Origin: Dehalococcoidia bacterium
GTDB taxonomy: Bacteria > Chloroflexota > Dehalococcoidia > Lucifugimonadales > UBA3495
Assembly (NCBI GenBank): GCA_009692925.1
Contig: SHYG01000012.1
Span: forward strand, 1 to 41,897
Length of the DNA stretch: 41,897 bases
Reading direction: 5' to 3'
Of the stretch, positions 1 to 41,897 are shown piece by piece. The notes below the pieces were generated by a model. It ran no database searches. It was not told where the DNA came from and saw nothing but the letters and a program-made list of their open reading frames with translations. The position numbers were made by a program, and so were the translations under genes. The first letter of the stretch is position 1. Each line of letters starts with the position of its first letter.

Positions 1-141
1 AAGGCCCGGTGGAACTGAGCCGGCAAGCACAGAGACTCGGAAAGCTAACAAGACCAGAGAAATGTCGCCGCAGCCAACAATTCAGGCGCCGTCGTCCCGC
101 TCGGTACTGCGCAAGTCAGACAACCAGTCTATGAGACAGGC

Positions 142-781
142 TCAGATGGTGCTGTAGCTGATGAAGCAGCTCTGAAGCTTCAGGGGGTTGGCGCCACGGC
201 TCAACCATTCGTAGCAAGCGGCCTCTTTGGACGGGTAACCACCAACCAGCATCCGTTGGATCACTGGGTCGTAGCCGCAGCCGAGCAGGAACCTGTCTGG
301 AATCTTGCCCTGCGAAAGCAAAATGGTGTCCAGCCCGATGCTGGACGGTCCCAGATGCACCGACGACCCCAACCCCCGAGCTCGGCTCAAGTCCAAGGTG
401 GAGAAGGAGGTCTGGTTTACCAGTGCCTTATTGAAGCGCGCCCCGGAGAGGTTTGCCCTGGTGAGGTGTGTCCAGAGAAGGTTCGCCTCAGAGAGTTCAG
501 CTCCGAAGAGGTCCGTCCTGAAGAGTTCCGCCTCGGCGAGGTTCGTCCCGCGGAGGTGCGCCCCCCCCGAGGGTTGCCCCGGATAGGTTCGCTCCAGAGA
601 GTTTCGCCCCGCTGAGACTTGCCATGGTGAGGTTCGCCCCGTGGAGGTCCGCCCTGCGCAGGTCCGCCCCGGAGAGGTTCGCGACGCTGAGGTCCAGACT
701 TACTCTAAGGTGCTCAGCCCGCCACTGGTTCCAGGCGGGGACGCCTTCCTTGAGCTTGGCGACGTGTTCTGGGTTGGCCAT
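142..781 (-). pseudogene. Pentapeptide-repeat protein, frameshifted in a G8 tract
   Basis: Read from an ATG at 781, the first ~70 residues carry A(D/N)LxG-type pentapeptide repeats ([20 protein letters not shown]). The frame then passes through eight C on the plus strand (561-568) and turns into Arg/Pro-rich nonsense. If that run is read as seven bases, the repeats continue without a break ([25 protein letters not shown]) into a non-repeat tail that ends at 142, for a protein of about 212 residues. Pentapeptide repeats fold as a right-handed quadrilateral beta-helix; the partner here is unknown. The lesion is either a real homopolymer slippage or an assembly error. The Shine-Dalgarno site is weak. 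Confidence 0.75.
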
Positions 782-868
782 GGTGCGTACTCACCCCCTA
801 CGTCAGGCAGTTGAAGGGTCCAGGGCGGCATTGTCGCCCCGGCCAGCTCCCCAACCCCCGTGACAGGC

Positions 869-897
869 TTGAGTCCAAACCAGTACTATCATATCCT
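869..897 (+). promoter_or_regulatory. Putative sigma-70 promoter for the 57-aa gene
   Basis: TTGAGT (869-874), a 17-nt spacer, then TATCCT (892-897), about 30 nt before the ATG at 927. It lies in the gap between this gene and the divergent pentapeptide gene. Confidence 0.45.
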
Positions 898-926
898 ACA
901 GTTATCTTGATCGCGGAGAGACGCAC

Positions 927-1100
927 ATGGAATCTCAAACCTTGACCTTCACCCTGGAGAAGGAGACCAAGAACACCATCCGGTACCAGGAGGAGACCAA
1001 CGGCAAGCCCCCGGCGGTGGGCACATTGTACATCCAGAAGTGGCTGGTGGGGAAGACGGCGCCCAAGACCTTGACTGTGACCATCGCGGAGCAGGCCTAA
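927..1100 (+). CDS. Small conserved hypothetical protein (57 aa)
   Basis: ATG at 927 follows GGAGAG, a reasonable Shine-Dalgarno site. The product is 57 residues, highly charged, and predicted to be mostly beta (core NTIRYQEE, then [11 protein letters not shown], ending in LTVTIAEQA). It resembles a family of tiny proteins of unknown role that I recall from actinobacteria and Chloroflexi, built around N-T-(V/I)-R-(Y/F) and G-T-L-Y. The stop codon TAA overlaps the next start (TAATG), so the SEC-C gene is probably translationally coupled. There is no signal peptide or membrane segment. Function unknown. Confidence 0.75.
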
Positions 1101-1264
1101 TGGTTAGGCCCAACTGGTTCACCGCCCACCCCACCGCCTGCACCTGCGCCCAATGCTCGGAGAAGGAGACCATCCAGCGGCAGGAGGGAGGGCGCAAGAT
1201 TGGCCGCAACGAGAAGTGCCCGTGCGGCAGCGGCAAGAAATACAAGCGGTGCCACGGCAACTGA
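1100..1264 (+). CDS. Small SEC-C motif (zinc-binding) protein
   Basis: The 54-residue product ends in [14 protein letters not shown], a clear SEC-C zinc motif like the one at the SecA C-terminus, with Cys-x-Cys and Cys-His as ligands. A second cysteine group (CTCAQC) lies near residues 14-19. The start is ATG 1100, which shares its A with the upstream stop. An in-frame ATG at 1040 would lie inside the previous gene and is rejected. SEC-C domains occur in SecA and in many small proteins thought to bind zinc and protein partners. The partner cannot be told from this window. Confidence 0.8.
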
Positions 1265-1277
1265 GAACCCGCAGGTC

Positions 1278-1353
1278 ACCGCAGAGACGCCGAGATCGCA
1301 GAGAGGCTACGGTTGGCTGTCTATCATCTCAGCGGTCTCTGCGTCTCTGCGGT
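1278..1353. repeat. Interspersed palindromic repeat, copy 1
   Basis: Perfect 13-bp inverted arms ACCGCAGAGACGC (1278-1290) and GCGTCTCTGCGGT (1341-1353) flank an imperfectly complementary centre. It sits between two convergent genes. The interior and right arm clearly match the copy at 8446-8520. Confidence 0.75.
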
Positions 1354-1370
1354 GTTATGTCGTACGGGTC

Positions 1371-2864
1371 TCAGTCCTTGAGCTTCATGGCGTCCTGGGC
1401 GGCGTTGGTGCCGGAGAGCCGCCCAAACACCATGCCGGCGGACAGCCCGGAGCCGCCGGGGTAGTTGTAGTAGAACAGCCCGCCCACCATCTCGCCGGCG
1501 GCGTAGAGGCCGGGGATGGGCTCCTGGGCGTTGGTCACCACCTGGCCTCGGGTGTTGATCTTCACTCCGCCAAATGTGAAGCTGATGCCCGTGGTCACCG
1601 CCCACCCGCGGTAGGGCGGCGTGTCCAGAGGCTGGGCCCAGTTAGTCTTGTTCACCGCCAGGCCCTCGGTGCGGCGACCGTCCTTGACTGTGGGGTTGTA
1701 GGGAATGTCCCGGCGCACCGCGGCGTTGTAGTCCCGCACCGTCTTGGCCAGCCCGGCGGGGTTGATGTCCAGCTTGCGGGCCAGCTCCTCGATGGTGTCG
1801 GCCTCGGCCGTGGTGGCCTGGGGGATCCAGTACTCGTCCCGCAGCAGATGCTTCACCTTCTCGTCGAATAGCTGGAAGGTTACCCCCTGAGGCTGGGTCA
1901 GCAGGGCGCGCCCGTAGGTCACGTAGGTGTAGTTGCGGAAGTCCGCCCCCTCGTCCAAGAACCGCTCGCCGTTAACGTTGACCATCAGGCCAAAGGGATA
2001 GGAGTGCTTCTGGAACAGCTCGGTGACGGTGCGGTCGCCAAAGGCCGGCGCGTTCAGGTCCCAGGCCACGGCGTGGCAGCTGCTCCAGTGGCCATAGGAC
2101 TGGGCGCCCGCCTCCAGCGCCATGCGGATGCCGTCGCCGGTGTTGTAGGGGACGCCCCGCACCTTCACCAGCTCCCAGCCTGGCCCCAGGTAGCGGCAGC
2201 GCATTTCCGCGTTGGCCTCAAATCCGCCACAGGCCAGCACCACCGAGCGGCCGGGGATGTCCTCATAGCCGCCCGGCCCCAGCACCCGCAGTCCGCACAC
2301 CTTGCCGGTGTCGTCCCGGATGAGGTCCACCCCCTGCGTGGAGTAGCGGATGTCCACGCCGCTGCGCTTGATGACCTCAAACTGCTGGTCGGACAGGCCC
2401 TTGCCGGCGCCCACCGCCTCCACCACCAGCCCGCCCCAGAACCGGTACTTGTCCCCATCCTTGAAGGCCTGCCGGCCGAAGGACATGACGAACCGCACGC
2501 CCTTCTCCCGCAGCCACTGCATGGTGGGGAGAGACTGGCTCACCAGAATCTGCGCCAGCTCCGGGTCGGTCAGCCCGTGGGTGACCCGCATCATGTCGTC
2601 GTAGAACTGGTTTTGGGTGTAGCTGCCGACCTCCACGGAATGCTCCTCCGTGGGAGACATGTCGGGGATCAGGGTCTTGATGTCCTCAATGCCCTCGAAG
2701 GCGAAGCGAATAATGCCGCCGGTGAAGTAGGTGTTGCCTCCGCGGAAATAGTCGGGGGCCTTTTCCACCACCAGCACCGAGTCGCAGACCTCTTTGGCGG
2801 CGATGGCGGCGCTCAGGGCGGCGTTGCCCGCCCCGACCACAATGACGTCGTATCCTTCAGCCAC
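1371..2864 (-). CDS. FAD-dependent oxidoreductase, TcuA/fumarate reductase flavoprotein-like
   Basis: A 497-residue flavoprotein with an N-terminal Rossmann FAD motif (VVGAGNAALSAAIAAK, about residues 10-25) and the C-terminal family signature GLYAAGEMVGG...NYPGGSGLSAG. It is closest in character to FAD-dependent tricarballylate dehydrogenase (TcuA) and to the flavoprotein family of succinate dehydrogenase/fumarate reductase, which oxidise or reduce C-C bonds in di- and tricarboxylates. No heme, Fe-S partner or transporter lies beside it, so the substrate is open. Start is GTG 2864 with a strong CTTGGAGG site 8 nt upstream. The leader contains a long inverted repeat. Cytoplasmic; no signal peptide. 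Confidence 0.85.
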   Translation of the reverse strand: MAEGYDVIVVGAGNAALSAAIAAKEVCDSVLVVEKAPDYFRGGNTYFTGGIIRFAFEGIEDIKTLIPDMSPTEEHSVEVGSYTQNQFYDDMMRVTHGLTDPELAQILVSQSLPTMQWLREKGVRFVMSFGRQAFKDGDKYRFWGGLVVEAVGAGKGLSDQQFEVIKRSGVDIRYSTQGVDLIRDDTGKVCGLRVLGPGGYEDIPGRSVVLACGGFEANAEMRCRYLGPGWELVKVRGVPYNTGDGIRMALEAGAQSYGHWSSCHAVAWDLNAPAFGDRTVTELFQKHSYPFGLMVNVNGERFLDEGADFRNYTYVTYGRALLTQPQGVTFQLFDEKVKHLLRDEYWIPQATTAEADTIEELARKLDINPAGLAKTVRDYNAAVRRDIPYNPTVKDGRRTEGLAVNKTNWAQPLDTPPYRGWAVTTGISFTFGGVKINTRGQVVTNAQEPIPGLYAAGEMVGGLFYYNYPGGSGLSAGMVFGRLSGTNAAQDAMKLKD

Positions 2865-2874
2865 GGTGATACCT

Positions 2875-2928
2875 CCAAGGGATTATTATGGGTGTACTAG
2901 CTTGACGGCCCATATAATAACCCCTTGG
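2875..2928. promoter_or_regulatory. Inverted repeat in the leader of the TcuA-like gene
   Basis: The plus strand reads CCAAGGGATTATTATGGG, about 17 nt, then CCCATATAATAACCCCTTGG: 20-bp imperfect arms. The repeat abuts the Shine-Dalgarno site of the gene starting at 2864, so it could be a dimeric regulator operator or an mRNA hairpin touching the ribosome site. The arms are unusually AT-rich for this DNA. Confidence 0.5.
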
Positions 2929-2988
2929 AGGCAGAGGGAGCAAGGAAGGGGGTGGGGGAGGTGGTGATTTCGACTTCTAGCAGGTGAC

Positions 2989-3477
2989 TTAGGCAGTAGC
3001 GGGAAGTGAGGGTGGTTCAGCTACCTTGAACGGAATGCGTGCTGCTTCTTGGCCTTCCACAAGGAAACTGACCGAATAGTCCCCATAATGTGCAAAGACC
3101 AAACCGTGGAGTCCCAAAGCGATACGAACGTTACGATAGTTGTAGCCAGGGGGCGGATTATCAACGTTTGTACCAGTGTCCAGAGGTGGGACTACGTTGT
3201 TGCCATCCGCATCGATGATGCGAACCCCTATTTTCTTTGGGCCGACTTCGACAATGCTAAAGCGAAGCCCGAGTACGCCATACATGAACGGATGGGTTGC
3301 CGGAACCTGCCTAGCATATATTGTGTCTATCCCGATGCCAAAAGCGGTCAGCTTTCCAGCAGTTTGGTTGGCGTAGTCGCACAAGAAAGCAAACGTGGTC
3401 TCCAAAGTGACTTCTCCGGCTACAGCGCTGCACTCCACGTCTCCGGACTGGTTATAGTGCCAGATGTGAACATCCAT
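2989..3477 (-). CDS. Hypothetical protein, DUF6941-like
   Basis: A 162-residue soluble protein with alternating beta strands. The segments LCDYANQ...KLTAFGIGIDTIYA near the N-terminus, GVRIIDADGNNV in the middle, and HGLVFAHYGDYSVSFLVEG near the C-terminus match what I remember of the DUF6941 group. These are beta-rich proteins of unknown function seen in many soil and aquatic bacteria. Start is ATG 3477 with no good Shine-Dalgarno site; an overlapping ATG at 3481 is out of frame. It stands alone, with no operon partner. Codon usage looks slightly less GC-biased than neighbours, which could mean a more recent arrival. Confidence 0.7.
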   Translation of the reverse strand: MDVHIWHYNQSGDVECSAVAGEVTLETTFAFLCDYANQTAGKLTAFGIGIDTIYARQVPATHPFMYGVLGLRFSIVEVGPKKIGVRIIDADGNNVVPPLDTGTNVDNPPPGYNYRNVRIALGLHGLVFAHYGDYSVSFLVEGQEAARIPFKVAEPPSLPATA

Positions 3478-3698
3478 ACATCGTTACTTGGAGTGGGCGT
3501 TGGCTCAAGCTGGAGTTTGATCTGATCAGTCTCCGTTTAGCCCCATGGGGCCATCCAGTCAGAGGTGGGTGGGCTGTTACGCCAGATATGCCGGTGTCCG
3601 CCTCATTGACTCTCTCCGTGGCGGTATGGTAGCCTGGTAGACAGCGGGGTTGGGCATCTCAGCCAGCCAACCACTGCCAGTCTTGGCGGGAGAGTCAC

Positions 3699-4214
3699 AT
3701 GCTGAATATCACTTCCTTGGCGGTAGAAAAACTGCGAGAGGTAATGGAGCAGGAGCAGGAACCCAATGGCTCATTGCGCATCGTCGCTATGCCCGCTGAG
3801 CGCGGCGGGTTGCAATATATGCTCACCATGGAAAAGGAGACCCAGCCGGACGACACCCAACTGAACGTCCAGGGTCTCAAGTTCCTCATGGATTCCGACA
3901 GCGCACCCTTCCTGGATGAGGCCACCATCGACTACATTGAGCAGCTTGGTGGCCGCGTCGGGTTCGTCATCAACAACCCCATGTTTGCCACCGGCGGCGG
4001 CTGTGGCAGCGGCAGTTGCGGCTGTGGCAGTGGCGGTGGTGGCGGCGGCGGATGTGGTGGTGGCGGCGGCGGCGGCGGATGTGGTTGCGGCAGCGGCGGC
4101 GGCGGACACGAGCACGCCGAGGCCCACGGCCACGAGCATGGCGAGGCCCAAGCTGGCGCGTGCGGCTGTGGCAACACCGGCGGCTGCAACTGCGGCGGCG
4201 GTCACGGCCACTAA
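3699..4214 (+). CDS. HesB/IscA-like protein with Gly/Cys/His-rich tail
   Basis: Residues 1-95 follow the A-type Fe-S carrier (HesB/IscA) fold: LNITSLAVEKLREVM, then GGLQYMLTMEKE, then VQGLKFLMDSDSAPFLDEATIDY. The usual first ligand Cys before GLQY is absent (PAERGGLQY). The C-terminal C-x-C site is present but embedded in a 75-residue tail of Gly runs with ten Cys and seven His. The total of 171 aa compares with about 110 for ordinary IscA. A metal-binding or scaffold role is more likely than classical three-Cys cluster transfer. It is preceded by GGGAGAG and a possible TTGACT (3606) promoter, and followed by a strong terminator, so it is monocistronic. Confidence 0.8.
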   Translation: MLNITSLAVEKLREVMEQEQEPNGSLRIVAMPAERGGLQYMLTMEKETQPDDTQLNVQGLKFLMDSDSAPFLDEATIDYIEQLGGRVGFVINNPMFATGGGCGSGSCGCGSGGGGGGGCGGGGGGGGCGCGSGGGGHEHAEAHGHEHGEAQAGACGCGNTGGCNCGGGHGH

Positions 4215-4243
4215 CCCTCCAGTCCGGCAACCAGAGTAACCCC

Positions 4244-4272
4244 AGAGGCCCCGAACACATCGGGGCCTCTCC
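4244..4272 (+). terminator. Rho-independent terminator after the HesB-like gene
   Basis: Perfect 11-bp stem AGAGGCCCCGA/TCGGGGCCTCT (4244-4254, 4260-4270) with loop ACACA, followed by CCTTTT. Confidence 0.85.
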
Positions 4273-4332
4273 TTTTGCGCGGAGGCGGCTTGACTACCCC
4301 CACTGTGCAACCCAAGGACATTGATAACAAAT

Positions 4333-4367
4333 CCCCTCTCCCTTGATGAGACAGGGCAGGGTGATGG
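4333..4367. repeat. Degenerate CCCTCTCCC-type intergenic repeat
   Basis: CCCCTCTCCCTTGATGAGACAGGGCAGGGTGATGG resembles the dispersed palindrome seen cleanly at 18554-18608 (CCCTCTCCC...GGGAGAGGG...GGGTGAGGG), here with a decayed stem. Confidence 0.45.
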
Positions 4368-4406
4368 CGAATCTCCCGCGGGCAAGACTTAGCCTCAGCC
4401 AGCGCC

Positions 4407-4412
4407 TATAAT
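4407..4412 (+). promoter_or_regulatory. -10 element of a probable leaderless promoter (MFS gene)
   Basis: A perfect TATAAT ends only 6 nt before the ATG at 4419, so transcription would begin at or next to the start codon. There is no -35 match, and no Shine-Dalgarno site at normal spacing. Confidence 0.45.
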
Positions 4413-4418
4413 GGGGGC

Positions 4419-5741
4419 ATGTCTCTGAAGCAGGAGCGCGCCAGCCAGCCCCGGCCCGCCAAGGCCCCCTTGTACTACGGGTGGTACATCGTGGCCACCT
4501 GCATGTTCATCGCCTTTGTCACCAACGGAGCACGCAACGCCTTCGGCATCTTTGTGCTGCCCCTGGAGCACGATTTTGCCTGGAGCCGGGGCGCCATCTC
4601 GGTGGCCGCTTCCCTGGGGTTCCTGGTCAACGGCTTGACCCAGCCTTTCTTGGGCAGCACCCTCGACCGGCTGGGCGGACGGCGAGTCATCCTCACCAGC
4701 CTGGTGCTGTTCGGCATAAGCACCGTGCTGCTCAGCCTCACCTTCCACTACCTGTTCCTGGTGTTCGTATTCGGCTTTCTTAGCGCCGCCGCCATGAGCG
4801 GCTCGTCACTGACCAACACCGGGGCGCTGCTGACCAAGTGGTTCCGGCGCAAGCGGGCCACGGTAATCGGGCTGAACGCCGCGGGCTTGTCCCTGGGCGG
4901 CCTGCTGCTGGTGCCCTTTGCCATGTACCTGCTCCAGGCCACCAACTGGCGTGTGACCTGGGCCGTGCTGGGGCTGGTGGTGCTGTGCCTGGGGGCGCCT
5001 GTGGCCTGGTTCTTTCTGCGGGACGATCCCGCCCAGATGGGCCTGCTCCCCGACGGCGACCCCGATGCCATCGGGGAGGGAGGGTCTCGCCGGGGCGGGC
5101 GGCAGGAAGGGACATTTGCGGTGGACAGGTGGCAGGAGTCCTTCCGGTCGCCCCCCATCTGGCAGATGACCGGCGCCTACTTTGTCTGCGGCGCCACCAC
5201 GGGGGTTCTCAACGTCCACTTTGTGCCCTACGCCATCGGGCGCGGCGTGTCGCCGGGGACCGCGGCCATGCTCTTCGGCTTTATGATGGGCCTGAACGTG
5301 GTGGGCGGCATTGGCGCGGGAATGCTGTCGGACCGGTTCAGCCGCAAAAACCTGCTGGCGCTGACCTACTTCCTGAGGGGTGGCGCCTATCTGATGCTGC
5401 TGTTGATACCCTCCCAACTGGGACTGTGGACCTTCGCGGCGGTGGCCGGGTTCTCCTGGATCGCCACGGCGCCCCTGACCACCTCGCTGACCGCCGACGT
5501 GTACGGCCTGAAGGCGCTGGGCACCATCACCGGGGTGTCTTTCTTGTTCCATGCACTGGGCAGCTTTGTCAGCATCCTGCTGGCCGGGTTTCTCTTCGAC
5601 CTCACCGGCTCCTACACCCTGCCCTTTGCCCTGGCGGGCGCGCTGCTGTTCCCGGCGGCCCTGGCAGCCTTCACCATCCGCGAGCGCAAGTACTCGTCCC
5701 GCTACCAGACCAAGCCGGCACCTGTGGGAGCGGCGGACTGA
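4419..5741 (+). CDS. MFS transporter (OFA/MCT-like)
   Basis: A 440-residue polytopic membrane protein with about twelve hydrophobic segments. The N-terminal YYGWYIV opening is typical of the oxalate/formate antiporter and monocarboxylate transporter branch of the major facilitator superfamily. The loop after helix 2 carries the MFS signature (GSTLDRLGGRRV). A central cytoplasmic loop (about residues 205-240, Gly/Arg-rich) separates the two six-helix halves, and the second half has the equivalent SDRFSRKN. A small organic acid is the likely substrate, but this is inference. The start at 4419 lies just after a -10 box, suggesting leaderless translation. A heptad repeat array follows the gene. 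Confidence 0.85.
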   Translation: MSLKQERASQPRPAKAPLYYGWYIVATCMFIAFVTNGARNAFGIFVLPLEHDFAWSRGAISVAASLGFLVNGLTQPFLGSTLDRLGGRRVILTSLVLFGISTVLLSLTFHYLFLVFVFGFLSAAAMSGSSLTNTGALLTKWFRRKRATVIGLNAAGLSLGGLLLVPFAMYLLQATNWRVTWAVLGLVVLCLGAPVAWFFLRDDPAQMGLLPDGDPDAIGEGGSRRGGRQEGTFAVDRWQESFRSPPIWQMTGAYFVCGATTGVLNVHFVPYAIGRGVSPGTAAMLFGFMMGLNVVGGIGAGMLSDRFSRKNLLALTYFLRGGAYLMLLLIPSQLGLWTFAAVAGFSWIATAPLTTSLTADVYGLKALGTITGVSFLFHALGSFVSILLAGFLFDLTGSYTLPFALAGALLFPAALAAFTIRERKYSSRYQTKPAPVGAAD

Positions 5742-5749
5742 GCGAGCGG

Positions 5750-5826
5750 TCAGCTATAAGCTATCAGCTATCAGCTTTCAGCCGTCAGCTGTCAGCTGTC
5801 AGCAGCCGGAAGCCGGAAGCCGAGGG
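5750..5826 (+). repeat. Heptanucleotide tandem repeat (TCAGCTN)
   Basis: Eleven consecutive 7-mers: eight TCAGCTN-like units (TCAGCTA, TAAGCTA, TCAGCTA, TCAGCTT, TCAGCCG, TCAGCTG, TCAGCTG, TCAGCAG), then CCGGAAG twice and CCGAGGG. The same heptad occurs in reverse at 17611-17645. Confidence 0.85.
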
Positions 5827-5844
5827 CCGGGGGGACACCAGGCG

Positions 5845-6051
5845 ATGCTTTGGGCAGTAATGGCCCACATGGGGGAGGCGGACCTCAACCTGCTGCGCTG
5901 GATTAAAGACCAGCTGGACCACCTGCTGGGCCTGGGGCCGTGGACGGTGGTGGCGCTGCTGGGATTGCTGGTGCTGCTCATGCCCGTGAGTCTGGTGGCG
6001 TACTACCTGGCACAGAGACGTCGCACGGTGTCATTGCGCCGCCGTCCCTGA
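5845..6051 (+). CDS. Small single-pass membrane protein (68 aa)
   Basis: From ATG 5845 the product has a short amphipathic N-terminus (NLLRWIKDQLDHLLGLG), one strong transmembrane helix (WTVVALLGLLVLLMPVSLVAYYL, about residues 33-55) and a basic C-terminus (QRRRTVSLRRRP). The positive-inside rule puts the C-terminus in the cytoplasm. The longer open frame reaching back to 5551 runs over the end of the transporter gene and the heptad repeats, so it is rejected. ATG 5860 or 5869 are alternative starts. No family recognised; it may be a small regulator or subunit of the adjacent transporter, without proof. Confidence 0.55.
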   Translation: MLWAVMAHMGEADLNLLRWIKDQLDHLLGLGPWTVVALLGLLVLLMPVSLVAYYLAQRRRTVSLRRRP

Positions 6052-6250
6052 ACCGTACCGGTTATCCACTGTTCCAGCCTCGCCTACGCTGATACTAACC
6101 ATTGCTCCAACCCCTCTTGCCACCTGCGTTAAATCTGGGTAAACTGTTTAACCGTGGCCTGGGTATTCAGCTATGGTCGCCTGGTTAAGCGGGCAGCAAC
6201 TGAGATAAGGGCCAGAGAATCTTCGGGAGGAGCTCTCCAGGAGGGTCGCT

Positions 6251-6439
6251 ATGTTTGATAAAAAGTCTTTGGAAACCCTGTTTGACGAACTGCGCGATGA
6301 GTTCGAGTTGGAGCCAGACTGGGAAGAAATTCAGCGCTCTGCCCATCTGGGAGTAGCGTTGTCTGACGCCGGTGTGGTTTACAAGACCAAGATTGACAAG
6401 AGGGTGCTGTCCTATCTGGACAAGCACAAGCCCGACTAG
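6251..6439 (+). CDS. Hypothetical acidic small protein (62 aa)
   Basis: ATG 6251 has a good Shine-Dalgarno site (CAGGAGGG) at normal spacing. The 62-residue product is mostly helical and charged (FDELRDEFELEPDWEEIQ, then a basic end KIDKRVLSYLDKHKPD). It has no cysteine, signal or membrane segment. It is not recognised as a named family. The 200 nt upstream hold no other gene, so it is probably its own short transcript. Confidence 0.65.
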   Translation: MFDKKSLETLFDELRDEFELEPDWEEIQRSAHLGVALSDAGVVYKTKIDKRVLSYLDKHKPD

Positions 6440-6557
6440 GACGCGTTACCGCGCAGCGCCCACAACCAGCGGCGGCAGTGCAAGCGGGGCAATCCCTCGC
6501 CTGTATTCCTGTCGACGGTGAAGCACCTGCCCAGCGTGTTTTGCTGACGCGGAGTGG

Positions 6558-6587
6558 TTGACACTCTCCAAAGCAGCAAGATAGGGT
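6558..6587 (+). promoter_or_regulatory. Putative sigma-70 promoter upstream of a leader hairpin
   Basis: A consensus TTGACA (6558-6563), an 18-nt spacer and TAGGGT (6582-6587). The predicted start, near 6594, lies just before the hairpin at 6599. Confidence 0.45.
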
Positions 6588-6598
6588 AGAAACAGTGA

Positions 6599-6635
6599 GG
6601 GACGGACCCACCTCAGGGTTCGTCCCTTTGTTTTT
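6599..6635 (+). terminator. Terminator-like hairpin in the leader of the zinc-ribbon gene
   Basis: GGGACGGACCC (6599-6609), loop ACCTCA, GGGTTCGTCCC (6616-6626; one G-U pair), then TTTGTTTTT. It is a full intrinsic terminator placed between a promoter and the next Shine-Dalgarno site, so it may be an attenuator or may end a very short RNA. The T-box sequence GGGTGG is absent. Confidence 0.7.
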
Positions 6636-6652
6636 GCAGGAGGTGAACCCAG

Positions 6653-6877
6653 GTGCGCTGCCGCCGCTGCTTGCCCCCCCATCTGCGCCAACTGGCCAGA
6701 GCGTCTCCCCAAGACCATCACGTGTTCTGCTGCCTGGAGTGCAGCTTCATCTTCAGCCCGCCGGACCCGATTACCGCGGAGAGTCCGCCCGCAGCCTCCG
6801 CGCCGGAGTGGCCCCTGTCCTGGGAGGCCTTGGCCAGGATGCTAGCTGCGCCGGGAACTCGGGCTGAGGAGGGATAG
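6653..6877 (+). CDS. Small cysteine-rich (zinc-ribbon-like) protein
   Basis: GTG 6653 follows a strong AGGAGG. The 74-residue product begins MRCRRC and has a second knuckle FCCLEC near residue 30, a likely four-Cys zinc ribbon, then a Pro/Ala-rich linker and a short helical C-terminus (WPLSWEALARMLAAPG). The stop codon TAG is directly followed by the ATG at 6878 (GATAGATGG), so it is coupled to the terminase-like remnant. That placement hints that both came from the same phage-like segment, but the family is not recognised. The leader carries an intrinsic terminator. Confidence 0.6.
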   Translation: MRCRRCLPPHLRQLARASPQDHHVFCCLECSFIFSPPDPITAESPPAASAPEWPLSWEALARMLAAPGTRAEEG

Positions 6878-7150
6878 ATGGCTTCAAAACGAAGCACAGA
6901 GGCCCCCACTACCCCGGAAAAGGCAGCTCCCAAACCCAGATCCCGTAGACCACCTCCGCCGGTTCCCGCGCCTGCCCCGGCTCTGGGCATGTCCCACCCT
7001 GACCTTCGCCAAAGAGGTGCTCCAGGTGAAGCTATGGAGCAAGCAGGAGGAGGTGCTGGCCGCCATCCACCAGCACCGGCGAGTGGCGGTGAAGTCGGGC
7101 AACGGCCTGGGCAAGGGGTACTGCGCCGCGGTGTCGGTGCTGTGGAAGCA
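6878..7150 (+). pseudogene. Degenerate phage terminase large-subunit-like fragment
   Basis: An ORF starts at ATG 6878 (good GGAGGG site) with a Pro/Ala-rich N-terminus. At about 6985-7000 the recognisable sequence moves to another frame: TFAKEVLQVKLWSKQEEVLAAI, then HRRVAVKSGNGLGKGY. This is the start of the terminase/phage ATPase module, with the leader FAxEVLxVxLWxKQxE and a Walker A-like SGNGLGKG in which the essential Ser/Thr is replaced by Gly. After about 7150 the similarity stops, and the frame runs into a tRNA promoter. The gene is therefore frameshifted, mutated and truncated, a remnant left beside a tRNA gene. Confidence 0.6.
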
Positions 7151-7299
7151 GGGGAAGCGGAGTCTGGCACCGGAGCTTGAGACCCGTTACCACCAACTTG
7201 TAACCAGTGGTGGTTACAGAAATGGTTACAACATGGGCGACGGCAAGTCCCAAGAGAATGGCTCGATTGATACCCAACTCGCTCAATTCGTATCCGCCG

Positions 7300-7329
7300 T
7301 TGACAGCCTGCAGGCACTCCCCGTATCAT
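7300..7329 (+). promoter_or_regulatory. Promoter of tRNA-Gly
   Basis: TTGACA (7300-7305), an 18-nt spacer and TATCAT (7324-7329), with the mature tRNA 5' end 15 nt further on. Confidence 0.6.
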
Positions 7330-7344
7330 CAACAATGCCAGCAA

Positions 7345-7419
7345 GCGGGCGTAACTCAGTGGTAGAGTGTGTGCTTCCCAAGCACAAAGTCGTGGGTTCG
7401 AATCCCATCGCCCGCTCCA
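7345..7419 (+). tRNA. tRNA-Gly (anticodon CCC), CCA encoded
   Basis: Complete cloverleaf: acceptor GCGGGCG pairs with CGCCCGC (7345-7351, 7409-7415), D arm ACTC/GAGT, anticodon stem TGTGC/GCACA with loop TTCCCAA (anticodon CCC, reads GGG), and T loop TTCGAAT. Discriminator T at 7416 is followed by an encoded CCA. Confidence 0.95.
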
Positions 7420-7611
7420 AACCGCTCCCGAACCGCCAGGCCCTGGCCACCGCCTCAAAGCGCATCACCCGGCGCACCACCCCCAACCGGGGGTTGACAA
7501 GCCCCCAGCCACCTGCTGAAATGAATCCAGCTTCCGCAAGTTCAGCCGCGCCAGCGCGACGGACCAGCGGGGGCACGAGCACAGGCCAAGCACACCGGGA
7601 GGGACCGCATC

Positions 7612-8418
7612 ATGGTGGTAGTCGATACCCATTGCCACGCCTCACTGACCTGGTTTGAGCCGGTGGAGATCCTGCTGGACCAGATGTCCCGCAACGACGT
7701 GGACAAGGCGGCGCTCATCCAAATTCGGGGGCAGTACGACAACTCCTACATTCTGGAGTGCGTGCGCCGCTTCCCCGGCCGGTTCTCCGCGGTGGTCATT
7801 GTGGACCACGCCCGCGTCGGCGCTCCCCAGCGGCTGGAGGAGTGGACCAAGCAGGGCGCGGAGGGAATTCGCCTCACGCCCACGGACCGCTCTCCCGGCC
7901 GGGACCCCCTGGCCATCTGGCGCAAGGCGGCGGAGCTGGGAGTTCCCGTCAGCAGCGGCGGCAGCCTGGAGGAGTTCGCCTCGGCGGGGTTTGAAAGCAT
8001 CATTAAAGAGTTTCCCACCCTGAAGATCATCATCGAGCACCTGGGCGGCGTCGGTCGCAACTACCTCGCCCGCACGACCAATCCGTCATCCTTAGAGACC
8101 TACAAGCGGGTGCTGGCCCTGGCCAAGTACCCCAACGCCTACATGAAGGTGCCTGGCCTGGGCGAGTTCTGCCCGCGGCCTCAGCCCCTGATTCAGCCAA
8201 TGCCCTTTGCGGAGATTCCGCCCCTGGTGGAGATGGCGGTGGCGGCCTTTGGCCCCCGGCGGCTGATGTGGGGCAGCGACTTCCCTCCGGTGGCCAACCG
8301 GGAGGGATACCACAACGCCCTGCGGTTTCCCATGCAGAGCGTGGACTTTGGCGGCGATGCAAATAAAGAGTGGGTGTTCGGCGGCACCGCGGCCACCCTG
8401 TGGAAGTTCCCGAGTTAA
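7612..8418 (+). CDS. Amidohydrolase family 2 (TIM-barrel metal hydrolase)
   Basis: A 268-residue Amidohydro_2 protein. The N-terminal DTHCH (residues 5-9) supplies two metal-binding histidines, IIEHLGG (about residues 141-147) the next, and MWGSDFPP (about 220-228) the catalytic aspartate at the barrel end. Family members are metal-dependent decarboxylases or hydrolases of aromatic and lactone intermediates (the ACMS decarboxylase/gamma-resorcylate decarboxylase group and PDC hydrolases), so a role in breakdown of aromatic acids is plausible. Start is ATG 7612 after GGGA. It is slightly shorter than typical members (about 280-320). Followed by a palindromic repeat and the FAH-family gene in the same direction. 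Confidence 0.85.
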   Translation: MVVVDTHCHASLTWFEPVEILLDQMSRNDVDKAALIQIRGQYDNSYILECVRRFPGRFSAVVIVDHARVGAPQRLEEWTKQGAEGIRLTPTDRSPGRDPLAIWRKAAELGVPVSSGGSLEEFASAGFESIIKEFPTLKIIIEHLGGVGRNYLARTTNPSSLETYKRVLALAKYPNAYMKVPGLGEFCPRPQPLIQPMPFAEIPPLVEMAVAAFGPRRLMWGSDFPPVANREGYHNALRFPMQSVDFGGDANKEWVFGGTAATLWKFPS

Positions 8419-8445
8419 GTTCCGGGGCTAAGAATCCGACAGATA

Positions 8446-8520
8446 ACCCCAGAGAGCACGGAGAGCCCAGAGAGCTACGATTGGTTCTCCAATATCTCAA
8501 CGGTCTTCGCGCTCTGCGGT
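8446..8520. repeat. Interspersed palindromic repeat, copy 2
   Basis: It shares an interior with copy 1: CAGAGAG-CTACG-TTGG, then ATCTCA-CGGTCT, ending CTCTGCGGTG. The outer arms ACCCCAGAGAGC and GCGCTCTGCGGT are imperfectly complementary. Confidence 0.65.
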
Positions 8521-8554
8521 GAATTTTCGGCTATGTTCTAAGGAGGAAGCAGCA

Positions 8555-9490
8555 ATGAAGCTGGTACTGTTCGACGATTACAAGCTGGGAGTCATCAAGG
8601 GCAACAGTGTGGTGGACGTGCGTCCCGCGGTGGCGGACCTCGTCCACACCTCGCCGCAAGACCTGATGACCCAACTCATCCGCAACTTTGACCGATACCG
8701 CGGCCCCATGGAGGAGCTGGTCAGGAGCGCCCGGGGGGTCTCCCTGCGCCAGGTGCGACTGCGGGCGCCCCTGCCTGCGCCGACGCGCATCGTGGCCATG
8801 GCGGTGAACTACATGGAGCACGGCACCCGGCAGAAGGGCGCCGACATTGACGCCTTCCTCAAGTCGGCTAGCACCGTCATCGGTGACGGCGACACGGTGG
8901 TGCTGCCCGATGTCCAGCCCACCGTCTTTGAGCAAGAGGCGGAGCTGGGGCTGATCATCGGCAAGAAGGCCAGCAAGGTGAAGCCCGAGGAGGCTTACGA
9001 CTACATCTTCGGCTACACCAACTTCATCGACGTGTCGGCCCGCGGGTTCCGGCCGGAGAACCGCCCCAGCTTCTTCTGGGGCAAGAGCTGGGACACCTTC
9101 GGCCCCATGGGCCCGGCCGTTGTCACCGCCGACGAGATTGCCGACCCCATGAACCTGAACGTCAAGTGCTGGATCAACGGCAAGCTGTACCAGGATTACC
9201 CCACCAGCGACATGGCCAACGACATCCCGCATCTGATGGAGTGGGCCACCTGGATCACCACGCTGCAACCGGGCGACCTGGTGGCCTGCGGCACCAACCA
9301 CACTGGACTCTGCGCCATCCAGAACGGCGACCGCATTGAGGTGGAGACCCAGGGGCTGGGGCGGCTGACGGTGCAGGTTAAGGACGAGTTGGGCCGCGAG
9401 TGGCCCCGCATGCCCCGGCGAGAAAAAACCCCGGAGCAGATTAAGGCCATCGGCGGGCCGGCGTCCTTTGAGCGCCTGGGCAAGCGCTAG
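8555..9490 (+). CDS. Fumarylacetoacetate hydrolase (FAH) family protein
   Basis: The 311-residue product begins at ATG 8555, chosen over ATG 8519 because AAGGAGG sits just before 8555. The N-terminal small domain (KLVLFDDYKLGVIKGNSVVDV) precedes the catalytic FAH domain: FEQEAELGLIIGKKA (metal-binding Glu pair, about residue 130), YIFGYTNFIDVSARG, KSWDTFGPMGPAVV and GDLVACGTNHTG near the end. Family members use Mg/Mn to cut C-C bonds in fumarylpyruvate-like or acylpyruvate products, or isomerise/decarboxylate catechol ring-cleavage products. With the amidohydrolase next to it, this suggests an aromatic degradation branch. No signal peptide. Confidence 0.9.
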   Translation: MKLVLFDDYKLGVIKGNSVVDVRPAVADLVHTSPQDLMTQLIRNFDRYRGPMEELVRSARGVSLRQVRLRAPLPAPTRIVAMAVNYMEHGTRQKGADIDAFLKSASTVIGDGDTVVLPDVQPTVFEQEAELGLIIGKKASKVKPEEAYDYIFGYTNFIDVSARGFRPENRPSFFWGKSWDTFGPMGPAVVTADEIADPMNLNVKCWINGKLYQDYPTSDMANDIPHLMEWATWITTLQPGDLVACGTNHTGLCAIQNGDRIEVETQGLGRLTVQVKDELGREWPRMPRREKTPEQIKAIGGPASFERLGKR

Positions 9491-9530
9491 GCCATAACAA
9501 CCCACTCCACAAGAAATCCGAGGAAGCGCG

Positions 9531-9973
9531 ATGAATAAAAGGCTTATTCTTACCTGGATATTGGTTTTTGTCGCCTAGATGATCGGCGACTTTCTCATTC
9601 ATAGCTTGTTGCTGATAAACGATTACGCACTGCTGCCAGACCTCATGCGTACCGGGGTGGGAGCACAGAAATATCTTCCCTTTATGGTCCTGGCGCACGT
9701 GATAATGGCCGGGGCTTTCGCGTGGATCTACTCGCAAGGGGTGGCGGCGAAACCGTGGCTGCACCAGGGACTGCGCTACGGCAAGGCGGTGGCGCTGCTG
9801 ACTGTGGTGCCAACCTACAGATCTACTACGCGGTGCAGCCGCTGCCGGGAATGCTGGTGATCAAGCAGATAGTCTTCAGCGCCATTCTGGTGGCGCTGCT
9901 GGGCGTGCTGGTGGCGTTCCTGAACCGGGGTACTACTCCGGCAGCCACGCCTGAGACTCCGCACACCCACTAG
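9531..9973 (+). pseudogene. Decayed paralogue of the membrane protein at 10001
   Basis: Reading from ATG 9531 (MNKRLILTWILVFVA), the product matches the intact neighbour (MKKLLLTWVVVFIAW), but codon 16 is TAG (9576-9578) where the neighbour has Trp. Downstream the match continues (FLIHSLLLINDYALL; VLAHVIMAGAFAWIYS) until a 1-bp deletion near 9810-9822 moves the frame. The rest is read in another frame (IYYAVQPLPGMLVIKQI) to 9973. Two independent lesions against an intact tandem copy make this a clear pseudogene. An ATG directly after the TAG (9579) could restart translation, but the deletion remains. Confidence 0.9.
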
Positions 9974-10000
9974 CCTGACGGGAGAGGACACGTCTGTTAC

Positions 10001-10432
10001 ATGAAGAAGCTCCTCCTCACCTGGGTCGTGGTCTTCATCGCCTGGCAGGCGGGCAACTTCATCATCCACGGACTGCTGCTGTCCGGGGATTACGCGCAGC
10101 TCTCCGCCCTGATGCGGACTGAAGCGGAGTCAATGAAATACCTCCCGTGGGAGGTGCTGGCCCACGTGATAATGGCCGGGGCTTTTGCCTGGATCTACTC
10201 GCACGGGGTGACGGCGACGCCCTGGCTGCCCCAGGGGCTGCGCTTCGGCGTGGCGGCGGCGCTGCTGGCCACGGTGCCCCAATACCTGATCTACTACGCA
10301 GTGCAGCCCTTGCCGGGAATTCTGGTGGTTAAGCAGATTACTCACGAGGGTGTGCTCGTGGTGCTGCTGGGCGTGCTGGCAGCATTCCTGTACCGGCAGG
10401 CGCCAGCCCCGGAGGCTGCCAGCCAGAGCTAG
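10001..10432 (+). CDS. Predicted four-helix membrane protein
   Basis: A 143-residue protein with four hydrophobic segments, at about residues 4-25 (LLLTWVVVFIAWQAGNFIIHG), 48-67 (VLAHVIMAGAFAWIYSHG), 77-97 (AAALLATVPQYLIYYAVQP) and 108-130 (THEGVLVVLLGVLAAFLY). No named family is recognised. His in GNFIIHGLLL and in VLAHVIMAG is shared with the broken copy upstream, so these residues may matter. The cytoplasmic C-terminus is short. It ends inside a strong terminator that it shares with the convergent PAC2-family gene. It is the surviving member of a tandem duplication. Confidence 0.8.
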   Translation: MKKLLLTWVVVFIAWQAGNFIIHGLLLSGDYAQLSALMRTEAESMKYLPWEVLAHVIMAGAFAWIYSHGVTATPWLPQGLRFGVAAALLATVPQYLIYYAVQPLPGILVVKQITHEGVLVVLLGVLAAFLYRQAPAPEAASQS

Positions 10433-10479
10433 AAACTGCGGGCCCGCCCCGAAAATTCGGGGCGGGCCCGCAGTTTCTA
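10430..10479. terminator. Bidirectional terminator between convergent genes
   Basis: A 24-bp perfect stem beginning at the stop codon (TAGAAACTGCGGGCCCGCCC...), with only AA between the arms. It separates the membrane protein (+) from the PAC2 gene (-). T runs are short, so efficiency depends on stem strength. Confidence 0.75.
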
Positions 10480-10498
10480 CTCCTAAAGACACGCCACC

Positions 10499-11449
10499 TC
10501 AGCCCGCGGAAGGCAGGTCCGGCATGTTGCGCAGGATTTCCTCCAGGGTCTTGTCCAGCGACGGCGTCAGGTCCACCGGCTCCACGAAGGGAACAAAGTT
10601 GTAGTCTGCCCGCACCCGGTCAATGATCTCCTTGGCGCCGGGGTTGGAGGAGCCGATGCGGTCCAAGGTCTCCAACAGCGTGCGGGAGTCGTTGTCCCCC
10701 AGGGTTTGCAGCTCCGTGAGGTCCAGGTTCAGCTTGAACATGGCCTTGAGCCGGCGCAGGATGTCGTAGAAGGCCCGGTGGTCCCGGGAGATCCCCACCT
10801 GCTCGTTGTTGCCGGTGACAAAGGGATACATGGGCACCATCGCCCCCATGCGGAACATGGCAACGTCGGGGTGTTCAAAGTGGGCCAGGGTGACCAAAGC
10901 CATGCCGATAGTAGGGCCCTGGCGGCCCTCGCTGCCATAGTTGGAGAAGCGGAGACCGTACCGGTCCAAGTTCTCACGCATTCCCGCCTGGCTGTACACG
11001 CAGCTAATGCGCCGCTCCATCTCCGGAGGCGCGGGGCCATTGACTCCCTCCACCGCCACAGTCTGGTTGATGCCCAGCGTGCGCACTGCCTCAAAAAAGG
11101 CCTGGCCGTAGAGGTCCAACCGATACCACGGCTCCTCACCCAGGAACACTATCAGGCCGCCGCCGGCGTCGTAGAAGTTATTATCCCGCGCCATGTTGGC
11201 GCTGGGCAGGCCGTCGTGATAGGAGACCTGGGGCCGGTAGACGTCATGGGTGCCGGCCACCTGGAAAGGGTAGCATAGGGTGGTCACTTCCCGGGTCATC
11301 TCCCCAATCTTCCGGGCGCCCATCTTCTCAATGAGATAGCGCGGCAGGCGTCCCGAAATAGCGCCGCCGTTGGACCACTGCCGGCGCCACCCAGCAATCA
11401 TGTACTGGGCCGTCGGTTTTTCATTCAGGTTGATTAACGGGTCTGCCAT
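10499..11449 (-). CDS. PAC2 family protein
   Basis: A 316-residue soluble protein with the pattern of the PAC2 family (proteasome-assembly-chaperone-like proteins, also in bacteria without proteasomes): an N-terminal region with Gly-rich strands (MIAGWRRQWSNGGAISGRLPRYLIEKM), a middle VAVEGVNGPAPPE, then GPTIGMALVTLAHFE and a helical C-terminus. Roles of bacterial members are not settled. Start is ATG 11449, preceded by AGGTGA at good spacing. It is monocistronic and ends at a strong shared terminator. Confidence 0.65.
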   Translation of the reverse strand: MADPLINLNEKPTAQYMIAGWRRQWSNGGAISGRLPRYLIEKMGARKIGEMTREVTTLCYPFQVAGTHDVYRPQVSYHDGLPSANMARDNNFYDAGGGLIVFLGEEPWYRLDLYGQAFFEAVRTLGINQTVAVEGVNGPAPPEMERRISCVYSQAGMRENLDRYGLRFSNYGSEGRQGPTIGMALVTLAHFEHPDVAMFRMGAMVPMYPFVTGNNEQVGISRDHRAFYDILRRLKAMFKLNLDLTELQTLGDNDSRTLLETLDRIGSSNPGAKEIIDRVRADYNFVPFVEPVDLTPSLDKTLEEILRNMPDLPSAG

Positions 11450-11562
11450 TCAGCTCACCTCGCGTCTACGCTAGGCGCCCTTACCCGGAGGCATCCACCC
11501 TATGTTGGGAGCCACTCGGGAGGCACCGGGGGGCACTGACGATCTGCCGACAAGCCGTCATG

Positions 11563-11606
11563 TCCACCCCGCAATATGCAGCCTTTCGGGAATATCCTGG
11601 GGTGGA
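11563..11606. other. Imperfect hairpin in the 241-nt gap 11450-11690
   Basis: TCCACCCC (11563-11570) pairs with GGGGTGGA (11599-11606), with further short internal pairing (AATAT on both sides). The rest of the gap holds no gene that I can support; a minus-strand open frame across it has no ribosome site. Confidence 0.35.
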
Positions 11607-11690
11607 GATTGCCCTGATATTAGTGTAGCAGGGCGGCGGCGTTGATGAAATGGCAAAGTTTCAGCGGTTGTGGAGGAGTTCCGCCGCAAG

Positions 11691-12152
11691 CTAGTTTCGG
11701 GATATGCGGGATATGGAGGAAGCCACGCCCTCAGTCTGCTCGCTAACCAGGAAAGACGCCTGGTCATGCCCGTAGGGGGTCTCAAGGTCCGCGTCAAAGC
11801 GCTGGCCGCCAAACTCCCCCAGCAGCTCGTACTTCTGCTCGGTAGATAGCCGGCCGTCAAAGGCGTCACCATGCACCTTGCGCTGCTCCTCTCCGTTGAG
11901 GTACATCTCCACCGCCTGGAGCATCAAGGCCCGCAGCTCGTCCATGGAGACATGGGAGGTCGAGCGAAGAAACACATAACCCCAGCGGATCCCCAAATGT
12001 TCAAGCATGTCCAGTTGCCCAAGCCAATCGCCGGTATCCTCGACCATATGCCAGGATTGAAACTGTATAGATATAGGAACGGGCAGGAGCGTAGCCGTGT
12101 TCGGCGTGCGCCCCTGCCCTTCCACATCTGGCTCGATAGACGGCCCATCCAT
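11691..12152 (-). CDS. Hypothetical protein (about 153 aa)
   Basis: A start at ATG 12152 gives 153 residues; the longer frame to 12362 would overlap the dienelactone hydrolase gene. The recognisable body runs from SIQFQSWHMVEDTGDWLGQLDMLEHLGIRWGYVFLRST to the stop. It is an acidic, helix-rich protein with a conserved-looking middle (MDELRALMLQAVEMYLNGEE). No family is recognised and there is no membrane segment or signal. It lies 40 nt after the hydrolase gene on the same strand, so co-transcription is likely. The ribosome site is poor; a TATTGT sits shortly upstream, so a leaderless start is possible. The N-terminus is uncertain. Confidence 0.55.
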   Translation of the reverse strand: MDGPSIEPDVEGQGRTPNTATLLPVPISIQFQSWHMVEDTGDWLGQLDMLEHLGIRWGYVFLRSTSHVSMDELRALMLQAVEMYLNGEEQRKVHGDAFDGRLSTEQKYELLGEFGGQRFDADLETPYGHDQASFLVSEQTEGVASSISRISRN

Positions 12153-12192
12153 GTCCCTGGACAATAGTGAAGGGCGGGTCTGGCATTGGCCG

Positions 12193-13005
12193 TTACTTCC
12201 GGGCAGCGCCTGCCGCGGCCCGGGAGCGGGTTGCCCCGTTGGTGGGCGTCGCCTGAAGGTTCTGGCCAAAGAAGGCGATAACCTTGCCCCAAGCATCCAC
12301 CGCAGCTTCCTGCCGGTAGCTGGGCCGGTCCACGGCGAAGAAGCCGTGACCCGCCTTGTCATACCGATGGAACAGGTAGTTCTTCTTCAGCCGCTTCAGC
12401 TCCGCCTCGTGGGTGTTCACCTCGGCGGCGGTGGGCCGCTGGTCCTCGTTGCCGAAGATGCCCAGCAGCGGGCAGTTCAGGTCCTTGGTGTAGTCGATGG
12501 GCGCCACGGGCTGGGCAGCGTTAAGCTCGCCGGCGCGGGCGATCACGCCGCCGCCCCAGCAGTCCACCGCGGCGTTCACCGTGGGGATTCGGCAGGCCAC
12601 CAAGAAGGTCTGGCGTCCGCCGGAGCAGAAGCCGATGACCCCCACCTTGCCATTGGCGTAAGGCAGGGTTCGCAGATAGTTCATCGCCCCTTGCACGTCG
12701 CCTACGGAGCGGTCGTCGGGCATCCCGCCCTGGTCGCGAACGAAGCCGCTCAGCTTGGCGTGGTCATAGCCAAACCCGGTTTCGGCGCGCTGCCGGCAGT
12801 GCATGTCCGGAGATATGGTGGCAAAGCCGTTGTAGGCCAGCTTGCGCGCCATCTCCTTGGAAGCCTCGTCCCAGCCCGGCATGTGGTGGATTAGCACCAC
12901 GCTGGGGAAGGGGCCAGGCCCCAGGGGGCGGGCCAAGTAGGCATCAATCTCATCCCCGTTGTGACCCTTGATTCGGACGGTTTCCGCCAACATTCCCTCG
13001 TACAT
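12193..13005 (-). CDS. Dienelactone hydrolase family protein
   Basis: A 270-residue alpha/beta hydrolase. It shows VVLIHHMPGW after strand 3, the nucleophile elbow GFCSGGR with catalytic Cys, GNEDQRPT with the catalytic Asp, and AGHGFFAVDRP with the catalytic His: the Cys-Asp-His triad of carboxymethylenebutenolidase. This enzyme opens dienelactones in chlorocatechol and related aromatic degradation. The start was set at ATG 13005 because CAGGAGG is 8 nt before it; ATG 13011 lies only 2 nt from that site. It is divergent from the selenoprotein operon. Lys/Arg/Ala-rich tail (last about 20 residues) is unusual. Confidence 0.85.
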   Translation of the reverse strand: MYEGMLAETVRIKGHNGDEIDAYLARPLGPGPFPSVVLIHHMPGWDEASKEMARKLAYNGFATISPDMHCRQRAETGFGYDHAKLSGFVRDQGGMPDDRSVGDVQGAMNYLRTLPYANGKVGVIGFCSGGRQTFLVACRIPTVNAAVDCWGGGVIARAGELNAAQPVAPIDYTKDLNCPLLGIFGNEDQRPTAAEVNTHEAELKRLKKNYLFHRYDKAGHGFFAVDRPSYRQEAAVDAWGKVIAFFGQNLQATPTNGATRSRAAAGAARK

Positions 13006-13115
13006 ATCCATTTCCTCCTGCGGCCAAAGATAAGCGCTGCCGCTTGCCACAGCTTGGCCAGCGCCGGTGAGTGAAGGCTACCACCGGCGTCCAGGGGTGT
13101 CAACCGGGCCAAAAC

Positions 13116-13144
13116 TTGACGCCATAGGCCCTGCGCAATACACT
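13116..13144 (+). promoter_or_regulatory. Promoter of the selenoprotein operon
   Basis: TTGACG (13116-13121), exactly 17 nt, then TACACT (13139-13144), 37 nt before the ATG at 13181. This is one of the best sigma-70-like matches in the window. Confidence 0.65.
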
Positions 13145-13180
13145 CCCAGCCATCAGACACACCTTCAAGGAGGACTCAGT

Positions 13181-13741
13181 ATGGCAACCGAAATCTCCAC
13201 CATCGTCCTGCACCCCGCCGCGGAGGATGTGGCCCAGCAGCAGCAGCTGGCCCCGCGCCTGGACGCGCTCCAGGGCGCCACCGTGGCGTTGGTGGACAAC
13301 TGCAAGCGCAACGCCGATGTCTACCTGCAGGAGCTGGGCCGCCTGCTGCAAGCGCAGTACGGCGTGGCCCGGCTGGTCAACTACCGCAAGGACAGCCAGA
13401 GCCTGCCCACGCCGCCGGAGGTGATGGACCGGCTGGCCGCCCAGTGTGACGCCATCATTCATGCGGTGGCGGATTGAGGGTCCTGCACAGCGTGGGGTCT
13501 CCACGACGGAATAGAATACGAGAAGCGCGGCCGCGCCGCGGTGACGGTCATCACCGATGCCTTTATCCGGGCGGCCCAGAACCGGGCGCGGGCGCTGGGG
13601 CTAACCGAGCACCCAGTGGTAGTTATTAAGCATCCCATTGCCAGCATGAACCGGGACCAAGTAGTGCAATTGGCGCGCGGCAGCGTGGAGCAGGTGGCCC
13701 AAGGCCTGCTGGCGGCCGCTGGAGGAGCGGGCAATGACTAG
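13181..13741 (+). CDS. UGSC-motif selenoprotein (in-frame UGA at codon 99 = Sec)
   Basis: ATG 13181 follows AAGGAGG. The frame meets TGA at 13475-13477 and continues open for 87 more codons to TAG 13739-13741, giving 186 residues with Sec at position 99. The residues around the TGA read VAD-U-GSC-TAWG, the U-G-S-C motif of a known (seleno)protein family in which some members use Cys. Residues 28-98 (GATVALVDNCKRNADVYLQELG; CDAIIHAVAD) and 103-186 (GIEYEKRGRAAVTVITDAF; HPVVVIKHPIASMN) are parts of one alpha/beta domain, so the second half is not a separate gene. Sec and Cys could form a redox pair. A SECIS-like hairpin follows the UGA. The substrate is unknown. Ordinary annotation would report a 98-aa protein plus a fragment. 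Confidence 0.92.
13478..13510 (+). promoter_or_regulatory. Bacterial SECIS element
   Basis: Directly after the UGA, CGTGG (13491-13495) pairs with CCACG (13501-13505) around the loop GGTCT (13496-13500). A lower TCC/GGA pairing (13481-13483 with 13508-13510) is possible. The loop begins 18 nt after UGA. The E. coli fdhF SECIS, as I recall it, has the same GGUCU loop bases at the same distance, the site bound by SelB. Confidence 0.85.
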
Positions 13742-14849
13742 CCCAGCGCGCTCCCCTCGTCGCGGCCCGGCGGCAGCGGCGGCGCCCGTCGCAGCGCCGC
13801 GGGCCAGCCGCCTGAGCGTCTCCGGCTCGGTGCGGGACATCAACGACTACTACTATGCCAAGGGCTGGACCGACGGCCTGCCCATCATCCCCCCCACCCA
13901 GGATCTGGTGCTGGAGATGCTGGAGGCATCGCCGGTGACCATGAAGGCGGAGCAGGTGCTGGGCCGCCTGCCGCCGCTGAACGGCACCGTCACCGTGGAG
14001 AAGGTGGCGGTGAACTCGGTGATGGCGGGCTGCAAACCCGACTACTTCCCGGTGGTGCTGGCGGCGGTGAAGGCGGTGCTGCAGCCCCAGTTCAACGCCG
14101 GAGGCATTACCACCACCACCGGGGGCGCGGCGCCGGTGCTCCTGGTCAGCGGGCCCATTGCCCAAAGGCTGGGAATCAACAGCGGCACCGCGGTCTTTGG
14201 CTCCGGGCACCAGGCCAACGCAACCATCGGGAGGGCGCTGCGTTTAACCATGCGAAACCTGGGCGGGGCGGTGGCCGAGACCATGGAGAAGTCCACCCAC
14301 GGCTGGCCGGGCAAATACACCATGTGCTTTGCGGAGAACCAGCCGCGCTGCCCCTGGGAGCCGCTGCACGTGGCCCTGGGCTATCCCGCCGAGGCCAGCA
14401 TCGTCATCGTGGTGGCGGCCCGGGGCATTCACACGATGGTGGAGTCCAGCCAGGAGACGGGCGAGGGCGCGCTGGAGACCCTGGTAGCCTCCATGACCGC
14501 CGGGGGCATCTCCGGCTACTACTTCCAGGCCCGGGGCGCATCGCCGGTGGTGGTGCTGGGGCCGGAGCACGCCGCGGAGATTGCGGCGTCGGGCTATAGC
14601 CGCCAGGATGTGGTGGACTACCTGTTTGAGCACGTGCGACTGCCCATGGGCGTCATCAAGAACCGCGGGCACTACGGGGCGCGCTCCTGGCCCGCCGAGT
14701 ACGAGACCGCGCCCGACGACTTCATGGTGCCCCTGGTAGCCGACAGAAGCAAGTTCCTGGTGATGGTAGCCGGCGGCGACGGCCGGCACAGCTCCTGGTT
14801 CCCCGCCTGGTCTGCCACCCAGCGCGCGGTGGAGGTGGTGGAGGGGTAG
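13734..14849 (+). CDS. Conserved partner of the UGSC selenoprotein, function unknown
   Basis: A 371-residue protein whose ATG lies within the end of the selenoprotein gene (8-nt overlap ATGACTAG) after GGAGGAG, so the two are translationally coupled. After a low-complexity Ala/Pro/Arg N-terminus (residues 1-30), the conserved body starts at INDYYYAKGWTDGLPIIPPT and contains TVEKVAVNSVMAGCKPDYFP, GINSGTAVFGSGHQANATIG and WPGKYTMCFAEN. These Gly/Asn/Thr-rich loops look like an active site, and Cys in VMAGCKP and MCFAENQPRC could exchange with the selenoprotein. There is no membrane segment. I do not know its reaction; the tight linkage suggests that the two act together on one substrate. Confidence 0.8.
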   Translation: MTSPARSPRRGPAAAAAPVAAPRASRLSVSGSVRDINDYYYAKGWTDGLPIIPPTQDLVLEMLEASPVTMKAEQVLGRLPPLNGTVTVEKVAVNSVMAGCKPDYFPVVLAAVKAVLQPQFNAGGITTTTGGAAPVLLVSGPIAQRLGINSGTAVFGSGHQANATIGRALRLTMRNLGGAVAETMEKSTHGWPGKYTMCFAENQPRCPWEPLHVALGYPAEASIVIVVAARGIHTMVESSQETGEGALETLVASMTAGGISGYYFQARGASPVVVLGPEHAAEIAASGYSRQDVVDYLFEHVRLPMGVIKNRGHYGARSWPAEYETAPDDFMVPLVADRSKFLVMVAGGDGRHSSWFPAWSATQRAVEVVEG

Positions 14850-14876
14850 TATCAGAGTCCAGAATCTCCTGGTCTT

Positions 14877-14931
14877 CCCCTAATCTCCTGATCCCGGCAG
14901 GACTTTCAGGCCGGGATCAGGAGATTAGGGG
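14877..14931. repeat. Long perfect inverted repeat
   Basis: A 22-bp perfect stem, 14877-14898 (CCCCTAATCTCCTGATCCCGGC) with 14910-14931, and an 11-nt loop AGGACTTTCAG. It is placed between the selenoprotein operon and the GMC gene. There is no T tail, so it is a palindromic repeat or a structure-only terminator. Confidence 0.8.
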
Positions 14932-15017
14932 ATTGGGAGGACATGATTCGTATGTGCTCCCTCTACGCCCGAACCTATTAGGGTTCGCACAATTCCAACC
15001 AGTATGGAGACACAAGC

Positions 15018-16556
15018 ATGAACTACGACGTTATCGTCATCGGCGCCGGGTCGGCGGGTTGCCCGCTGGCCGCCCGGCTGTCGGAGGACCCCAACCTATC
15101 GGTGCTGCTGCTGGAGGCCGGCCCCGACTACGCCGACATGGAAACCCTGCCCGATGAGCTGAAGCTGGGCCACACCCGCAGCGCGGAGATTAAGGGTGCG
15201 GCCCACAACTGGTCGCTTACCGGCACCATTAACCAGGTGCAGGGGGAGATTCACGTGGCCCAGGGCCGCGTGGTGGGCGGCTCCGGCGCCATCAACGGCC
15301 AGATTTTCCTGCGGGGCGTCCCCGAGGACTACGACACCTGGGCCGCCTGGGGCAACGACGAGTGGTCCTACCTGAAGGTGCTGCCCTTCTTCCGCCGCTT
15401 GGAGCGGGACCTGGACATCCGCGACGACTTCCACGGCTCCGACGGACCAGTGCCCGTGCTGCGGCGGCAGGATGAGGAGATGCCCGCCATCCAGCGCGCC
15501 CTGCGCGAGGCGGCGCTGGGCAACGGCTTCCCCCAGGACTCGGACATGAACGGCCCCGACTCCTACGGCGTGGGCTTCGTCCCCATGAACAACCCCAGCG
15601 GGGTGCGCATGAGCGCCGCCCTGACTCACCTGAACCCCAGCCGCCACCGGCTCAACCTGACCATCCGCGGCAACGTGCTGGTGCGCCGGGTGCTTTTCCA
15701 GGGCCGCCGCGCCGTGGGCGTGGAGGCGGAGAGCGGCGGCGAGGTGTTCACCGTGCAGGCCAGCCAGATCATCCTCAGCGCCGGCGGGCTGCGCTCTCCC
15801 CACCTGCTGCTGCTGTCGGGCATCGGCCCAGCAGGCCAACTGCAAGCCAAGGGCGTGCCGGTGGTGCAGGACCTTCCCGGCGTGGGCCAAAATCTGAAGA
15901 ACCACCCCAGCGTGGGGCTGACCTACCGGGTGAAGGACGGCGTGCGCCTGGCTGCCGACGCTTTGGGCATGCGGGTGGGCCTTCGCTACACCGCAGAAGG
16001 TTCAGACTCGCCCAGGGATATGCTGCTGCAGACCAGCTCGGTGTTTGTGCCGGTTTCCGGCGAACCCCTGCCCGCGGGCACGGTGCGCCTCTCCTGCGCC
16101 CTGGAGTATCCCGCCAGCGCCGGGGAGCTGCGCCTCAGCTCCGCCGACCCCCGCATGCAGCCCTACTTCAACTACCACTACCTGGAAGACCCCTGGGACC
16201 GGCAGCGCCTGCGCCACGGCATCCGCCTGTGCCTGCGGCTAGTGGAGCACCCCAGCTACAAGGCGATCATTGACCGCCGGACTGCTCCAACAGACAAAGA
16301 CCTGGCATCAGACGACTCCCTGGACGCCTGGATGCTCAAGACCGTGACCACCGCCCGCCACGTCTCTGGCGCCTGCCGCATGGGACCCGCCTCCGACCCC
16401 TTGGCGGTGGTGGACCAGTTCGGCTGGGTGCGCGGCGTTCAGGGACTGCGGGTGGCGGACCCTTCCATCATTCCTCAGGTGACCCGGGCCAACACCAACG
16501 CCACCGCCATCATGATCGGCGAGCGAGTGGCCGACTGGGTTAAGGAGGGAAAGTAG
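15018..16556 (+). CDS. GMC-family FAD oxidoreductase (choline dehydrogenase-like)
   Basis: A 512-residue GMC protein: FAD-binding VIVIGAGSAGCPLAARL (residues 5-21) and LLLEAGPDY, the GMC signature GRVVGGSGAINGQIFLRG (about residues 83-100), the second signature SAGGLRSPHLLLLSGIG (about 254-270), and a C-terminal catalytic segment ARHVSGACRMGP with the active-site His and ADPSIIPQVTRANTNATAIMIGE with the second active residue Asn. Family members oxidise alcohols using FAD and pass electrons to O2 or a carrier. Start ATG 15018 with GGAG upstream. One nucleotide separates its stop from the next gene, so the two form an operon. Confidence 0.92.
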   Translation: MNYDVIVIGAGSAGCPLAARLSEDPNLSVLLLEAGPDYADMETLPDELKLGHTRSAEIKGAAHNWSLTGTINQVQGEIHVAQGRVVGGSGAINGQIFLRGVPEDYDTWAAWGNDEWSYLKVLPFFRRLERDLDIRDDFHGSDGPVPVLRRQDEEMPAIQRALREAALGNGFPQDSDMNGPDSYGVGFVPMNNPSGVRMSAALTHLNPSRHRLNLTIRGNVLVRRVLFQGRRAVGVEAESGGEVFTVQASQIILSAGGLRSPHLLLLSGIGPAGQLQAKGVPVVQDLPGVGQNLKNHPSVGLTYRVKDGVRLAADALGMRVGLRYTAEGSDSPRDMLLQTSSVFVPVSGEPLPAGTVRLSCALEYPASAGELRLSSADPRMQPYFNYHYLEDPWDRQRLRHGIRLCLRLVEHPSYKAIIDRRTAPTDKDLASDDSLDAWMLKTVTTARHVSGACRMGPASDPLAVVDQFGWVRGVQGLRVADPSIIPQVTRANTNATAIMIGERVADWVKEGK

Positions 16557-16557
16557 T

Positions 16558-17622
16558 ATGGACATCGGCATCGGGCTGGACGCCGGCCTAAACCTTACTT
16601 GGGAGGACCAGGACTACCTCTCCCAGGAGGCGGCGCGGCTGGGCTACACCAGCATCTGGATCACTGAGGGCGCAGGCCAGGATTCTTTCCAAGTGTGCGC
16701 CCGCCGCTGGGCCGCCAGCCGCCAGGTGGTCCCAGAGGGCCTGGGCACCGGCATCGCAGTGTCGCCGGTGCTGTACCGCAGCCCGGTGGCCTTCGCCATG
16801 AGCGGCGGAACCCTCAGCAACATGACCGGCGGGCGGTTCATCATGGGCATCGGCTCGGGAACGGTCTACCGGCCCCTGACCCGCCAGGCCATGGGCATGT
16901 CCCGCACCTCGGCGCTGGGCATAATGCGGGACTACCTGATTACCACTCGCCAGTTGCTGGCGGGCCAGCAGGTGGACTATGAGGGCGAGGTGGTGACGTT
17001 GCGCGGAATCAAGCTCGCCCTCAGCCCGCCGCCGCGCACGCCGGTGTATTTGGGCGCCCTGGGGCCGGAGATGCTGCGCTTGGCGGGAGAGCTGGCCGAT
17101 GGCGCTTGCCTCAACTGGTGCAACCCGGAGCAGATTGCCTGGAGCCGGGAGCGCATGGCGGAAGGCGCGGAGCGGGCGGGCCGCGACCCGGCGGAGGCCA
17201 AGGTGGTGGAGTACATCCGGGTGTGCGTGGACGACGATGTGGAGCAGGCGCGCCGGGCCTACGCCCGCGCCACCATGCACTACGCCCTGGGGGCCACCGT
17301 GCCCAGCCCACGGGAGCGGCGGCAGGGCTACCGCGCCCACTTTGAGCGCATGGGCCACGCCGAGGAGCTGGCCCTGCTGGACCGCATGCGCACGGAGGGC
17401 GCTCCCGCCGGCAAGGTGGCGGAGTCCTTCTCCGCGGACCTGCTGCAGAACGTGGGCTACTACGGCCCCGCGAAGGGAGCAGCGGCGGCCTTTCGCCGCT
17501 TGTCCCAGGGGCTGGACACCGCAATCGTGCGGGTGGTGGCTGCCCGGCCGGGGCTGGACTCGGTGCTGGCGGTGATGCGAGCCTGCAAGCCGCAACTGGT
17601 GCGGCAGGCTGTTGAGCGCTGA
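16558..17622 (+). CDS. LLM class flavin-dependent oxidoreductase
   Basis: A 354-residue luciferase-like TIM-barrel protein. It shows the N-terminal GIGLDAGLNLTWEDQDYLSQEAARLGYTSIWITEG, GTGIAVSPVLYRSP, the FMN/F420 phosphate-binding region NMTGGRFIMGIGSG, and LGALGPEMLRLAGELADGACLNW, typical of the F420 or FMN-dependent LLM group. Such enzymes oxygenate or reduce diverse organics and have expanded greatly in SAR202-type genomes. F420 versus FMN cannot be told by eye. Shine-Dalgarno AAGGAGG lies inside the end of the GMC gene. The stop codon falls within a heptad repeat. Confidence 0.88.
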   Translation: MDIGIGLDAGLNLTWEDQDYLSQEAARLGYTSIWITEGAGQDSFQVCARRWAASRQVVPEGLGTGIAVSPVLYRSPVAFAMSGGTLSNMTGGRFIMGIGSGTVYRPLTRQAMGMSRTSALGIMRDYLITTRQLLAGQQVDYEGEVVTLRGIKLALSPPPRTPVYLGALGPEMLRLAGELADGACLNWCNPEQIAWSRERMAEGAERAGRDPAEAKVVEYIRVCVDDDVEQARRAYARATMHYALGATVPSPRERRQGYRAHFERMGHAEELALLDRMRTEGAPAGKVAESFSADLLQNVGYYGPAKGAAAAFRRLSQGLDTAIVRVVAARPGLDSVLAVMRACKPQLVRQAVER

Positions 17623-17645
17623 ATGCTGATAGCTGAACGCTAAAA
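17611..17645 (+). repeat. Heptanucleotide repeat (GCTGANN)
   Basis: Five units in register: GTTGAGC GCTGAAT GCTGATA GCTGAAC GCTAAAA. It is the reverse complement of the TCAGCNN heptad at 5750-5826, and it supplies the TGA stop of the LLM gene. Confidence 0.75.
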
Positions 17646-17657
17646 AGGAGGCCACCC

Positions 17658-18542
17658 ATGCCCCCCAAGGACCTAAACAGCTTCTGGAAACGCACCACCG
17701 AGGAGCTGGCGCGCACCAAGGTTAATGCCGCCCTGGAGGAGGCCCCGGAGCAGAGCGGGCGGGAGTACCTCACCTCCCAGGTGACCCTGGACAGCTTCCA
17801 GGGCCGCCGGCTGCGGGCATGGTACTCGGTGCCCAAGGACGCTCCCACCGGGCGGGGCTTCCCGGCGGTGCTGGCGGTGCCCGGCTACGGCGGCGACAAG
17901 CCAATTCCCGCCAACCTGGCCATGGCCGGCTACGCGGTGCTCACCCTATTCCCTCGCGGCCAGGGGGAGAGCAAGAAAGAATGGGAGCTGGAGCACGACA
18001 CCAAGCTGACCTACCACGTCACCGACAAGGAGAAGTACTACTACCGGGGCGCCTACATGGACTGCCTGCGGGGACTGGACTTCCTCTCCGCCCGGCGGGA
18101 GGTGGACCCTAACCGGCTAGGCATGTGGAGCCGAAGCCAGGGCGGCGGGTTCACCCTGGCCGCCGCCTCCCTGGACCCGCGGCTGCGGGTGGCGGTGGCG
18201 GAGGAGCCCTTCCTGTGCAACTTCCCGGTGTCCCTGGGCGTCACCACCAACCCCTACCGGGAGCTGCACGACTACGCGGCCCAGCACCCGGAGCAGCGCC
18301 AGGCCATGCTGGACACCCTGGCGTACTTCGACCCGCTGAACCTGGTCCCGGGCATCCAGTGCCCCACCCTGGTCAACATCGGCATGAAGGACGAGACCTG
18401 CCCCTACCGCACCATCATGCCGGTGTTTGAGCAGATTACCGCCGTCAAGGGGCTGCATGTCTACCCGGAGCTGACTCACGCCCCCTGCACCGACTTCAAC
18501 GCCCATGCCATGAGCTGGCTGCGCCGCTACCTGGGGGGCTAG
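17658..18542 (+). CDS. Alpha/beta hydrolase, acetyl xylan esterase (AXE1)-like
   Basis: A 294-residue hydrolase. VLAVPGYGGDKP forms the oxyanion region, GMWSRSQGGGF (about residues 156-165) carries the nucleophile Ser in SxSQGG, NIGMKDETCPY (about 241-251) the catalytic Asp, and PELTHAPC (about 272-279) the His. This order and spacing fit the AXE1/cephalosporin-C deacetylase group or the related prolyl-oligopeptidase-like esterases. It probably deacylates a small ester. ATG 17658 has AAAGGAGG. It is co-directional with the LLM gene at a short gap, likely one operon with GMC and LLM. No signal peptide, so it acts in the cytoplasm. Confidence 0.82.
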   Translation: MPPKDLNSFWKRTTEELARTKVNAALEEAPEQSGREYLTSQVTLDSFQGRRLRAWYSVPKDAPTGRGFPAVLAVPGYGGDKPIPANLAMAGYAVLTLFPRGQGESKKEWELEHDTKLTYHVTDKEKYYYRGAYMDCLRGLDFLSARREVDPNRLGMWSRSQGGGFTLAAASLDPRLRVAVAEEPFLCNFPVSLGVTTNPYRELHDYAAQHPEQRQAMLDTLAYFDPLNLVPGIQCPTLVNIGMKDETCPYRTIMPVFEQITAVKGLHVYPELTHAPCTDFNAHAMSWLRRYLGG

Positions 18543-18553
18543 GCGAAATTGGC

Positions 18554-18608
18554 GCCCTCTCCCTCTGGGAGAGGGCCGGGGTGAGGGTGCTGCACCCCGG
18601 CCCTCTCC
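18554..18608. repeat. Compound palindrome with two exclusive hairpins
   Basis: Stem A is GCCCTCTCCC/GGGAGAGGGC (18554-18563 with 18567-18576). Stem B is a 16-bp perfect stem, 18568-18583 with 18593-18608. Part of the middle arm is shared, so only one can form. It lies between the esterase stop and the HpaB-type gene. Confidence 0.75.
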
Positions 18609-18661
18609 GCAGCTGTAGTATTATGGGGAAGGCATTCAGGCAGTGACGGACGGAGGTCGCC

Positions 18662-20119
18662 ATGCCAGCACGCACCGGCGCCCAGTATCTGGCGGGACTC
18701 CGGGAGCAACCCCGAGAGGTTCACCTGGCGGGCCAGCGAGTGGCGGATGTGACCACCTTCCCCGGCTTGGCGGGCGGCGCGAAATCGGTGGCCGCCCTGT
18801 ACGACATGCAGCACGACCCGGCGCTGCGTGACCAGATGACCTACTCGTCTGAGACCACCGGAGAGCAGGTGGGTCTATCCTTTCTCACCCCCAGGAGCAA
18901 GGAGGACCTGGCCCGCCGCCGGGTGATGATGTCCCACTGGGCCCACACCAGCTACGGCATGATGGGACGCACGCCCGACTTCCTCAATGTCAGCATCATG
19001 GCCATGGCTGCCGCCGGGGATTATTTTGGTCGCAACCGCCCCGAGTTCAAAACCAACATCATCAACTACTTCCAGTATATTCGCGAGAACGACCTGACCC
19101 TGACTCACACCCTGGTAAATCTGCAGCGCAACCGCCGGCCCGCCGCCGCCGGCACTACCATCAGCACCGACGCGGCCCTGGCCGTGGTGCGGGAGACCGG
19201 CGCCGGCATCGTGGTGCGGGGGCCACGGGTGCTGGCCACCCTGGGCCCCCTTTCTGACGAGATCGCCGTCTATCCCGTTCGCAACTCCCAGCTCGCCAAC
19301 GCCGAGGACGCGGGGCGCTACGCCTTCGCCTTCGCCATCCCCTGCGGCGCCCCCGGACTCAAGTTCCTCTGCCGGGAGAGCTTCGACCTGGGTCGCTCCA
19401 CCTTTGACCATCCCCTGGGTTCGCGGTTCGAGGAGATGGACGCCATCGTCTTCTTCGACGACGTGCTGGTGCCCTGGGAGCGGGTGTTCCTCTACCGCGA
19501 CGTGGAGCTGGCCAACGGCCTCAGCTACGCCACCAACCAGTACTTCCACTCCGGCCACCAGGTGGTCACCAAGAATGTGGCCAAGGGCGAGTTCGTCCTG
19601 GGCCTGGCGGCTTTGATGGTGCGCACCCTGGGGTCCGAGTCCATCCCCCACGTTCACGCCCTGATGGCCGAGCTCATCGAGGGGCTGGAGACCATGAAGG
19701 CGCTGCTCCTCGCCGCCGAGGCCGGCGCCGCCCTGGACCAGTGGGGCGTCATGTGTCCGGCCCGCGCCCCCGTCTCCGTGGCCCGCAACCTGTTCATCCG
19801 CCTGTATCCCCGCATGGCGGAGATTATCCAACTGCTTGGCTCCAGCAGCCTCATGGCCTTGCCGGCGGAGGCGGACCTAGATGGCCCCTTGGCGGAGCAA
19901 ATTGAGCAGTACCTGGACACCGATACCGCCACCGCCCGGGAGCGGGTGCAGCTCTTCCACCTGGCCTGGGACTTAGCCTGCAGCGCCTTTGGGGCGCGCC
20001 AGGTGCTCTACGAGCGCTACTTCCAGGGCGACTGGACCCGCAACGCCACCATCCTCTACAACAACTACGACACGGCGCCCCTGGCCCAGCAGGTGCGGGA
20101 GTTCCTGGCACGGTCGTAG
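18662..20119 (+). CDS. 4-hydroxyphenylacetate 3-monooxygenase (HpaB)-family protein
   Basis: A 485-residue member of the HpaB family (acyl-CoA dehydrogenase fold). Typical parts are the start RTGAQYLAGL, AHTSYGMMGRTPDFLNVSIMA (about residues 92-115), RENDLTLTHTLVNLQ, DAIVFFDDVLVPWERVFLYRD (about 260-280), and RLYPRMAEIIQLLGSSSLMALP (about 380-400). These enzymes use FADH2 from a separate flavin reductase to hydroxylate phenols; some family members are dehydratases such as 4-hydroxybutyryl-CoA dehydratase. No reductase (HpaC) lies beside it in the window. ATG 18662 follows ACGGAGG. A TATTAT at 18619 may be its -10. Confidence 0.85.
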   Translation: MPARTGAQYLAGLREQPREVHLAGQRVADVTTFPGLAGGAKSVAALYDMQHDPALRDQMTYSSETTGEQVGLSFLTPRSKEDLARRRVMMSHWAHTSYGMMGRTPDFLNVSIMAMAAAGDYFGRNRPEFKTNIINYFQYIRENDLTLTHTLVNLQRNRRPAAAGTTISTDAALAVVRETGAGIVVRGPRVLATLGPLSDEIAVYPVRNSQLANAEDAGRYAFAFAIPCGAPGLKFLCRESFDLGRSTFDHPLGSRFEEMDAIVFFDDVLVPWERVFLYRDVELANGLSYATNQYFHSGHQVVTKNVAKGEFVLGLAALMVRTLGSESIPHVHALMAELIEGLETMKALLLAAEAGAALDQWGVMCPARAPVSVARNLFIRLYPRMAEIIQLLGSSSLMALPAEADLDGPLAEQIEQYLDTDTATARERVQLFHLAWDLACSAFGARQVLYERYFQGDWTRNATILYNNYDTAPLAQQVREFLARS

Positions 20120-20153
20120 AGGATTGGCGGAAAGGCCGGTTTGAACCTCCCGC

Positions 20154-20183
20154 CGCCCTTGCGCCTCTGCGCCTCTGTGGGTA
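20154..20183. repeat. Half-copy of the interspersed repeat
   Basis: CGCCCTTGCGCCTCTGCGCCTCTGTGGGTAG resembles one arm of the repeat copies at 1341-1353 and 27395-27421, with no opposite arm. The rest of the 186-nt gap before dnaG shows no gene. Confidence 0.35.
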
Positions 20184-20305
20184 GACTATATCTAGAGGAC
20201 TTCTGCCCCGCGTTTGATGGGTTCTGCCATTTCCCTGCCTGTAGATACCCGAATCTCCCATTGCCTTACGCTGGGGCTAAGGCAAGCCTCAACGCAACGT
20301 GAGCC

Positions 20306-22249
20306 ATGACCGAACTAGACGACATCAAGGCCCGGTTGGACATTCTGGAGGTAGTCTCCAGCTACGTTCCCATGCAGCGGTCGGGGCGCAGCTACAAGGC
20401 CAACTGCCCGTTCCATCAGGAGAAAACCCCCTCCTTCTTTGTCTTCCCCGACCGCCAGTCGTGGCGGTGCTTCGGCGCCTGCGCCACCGGCGGTGACCTG
20501 TTTTCCTTCGTCATGCGCGCGGAGAACCTGGATTTCCCGGAGGCCCTGCGCCGCCTGGCTCAGCGGGCCGGAGTTGCCCTCACCAGCGGGGGCCGCCGCG
20601 GAGAGCAGCAGTCCCTTTACCAGATTAACGAAGCCGCCCGGCGAGTCTTCCAAGAGCGCCTTGCCTCCGCCCAGGGAGCTAGCACGCTGGCCTATCTGGT
20701 GCAGCGGGGGCTGACCCCGGAGACCATCAGCAAGTTCGAGCTGGGCCTCAGCCCCATAGATGGCCAGGCCCTGCGACAGCAGTTGATGCAGGAGGGGTTC
20801 ACTCTAGAGCAGCTGCTGCTGGCCGGGCTGGTGCGTCAGAACGAACAGGGGCAGCACCGCGACCTGTTCCGTGGAAGATTAATTATCCCCATCCGCAACA
20901 CTCGGGGGGAGCTGGCCGGCTTCGGCGGCCGCGCCATGGTATCTGACGGGCCTGGGTCACAGCCCAAATACTTGAACTCGCCGCGCAGCCCGGTGTTCGA
21001 CAAGGGGCGGATTCTCTACGCCCTGAACCAGGCCAAGGACGCGGTGCGCGAGCCGGGAATTGTCGTGGTGGAAGGGTACATGGACGCCATCATGGCCCAC
21101 CAGCACGGCTTCGCCAACGTGGTGGCATCTATGGGCGTCGCAATTACCGGATACCAGGTTGCGGAGGCCCGCCGTCTCACCAACCGGGTAATCCTGGTCT
21201 TGGACCCTGACGCAGCCGGGCAGCAGGCCACCTTTCGTAAGATCCTGGAGACCCTGTCGCCCTTTTTGCAGCCCAGGAATACCGGGCAGGCCGGCGCCAT
21301 CAACATTCTGCAACAACCCGATATGCCAGAAGTGAACGTCGCCCTCATGCCCGACGGGCTGGACCCCGACGAGGTCATCCGCCGATCCCCGGAGGAGTGG
21401 TCCAAGTTGCTGGCTGAAGCCATGCCCATGCTCGACTACTTCTTCTCGGCCCTGTCGGCCCGGCTGGACCTCACTACGCCCCAGGGCAAGGCCCAACTGG
21501 CGGAGATGATGTTCCCCCTCATCTCGGCGGTGCCCCAGGCCGCGCAACAGGACCACTACTTTCAGTTGCTGGCCAAGCGCATGGGCATCAGCGAGGAGAC
21601 CCTGCGGGCCAGCGTGGGCCGCCCCACGGCGTCCACTAATAACCGCATGGGCCGGGGCACGGTACGGACCTCCCCCCGGCAAGCTACCGAGTCGGCCTTT
21701 GCGCGGCTGGACCGGGACCCCGTGGAGGACTACTGCCTGGCCCTGCTGCTCCAGCATTCGGAGCTGCGGGCGGCGCTCCAGCCCGGAGAGGCGCAGATTG
21801 CAGGCGCGCCTAGCTATGCCTCCCTACTGCGGCAGGAGTACTTTCTGCGGGTAGAGAACCGGGAGATATTTAATCACCTGGCCTTGGCCACACCCGAGAA
21901 CGCCCCGGCCTTGGTGCTGGCGGCCCTGCAAGGCAAGATTGACCCGGAGCTGACGGAGCACCTGGAGGCGCTGCTGCACAAGACGCTGCCGCCCCAGGAC
22001 CCCCAGCACCGCCGGTCCGCCCTTGAGGAAGTGGCTCGCCGCCTGGAAGACCGCTACCTGCGGAGCCTGAAGGCCGAGGAGAGCCTGAAGTTTGGCGAGC
22101 CTTCGCCTGAATCGCCGGACCTGCTGGAGGAGTTCCAGCAAGAGGTGCTGGACCTGAACCAGCGCATCAAGATGAACCAGAGCCGGCCCCGGCAAGTCGG
22201 GGGGCTAGAGCCCAAACTGTCGGCGCCCAAACTGTCAGCGCGAGGATAA
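20306..22249 (+). CDS. dnaG: DNA primase
   Basis: A 647-residue primase. The N-terminal CHC2 zinc domain has C34-P-F-H37 and C55/C59 in RCFGACATGGD, where the second pair is spaced by three residues instead of two. The catalytic TOPRIM core has VVVEGYMDAIMAHQHG (about residue 255) and VLDPDAAG (about 300), giving the metal-binding acidic residues. The C-terminal helical region would bind the replicative helicase. It makes RNA primers for replication. It ends 7 nt before rpoD, a shortened macromolecular synthesis operon without rpsU. The start ATG 20306 has only a weak ribosome site. Confidence 0.95.
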   Translation: MTELDDIKARLDILEVVSSYVPMQRSGRSYKANCPFHQEKTPSFFVFPDRQSWRCFGACATGGDLFSFVMRAENLDFPEALRRLAQRAGVALTSGGRRGEQQSLYQINEAARRVFQERLASAQGASTLAYLVQRGLTPETISKFELGLSPIDGQALRQQLMQEGFTLEQLLLAGLVRQNEQGQHRDLFRGRLIIPIRNTRGELAGFGGRAMVSDGPGSQPKYLNSPRSPVFDKGRILYALNQAKDAVREPGIVVVEGYMDAIMAHQHGFANVVASMGVAITGYQVAEARRLTNRVILVLDPDAAGQQATFRKILETLSPFLQPRNTGQAGAINILQQPDMPEVNVALMPDGLDPDEVIRRSPEEWSKLLAEAMPMLDYFFSALSARLDLTTPQGKAQLAEMMFPLISAVPQAAQQDHYFQLLAKRMGISEETLRASVGRPTASTNNRMGRGTVRTSPRQATESAFARLDRDPVEDYCLALLLQHSELRAALQPGEAQIAGAPSYASLLRQEYFLRVENREIFNHLALATPENAPALVLAALQGKIDPELTEHLEALLHKTLPPQDPQHRRSALEEVARRLEDRYLRSLKAEESLKFGEPSPESPDLLEEFQQEVLDLNQRIKMNQSRPRQVGGLEPKLSAPKLSARG

Positions 22250-22256
22250 GTAAACA

Positions 22257-23807
<1,551 letters not shown>

Positions 23808-23839
23808 CCGGCTGCCCTTCTCCAGGCGGTGGAACCCCA

Positions 23840-23880
23840 AAGTCCCCAGTCCCGACGAGTCGGGGCTGGGGACTTCTTTT
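23840..23880 (+). terminator. Terminator after rpoD
   Basis: A 16-bp stem (AAGTCCCCAGTCCCGA with TCGGGGCTGGGGACTT, one T-G pair), loop CGAG, then CTTTT. Confidence 0.85.
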
Positions 23881-23938
23881 GTCCCCGCGGCATCGGTCAG
23901 GCTTCCCGATTTACCCGCAATCACGCCACGGAAATTGC

Positions 23939-23968
23939 TTGTATGCTAAAAAATGCCGATGCTATACT
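23939..23968 (+). promoter_or_regulatory. Promoter of the 70-aa zinc-ribbon gene
   Basis: TTGTAT (23939-23944), 18 nt, TATACT (23963-23968), about 32 nt before GTG 24001. Confidence 0.5.
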
Positions 23969-24000
23969 TGCGCTCGACTCAGGCATGGGAGGAGGATTAA

Positions 24001-24213
24001 GTGGAAGATCAGTCAATGCCCAAGTGTCTAAAGTGCAACGTGGGGCAGCTGGTGCCACTGTCGGATTACGGCGGACAGGGCGCGGCGGTGCATTACAAGG
24101 CTTGGGTCTGCATTAACCCCACCTGCGGGTTCAACATCAAGATTCGCAACGGCGACATCTACTTGAACGAGCCGATTACCCCTGGCGGCATGAACTCACC
24201 TCGCGCACGCTGA
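24001..24213 (+). CDS. Small zinc-ribbon protein (70 aa)
   Basis: GTG 24001 is selected by GGAGGAGG five nt upstream; an internal ATG (residue 6) is less well placed. The product carries a four-Cys ribbon: PKCLKCNVGQL and VCINPTCGF, about 28 residues apart, with a hydrophobic strand between. It then continues FNIKIRNGDIYL and ends in a flexible tail. It resembles small DNA- or RNA-binding ribbons of unknown role near information-processing genes. It has its own promoter after the rpoD terminator. Confidence 0.75.
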   Translation: MEDQSMPKCLKCNVGQLVPLSDYGGQGAAVHYKAWVCINPTCGFNIKIRNGDIYLNEPITPGGMNSPRAR

Positions 24214-24394
24214 GGCGCGGGAACCATATCCCGTCCTTCGCAAGAGGGACTCACCCCTTCATCGTCCTTCAGGCAACGAAGGGCAGCGGAAGTTGATGGG
24301 AAGGGCGAGGGCTTATCTTCGCGGATAATCCTTCCGGGGAGAAATTTGTCTCCCGGCAACCCTCCGGCAATCCCCCGCAATCCAAGGAGTCAAA

Positions 24395-25285
24395 ATGGAA
24401 GCAGGTTACGACTATCTATATTTCCTCCGGCAATCGCACCGCCGGGTGCTGCGGTTTTGGGGCGTATTCCTGATCAGCCTGGGCGTGCTGCTCTTGGCTG
24501 GCGGCAGCGCATACTACGGCTACGCGGCCAGAGTTCGTGCGGATTTGGCCCAGCTCAACGCCAGCCGCTTGGCCAGCACGCTGCACCCCGCCTGGCAGAC
24601 TGAGCCGGAGGAGCAGGTTACCGGGCGCGGCGGAGTGCTGGCGGCAGAGATCGAAACCACTCCCGCCGGCTTCCCCGCAAACGCGGCGCCGGGGCAGGGG
24701 AGCTACTCCAGTGAGGGCTTGCCGCCCGCCGCTTGGAGCAATCCCCAGGCCTACGAGTCAGCGGAGTACCTTCAGCAGGCGATGGTTAAGGCGTTCACGC
24801 CCCTGGCAGGCCGTCCGGCAGCCGCCGTGGGCACCCTGGCCGCCGCCACCCAGCTCAGCATCCCGGCGCTGGACGTAAACTCCCCAGTGCAGGAGTTGCG
24901 AATTCTAGACCTGGTGGACTCCCGCGCCTACGAGACGCCCCGACACACCGTGGGGCACATTCCCCAGTCCGCAGACAGCGGCGAAGCCGGCAGCGCCTGG
25001 TTCTTCGGCCACCTGGAAAGCCCCCTGGCTGGCGAAGGCTCCGTCTTCTACAGCCTGCCCCGCATACCGGAAATGCTGCGCCAGGGCAAAGAAGTTTACA
25101 TCGTCACCGGCAATGGCCCCCAGCAGTTCCTGTACCGAGTGACCAGCACCCAAGTGGTGCCCCAGGACCAGCTCAAGCTCTACGATACTGGGAAGGCCAC
25201 CATCCACCTGGTCACCTGCGTGCCCAGCCTGGTGTACGACCACCGGCTCGTGGTTCACGGCGAACTGGTCGGCGTCAGACAGTAA
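24395..25285 (+). CDS. Sortase (class D/E-like transpeptidase)
   Basis: A 296-residue protein with a cytoplasmic N-terminus and one membrane anchor (about residues 20-45, VLRFWGVFLISLGVLLLAGGSAYYG). A linker rich in Ala/Pro/Gly runs to about residue 145, and the sortase beta-barrel follows: LSIPALDVNSPVQEL, AWFFGHLES (catalytic His), VYIVTGNGPQQFLYRV and IHLVTCVPSLVYDHRLVV (catalytic Cys and Arg). Sortases cut LPxTG-like signals and attach proteins to the wall or to each other. No such substrate protein is in the window. ATG 24395 has AAGGAG. The 180-nt leader contains a small hairpin (24334-24356) but no recognised riboswitch. Confidence 0.85.
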   Translation: MEAGYDYLYFLRQSHRRVLRFWGVFLISLGVLLLAGGSAYYGYAARVRADLAQLNASRLASTLHPAWQTEPEEQVTGRGGVLAAEIETTPAGFPANAAPGQGSYSSEGLPPAAWSNPQAYESAEYLQQAMVKAFTPLAGRPAAAVGTLAAATQLSIPALDVNSPVQELRILDLVDSRAYETPRHTVGHIPQSADSGEAGSAWFFGHLESPLAGEGSVFYSLPRIPEMLRQGKEVYIVTGNGPQQFLYRVTSTQVVPQDQLKLYDTGKATIHLVTCVPSLVYDHRLVVHGELVGVRQ

Positions 25286-25310
25286 ACTTCGGGCACACTC
25301 TCCTCCTGCG

Positions 25311-25344
25311 ACGGCCCTTCCCCCCACCAGGGAAGGGCCGTTTT
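25311..25344 (+). terminator. Terminator after the sortase gene
   Basis: ACGGCCCTTCCC (25311-25322), 7-nt loop, GGGAAGGGCCGT (25330-25341), ending in TTTT. Confidence 0.9.
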
Positions 25345-25403
25345 ACGCTGACCCCTGCCTGAGTCATCCCGCAATTTGGCAGCGCGGAGAACCATCTGCG
25401 TCA

Positions 25404-25513
25404 CCCTCGTCGTTCCGGCGGAGGCCGGAACCCAGGATGCCAGTCCTGCGGCTATCCCCTCGTAAGCAGGCGAAGCAGCGGATGGATTCCGGCGGAAGCC
25501 GGAATGACGAGGG
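25404..25513. repeat. MITE-like 110-bp inverted-repeat element
   Basis: Outer arms CCCTCGTC (25404-25411) and GACGAGGG (25506-25513). Each arm carries its own small palindrome, GTTCCGGC..GCCGGAAC at 25412-25431 and ATTCCGGC..GCCGGAAT at 25486-25505. No coding capacity. Confidence 0.7.
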
Positions 25514-25565
25514 CTTAACTGATAAGTTAGTCCCGTCGCCGTGCAGCCCGGCCGCCTGTGCCGGC

Positions 25566-25574
25566 TGGTATAAT
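25566..25574 (+). promoter_or_regulatory. Extended -10 promoter of the thiolase gene
   Basis: TGGTATAAT (TGn plus perfect TATAAT at 25569-25574), no -35 match. The same GCTGGTATAAT occurs on the minus strand before glmU (29341-29333). Confidence 0.55.
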
Positions 25575-25627
25575 AGCTACAACCAGTGGCTAACCCAGTG
25601 GATAACCTCTGAGCCAGGGAGTCGCCT

Positions 25628-26905
25628 ATGTCACCAGCCACCAAGAAGCGGCAACTCGCCCGGCCCGTGTCCATTGTGGGCGCAGGCATGTCCCAGTTCG
25701 GCGCGTTCAAAGACCTGACCAGCCGGGACCTGTTCGCCAGCGCCTTCCTGGACCTCCAGTCCCACATGGAGCAGGGCCTGGACGTGGCGGACATCCAGTG
25801 CGCCTACGTGGGCAACTACTCCTCGGACCTGTTTGAGGGCCAGGGGCACACCGGCCCCATCCTGGCCGACTGGCTGGGCATGACCCCAACGCCCATCACG
25901 CGCATCGAGAACGCCTGCGCCAGCAGCGGCAGCGCCCTGCGGGAGGGCATCATGGCCATCGCCTCCGGCCTCTACGACGTGGTGCTGGTAGGCGGCGTGG
26001 AGAAGATGACCGGCCTGCCCACGGAGGGCGTCACCGACGTGCTGGCCTCCGCCGCCGACGTGCTGTACGAGGTGCCCGCGGGCCTCACCTTTCCCGGCAT
26101 CTATGCCGCATTGGCCAAGGCCCACATGGACCGCTACGAGACCAGCCTCACCCACCTGCTGAAGGTGGGCATTAAGAACCACCAGAACGGGGCGCTAAAC
26201 CCCAAGGCCCAGTTCAACCAGAGCCTGCGCGACATGATGGAGCGCCGCAAGAGCCGTGCCCGCGACCGAGGCGAGTTTGTACCCGCCTGGCAGGACGAGA
26301 TGGCCTTCCTTAACGATCCCCAGGCCAACCCCTGGATCGCCTGGCCGCTGCGCCTGTACGATTGCGCCCCCATCACCGACGGCGCCGCCTGCGTGCTACT
26401 GGTGGCATCGGAGCTGGCCTCCAGCTTCACCCACAAGCCGGTGCAGGTGGCGGGCACCGGGCAGGCATCGGGGCGGCCCCTGCACGACGCCGAGGAGCTG
26501 ACGTCACTCTCCGCTGCCAAGGCCGCCGCGGCCCAGGCCTACCAGATGGCCGGGGTCACGGCCCAAGACATCCAGGTGGCGGAGGTGCATGACTGCTTCA
26601 CCATCGCCGAGATCATCGCCACGGAAGACCTGGGCTTCTTTGCCCCCGGTGAAGGCCCCCGGGCAGTGGACGAGGGCCGCACCGCCCGCACCGGCGACAA
26701 GCCCATCAACACCTCGGGCGGGCTGAAGGCCAAGGGGCATCCCGTGGGAGCCTCGGGTGTGGCGCAGGTGATTGAGGTGTTCCACCAGCTTAGGGGAGAG
26801 GCGGGCCCCCGGCAGTTGCCCAATCCGAATCTGGAGCTGGGCCTCACCCACAACGTGGGCGGCACCGGCGGCACCTGCGTGGTGCACGTCCTGCGGCGAG
26901 GGTAA
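25628..26905 (+). CDS. Thiolase family protein (acetyl-CoA acetyltransferase, SCP-x-like)
   Basis: A 425-residue thiolase-fold protein. It opens with VSIVGAGMSQFGAFKD, has the nucleophile Cys in ENACASSGSALREG (about residue 97), then HDCFTIAEI with a catalytic His (about 320), and GLKAKGHPVGASG (about 369-381), the second catalytic His motif. The canonical C-terminal CxG Cys site is replaced by THNVGGTGGTCVVHV, as in the SCP-x/archaeal-type subfamily. Members act on acyl-CoA chains, in beta-oxidation or in condensation with an OB-fold partner, which is encoded right after it. ATG 25628 has CAGGGAG upstream. Likely role: side-chain degradation or acyl-CoA cleavage. Confidence 0.9.
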   Translation: MSPATKKRQLARPVSIVGAGMSQFGAFKDLTSRDLFASAFLDLQSHMEQGLDVADIQCAYVGNYSSDLFEGQGHTGPILADWLGMTPTPITRIENACASSGSALREGIMAIASGLYDVVLVGGVEKMTGLPTEGVTDVLASAADVLYEVPAGLTFPGIYAALAKAHMDRYETSLTHLLKVGIKNHQNGALNPKAQFNQSLRDMMERRKSRARDRGEFVPAWQDEMAFLNDPQANPWIAWPLRLYDCAPITDGAACVLLVASELASSFTHKPVQVAGTGQASGRPLHDAEELTSLSAAKAAAAQAYQMAGVTAQDIQVAEVHDCFTIAEIIATEDLGFFAPGEGPRAVDEGRTARTGDKPINTSGGLKAKGHPVGASGVAQVIEVFHQLRGEAGPRQLPNPNLELGLTHNVGGTGGTCVVHVLRRG

Positions 26906-26915
26906 AGGACAGAAT

Positions 26916-27329
26916 ATGCCAGAACAGCCCAGGGCCTTTACCGCGGCGTCGTTCAGCGCCTACCTGAAGGAAGGAAAACTGATGGGGGTGCGTTGCCGCG
27001 CCTGCGGGCACCTTTCGGCCCAACCACGGCCTCTGTGCGCCGCCTGCCACGGGCGAGATGTGGAGTGGCAGCAGTTCAGCGGGCGCGGCGCCCTCAGCAC
27101 CTTCACCTGCATCTCCGTGGCGCCCGCCGCCCTGGTGAAGCAGGGGTTTGGCCGCAACAACCCCTACTGCGCCGGCATTGTCACCCTGGAGGAAGGGCCG
27201 AGAGTCAGCGCCCGCATCCTTGGCGTGGACGCCCGCAGCCCGCAGAGCATAGAGACGGGCATGGCCGTAGCGCTGGATTTGGCGGAGCTAGACCCGGAGC
27301 GCCCCGCACCGGCCTTCCGCCCCGCCTGA
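26916..27329 (+). CDS. Zinc-ribbon/OB-fold protein (DUF35 type), thiolase partner
   Basis: A 137-residue protein with a helical N-terminus (SFSAYLKEGKLMGVRC), a four-Cys ribbon (CRACGHL...LCAACHG, about residues 26-48), and an OB-fold (ALSTFTCISVAP, NPYCAGIVTLEEGPRVSARILG). Such proteins bind CoA next to thiolases and HMG-CoA synthases and shuttle acyl-CoA. ATG 26916 is 11 nt after the thiolase stop, so the two form an operon. Confidence 0.88.
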   Translation: MPEQPRAFTAASFSAYLKEGKLMGVRCRACGHLSAQPRPLCAACHGRDVEWQQFSGRGALSTFTCISVAPAALVKQGFGRNNPYCAGIVTLEEGPRVSARILGVDARSPQSIETGMAVALDLAELDPERPAPAFRPA

Positions 27330-27341
27330 GGGAGTACGACC

Positions 27342-27421
27342 TTTAACCACAGAGAGCACGGAGGACACGGAGATTTTTACAGGGTTATCTCTCTGTGCTC
27401 TCTGTGCGCTCTGTGGTTAAA
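27342..27421. repeat. Interspersed palindromic repeat, copy 3
   Basis: Perfect 13-bp arms TTTAACCACAGAG (27342-27354) and CTCTGTGGTTAAA (27409-27421), with further complementarity inside (AGCACGGAG and CTCTGTGCTCTCTGTG). It lies between two convergent genes, like copy 1. Confidence 0.8.
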
Positions 27422-27430
27422 ATCGGATCC

Positions 27431-27862
27431 CTAGTCCCGCACCATGGGAGAGGTGCCCACCCAGCCGGTTTCGGACACGTCCAGGATCACGCCATCCGGA
27501 GCAGCATACTTAACTTCCACGTTGGCGTGACGGTTGGTCATGCCGACGCCCAGGGCGCGGTTGATGTCGTCCCGCTTCTCGGTGTGAGCCGCCGCCAGCT
27601 TCTCCGCAATCTCCTCCAGGCTCTCCACCTGGAAGCCGATGTGGTGCAGCCCGCTGTAGTTCTTGGTGTACTCGGCGCCGGCCACCTGGTCGTTCTTGAA
27701 CTTCAGGATGGCCATGTTGATGTCGCCGTCGCTGAGGAAGTAGCCCGAGGCGTTGGGGCTGTTCAGCTTGGCGATCTCCTTCATGCCGAAGACTTCCGTG
27801 TAGAACTTGGCGGTGACGTCGGGGTCCTGGGTGGAGATGGCGATGTGCTTGATCTTAGGCAT
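27431..27862 (-). CDS. VOC (glyoxalase/dioxygenase) family protein
   Basis: A 143-residue VOC protein with two beta-alpha-beta-beta-beta modules. IKHIAISTQDPDVTAKFYTEVFGM at the N-terminus puts a metal-binding His at residue 6, and GLHHIGFQVESLEEIAEKL opens the second module with another His. NVEVKYAAPDGVILDVSE supplies the acidic ligand at the end. Family members include glyoxalase I, ring-cleavage dioxygenases and epimerases; the substrate cannot be read here. ATG 27862 has CAGGAGG. It lies downstream of glmU on the same strand, 70 nt apart. Single-domain length (about 140) is usual for the family. Confidence 0.88.
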   Translation of the reverse strand: MPKIKHIAISTQDPDVTAKFYTEVFGMKEIAKLNSPNASGYFLSDGDINMAILKFKNDQVAGAEYTKNYSGLHHIGFQVESLEEIAEKLAAAHTEKRDDINRALGVGMTNRHANVEVKYAAPDGVILDVSETGWVGTSPMVRD

Positions 27863-27932
27863 AGGTACACCTCCTGCTCTTTTGGGGGGATTGTACCGCC
27901 GGGTGAGTGCGGCGTCCAGTGCCAGATACCAC

Positions 27933-29297
27933 CTAACCGCGCTTCTCCCGCACCCGCGCCGGCACGCCCACCGCCAGCTTGCCCGGCGGCACGTCTTTGG
28001 TCACCACCGCGCCCGCGCCGGTAACCGCGCCTTCGCCCACCGTCACCGGCGCCACCAGCATGGTGTCGCAGCCGATAAATGCCCCCGCGCCGATGATGGT
28101 TTCCAGCTTGTCCTGGCCGTCGTAGTTGCAGGTGACGGTGCCCGCGCCGATGTTCACATCCGCGCCTATAGTGGCGTCGCCTAGGTAGCTGAAGTGGCCC
28201 GACACCGCGCCGGAGGCCAGCCGGCTGTTCTTGACCTCCACGAAGTTGCCGATGTGTACGTGGGTCTCCAGGTAGGTCCCCGGCCGCAGGTGGCTGTAGG
28301 GCCCGATGTCCACCTCGTGCTCCAGGGTGGACTCCTCCAGGTGGGAGGCAGTGACCCGGCAGCGGTCGCCCACGATGGTGTCCCGCACCACTGAGCCAGG
28401 TCCCACATGGCACTCCTGGCCGATGCGGGTGTTCCCCAGCAGCATGGTGTTGGGCAGGATTACCGTGTCCTGGCCGATAGTCACGTCCGCGTCAATGTAC
28501 ACCGTGGCCGGGTCGGAGATGGTGACGCCTTCCAGCATCCAATGCTCCCGGATGCGCTGGCGGGCGATGGCCTCCAACTGGGCCAACTGCACCCGGTTGT
28601 TGATGCCCAGAGCCTCGCCGGAGTCATCGGTGGCCAACGCCTGCACGGTGGAACCGGAGGCGACCCCCAGGGACGCCAGCGCCGTCAGGTAGCGCTCGCC
28701 GCTGGGACTGGGCTCCACCCGCGCCAGGTTCTCCCATAGCCAGTGGGCGGCAAAGCAGTAGACACCAGCGTTGACCTCGGCTGGCGCTCCGTCATGACCC
28801 TGCCAGTCCTTGGCCTCCACAATCTTCACCACCCGGCCCTGCTTATCTCGCTGCACCCGGCCCATGTCTGGTGACGCCACGCCGGTGGCGGTAAGCAAGG
28901 TCATCTGGCTGGCCCGCTCCAGGTGGCTGGCCATCAGCCGCTGCAGCGTCTCCCGGCGCACCAGTGGCGCGTCGCCGCCCTGCACCAGCAGGTGGTCCGC
29001 CTGCCCTTGCAGCAGTTGGGCACTGCGGCCCAGGGCGTCGCCGGTGCCCAACACCGCCGGCTGCACCGCGTATTCCACCTGCTTCCCCAGCAAGTCCCGC
29101 ACCGCCTGGGCGTTGTGGGGCGACACCACCACCACGATGCGCCCGATGCCCAGCGACTGCAGCAGCTCCACCGGGTAGCGCACCAGCTCCTTGCCGCACA
29201 GCTTGTGCAGCACTTTGGGCGTGCGGGAGTTCATCCGCACCCCCTGTCCGGCGGCCATGACCACTCCAGCCCACCGTGCATCGGCCAAAGGACTCAT
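27933..29297 (-). CDS. glmU: Bifunctional UDP-GlcNAc pyrophosphorylase / GlcN-1-P acetyltransferase
   Basis: A 454-residue GlmU, the usual length. The uridylyltransferase domain has AGVVMAAGQGVRMNSRTPKVLH at residues 9-30 (nucleotide-binding loop with Arg and Lys) and LLVQGGDAPLV (about 103-113). From about residue 255 it turns into left-handed beta-helix hexapeptides (IGQDTVILPNTML, IGQECHVGPGSVV), with GHFSYLGDATIGADVNIGAGT (about 355-375), where His is the acetyltransferase catalytic residue. It makes UDP-GlcNAc for peptidoglycan and surface glycans. Start ATG 29297 after CAGGAGGGG. Its promoter has an extended -10. Confidence 0.95.
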   Translation of the reverse strand: MSPLADARWAGVVMAAGQGVRMNSRTPKVLHKLCGKELVRYPVELLQSLGIGRIVVVVSPHNAQAVRDLLGKQVEYAVQPAVLGTGDALGRSAQLLQGQADHLLVQGGDAPLVRRETLQRLMASHLERASQMTLLTATGVASPDMGRVQRDKQGRVVKIVEAKDWQGHDGAPAEVNAGVYCFAAHWLWENLARVEPSPSGERYLTALASLGVASGSTVQALATDDSGEALGINNRVQLAQLEAIARQRIREHWMLEGVTISDPATVYIDADVTIGQDTVILPNTMLLGNTRIGQECHVGPGSVVRDTIVGDRCRVTASHLEESTLEHEVDIGPYSHLRPGTYLETHVHIGNFVEVKNSRLASGAVSGHFSYLGDATIGADVNIGAGTVTCNYDGQDKLETIIGAGAFIGCDTMLVAPVTVGEGAVTGAGAVVTKDVPPGKLAVGVPARVREKRG

Positions 29298-29332
29298 GCT
29301 GACCCCTCCTGCGGCGGCAATCTATTAGCCGA

Positions 29333-29341
29333 ATTATACCA
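29333..29341 (-). promoter_or_regulatory. Extended -10 promoter of glmU
   Basis: TGGTATAAT on the minus strand (29341-29333), 36 nt before the start codon, without a -35 match. Confidence 0.55.
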
Positions 29342-29383
29342 GCGCCGGAAGTTAGGGGCGGGCCGCTGCTGACTACGCCTTCG

Positions 29384-29412
29384 TTGACAAGCTGCCAAGG
29401 CCGGGGCACAAT
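29384..29412 (+). promoter_or_regulatory. Sigma-70 promoter of the DUF2283-like gene
   Basis: TTGACA (29384-29389), exactly 17 nt, CACAAT (29407-29412), with the ribosome site GGGAGG before ATG 29437. The promoter of the broken gene is intact. Confidence 0.6.
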
Positions 29413-29436
29413 GGGACTGCTGCTGGGAGGGTACAG

Positions 29437-29637
29437 ATGCAGGTTATCTATAACGACAAAACGGACCGGCTGTAACTGCGTTTGGACGATCGAAAGCAGA
29501 AGGTCATTAACCATCGCCTCACCGACGACATTGTGCTGGATATAGGCGAGGATGACCGTATAGTGGGCATTGAAATTCTGGACGCTTCCAAGCACCTCAA
29601 CCTGGAAAAGTTGCTGCCGGTTAAGTATTGGGCCTAG
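29437..29637 (+). pseudogene. DUF2283-like small protein, broken by a nonsense codon
   Basis: Read through, the frame gives MQVIYNDKTDRL-stop-LRLDDRKQKV..DDIVLDIGEDDRIVGIEILDASKHL and ends at TAG 29635-29637, a typical DUF2283 protein of 66 residues. Codon 13 is TAA (29473-29475), where the family has a conserved Tyr in the DxLY(I/L)R(L/F) motif. One base change from TAT or TAC gives TAA. Ribosome site and promoter are good. DUF2283 proteins are small, sometimes beside toxin-like or other stress genes; function unknown. The rest of the frame is clean, so the mutation is recent or is an assembly error. Confidence 0.85.
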
Positions 29638-29657
29638 CCGGATTAGGAGAACAGCCG

Positions 29658-31064
29658 ATGATGCAGCCCTTTGAACTATCCGCCGCCGAGGCGGCCCGCC
29701 AGGTGCGCAGCCGGCAGCTCTCGCCGGTGGCGCTGGTGGAGTCGCTGCTGACGCGCATCGACCGTTTGGAGCCCCGGCTCAAGGCCTGGGTGCACCTGGA
29801 CCGGGAGGGCGTTCTGGCGGAGGCCCGCCGCAAGGAGGCGGAGCTGGCGGAGGCGCCTCCAGAAGCCGCGCCGCGACGGGCCGTCAGCCGGACACCCTCA
29901 CGAGCGCCCACCGCCGGGCTGCTGTACGGCGTGCCCATCGGCCTCAAGGACATCTTCTACACCGCCGGCGTGCCCACCACCGCCTGCTCCAAGGTGTACG
30001 CCAACTTCGTCCCCGAGTTCGATGGCGCCGCCGTGGCCAAGCTCAAGCAGGCCGGGGCCATCATCCTGGGCAAGACCGTGACCACCGAGTTCGCCTGCTC
30101 GGATCCGTCCCCCACCTTCAACCCCTGGAACGCGGCCCACACCCCCGGCGGCTCCAGCAGCGGCTCCGCGGTGGCAGTGGCGTCGCGCATGTGCCCCGCC
30201 GCCCTGGGATCGCAGACCGTGGGGTCCACCCTGCGCCCGGCGGCCTACAACGGCATCGTCGGCTTCAAGCCCACCTTTGGCCGGGTCAGCCGATACGGAG
30301 TGGTGCCGGTAAGCTGGTCGCTGGACACCGTGGGCTGGCTGGTGCGCACCGTGGAGGATGCGGCCCTGCTGTGCCAGGTGCTGGCTGGCCCGGACCCCCA
30401 GGACCCCTGGGCCTCCGCCCAGCCGGTGCCCGACTACCTGTCGGGGCTGCTGAAGCCCCGGACGCCGCGCATCGGCCTGCTGCGCCGCTTCTTCTGCGAC
30501 CAGGCCGACGCCGCCACCCAGCAGCACCTGGACGCCGTGGCGGAGCGCCTGGCCCTTGCCGGCGGGAACGTGGTGGAGCTGCCCACACCCGACAGCATTG
30601 AGACCGCCGTGGCCGACCAGCGGGTCATTATGGAAGTGGAGGGCGCGGCCTTCCACCAGCCCATGTACCAGCGCCAGGCCCAGGACTACCAGCCCCTGCT
30701 GCGGGCGATGATCGGCCGGGGGCTGGCCACCGACGCCGTCAGCTACTCGCGCGCCCTGGAGCGCCGCCAGAAGTTCACCGCCGACGCGGAAAAACTGGCG
30801 GCCCGCGTGGACGTGCTGCTGACCCCAACGACTCCCACTCCGCCACAGGCAGACCGCACCAACACCGGCAATCCCATGTTCCAGGGGCCGTGGACCTCCG
30901 CCGGGCTGCCCGCCATCTCCATCCCATCGGGACTGGCGCCCTCGGGACTTCCCCTGGGCATCCAGCTGGCGGCGGCGCCCTTCGCCGAAGCCCGCCTGCT
31001 GGCCGCGGCCCGCTGGTGCGAGATTATCCTGGACGTGCACCTGCGCCCGCCCTTGGGCGACTGA
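29658..31064 (+). CDS. Amidase signature family protein
   Basis: A 468-residue amidase. It has GVPIGLKDIFYTAG (about residues 89-102, catalytic Lys), TPGGSSSGSAVAVAS (about 163-177, middle Ser of the triad) and SQTVGSTLRPAAYNGIVGFKPTFGRVS (about 187-213), where the nucleophile Ser lies in VGSTLRP. The usual D-T-G-G-S here reads Q-T-V-G-S, so the loop near the nucleophile differs from the second amidase at 32448. It hydrolyses a C-N amide bond; the substrate is unknown. It lacks GatB/GatC neighbours, so it is not a Glu-tRNA amidotransferase. Start ATG 29658, with AGGAGA upstream; ATG 29661 is an alternative. Confidence 0.88.
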   Translation: MMQPFELSAAEAARQVRSRQLSPVALVESLLTRIDRLEPRLKAWVHLDREGVLAEARRKEAELAEAPPEAAPRRAVSRTPSRAPTAGLLYGVPIGLKDIFYTAGVPTTACSKVYANFVPEFDGAAVAKLKQAGAIILGKTVTTEFACSDPSPTFNPWNAAHTPGGSSSGSAVAVASRMCPAALGSQTVGSTLRPAAYNGIVGFKPTFGRVSRYGVVPVSWSLDTVGWLVRTVEDAALLCQVLAGPDPQDPWASAQPVPDYLSGLLKPRTPRIGLLRRFFCDQADAATQQHLDAVAERLALAGGNVVELPTPDSIETAVADQRVIMEVEGAAFHQPMYQRQAQDYQPLLRAMIGRGLATDAVSYSRALERRQKFTADAEKLAARVDVLLTPTTPTPPQADRTNTGNPMFQGPWTSAGLPAISIPSGLAPSGLPLGIQLAAAPFAEARLLAAARWCEIILDVHLRPPLGD

Positions 31065-31078
31065 TTTCGCCCTGACAA

Positions 31079-31108
31079 CGTAGGGGCGCACAGCTGTGCG
31101 CCCCTACG
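31079..31108. repeat. Perfect 30-nt palindrome
   Basis: CGTAGGGGCGCACAG directly followed by its reverse complement, after the amidase stop. It resembles the common GTAGGGGC intergenic palindrome. No T tail. Confidence 0.7.
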
Positions 31109-31188
31109 CCCACCCCAACCGCATTGCGCCCCCGCCCCAGTTGGGGCATAATTCCGCCAGATTGCATTCTCACCTGAAGGAGATCGCC

Positions 31189-32136
31189 ATGCCCGGCCGA
31201 ATCCCCACCGAAGCTGAGGTCCTGGGCTACTTTAAGTCCCTGTCCAACTGGGGCCGCTGGGGCAAGGAAGACCAGATGGGCGCCTTGAACCTCATCACCC
31301 CCGAGAAGACCCGGCGGGCCATCGCCACCGTGAAGGAGGGCGTCACCGTCTCCCTGGCCCGCACCGTGCGCTTCGAGTCCTCCGCCGATGCTCCCATCCC
31401 GCCGGTACACTTCATGGTGGAAAGCGGCGAGGGCTGGGCCACCGGCCAGAAGGTGAGCGCCCGCCCCAACGCCGCCGCCACCGACTACTTCGGCATGATC
31501 TTCCACGGCGCCACCATCACCCACGTGGACAGCCTGTCCCACTTCTTCTGGGAGGGCAAGACCTATAACGGCCAGCCCGCCCATCTGGTGTCCACCAGCC
31601 TGGGGGCCACCGTGTGCTCCGTGGAACAGGCCAAGAACGGCATCATGACCCGGGGAGTGCTGGTGGACGTGCCCATGGTGCGCGGCATCGACTGGGTGGA
31701 GCGCGGCGAGGGCGTGTCGCCCGAGGACATCCTGGCCGCGGAGGAGCGGTGCGGCTTCCGTGTGGGAGAGGGCGACGTGCTGCTAATCCGCACCGGACAG
31801 CTACATCGGCGCGATGTGGAAGGCCCGGTGGACCGCACCAAAGGCTCCACCGCCTGCCAGGCCGCCTGCCTGCCCCTGTTCCACCAGCGGGGCATCGCCA
31901 TGATGGGGTCCGACACCGGCAACGACGTGGCGCCGCCCCAGTACGCCAAGGTGCCCCAGCCCATCCACCAGGTGGGGATCACCGCCATGGGGCTGTGGAT
32001 TCTGGACAACGCCAACCTGGAGGACGTGGCCCAGGCCTGCCGCCAGCGCAACCGCTGGGAGTTCCTGCTATCCATCGGGCCGCTGCGGCTGCACAACACC
32101 ACCGGCTCGCCGGTGAACCCGATAGCGGTGTTCTGA
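31189..32136 (+). CDS. Cyclase family protein (kynurenine-formamidase-like)
   Basis: A 315-residue metal hydrolase of the cyclase family. It carries the metal motif FHGATITHVDSLSHFFWEG (about residues 105-123; H-G-x-T-x-T-H-x-D-x-x-x-H), and later RCGFRVGEGDVLLIRTG and MGSDTGNDV. Related enzymes are kynurenine formamidase and isatin hydrolase, which open or deformylate cyclic amides. It lies between two amidase genes, suggesting successive cleavage of an N-containing ring compound. ATG 31189 was chosen over the upstream frame because GAAGGAG precedes it and the upstream part overlaps the palindrome. A CATAAT at 31147 may be its -10. Confidence 0.85.
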   Translation: MPGRIPTEAEVLGYFKSLSNWGRWGKEDQMGALNLITPEKTRRAIATVKEGVTVSLARTVRFESSADAPIPPVHFMVESGEGWATGQKVSARPNAAATDYFGMIFHGATITHVDSLSHFFWEGKTYNGQPAHLVSTSLGATVCSVEQAKNGIMTRGVLVDVPMVRGIDWVERGEGVSPEDILAAEERCGFRVGEGDVLLIRTGQLHRRDVEGPVDRTKGSTACQAACLPLFHQRGIAMMGSDTGNDVAPPQYAKVPQPIHQVGITAMGLWILDNANLEDVAQACRQRNRWEFLLSIGPLRLHNTTGSPVNPIAVF

Positions 32137-32180
32137 GAAAATCGAAATAGGGCATCACCGCACGCAAAGGAGCCTGCCCA

Positions 32181-32387
32181 ATGTCTACCCACATGTCCAG
32201 CCACATCACTCTGAAGGAGTTCCAAGTCCTGGCCCGGCGGGCCGGCTTGGAGTTGACCCTGGATGAGCTGGAGGCCCTGTTGCCCCTGTACCGCGAGTTC
32301 ACCCAGCAGCTCGCCATGCTCCACGACCCCAGCCTGCCCCTGGAGGAGCCTGTCATGGTCTTCCCGGCGGCGTGGCACCAGCGGTAG
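32181..32387 (+). CDS. AtzG/GatC-like small amidase subunit
   Basis: A 68-residue helical protein (KEFQVLARRAGLELTLDELEALLPLYREFTQQLAML), ending in a conserved-looking extended tail (PLEEPVMVF). Its size and pattern match the AtzG-like/DUF4089 group, the small subunits that stabilise AtzE-type amidases and are distant GatC relatives. It precedes the amidase at 32448 by 60 nt. ATG 32181 follows AAAGGAG. Most likely it forms a heterodimer or tetramer with that amidase. Confidence 0.7.
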   Translation: MSTHMSSHITLKEFQVLARRAGLELTLDELEALLPLYREFTQQLAMLHDPSLPLEEPVMVFPAAWHQR

Positions 32388-32447
32388 AGCGGGTTGGCGG
32401 CGCCATCAGTCGCCGGCCTTGGTAATCATCCCGAGGAGGCCAGCACC

Positions 32448-33866
32448 ATGTCCACCAACACCACCGACCTCTGCTACCTGACCATCGCCCAGGCCGGGCC
32501 GCTGCTGCGGGCGGGCAAGCTGTCGCCGGTGGAGTTGACCCGCGCCTTTCTGGAGCGCATCCAGGTCCTGAACGGCCGGCTCCGCGCCTTCGTTACCCTG
32601 TTGCCGGAGCAGGCCCTGGCCCAGGCCCGCAGCGCCGAGGCGGAGATTCTGCGGGGGCACTACCGTGGTCCGCTCCACGGCGTGCCCATCGGTCTCAAAG
32701 ACCTGTACGACACCGCCGGCATTCGCACCACCGCCATGTCCCGGGTGACCCCAGACCGAGTGCCCGAAGTGGACGCCACCTGCGTGGTCCGGCTGCGGGA
32801 GGCAGGCACCATCCTGCTGGGCAAGCTGGCCATGCACGAGTTTGCCCTGGGCGGCCCGGACCCCACCAGCCTGTTCCCTCCGGCGCGCAACCCCTGGGAC
32901 CTGGCCCGCATGCCCGGCGGCTCCAGCAGCGGCTCCGGCGTGGCGGTGGCCGCCGGCCTGTGCATGGGGTCCCTGGGATCAGACACCGGCGGGTCAATCC
33001 GGGGGCCAGCCTCCCTGTGCAGCATCGTTGGCCTCAAGCCCACCTACGGCCGGGTCAGCGCCTACGGCGTCGTGCCCCTGTCCTGGTCCCAGGACCACTG
33101 CGGTCCCATGACCTGGACGGTGGAGGACACCGCCCTGATGCTCCAGGCCATCGCCGGGCCAGACCCCAAGGACCCCACTACTGCGCCGGCCCCCGTGCCA
33201 GACTACTCCGCGTCCCTCCAAGGGGACATCCGGGGCATGACCATCGGCGTGCCCCGCCAGTATTTCTACGACGCCGGCGCCGACGTGGAGCCTCAAACCC
33301 TGGCCGCGGTGGAGCAAGCCCTGGGCGTCATGGCCTCGCTGGGCGCGCACATCCGCGACGTGGATATCCCCCACATTGAGTACGCCCGCGCCGCCAACCA
33401 GGTCATCATGATGGGCGAGGCTTTCGCCTTCCACGAGCACAATTTGCAGACCCGCCGCCACGACTATGGCGAGATGGTGCGGGCGCGGTTCCTGCTGGGA
33501 GGGATGCTGTCCACGTCGGATTATCTGCAGGCCCAGCGTGTGCGCCGGCTGATTAAGCGGGAGATGGCTCAGGCGCTGCAGGAGGCGGACGTGCTGGTGA
33601 CGCCCACGTCGCCCAAGCCCGCCGCGCTGTTGGAAGGCTACGATGCCTCGGTGACTCTCACAGGCCGCAGCTTCACCAGCCCCTTCAACGTGACCGGGCT
33701 GCCCGCCATCTCCATTCCGGGCGGCTTCACCACAGACGGAACGGGACCGGGATTGCCCATTGGGTTGCAGATTGCCGGCAAGCCCTTTGACGAACCCACC
33801 GTGTTGCGGGTGGCCTACGCCTACCAGCAGGCGGCCCGCTGGTTTGAGCGGCGCCCGCCGGTTTAG
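32448..33866 (+). CDS. Amidase (AtzE/GatA-like)
   Basis: A 472-residue amidase with the canonical triad: GVPIGLKDLYDTAG (about residues 76-89, Lys), PGGSSSGSGVAVAAG (about 154-168, first Ser) and SDTGGSIRGPASLCSIVGLKPTYGRVS (about 177-203, nucleophile Ser in GGSIR). With the AtzG-like subunit just upstream, it resembles the AtzE-AtzG 1-carboxybiuret hydrolase, though other ureido or amide substrates are possible. ATG 32448 follows GAGGAGG; the longer frame from 32394 lacks a ribosome site. It is followed by a terminator. Not a tRNA amidotransferase, since GatB is absent. Confidence 0.9.
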   Translation: MSTNTTDLCYLTIAQAGPLLRAGKLSPVELTRAFLERIQVLNGRLRAFVTLLPEQALAQARSAEAEILRGHYRGPLHGVPIGLKDLYDTAGIRTTAMSRVTPDRVPEVDATCVVRLREAGTILLGKLAMHEFALGGPDPTSLFPPARNPWDLARMPGGSSSGSGVAVAAGLCMGSLGSDTGGSIRGPASLCSIVGLKPTYGRVSAYGVVPLSWSQDHCGPMTWTVEDTALMLQAIAGPDPKDPTTAPAPVPDYSASLQGDIRGMTIGVPRQYFYDAGADVEPQTLAAVEQALGVMASLGAHIRDVDIPHIEYARAANQVIMMGEAFAFHEHNLQTRRHDYGEMVRARFLLGGMLSTSDYLQAQRVRRLIKREMAQALQEADVLVTPTSPKPAALLEGYDASVTLTGRSFTSPFNVTGLPAISIPGGFTTDGTGPGLPIGLQIAGKPFDEPTVLRVAYAYQQAARWFERRPPV

Positions 33867-33879
33867 GGACAAAACCAAA

Positions 33880-33901
33880 GGCCCGGCGCTCTTGCCGGGC
33901 C
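33880..33901. terminator. Bidirectional terminator (amidase gene and tRNA-Gln)
   Basis: GGCCCGGC (33880-33887), loop GCTCTT, GCCGGGCC (33894-33901). CTGCTTTGTT follows on the plus strand, and TTTGGTTTTG on the minus strand. Confidence 0.75.
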
Positions 33902-33918
33902 CTGCTTTGTTCTTGGTT

Positions 33919-33992
33919 TGGCTGGGGATCGAGGATTCGAACCTCGGCTATCTGATCCAGAGTCAGACGTACTACCGCTATACTAATCCCCA
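33919..33992 (-). tRNA. tRNA-Gln (anticodon CTG), CCA encoded
   Basis: Minus strand: acceptor TGGGGAT pairs with ATCCCCA (33992-33986, 33929-33923), anticodon stem TCTGA/TCAGA with loop CTCTGGA (anticodon CTG, reads CAG), T arm CGAGG-TTCGAAT-CCTCG. Discriminator G at 33922 is followed by an encoded CCA (33921-33919). Confidence 0.95.
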
Positions 33993-34078
33993 GTGCCTCC
34001 GCATCACACCGTGCCCCGGATATGGGGCAGCCACCACCCAGCTTTATGGTAGTAACCTAGGTGCGCCCTGTCAAGGAG

Positions 34079-34106
34079 CAGGGGCCCCGACTCGTCGAGG
34101 CCCCTG
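34079..34106 (-). terminator. Possible terminator after the 580-aa lipoprotein gene
   Basis: 13-bp stem with one mismatch (CAGGGGCCCCGAC with GTCGAGGCCCCTG) and loop TC. The downstream T content is low, so this is a weaker call. Confidence 0.45.
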
Positions 34107-34137
34107 CAATAAACTTGGGGATTGGTAAAAGCCAGGT

Positions 34138-35880
34138 CTACTTGAACTTCATGGTGTTGCCCCGGAACCGTGGGGAATACATGGGCTCCCAGTCCACGTC
34201 CTTGCCCAAGCCGTAGACCATCTGCACCGCGAAGAAGGGGATGAAGTACACCTCCTGGTAGGCGATGTCCCCCAGCTCCGTCATCAACCGGGTCCGCTCC
34301 GGACCCGCAGGCGTGGCCGTGGCGATGTCGATCTTCTTCTGCAAGTCTGCGGTGCAGACGCGGGTGCTGGTGCCCAAGCAACTCATCCGGGAGTTGCCCT
34401 GTCGCTGCATGTCCAAAATTTCGTCGGAGGTCGAGATCTCATAGGCGTGGGTGGAGGTAGGGAATTGCTTGTGCGGGCCGCGCTCGGCACAGTCCCACTT
34501 CTCGGTGAAGCCCGGCTCCGAGGCGTACTTGGAACAGCTGGCAGTTTGCATCTCCCGGGCCTTGCCCAGGTCCCCAACGGTGTTCAGCTTGGAGGTGACC
34601 CCCACGGCCCGCCAGTAAGTGACCGTGGCCTCCAGGATCTCCAGCCCCCGGAGGTTGGAGCCGGGCCGGGAGTTGATGTTAATCTCGTTCTTGGGATCGT
34701 AGCCCGCCTCCGCCAGGAGTTTCTTGGCCAGGGCCGGGTTGTACTCCCGGGGCTTGGAGTTCTCCGGGGTGATGCCCACGGACCCCGGGGGGGCGACGGC
34801 GGCGTGGCACTTCTGCTCCCCTTTGAAGATACCATCCAGCAGCTCCTGGCAGTTAATGGCGTGGGCCAGGGCTAGGCGCACCTTCTGCTTCTTCAGCTCC
34901 GGGTGCCAGACGGTGTCCAGCACCAGTATGTAGACCTCGGTGGTGCCGGACTGCTTGGCCTGAGGCACCCGCTTCTTTTCTTCGAAGCCGATATCCGCCG
35001 CCCAGTCGGCCTCGCCGGAGATCAGCATGGCGGTGCGGACCGACGCTTCGGACCGGTACACGTGGGTGATGAAACGGATGGTGGGTTTCTGGCCGTCGAA
35101 GATGGGAGTGGCTACGTAGCCGTCATAAATCTCGAACTGACTGTCGATGCCGGGGCGGTAGCCAATGGTCTTGTACGGGCCAAAGCCCATGCCCACCGCG
35201 TTCTTTTGCTCTGGGGTGGCGGTGGCCCACCACTTGGGCGCGACGAAAGTGTTAAAGATGGCGCTGCGGGGAAAGATGGGGCAGCCGATCTTGCACACTA
35301 CGTCCACCGTGTATTCGTCCACCACCTCACCGGTGACGACGCCGGTGTACCCCACCCGCTGGTCGTGGTTGCTCGCTGTGCCCTGCCAGTCGATGGCCAC
35401 CTTGGCCGCGTCGGCGTTGAAGGGCTCGCCGTTGTGGAACTTCACGCCGGGGCGTATCTTGTAGCGCCAGCGGTTGGGGGCTTTCTGTTCATAGCTTTCA
35501 AATCCCGACATCAGCACGGTTTGATAGGTCTTGCTGTCAATCCAGCCCATGAAGTCGTGGGTGAGCTCCTTGCAGCCCAGGCTGTGGATTTCGGCGCTGC
35601 ATCCCAAGGTCCAAGTGCCCACACTGCCCGGCTCCGCTTCTGTCACCACAATGGCCTTATTGCGGGCCGGCGCCGCTCTGGGGGGCACGGCGGTGGGCTT
35701 GGGGAGGGCGGTTGCAGTGGGGTTAGCCTGAGCCGGCCCCGACCCCGCAGCCGGGGCTTGGGGAGCGGCTGGCGCCGCTGGCGCGGACGCCGCGCCGCAA
35801 GCCACCGCCAAGATGAGGAGCAACAAAAGCGACGTAGGGAAGGCTATCGCCCTGAGGTTCACGAACTGCCAGTTGGCCAT
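34138..35880 (-). CDS. Substrate-binding lipoprotein, SBP_bac_5 (peptide/nickel type), paralogue A
   Basis: A 580-residue protein. The signal peptide (residues 1-27) ends in a lipobox LAVAC with Cys28, and a Pro/Ala/Thr-rich linker runs to about residue 75. The SBP_bac_5 body follows: FESYEQKAPNRWRYKIRPGVKFHNGEPFNADAAK (about 127-160), then WHPELKKQKVRLALAHAI (about 321-338), and a C-terminal TGN-like end (MYSPRFRGNTMKFK). Paired Cys in VCKIGCP are also in paralogue B, suggesting a conserved disulfide. Family members bind oligopeptides, nickel or sugars outside the membrane. No permease or ATPase is adjacent. Start ATG 35880 after GGAGGTG. Confidence 0.88.
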   Translation of the reverse strand: MANWQFVNLRAIAFPTSLLLLLILAVACGAASAPAAPAAPQAPAAGSGPAQANPTATALPKPTAVPPRAAPARNKAIVVTEAEPGSVGTWTLGCSAEIHSLGCKELTHDFMGWIDSKTYQTVLMSGFESYEQKAPNRWRYKIRPGVKFHNGEPFNADAAKVAIDWQGTASNHDQRVGYTGVVTGEVVDEYTVDVVCKIGCPIFPRSAIFNTFVAPKWWATATPEQKNAVGMGFGPYKTIGYRPGIDSQFEIYDGYVATPIFDGQKPTIRFITHVYRSEASVRTAMLISGEADWAADIGFEEKKRVPQAKQSGTTEVYILVLDTVWHPELKKQKVRLALAHAINCQELLDGIFKGEQKCHAAVAPPGSVGITPENSKPREYNPALAKKLLAEAGYDPKNEININSRPGSNLRGLEILEATVTYWRAVGVTSKLNTVGDLGKAREMQTASCSKYASEPGFTEKWDCAERGPHKQFPTSTHAYEISTSDEILDMQRQGNSRMSCLGTSTRVCTADLQKKIDIATATPAGPERTRLMTELGDIAYQEVYFIPFFAVQMVYGLGKDVDWEPMYSPRFRGNTMKFK

Positions 35881-36082
35881 TACACACCTCCAGATTTTGT
35901 GGTATTCGGGCCCAAGGCCAGGCTTCAGGCATGGCGGGTCGAGTCATTGGCCACGTGCTTAATAACGATTCTTAGCCCATTGTTTACGATACTCGTAGAT
36001 AATACTCCGTAACCAGTCTTTCTAGCTGAATATTTTGCAGTAAACTGAGTATAGAGAGTAATTTTAGATACCTAGATCAGGA

Positions 36083-36111
36083 ATATAAACTATAAGTTCT
36101 TACTATGTCAA
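36083..36111 (-). promoter_or_regulatory. Promoter of lipoprotein A
   Basis: Minus strand TTGACA (36111-36106), exactly 17 nt, TTATAT (36088-36083). It implies a leader of about 200 nt in an AT-rich stretch (35945-36115) that contains no gene I can support. Confidence 0.65.
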
Positions 36112-36129
36112 TAGGGATGGCCGGGACAA

Positions 36130-36161
36130 AAATAGTGCCCCGAGACATATGCTCGGGGCAC
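36130..36161 (-). terminator. Terminator after lipoprotein B
   Basis: GTGCCCCGAG/CTCGGGGCAC stem (36161-36152 with 36144-36135), loop CATATGT on the minus strand, followed by TATTTTTG. Confidence 0.85.
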
Positions 36162-36199
36162 GGTAAGCTGGCGTCCGGTGACGCGCGGCGCGCCGGGGG

Positions 36200-37927
36200 C
36201 TACTTGAACTTCATGGTGTTTACCCGCAGCCTTGGCGAGTACAGGGGCTCCCAGTCCAGGTTCTTGGCCATGCCATAAACCATCTGGTTGTGGAAGAAGG
36301 GGATGAAGTACACCTCGTCGTAGGCGATGTCGGCAACTTCCGTCCACAGCCGGACACGCTCCGGGCCGGAGGGGGTTGCGGAGGCGATATCAATCTTCTT
36401 CTGCAGGTCCGCGTAGCAGACCCTGGAGTTGACGTTGAAGCAGCCCAGTCGACGGTTGCCCTGGGTATTCATGTCCAGGACCTCGTTGGAGGTGGAGGTG
36501 GTATAGATGTGGGACGACATGGAGATCGGCGCCGGCGGGACGCGGGAGGCGCAGTCCAGGGCCTCCTTGTACCCCGGCACATTGGTGAATTGGCCGCACC
36601 CGGAGCTGCGGACGTCGGTGTACTTGGACAGATCCAAGGCATTGAACTCAGTGGCGACGCCCACCTCTTTAAAGTAGCGGGCCACTGCCTCCATAAACTC
36701 CAGGTCCTTGAACACCCGGTTGGACTGGACGTTGAGGTTAATCTTGTTGGCCGGGTCGTAGCCGGCCTCCTTGAGCAACTGTTTGGCCAGGGTGGGGTTA
36801 TAATCCCGTGGCTTGGAGTTGCGCTCGGTGATACCAATGGTGCCCTTGACCGAGATGCTGCCCAGACAAGGGACTACCCCGCCGTAGAGGGCCTTGGCGA
36901 TGGCCTCGCAGTCAATGGCGTGGGCCAGGGCCAAGCGCACCTTCTGCTTCTTCAGCTCCGGGTGCCACATGGTGTCCAAGACAGCGGCATAGACCTCCGT
37001 GGTGCCGGAGACCTTGGCTGCGGGAACCTTGCTCTGGTTCTCAAATCCAATGTCTTCTGCCCAGTCCGCCTCACCGGCCGTGACCATGGCAGAACGAACC
37101 AGGGCTTCCGCCCGCCAGGTCTGGGTAACATTGCGGATCGTGGGCGCCTGAGCGTCGAAGGCCTTGTTGGGGAGGTAGTCCTTGTTGGCCTCAAACTTGA
37201 TATCAATGCCGGAGCGCCACTCCAACTGCTTGTAGGGGCCCAGGCTGATGACCTTGCGGGCCCGCTCTTCGGGGGTGGCGGTCTTGTACCAGGCTGGGGC
37301 TTGGAACTTGCTGAAGAGCATGCCCCGGGCCAGGATGGGGCAGTTGGCCTTGCACACCACGTCTACGGTGTAGGGGTCCACCACCTGACCGCTTATGGCG
37401 CCAGTGTAGCTGAAGCTGTCCAGGCCGTTGCCCGAGTCGCCGTTGACATCCAGGCTTACCTTGGCCGCCTCAGCGTTCCACTCCTCCCCGTTGTGGTACT
37501 TTACGCCCTTACGCAGGGTAAAGCGCCAGCGGTTTGGCTCGACCTGCTCCCACCTCTCCACCGTGGACAGGGGGACCACCTCAAAGGTCTTGCTGTCAAT
37601 CCAGGTAAGGGGCTCGTTGACGGTGTCGCCGCACATCGTGTGTGCCAAGTTAGAGGCGCACCGGGTGGTCCAGTTGTTCATACTCGCCGGCTCGTTGCTG
37701 GTCACCAGGACTATGGTGTTCTTGGCGGGGGCGGCGGCCACGGTGGGGGCGGTCGTGGGCTTGGCGGCCGCGGTGGGAGTCGGTTTGAACACGTCGGAGC
37801 TCATAGGAGTTGGTGTGGCCAGAGCGGGTGCGGTGGTGGGGGTGGCCGCCGCGCCGCAGGCCATCAAGAACAGGGAGACGAGAAGCACCACATGAACAGT
37901 CCAATTAGATCGTCGTATTCGGATCAT
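36200..37927 (-). CDS. Substrate-binding lipoprotein, SBP_bac_5 type, paralogue B
   Basis: A 575-residue protein from ATG 37927 (GAAGGAG ten nt upstream), which gives a clean signal ending LFLMAC with Cys24; a longer frame would add 35 non-signal residues and is rejected. A linker rich in Ala/Pro/Thr runs to about residue 65. The body matches paralogue A closely (WHPELKKQKVRLALAHAI; LYSPRLRVNTMKFK; the VCKANCP Cys pair). The family captures peptides or similar solutes for ABC import. Each copy has its own promoter and terminator. A tandem duplication with divergence is likely; ligands may differ. No ABC permease nearby. Confidence 0.88.
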   Translation of the reverse strand: MIRIRRSNWTVHVVLLVSLFLMACGAAATPTTAPALATPTPMSSDVFKPTPTAAAKPTTAPTVAAAPAKNTIVLVTSNEPASMNNWTTRCASNLAHTMCGDTVNEPLTWIDSKTFEVVPLSTVERWEQVEPNRWRFTLRKGVKYHNGEEWNAEAAKVSLDVNGDSGNGLDSFSYTGAISGQVVDPYTVDVVCKANCPILARGMLFSKFQAPAWYKTATPEERARKVISLGPYKQLEWRSGIDIKFEANKDYLPNKAFDAQAPTIRNVTQTWRAEALVRSAMVTAGEADWAEDIGFENQSKVPAAKVSGTTEVYAAVLDTMWHPELKKQKVRLALAHAIDCEAIAKALYGGVVPCLGSISVKGTIGITERNSKPRDYNPTLAKQLLKEAGYDPANKINLNVQSNRVFKDLEFMEAVARYFKEVGVATEFNALDLSKYTDVRSSGCGQFTNVPGYKEALDCASRVPPAPISMSSHIYTTSTSNEVLDMNTQGNRRLGCFNVNSRVCYADLQKKIDIASATPSGPERVRLWTEVADIAYDEVYFIPFFHNQMVYGMAKNLDWEPLYSPRLRVNTMKFK

Positions 37928-38031
37928 GGGTATTAAACTCCTTCTATCTACTGTGTTTGTTACGGAAGACAGATACTTCTGGCCGCATAGACAGTGTGTG
38001 ACGTATGGCCACCTCCTGGAGCGTTTCGCCA

Positions 38032-38061
38032 AATGTAATGGACAGTATCCAGTCTTGTCAA
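38032..38061 (-). promoter_or_regulatory. Promoter of lipoprotein B
   Basis: Minus strand TTGACA (38061-38056), 18 nt, TACATT (38037-38032). Leader of about 100 nt to ATG 37927. Confidence 0.5.
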
Positions 38062-38102
38062 GGGTTAGCCCGCAGTCAGCGGAGCGTCCGTAAAGGACAA
38101 AT

Positions 38103-38142
38103 GAAAATCCCGCCGGGCTAGCGTCAGCTAAGCCCGGCGGGA
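38103..38142 (-). terminator. Terminator after lipoprotein C
   Basis: TCCCGCCGGGCT (38142-38131) pairs with AGCCCGGCGGGA (38119-38108) on the minus strand, followed by TTTTC. Confidence 0.8.
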
Positions 38143-38179
38143 AGGTTGGCTTCTTGGGTGCTGGGGCGGTCTTGATTGG

Positions 38180-39961
38180 CTACTTCAGCACGATGGTATG
38201 CATGGCCGAAGCGTACTCGGCCACCCGGTAGGGCTGCCAGGTCTTGATGCGCGGCCCCACGGCGAAAGGAGCGTTGATGTACCCCCCTGGGGCTACGTCA
38301 TACGCCTCGTCCCGCAGCCGCCGGTACATACTATTGAGGTCTTTCTCAAACCCCGGCTGACCGATGCCGTTCAAGGACTTTTCCACAAGGGCAAGCAGCT
38401 CCGGGTCGGCGTGCTGCCGGGCCGAGGGACCTCCCTTTTGTAGATTCAAATAGTAGTTCCTGGTGACGCCCGCCGCATCCAACCGGGTGTTGTTGCCCAG
38501 CCAGGTAATCTGGCCGTCGAACTGCTCAAAGGCAACGGCGCGGGCCCCAGTGAGGGCGGATTTATCCCAAGTCTTCAACTCCGCCTCTATCCCCAGCTCG
38601 CGCTTCCAGAAGTCGGCCGCCAGTTGCGCGGAATCCACCAGGGCGACAATCAACTCGTCCGGGTTGGTGTTGATCACCAACTTGCCAAAATCCTTGCCCC
38701 CTGGGTTGGTGGGGGTCTTGTAGCCCGCTTCAGCCATCAGCTGACGGGCTCTGTTGGGGTCAAAGGGCCAGGGGGCCAACTCAGGGCTGTAGCCGATGGT
38801 GCTGGGGGTGATAGCCCACCACCCCTGCATATCCATCACCTCAGGCCCTCCCATGAGCCGCTCCTGAAGCACCTTCTTGTCAAAGGCGTAGTTCAGGGCC
38901 TGACGGACCCGCTTGTCGGAGCAGGGGAACTGAGGCTTCCAGCACCCCCAGATGTGAGCCTCGAAGAACACCGATTCCTGACCGAAAATTATGCGGCTTC
39001 CCCCAGATTCCACTAGTTTGCGCGTCGCCACACTGATGGTGGCAATGTCTCCGTCCCCAGACCGTATGGCCGCCGCCCGGGTCGATTCTTCTGGAATCTG
39101 CACCAGCTCCAGCTCCTTGAATTTGTACCGTTTATCGGTGGCGAAACCGTTCTTTGGCTGGAAGTAGAAATCGTCGAACCGCTCAAAGGTGATGGACTGC
39201 CGGCTGACCCGCTTCACCACCTTGCCGGGCCCGGCGCCAATGGGTTTAGCCTCAAAGGCCTCCGCGTCCTTTTCATCGTGGAGGACTGCCCGCTTGGGCA
39301 GGACCTGGCCCTGGGTCGCTCCGCCCTCATTCTCCGAGATGTAGACCGCCATCTCAGGGGCTGGGATTTTGGTGGTCACGCTGACCTGGTCAGGCCCCGT
39401 CAACTCGATGCGGTCCATGATGGTGGAGTAGAGGATGCCGGGCGAGCTCTTGGAGTAGCCTCTGGCTTGCGACCCAATGCCATGCTGGAGCGTCCATAAT
39501 ACGTCCTCGGCGGTAATCTCCGTCCCATCGTGGAACTTGGCTCCCTTCCTGATGGTATAGGTGGTAGTCCTGCCGCCATTCGATATCTCCCATTTGCTGG
39601 CGATGCCTGGGACTATGACCAACCTTCCATCCACCACGTCCATGGAGGTCAGGTGGCCGTGGAAATTCTTCCGTATCTCTTTGTTCGTCGAGGCATAATT
39701 AGTGTCAAACCGTTCAGCGCCAAAGCCGGCCACCAAAATTGTTACCTTGCCCGGATTGACTGTCGGCGCGGCGGGCGGGGCTACTGGTGTGGGCGCGGCG
39801 GTGGCCTGCGGCGCTGTAACCGGAGCGGGCGCGCCGGTGGGTTTAGCGGTGGGCGCTGGGATGGCAGTGGCCGCGGCGCCGCAGGCTACGGCAAAAACCA
39901 GCAGTAAAATCAACGGGGTGAGGATGATGGCCCGGGGGGTTCTGAGTCGGTCACTTGCCAC
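38180..39961 (-). CDS. Substrate-binding lipoprotein, SBP_bac_5 type, third copy (C)
   Basis: A 593-residue protein starting at GTG 39961, preceded by GAGAGG; a TTG start at 39979 lacks a good site. The signal ends LVFAVAC (Cys27), then a Pro/Ala/Thr linker to about residue 65. The body has the SBP_bac_5 pattern (WEISNGGRTTTYTIRKGAKFHDGTEITAEDVLWTL, about 121-155; KRVRQALNYAFDKKVLQERLMGG, about 345-368). It is distant from copies A and B: it lacks the WHPELKK stretch and the Cys pair. No permease or ATPase is seen. It is terminated just downstream and preceded by an AT-rich, probably regulatory, gap. Confidence 0.88.
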   Translation of the reverse strand: MASDRLRTPRAIILTPLILLLVFAVACGAAATAIPAPTAKPTGAPAPVTAPQATAAPTPVAPPAAPTVNPGKVTILVAGFGAERFDTNYASTNKEIRKNFHGHLTSMDVVDGRLVIVPGIASKWEISNGGRTTTYTIRKGAKFHDGTEITAEDVLWTLQHGIGSQARGYSKSSPGILYSTIMDRIELTGPDQVSVTTKIPAPEMAVYISENEGGATQGQVLPKRAVLHDEKDAEAFEAKPIGAGPGKVVKRVSRQSITFERFDDFYFQPKNGFATDKRYKFKELELVQIPEESTRAAAIRSGDGDIATISVATRKLVESGGSRIIFGQESVFFEAHIWGCWKPQFPCSDKRVRQALNYAFDKKVLQERLMGGPEVMDMQGWWAITPSTIGYSPELAPWPFDPNRARQLMAEAGYKTPTNPGGKDFGKLVINTNPDELIVALVDSAQLAADFWKRELGIEAELKTWDKSALTGARAVAFEQFDGQITWLGNNTRLDAAGVTRNYYLNLQKGGPSARQHADPELLALVEKSLNGIGQPGFEKDLNSMYRRLRDEAYDVAPGGYINAPFAVGPRIKTWQPYRVAEYASAMHTIVLK

Positions 39962-39984
39962 GATTGCACCTCTCAACAATTAAG

Positions 39985-40200
39985 TATCCAGCTCAAACTG
40001 GCACGGGCACCGCAATTATCCACTTGAATGGCGACATCTAATGCTCAAGTTAGTATTACGCAGCGATATCATCTACGAATATTCCGATAAACACTTCTCT
40101 AAATGTGATATCACTTCTCGCTATAAATGTTTCGCTACGCTATCATATTGCCGCAGACGCAATGTAATCTATCATTCCGTTCGGTGTCAAGCGGCAACAA
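39985..40200. other. AT-rich intergenic stretch upstream of lipoprotein C
   Basis: About 215 nt markedly richer in A/T than the rest of the window, with several TATC/GATATCA motifs and no convincing gene on either strand (the 69-aa frame at 40041 has no ribosome site). It probably holds the promoter of lipoprotein C. Confidence 0.45.
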
Positions 40201-40203
40201 AGA

Positions 40204-40230
40204 GCGCCCCGAGTAACCTACTCGGGGCGC
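40204..40230 (-). terminator. Terminator after ftsK
   Basis: GCGCCCCGAGTA/TACTCGGGGCGC perfect 12-bp stem (40204-40215 with 40219-40230) and a 3-nt loop, followed on the minus strand by TCTTTGTT. Confidence 0.75.
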
Positions 40231-40261
40231 GGCGCCAGCGACTGGGATAGATCGGGAGGTG

Positions 40262-41897
40262 CTACTGCCGCTGAGCTACCACCAAACCCTCGTCCTCTAG
40301 CAGCTCCAAAATCTGACTAGCCCGGCGCCCGCCGATGCGCAGCCGCCGCTCCAGCAGGGATGCCGACAGCCGGGGGTTGCGCAGCGCCAGCTCCCGCGCC
40401 TGGTCCAGGGTGCGGTCGTCCACGTCCTCTCCCTCATCGGCTTCCTCCTCGTCGGGGTCAGCCAGGGAGATTTCCGGCAGCGGCGGACCCTTCTGGTCCA
40501 GCCAGAACTTCACCATCTGGTCAATCTCTTCGTCGTAGATCAGCGCGCCCTGCACCCGGCGCGGCTTGGGGGAATCGTTGCTCAGCAGCAGCATGTCGCC
40601 TTTGCCCAGCAGCTTCTCCGCGCCCACGGTGTCCAAGATCACCCGGGAGTCCACCTGGGAGGCCACCGCGAAGGCCACCCGGGAGGCGATGTTGGCCTTG
40701 AGCAGCCCGGTGACCACGTTCACCGAGGGCCGCTGGGTGGCCAGCACCAGGTGGATGCCGGTGGCCCGGCCCAACTGGGCCAGACGCACCAGGTTCTGCT
40801 CAACCTCAAACCCACCCGTCATCATCAGGTCCGCCAGCTCGTCCACAATAAGCACGATGTAGGGCAGGCGCTCCTTGACCTTGGCGTTGTAGCCCACAAT
40901 GTTGCGGGTGCCCATCTCTTCCATCTGCTTGTAGCGGCGGAACATCTCCCGCATCAGCCCCCGCAGGGCGGGGTTGACCTCGGCCACCTCCACAATCACC
41001 GGAGCGATGAGGTGCGGGATGCGATTGAAGGGCGTCAGCTCCACCCGCTTGGGGTCCACCATCAGCATTCGCACCTGGTCCGGCGGACGGGTGAGCAGCA
41101 GAGAGGCGACGATGGAGTTGATGCACACGCTCTTGCCGCTGCCGGTGGCCCCGGCGATGAGCAGATGGGGCAGTGCCGCCAAATCCAGCGCCACGGGGGC
41201 GCCTGCGGTGTCCTGTCCCAGGGCCAGGGGCAGGCTGCCCGCCTTGGCCGCCAGCTTCCGGAAAACCGGGGTGTCCATCACTGCCCGCAGTGGCACCTTA
41301 ACCGGCACCGGGTTGGGCACTTCCAAGCCTACCAGCGCCTCGCCGGGCACTGGGGCTTCAATACGCAGGTAGGGGGTCTTCAGGGCCAGAGCCAAATCTT
41401 TCTCCCGGGTCAGGATGGCCTGAACCTTGACGCGGCTGCGCTCCACCGGTGCCTGGCCGGCCTCACCCCGGCTCGGCTCTCCCCTGCGGGTAATCCAGCC
41501 GGGCACCAGGCCAAAGCGCACCACGCGGGGGCCGGCCTTGATGTCTTTTACCTCCACCACCACGCCATGCTCCGACATGGTAGTTTCGATCAGGCGGGCC
41601 ATCTGCTGCAGCGGGCCCTGGGGCACGGTGACTGGTTCCGGCGCGGCCAGGATGGCGGTGGCCGGCGGCAGCTTCCACCGGGACTTCACCACCATTACCG
41701 GCTTGGGCGCATCCTTGACCACGCCCGCAGAGCTGACCTCGGCTTCTTGAAGCGGCGCAGCCACCACTGGGGCGACGTCGTTGTCCTGCCCCGGCGCAGT
41801 GTCCCATTGCGGAATGCTGCCTGGGGCGGTGTCGCTCCAGAGACTGACCGTCTCGTCGAACTTCTCCGGCGACGCCATCACCCGCGGGGTTTCCCCC
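40262..41897 (-). CDS. ftsK: DNA translocase FtsK/SpoIIIE, 5' end cut by the window edge
   Basis: The frame is open to the window end; GTG 41881 and ATG 41878 are only internal candidates, since the sequence before them (GETPRV) reads as coding and an FtsK normally has about 150 more N-terminal residues with four membrane helices. Present are the linker, the alpha-beta motor domain with Walker A AGATGSGKSVCINS and Walker B IVLIVDELADLMM, and KRVELTPFNRIPHL. At the C-terminus is the gamma winged-helix domain (LLERRLRIGGRRASQILELLEDEGLV), which reads KOPS sites. It pumps chromosome DNA at division. It is separated from the lipoprotein genes by a terminator. Confidence 0.93.
   Translation of the reverse strand, partial: GETPRVMASPEKFDETVSLWSDTAPGSIPQWDTAPGQDNDVAPVVAAPLQEAEVSSAGVVKDAPKPVMVVKSRWKLPPATAILAAPEPVTVPQGPLQQMARLIETTMSEHGVVVEVKDIKAGPRVVRFGLVPGWITRRGEPSRGEAGQAPVERSRVKVQAILTREKDLALALKTPYLRIEAPVPGEALVGLEVPNPVPVKVPLRAVMDTPVFRKLAAKAGSLPLALGQDTAGAPVALDLAALPHLLIAGATGSGKSVCINSIVASLLLTRPPDQVRMLMVDPKRVELTPFNRIPHLIAPVIVEVAEVNPALRGLMREMFRRYKQMEEMGTRNIVGYNAKVKERLPYIVLIVDELADLMMTGGFEVEQNLVRLAQLGRATGIHLVLATQRPSVNVVTGLLKANIASRVAFAVASQVDSRVILDTVGAEKLLGKGDMLLLSNDSPKPRRVQGALIYDEEIDQMVKFWLDQKGPPLPEISLADPDEEEADEGEDVDDRTLDQARELALRNPRLSASLLERRLRIGGRRASQILELLEDEGLVVAQRQ

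Follow-up and report, generated by a model that had tools for sequence, protein, structure and literature searches.

A UGSC-family selenoprotein with a near-constant partner and a probable distant kinship to the selenocysteine domain of GrdB

The window, that is, the whole 41,897-nt stretch of DNA from a Dehalococcoidia bacterium that was analysed, contains a reading frame that continues through an in-frame TGA codon. This locus raises the questions of whether the UGA is read as selenocysteine (Sec) and what the resulting protein would do in the cell. The gene is a member of the UGSC family, which is already named in print and whose function is not.

The family has been in print at least since the GOS paper of 2008 (PMC2398784), the accessible text of which ranks it fifth by number of sequences (255) among the selenoprotein families of the GOS ocean data, and Figure S1A of which depicts a "UGSC/Unknown_1" fusion; the word UGSC also occurs in PMC9402790, PMC5029168, and PMC7435645. 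The accessible portions of five accounts of the family (PMC2398784, PMC13188914, PMC9312934, PMC7539508, and PMC5330540) contain neither a link to GrdB nor a function, and name as a partner at most the "Unknown_1" fusion of PMC2398784, subscription literature lying mostly outside the search. The literature on SAR202 selenocysteine and on D-proline reductase yielded nothing on the UGSC family. New here are a near-constant partner, a Rossmann/flavodoxin-like predicted fold, and a Sec-to-Sec profile link to GrdB and PrdB.

Reading frame and decoding of the UGA codon

The features of the locus, all on the forward strand, are as follows.

13167..13173, +, strong AAGGAGG ribosome-binding site of the UGSC gene, 7 nt 5' of the ATG (read from the sequence)
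13181..13741, +, UGSC-family selenoprotein gene, 186 aa when read through the UGA (frame and profile matches)
13475..13477, +, UGA codon, read as Sec, residue 99 (D-U-G-S-C context and homologues)
13484..13486, +, codon for Cys102, the last residue of the UGSC motif, replaced by Ser in 3 of 112 members
13489..13507, +, SECIS-like hairpin within the UGSC coding sequence (covariation)
13491-13505, +, core stem CGTGG/CCACG of the hairpin, with the loop GGTCT at 13496-13500
13721..13727, +, GGAGGAG ribosome-binding site of the partner, within the UGSC frame (read from the sequence)
13734..14849, +, partner protein of the "TDGLPxxPPT" family, 371 aa, overlapping the UGSC gene by 8 nt

The initial annotation had described a frame that starts at ATG 13181, passes through the TGA at 13475-13477, and stays open for 87 codons, with U-G-S-C flanking the TGA. 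Both the coordinates and the sequence confirmed this description, the frame ending at TAG 13739-13741. The two halves had also been regarded as one protein. In agreement with this, the 98-aa segment before the TGA and the 87-aa segment after it matched PF24696 separately (76.8 and 77.5 bits, respectively, against a cut-off of 25), and the two matches adjoin in the model, covering profile positions 2-92 and 94-170. The joined protein, with Cys in place of Sec, matched PF24696 at 174.2 bits (cut-off 25, profile 2-170 of 172) and NF041046 at 135.2 bits (curated cut-off 125, profile 2-145 of 147). Because each half alone matches PF24696, the read-through is not a matter of chance. In addition, the start of the partner gene at 13734 and its own GGAGGAG lie inside the UGSC frame, as expected if ribosomes reach 13741.

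The corresponding codon was compared in 112 UGSC rows, which represent 111 distinct genes since one gene occurs twice (L044 and L067). The 33 members from the class of the organism are its best-scoring loci, rather than a random draw, and were included under the rule that one stop is followed by G-x-C, which 33 of 33 passed. Three UGSC-like fragments scoring below 90 bits in a profile built for this analysis (L071, L080, and L109) were excluded from these 112 and from the 104 sequences used for the hairpin below. The site is TGA in 109 of the 112 members and a Cys codon in the other 3, which are carried by Natrialba asiatica DSM 12278 (L083), a Binatia MAG, and Mycobacterium gordonae. The motifs were UGSC (96), UGAC (5), UGGC (4), UGSS (3), CGSC (3), and UAAC (1), so that U-x-x-C was present in 106 of the 112. 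The homologues continue past the TGA position, and the existence of a UGSC family with Cys-containing relatives, which the initial annotation had stated, is borne out by these codons and by the NF041046 and PF24696 matches. The window gene shares with this family the whole-length match, the U-G-S-C motif, the alternation of Sec and Cys, and the SECIS-like hairpin after the UGA, and no difference between them was found.

The genome of the window (2.07 Mb in 101 contigs, 91% complete) was searched for selA, selB, selC, and selD, and each was found over its cut-off: a tRNA-Sec of 66 bits (cut-off 47), which ARAGORN typed as SeC with the anticodon TCA, selA at 554.7 bits (cut-off 267.9), selB at 309 bits (cut-off 242.25), and selD at 399.3 bits (cut-off 125). 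The selD gene (contig C38, 11798-12721) has one in-frame TGA of its own, and because it matches over the cut-off, SelD itself is probably a selenoprotein. The same genome contains four UGSC genes, the window gene and three more, with one in-frame TGA each.

Across the 245 genomes of the class, the UGSC family was found in 78, with one TGA each among the matches listed. Strong selA matches, for which weak matches were removed by eye and 162 genomes kept (161 over the cut-off), were present in 70 of these 78 genomes, compared to 92 of the 167 others. For the 8 UGSC genomes without a strong selA match, four (G009, G023, G037, and G231) are less than 90% complete, one (G043) has a UGSC match only at E 6.8e-4, and three (G062, G158, and G229), which are 90, 90, and 98% complete, respectively, have no such explanation. 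Five genomes had either 12 or at least 13 UGSC matches; four of them (G027, G028, G045, and G046) had at least 13 each, a very large paralogous selenoprotein set per genome, the assembly of G046 being fragmented and 62% complete. According to the accessible text of PMC5330540, selenoproteins with the UGSC motif occur in genomes with a tRNA-Sec of anticodon CUA, which fits a real requirement for Sec.

The SECIS-like hairpin was analyzed in 104 distinct UGSC sequences, as 42-nt stretches from the TGA. The five-pair core stem (columns 17-21 with 27-31) was complete in 98 of the 104, and the loop residues G23, U24, and U26 were kept in 102, 102, and 101, respectively. The two outer pairs formed in only 69 and 73, and in the window sequence they are unpaired (13489-13490 with 13506-13507). 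Two-sided changes were seen at 6 of the 7 pairs, the observed scores were reached by 0 of 500 shuffles, and registers slid along the alignment paired 17-53% of cells, compared to 90% in the real register. Shared ancestry of the sequences and the protein-coding role of the stem inflate these counts, which thus provide strong support, not proof, that a hairpin just after the UGA helps Sec decoding. When folded alone, the 48-nt stretch of the window preferred another structure (z 0.40), and an Rfam search of 13400-13600 returned no SECIS family at E ≤ 10. The three Cys-form genes have C instead of U at loop position 24 (n = 3), one of them retaining only 2 of the 5 core pairs, and the usual loop is absent in two of the three UGSS members (L063 and L066).

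The machinery, the TGA or Cys codons of the homologues, and the covarying hairpin together suggest that the gene very probably encodes a true selenoprotein, as first annotated, with the UGA almost certainly decoded as Sec. For the Sec/Cys pair, we infer, as the initial annotation did, that it is redox-active. However, U is kept while Ser replaces the motif Cys in 3 of the 112 members (L063 at ~5621, L066 at ~5494, and L087 at ~998), and Cys is missing at this position in all four full-length GrdB relatives (three UGTS and one UGTG). These observations suggest that the Sec may be able to act without the motif Cys.

The partner protein

The partner itself matched nothing in Pfam, NCBIfam, or PDB sequences, and as an 18-member family it gave only weak and scattered matches, two of which were to ResA and arose from a fused domain. 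Its residues Asp47, Cys100, Arg167, and Glu201 are invariant. At the 33 class loci, it was found within 1.5 kb of the UGSC gene in 23, including all 4 copies in the genome of the window, either upstream or downstream of UGSC and in some cases overlapping it. A scan of genome contigs with a single protein as query found no relative. The scan of GTDB genomes with an alignment profile of the partner confirmed at least 575 places, the best 80 of which, from named genomes of several phyla and chosen by score rather than at random, were studied.

Among these 80 loci, a UGSC gene was present on the same strand within 1 kb of the partner in 73, at a distance of at most 310 nt in 67 of the 73. It preceded the partner in 53 and followed it in 20, and its site codon was TGA in 70 and Cys in 3. 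For the remaining 7 loci, no UGSC gene was found in the surrounding stretch, some of these stretches being cut by contig ends; at L060, L126, and L127, the stretch without UGSC extended 3.3 to 6 kb on each side. In 12 of the 80 loci, the two proteins form one frame that is broken only by the Sec codon, with the order UGSC-partner in 11 and partner-UGSC in 1. One UGSC-partner fusion, with TGA at the Sec site, belongs to Neobacillus bataviensis LMG 21833 (L111). The "UGSC/Unknown_1" fusion of the GOS paper, which, in the text accessible, joins UGSC to a conserved domain, may correspond to these fusions.

The two families also occur together across the 245 class genomes: both were found in 73 of the 79 genomes having either, UGSC only in 5, the partner only in 1 (at E 4e-4), and neither in 166. 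Their copy numbers correlated with a rho of 0.94 over 65 of the 73 genomes, the 8 genomes with lower-bound counts being left out. The p-values for this co-occurrence overstate independence, because the class genomes are related. Taken with the fusions, these results leave little doubt that UGSC and its partner would act as one functional unit.

At three loci, the partner has an N-terminal domain named thioredoxin-like here on the basis of weak ResA/thioredoxin matches and inspection, with CPTC in two (L175 and L176) and no second Cys in the third. Foldseek returned very weak matches for the partner, the closest being chains of class I fumarase and cyclic-amide hydrolase, with TM ≤ 0.33.

Predicted fold and relationship to GrdB and PrdB

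An AlphaFold2 model of UGSC, built from 63 sequences, had a pLDDT of 94.8 and consists of five alternating strands and helices (E-H-E-H-E-H-E-H-E-H), with the Sec99 position directly ahead of the helix after strand three. The predicted fold thus looks Rossmann/flavodoxin-like, as read from the strand/helix alternation rather than from the sheet order. The accessible text of the GOS paper (PMC2398784) calls the fold "likely Trx-like", and a 2026 review, in the part available, lists UGSC among the selenoproteins of Trx-like fold. The predicted UGSC model is not of the thioredoxin type, and Foldseek gave only generic alpha/beta matches, with no thioredoxin among the best 50 of 1712 PDB matches. 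Searches of PDB sequences with the UGSC and partner proteins and profiles returned nothing credible.

In profile comparisons by hhalign, UGSC aligned with a profile of four full-length GrdB proteins, read through the UGA, at P 6.6e-7 (probability 92), with Sec placed on Sec. Reversed GrdB or UGSC profiles gave P 0.24 and 0.49, the best of 100 column shuffles scored 20.8 compared to 51.8 for the real alignment, and UGSC against the partner profile, as a further control, gave P 0.49. When the Sec column was masked, P was 6.5e-6. The alignment with 13 PrdB-like proteins was weaker than that with GrdB, at P 2e-4, with P 0.09-0.1 for the reversed controls.

Single proteins pointed in the same direction. 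When 63 UGSC proteins were scanned against 18,950 NCBIfam models, gly_red_sel_B was the model most often matched after UGSC itself, by 31 of the 63 at E ≤ 1 (best 2.3e-6), followed by GrdF (13), various_sel_PB (12), PrdB (7), and GrdH (5); the window protein itself matched none of the GrdB-type models at E ≤ 1. Ten UGSC proteins were scanned with coordinates, and 4 of them matched GrdB/PrdB-type families at E ≤ 0.01, each match spanning the region around the Sec, the other 6 giving no such match at this threshold. The best GrdB-type score listed for these ten was 18.8 bits, compared to cut-offs of 602.2 (TIGR01917) and 65.45 (TIGR01918), and, where bits are listed, single UGSC proteins lie far below the membership cut-offs of GrdB and PrdB. 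The four-GrdB profile detected 4 of the 63 at E ≤ 0.1, compared to none of 63 reversed proteins, 315 shuffled proteins, or 745 frames taken from the 80 loci; with the PrdB-like profile, 3 of the 63 proteins and none of the same controls were detected. The two most GrdB-like of the 63 are the UGSS members L063 and L066.

The Pfam GRDB model (347 positions) ends where GrdB and PrdB-like genes have their Sec codon, which would hide the link between UGSC and GrdB from Pfam. For the stand-alone PrdB-like frames of the class genomes (L141-L158 and L160-L164), all 23 end at a TGA followed by P/S/A/W-x-C, and the Pfam search registered no stop there, its model ending at the TGA. Thirteen of the 23 were read through the TGA and aligned to form the PrdB-like set; several of the rest continue beyond the TGA into a long, unrelated-looking tail.

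These results suggest that UGSC and the Sec domain of the GrdB, GrdF, GrdH, and PrdB subunits are very likely distant homologues. With GrdB, GrdF, and GrdH (PF07355, TIGR01917, NF040794, and NF040795), UGSC shares this domain in profile register, an E-x-x-G-[IV]-P-like region after the Sec, and an HP/YP-x-G-like region near the end, whereas it is without the N-terminal GrdB domain, falls far below the membership cut-offs where these are listed, and has a partner not detectably related to GrdE. With PrdB (TIGR04483) and the stand-alone PrdB-like proteins, it shares a short Sec protein, U-x-x-C, a related domain, and occurrence in the same class, but the profile link is weaker. Two identities were rejected for the partner, namely a relative of GrdE, the pyruvoyl subunit of glycine reductase (hhalign P 0.69), and a part of GrdB (P 0.051, probability 1%). 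The genome of the window, at 91% completeness, had no match to PF07355 or PF09338.

Candidate function

By analogy, by which the substrate and the reaction are also assigned, UGSC would most likely supply the selenol of a two-part reductase that is regenerated by thiols and acts on small carboxylate-type substrates. In such a mechanism, the partner would bind or activate a small carbonyl or carboxylate compound, and the Sec selenolate of UGSC would attack the carbon beside the carbonyl and expel its substituent. The Se-C or Se-S intermediate would be resolved by a nearby Cys or an outside thiol, and the selenol would be reset by a thioredoxin-type donor, at which the CPTC domain of partners L175 and L176 hints. 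Where a genome has several paralogues, each would act on a different substrate. Because no relationship between the partner and GrdE was detected, the way in which GrdB enzymes activate their substrates is not transferable, and the activation chemistry of the partner must be its own. In the part of the 2026 review available, GrdB is described as binding glycine, with release of ammonia, and the accessible text of PMC10838667 presents a GrdB-like pair of Synergistota as a candidate for the dehalogenation of monofluoroacetate, a substrate that is not an amino acid.

The surroundings fit organic-acid catabolism, as judged from the families named. The neighbors in the window are a dienelactone hydrolase, an FAA hydrolase, a GMC oxidoreductase, a luciferase-like monooxygenase, HpaB, and a cyclase-family protein, and among 122 flanking frames at other loci, chosen by a crude rule, 11 were TctC receptors and 5 were CoA-transferases III, the rest belonging to scattered families. 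Operon neighbors were rejected as a guide to the substrate, because these varied families name no single one. Elsewhere in the window, the product of a frame at 3699-4214 (+), named by eye, resembles an iron-sulphur carrier of the IscA/HesB type whose long tail is rich in Gly, Cys, and His.

Three other explanations were weighed. That the TGA is an ordinary stop, with the downstream half a separate gene or the gene a frame-preserving wreck, is exceedingly improbable: the default genetic code and the unremarkable energy of the isolated hairpin are all that speaks for it, whereas the TGA recurs at the same codon with intact flanks in 109 of 112 homologues, both halves match one family model, the genome has the full Sec machinery, the hairpin covaries beyond all 500 shuffles, and 11 fusions continue past the UGA into the partner. 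A Sec-dependent enzyme formed by UGSC and the partner, but with chemistry other than a GrdB-like reductive elimination, such as a hydrolase-like nucleophile or the reduction of a cofactor, is rather unlikely, although homology to GrdB fixes the domain of UGSC and not its reaction, and the partner is neither detectably GrdE-related nor more than very weakly matched in structure. No particular alternative of this kind has positive evidence, and Sec is rarely retained for non-redox catalysis.

UGSC might instead use a Sec/Cys redox pair to act as a general oxidoreductase on thiols and disulfides or on peroxides, as the printed "likely Trx-like" fold implies. The prevalence of U-x-x-C, the placement of the family among Trx-like-fold selenoproteins in the available text of PMC2398784 and of the 2026 review, and the thioredoxin-like domain fused to some partners agree with such a role. 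It is nevertheless unlikely, because the confident model is predicted to be Rossmann/flavodoxin-like and not Trx, the profile link goes to GrdB, and Sec is kept without the second Cys in three members; the near-constant 370-aa partner and the many paralogues would also better suit substrate-specific enzymes. For the preferred reading, GrdB-like reductive chemistry as such stands at about even chances, and the explanation as a whole, that is, a Sec-decoded UGSC, a unit with the partner, and a GrdB-like mechanism, is favored with modest confidence.

Overall, UGSC and its TDGLP partner may, as a tentative proposal somewhat short of an even bet, constitute a class of selenoenzyme not yet described, related to GrdB and built of two parts, but without a GrdE-type pyruvoyl subunit. 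This class would extend over many bacterial phyla and, in a Cys form, to a haloarchaeon, and in some genomes its dozen or more paralogues would be reductases that differ in the dissolved organic carboxylate they act on. Gene-calling software that ends a frame at UGA misses the C-terminal half of a UGSC-type protein, and the partner is matched by no Pfam or NCBIfam model. With a near-constant partner, natural fusions, and the link to GrdB, the function of UGSC becomes a testable question.
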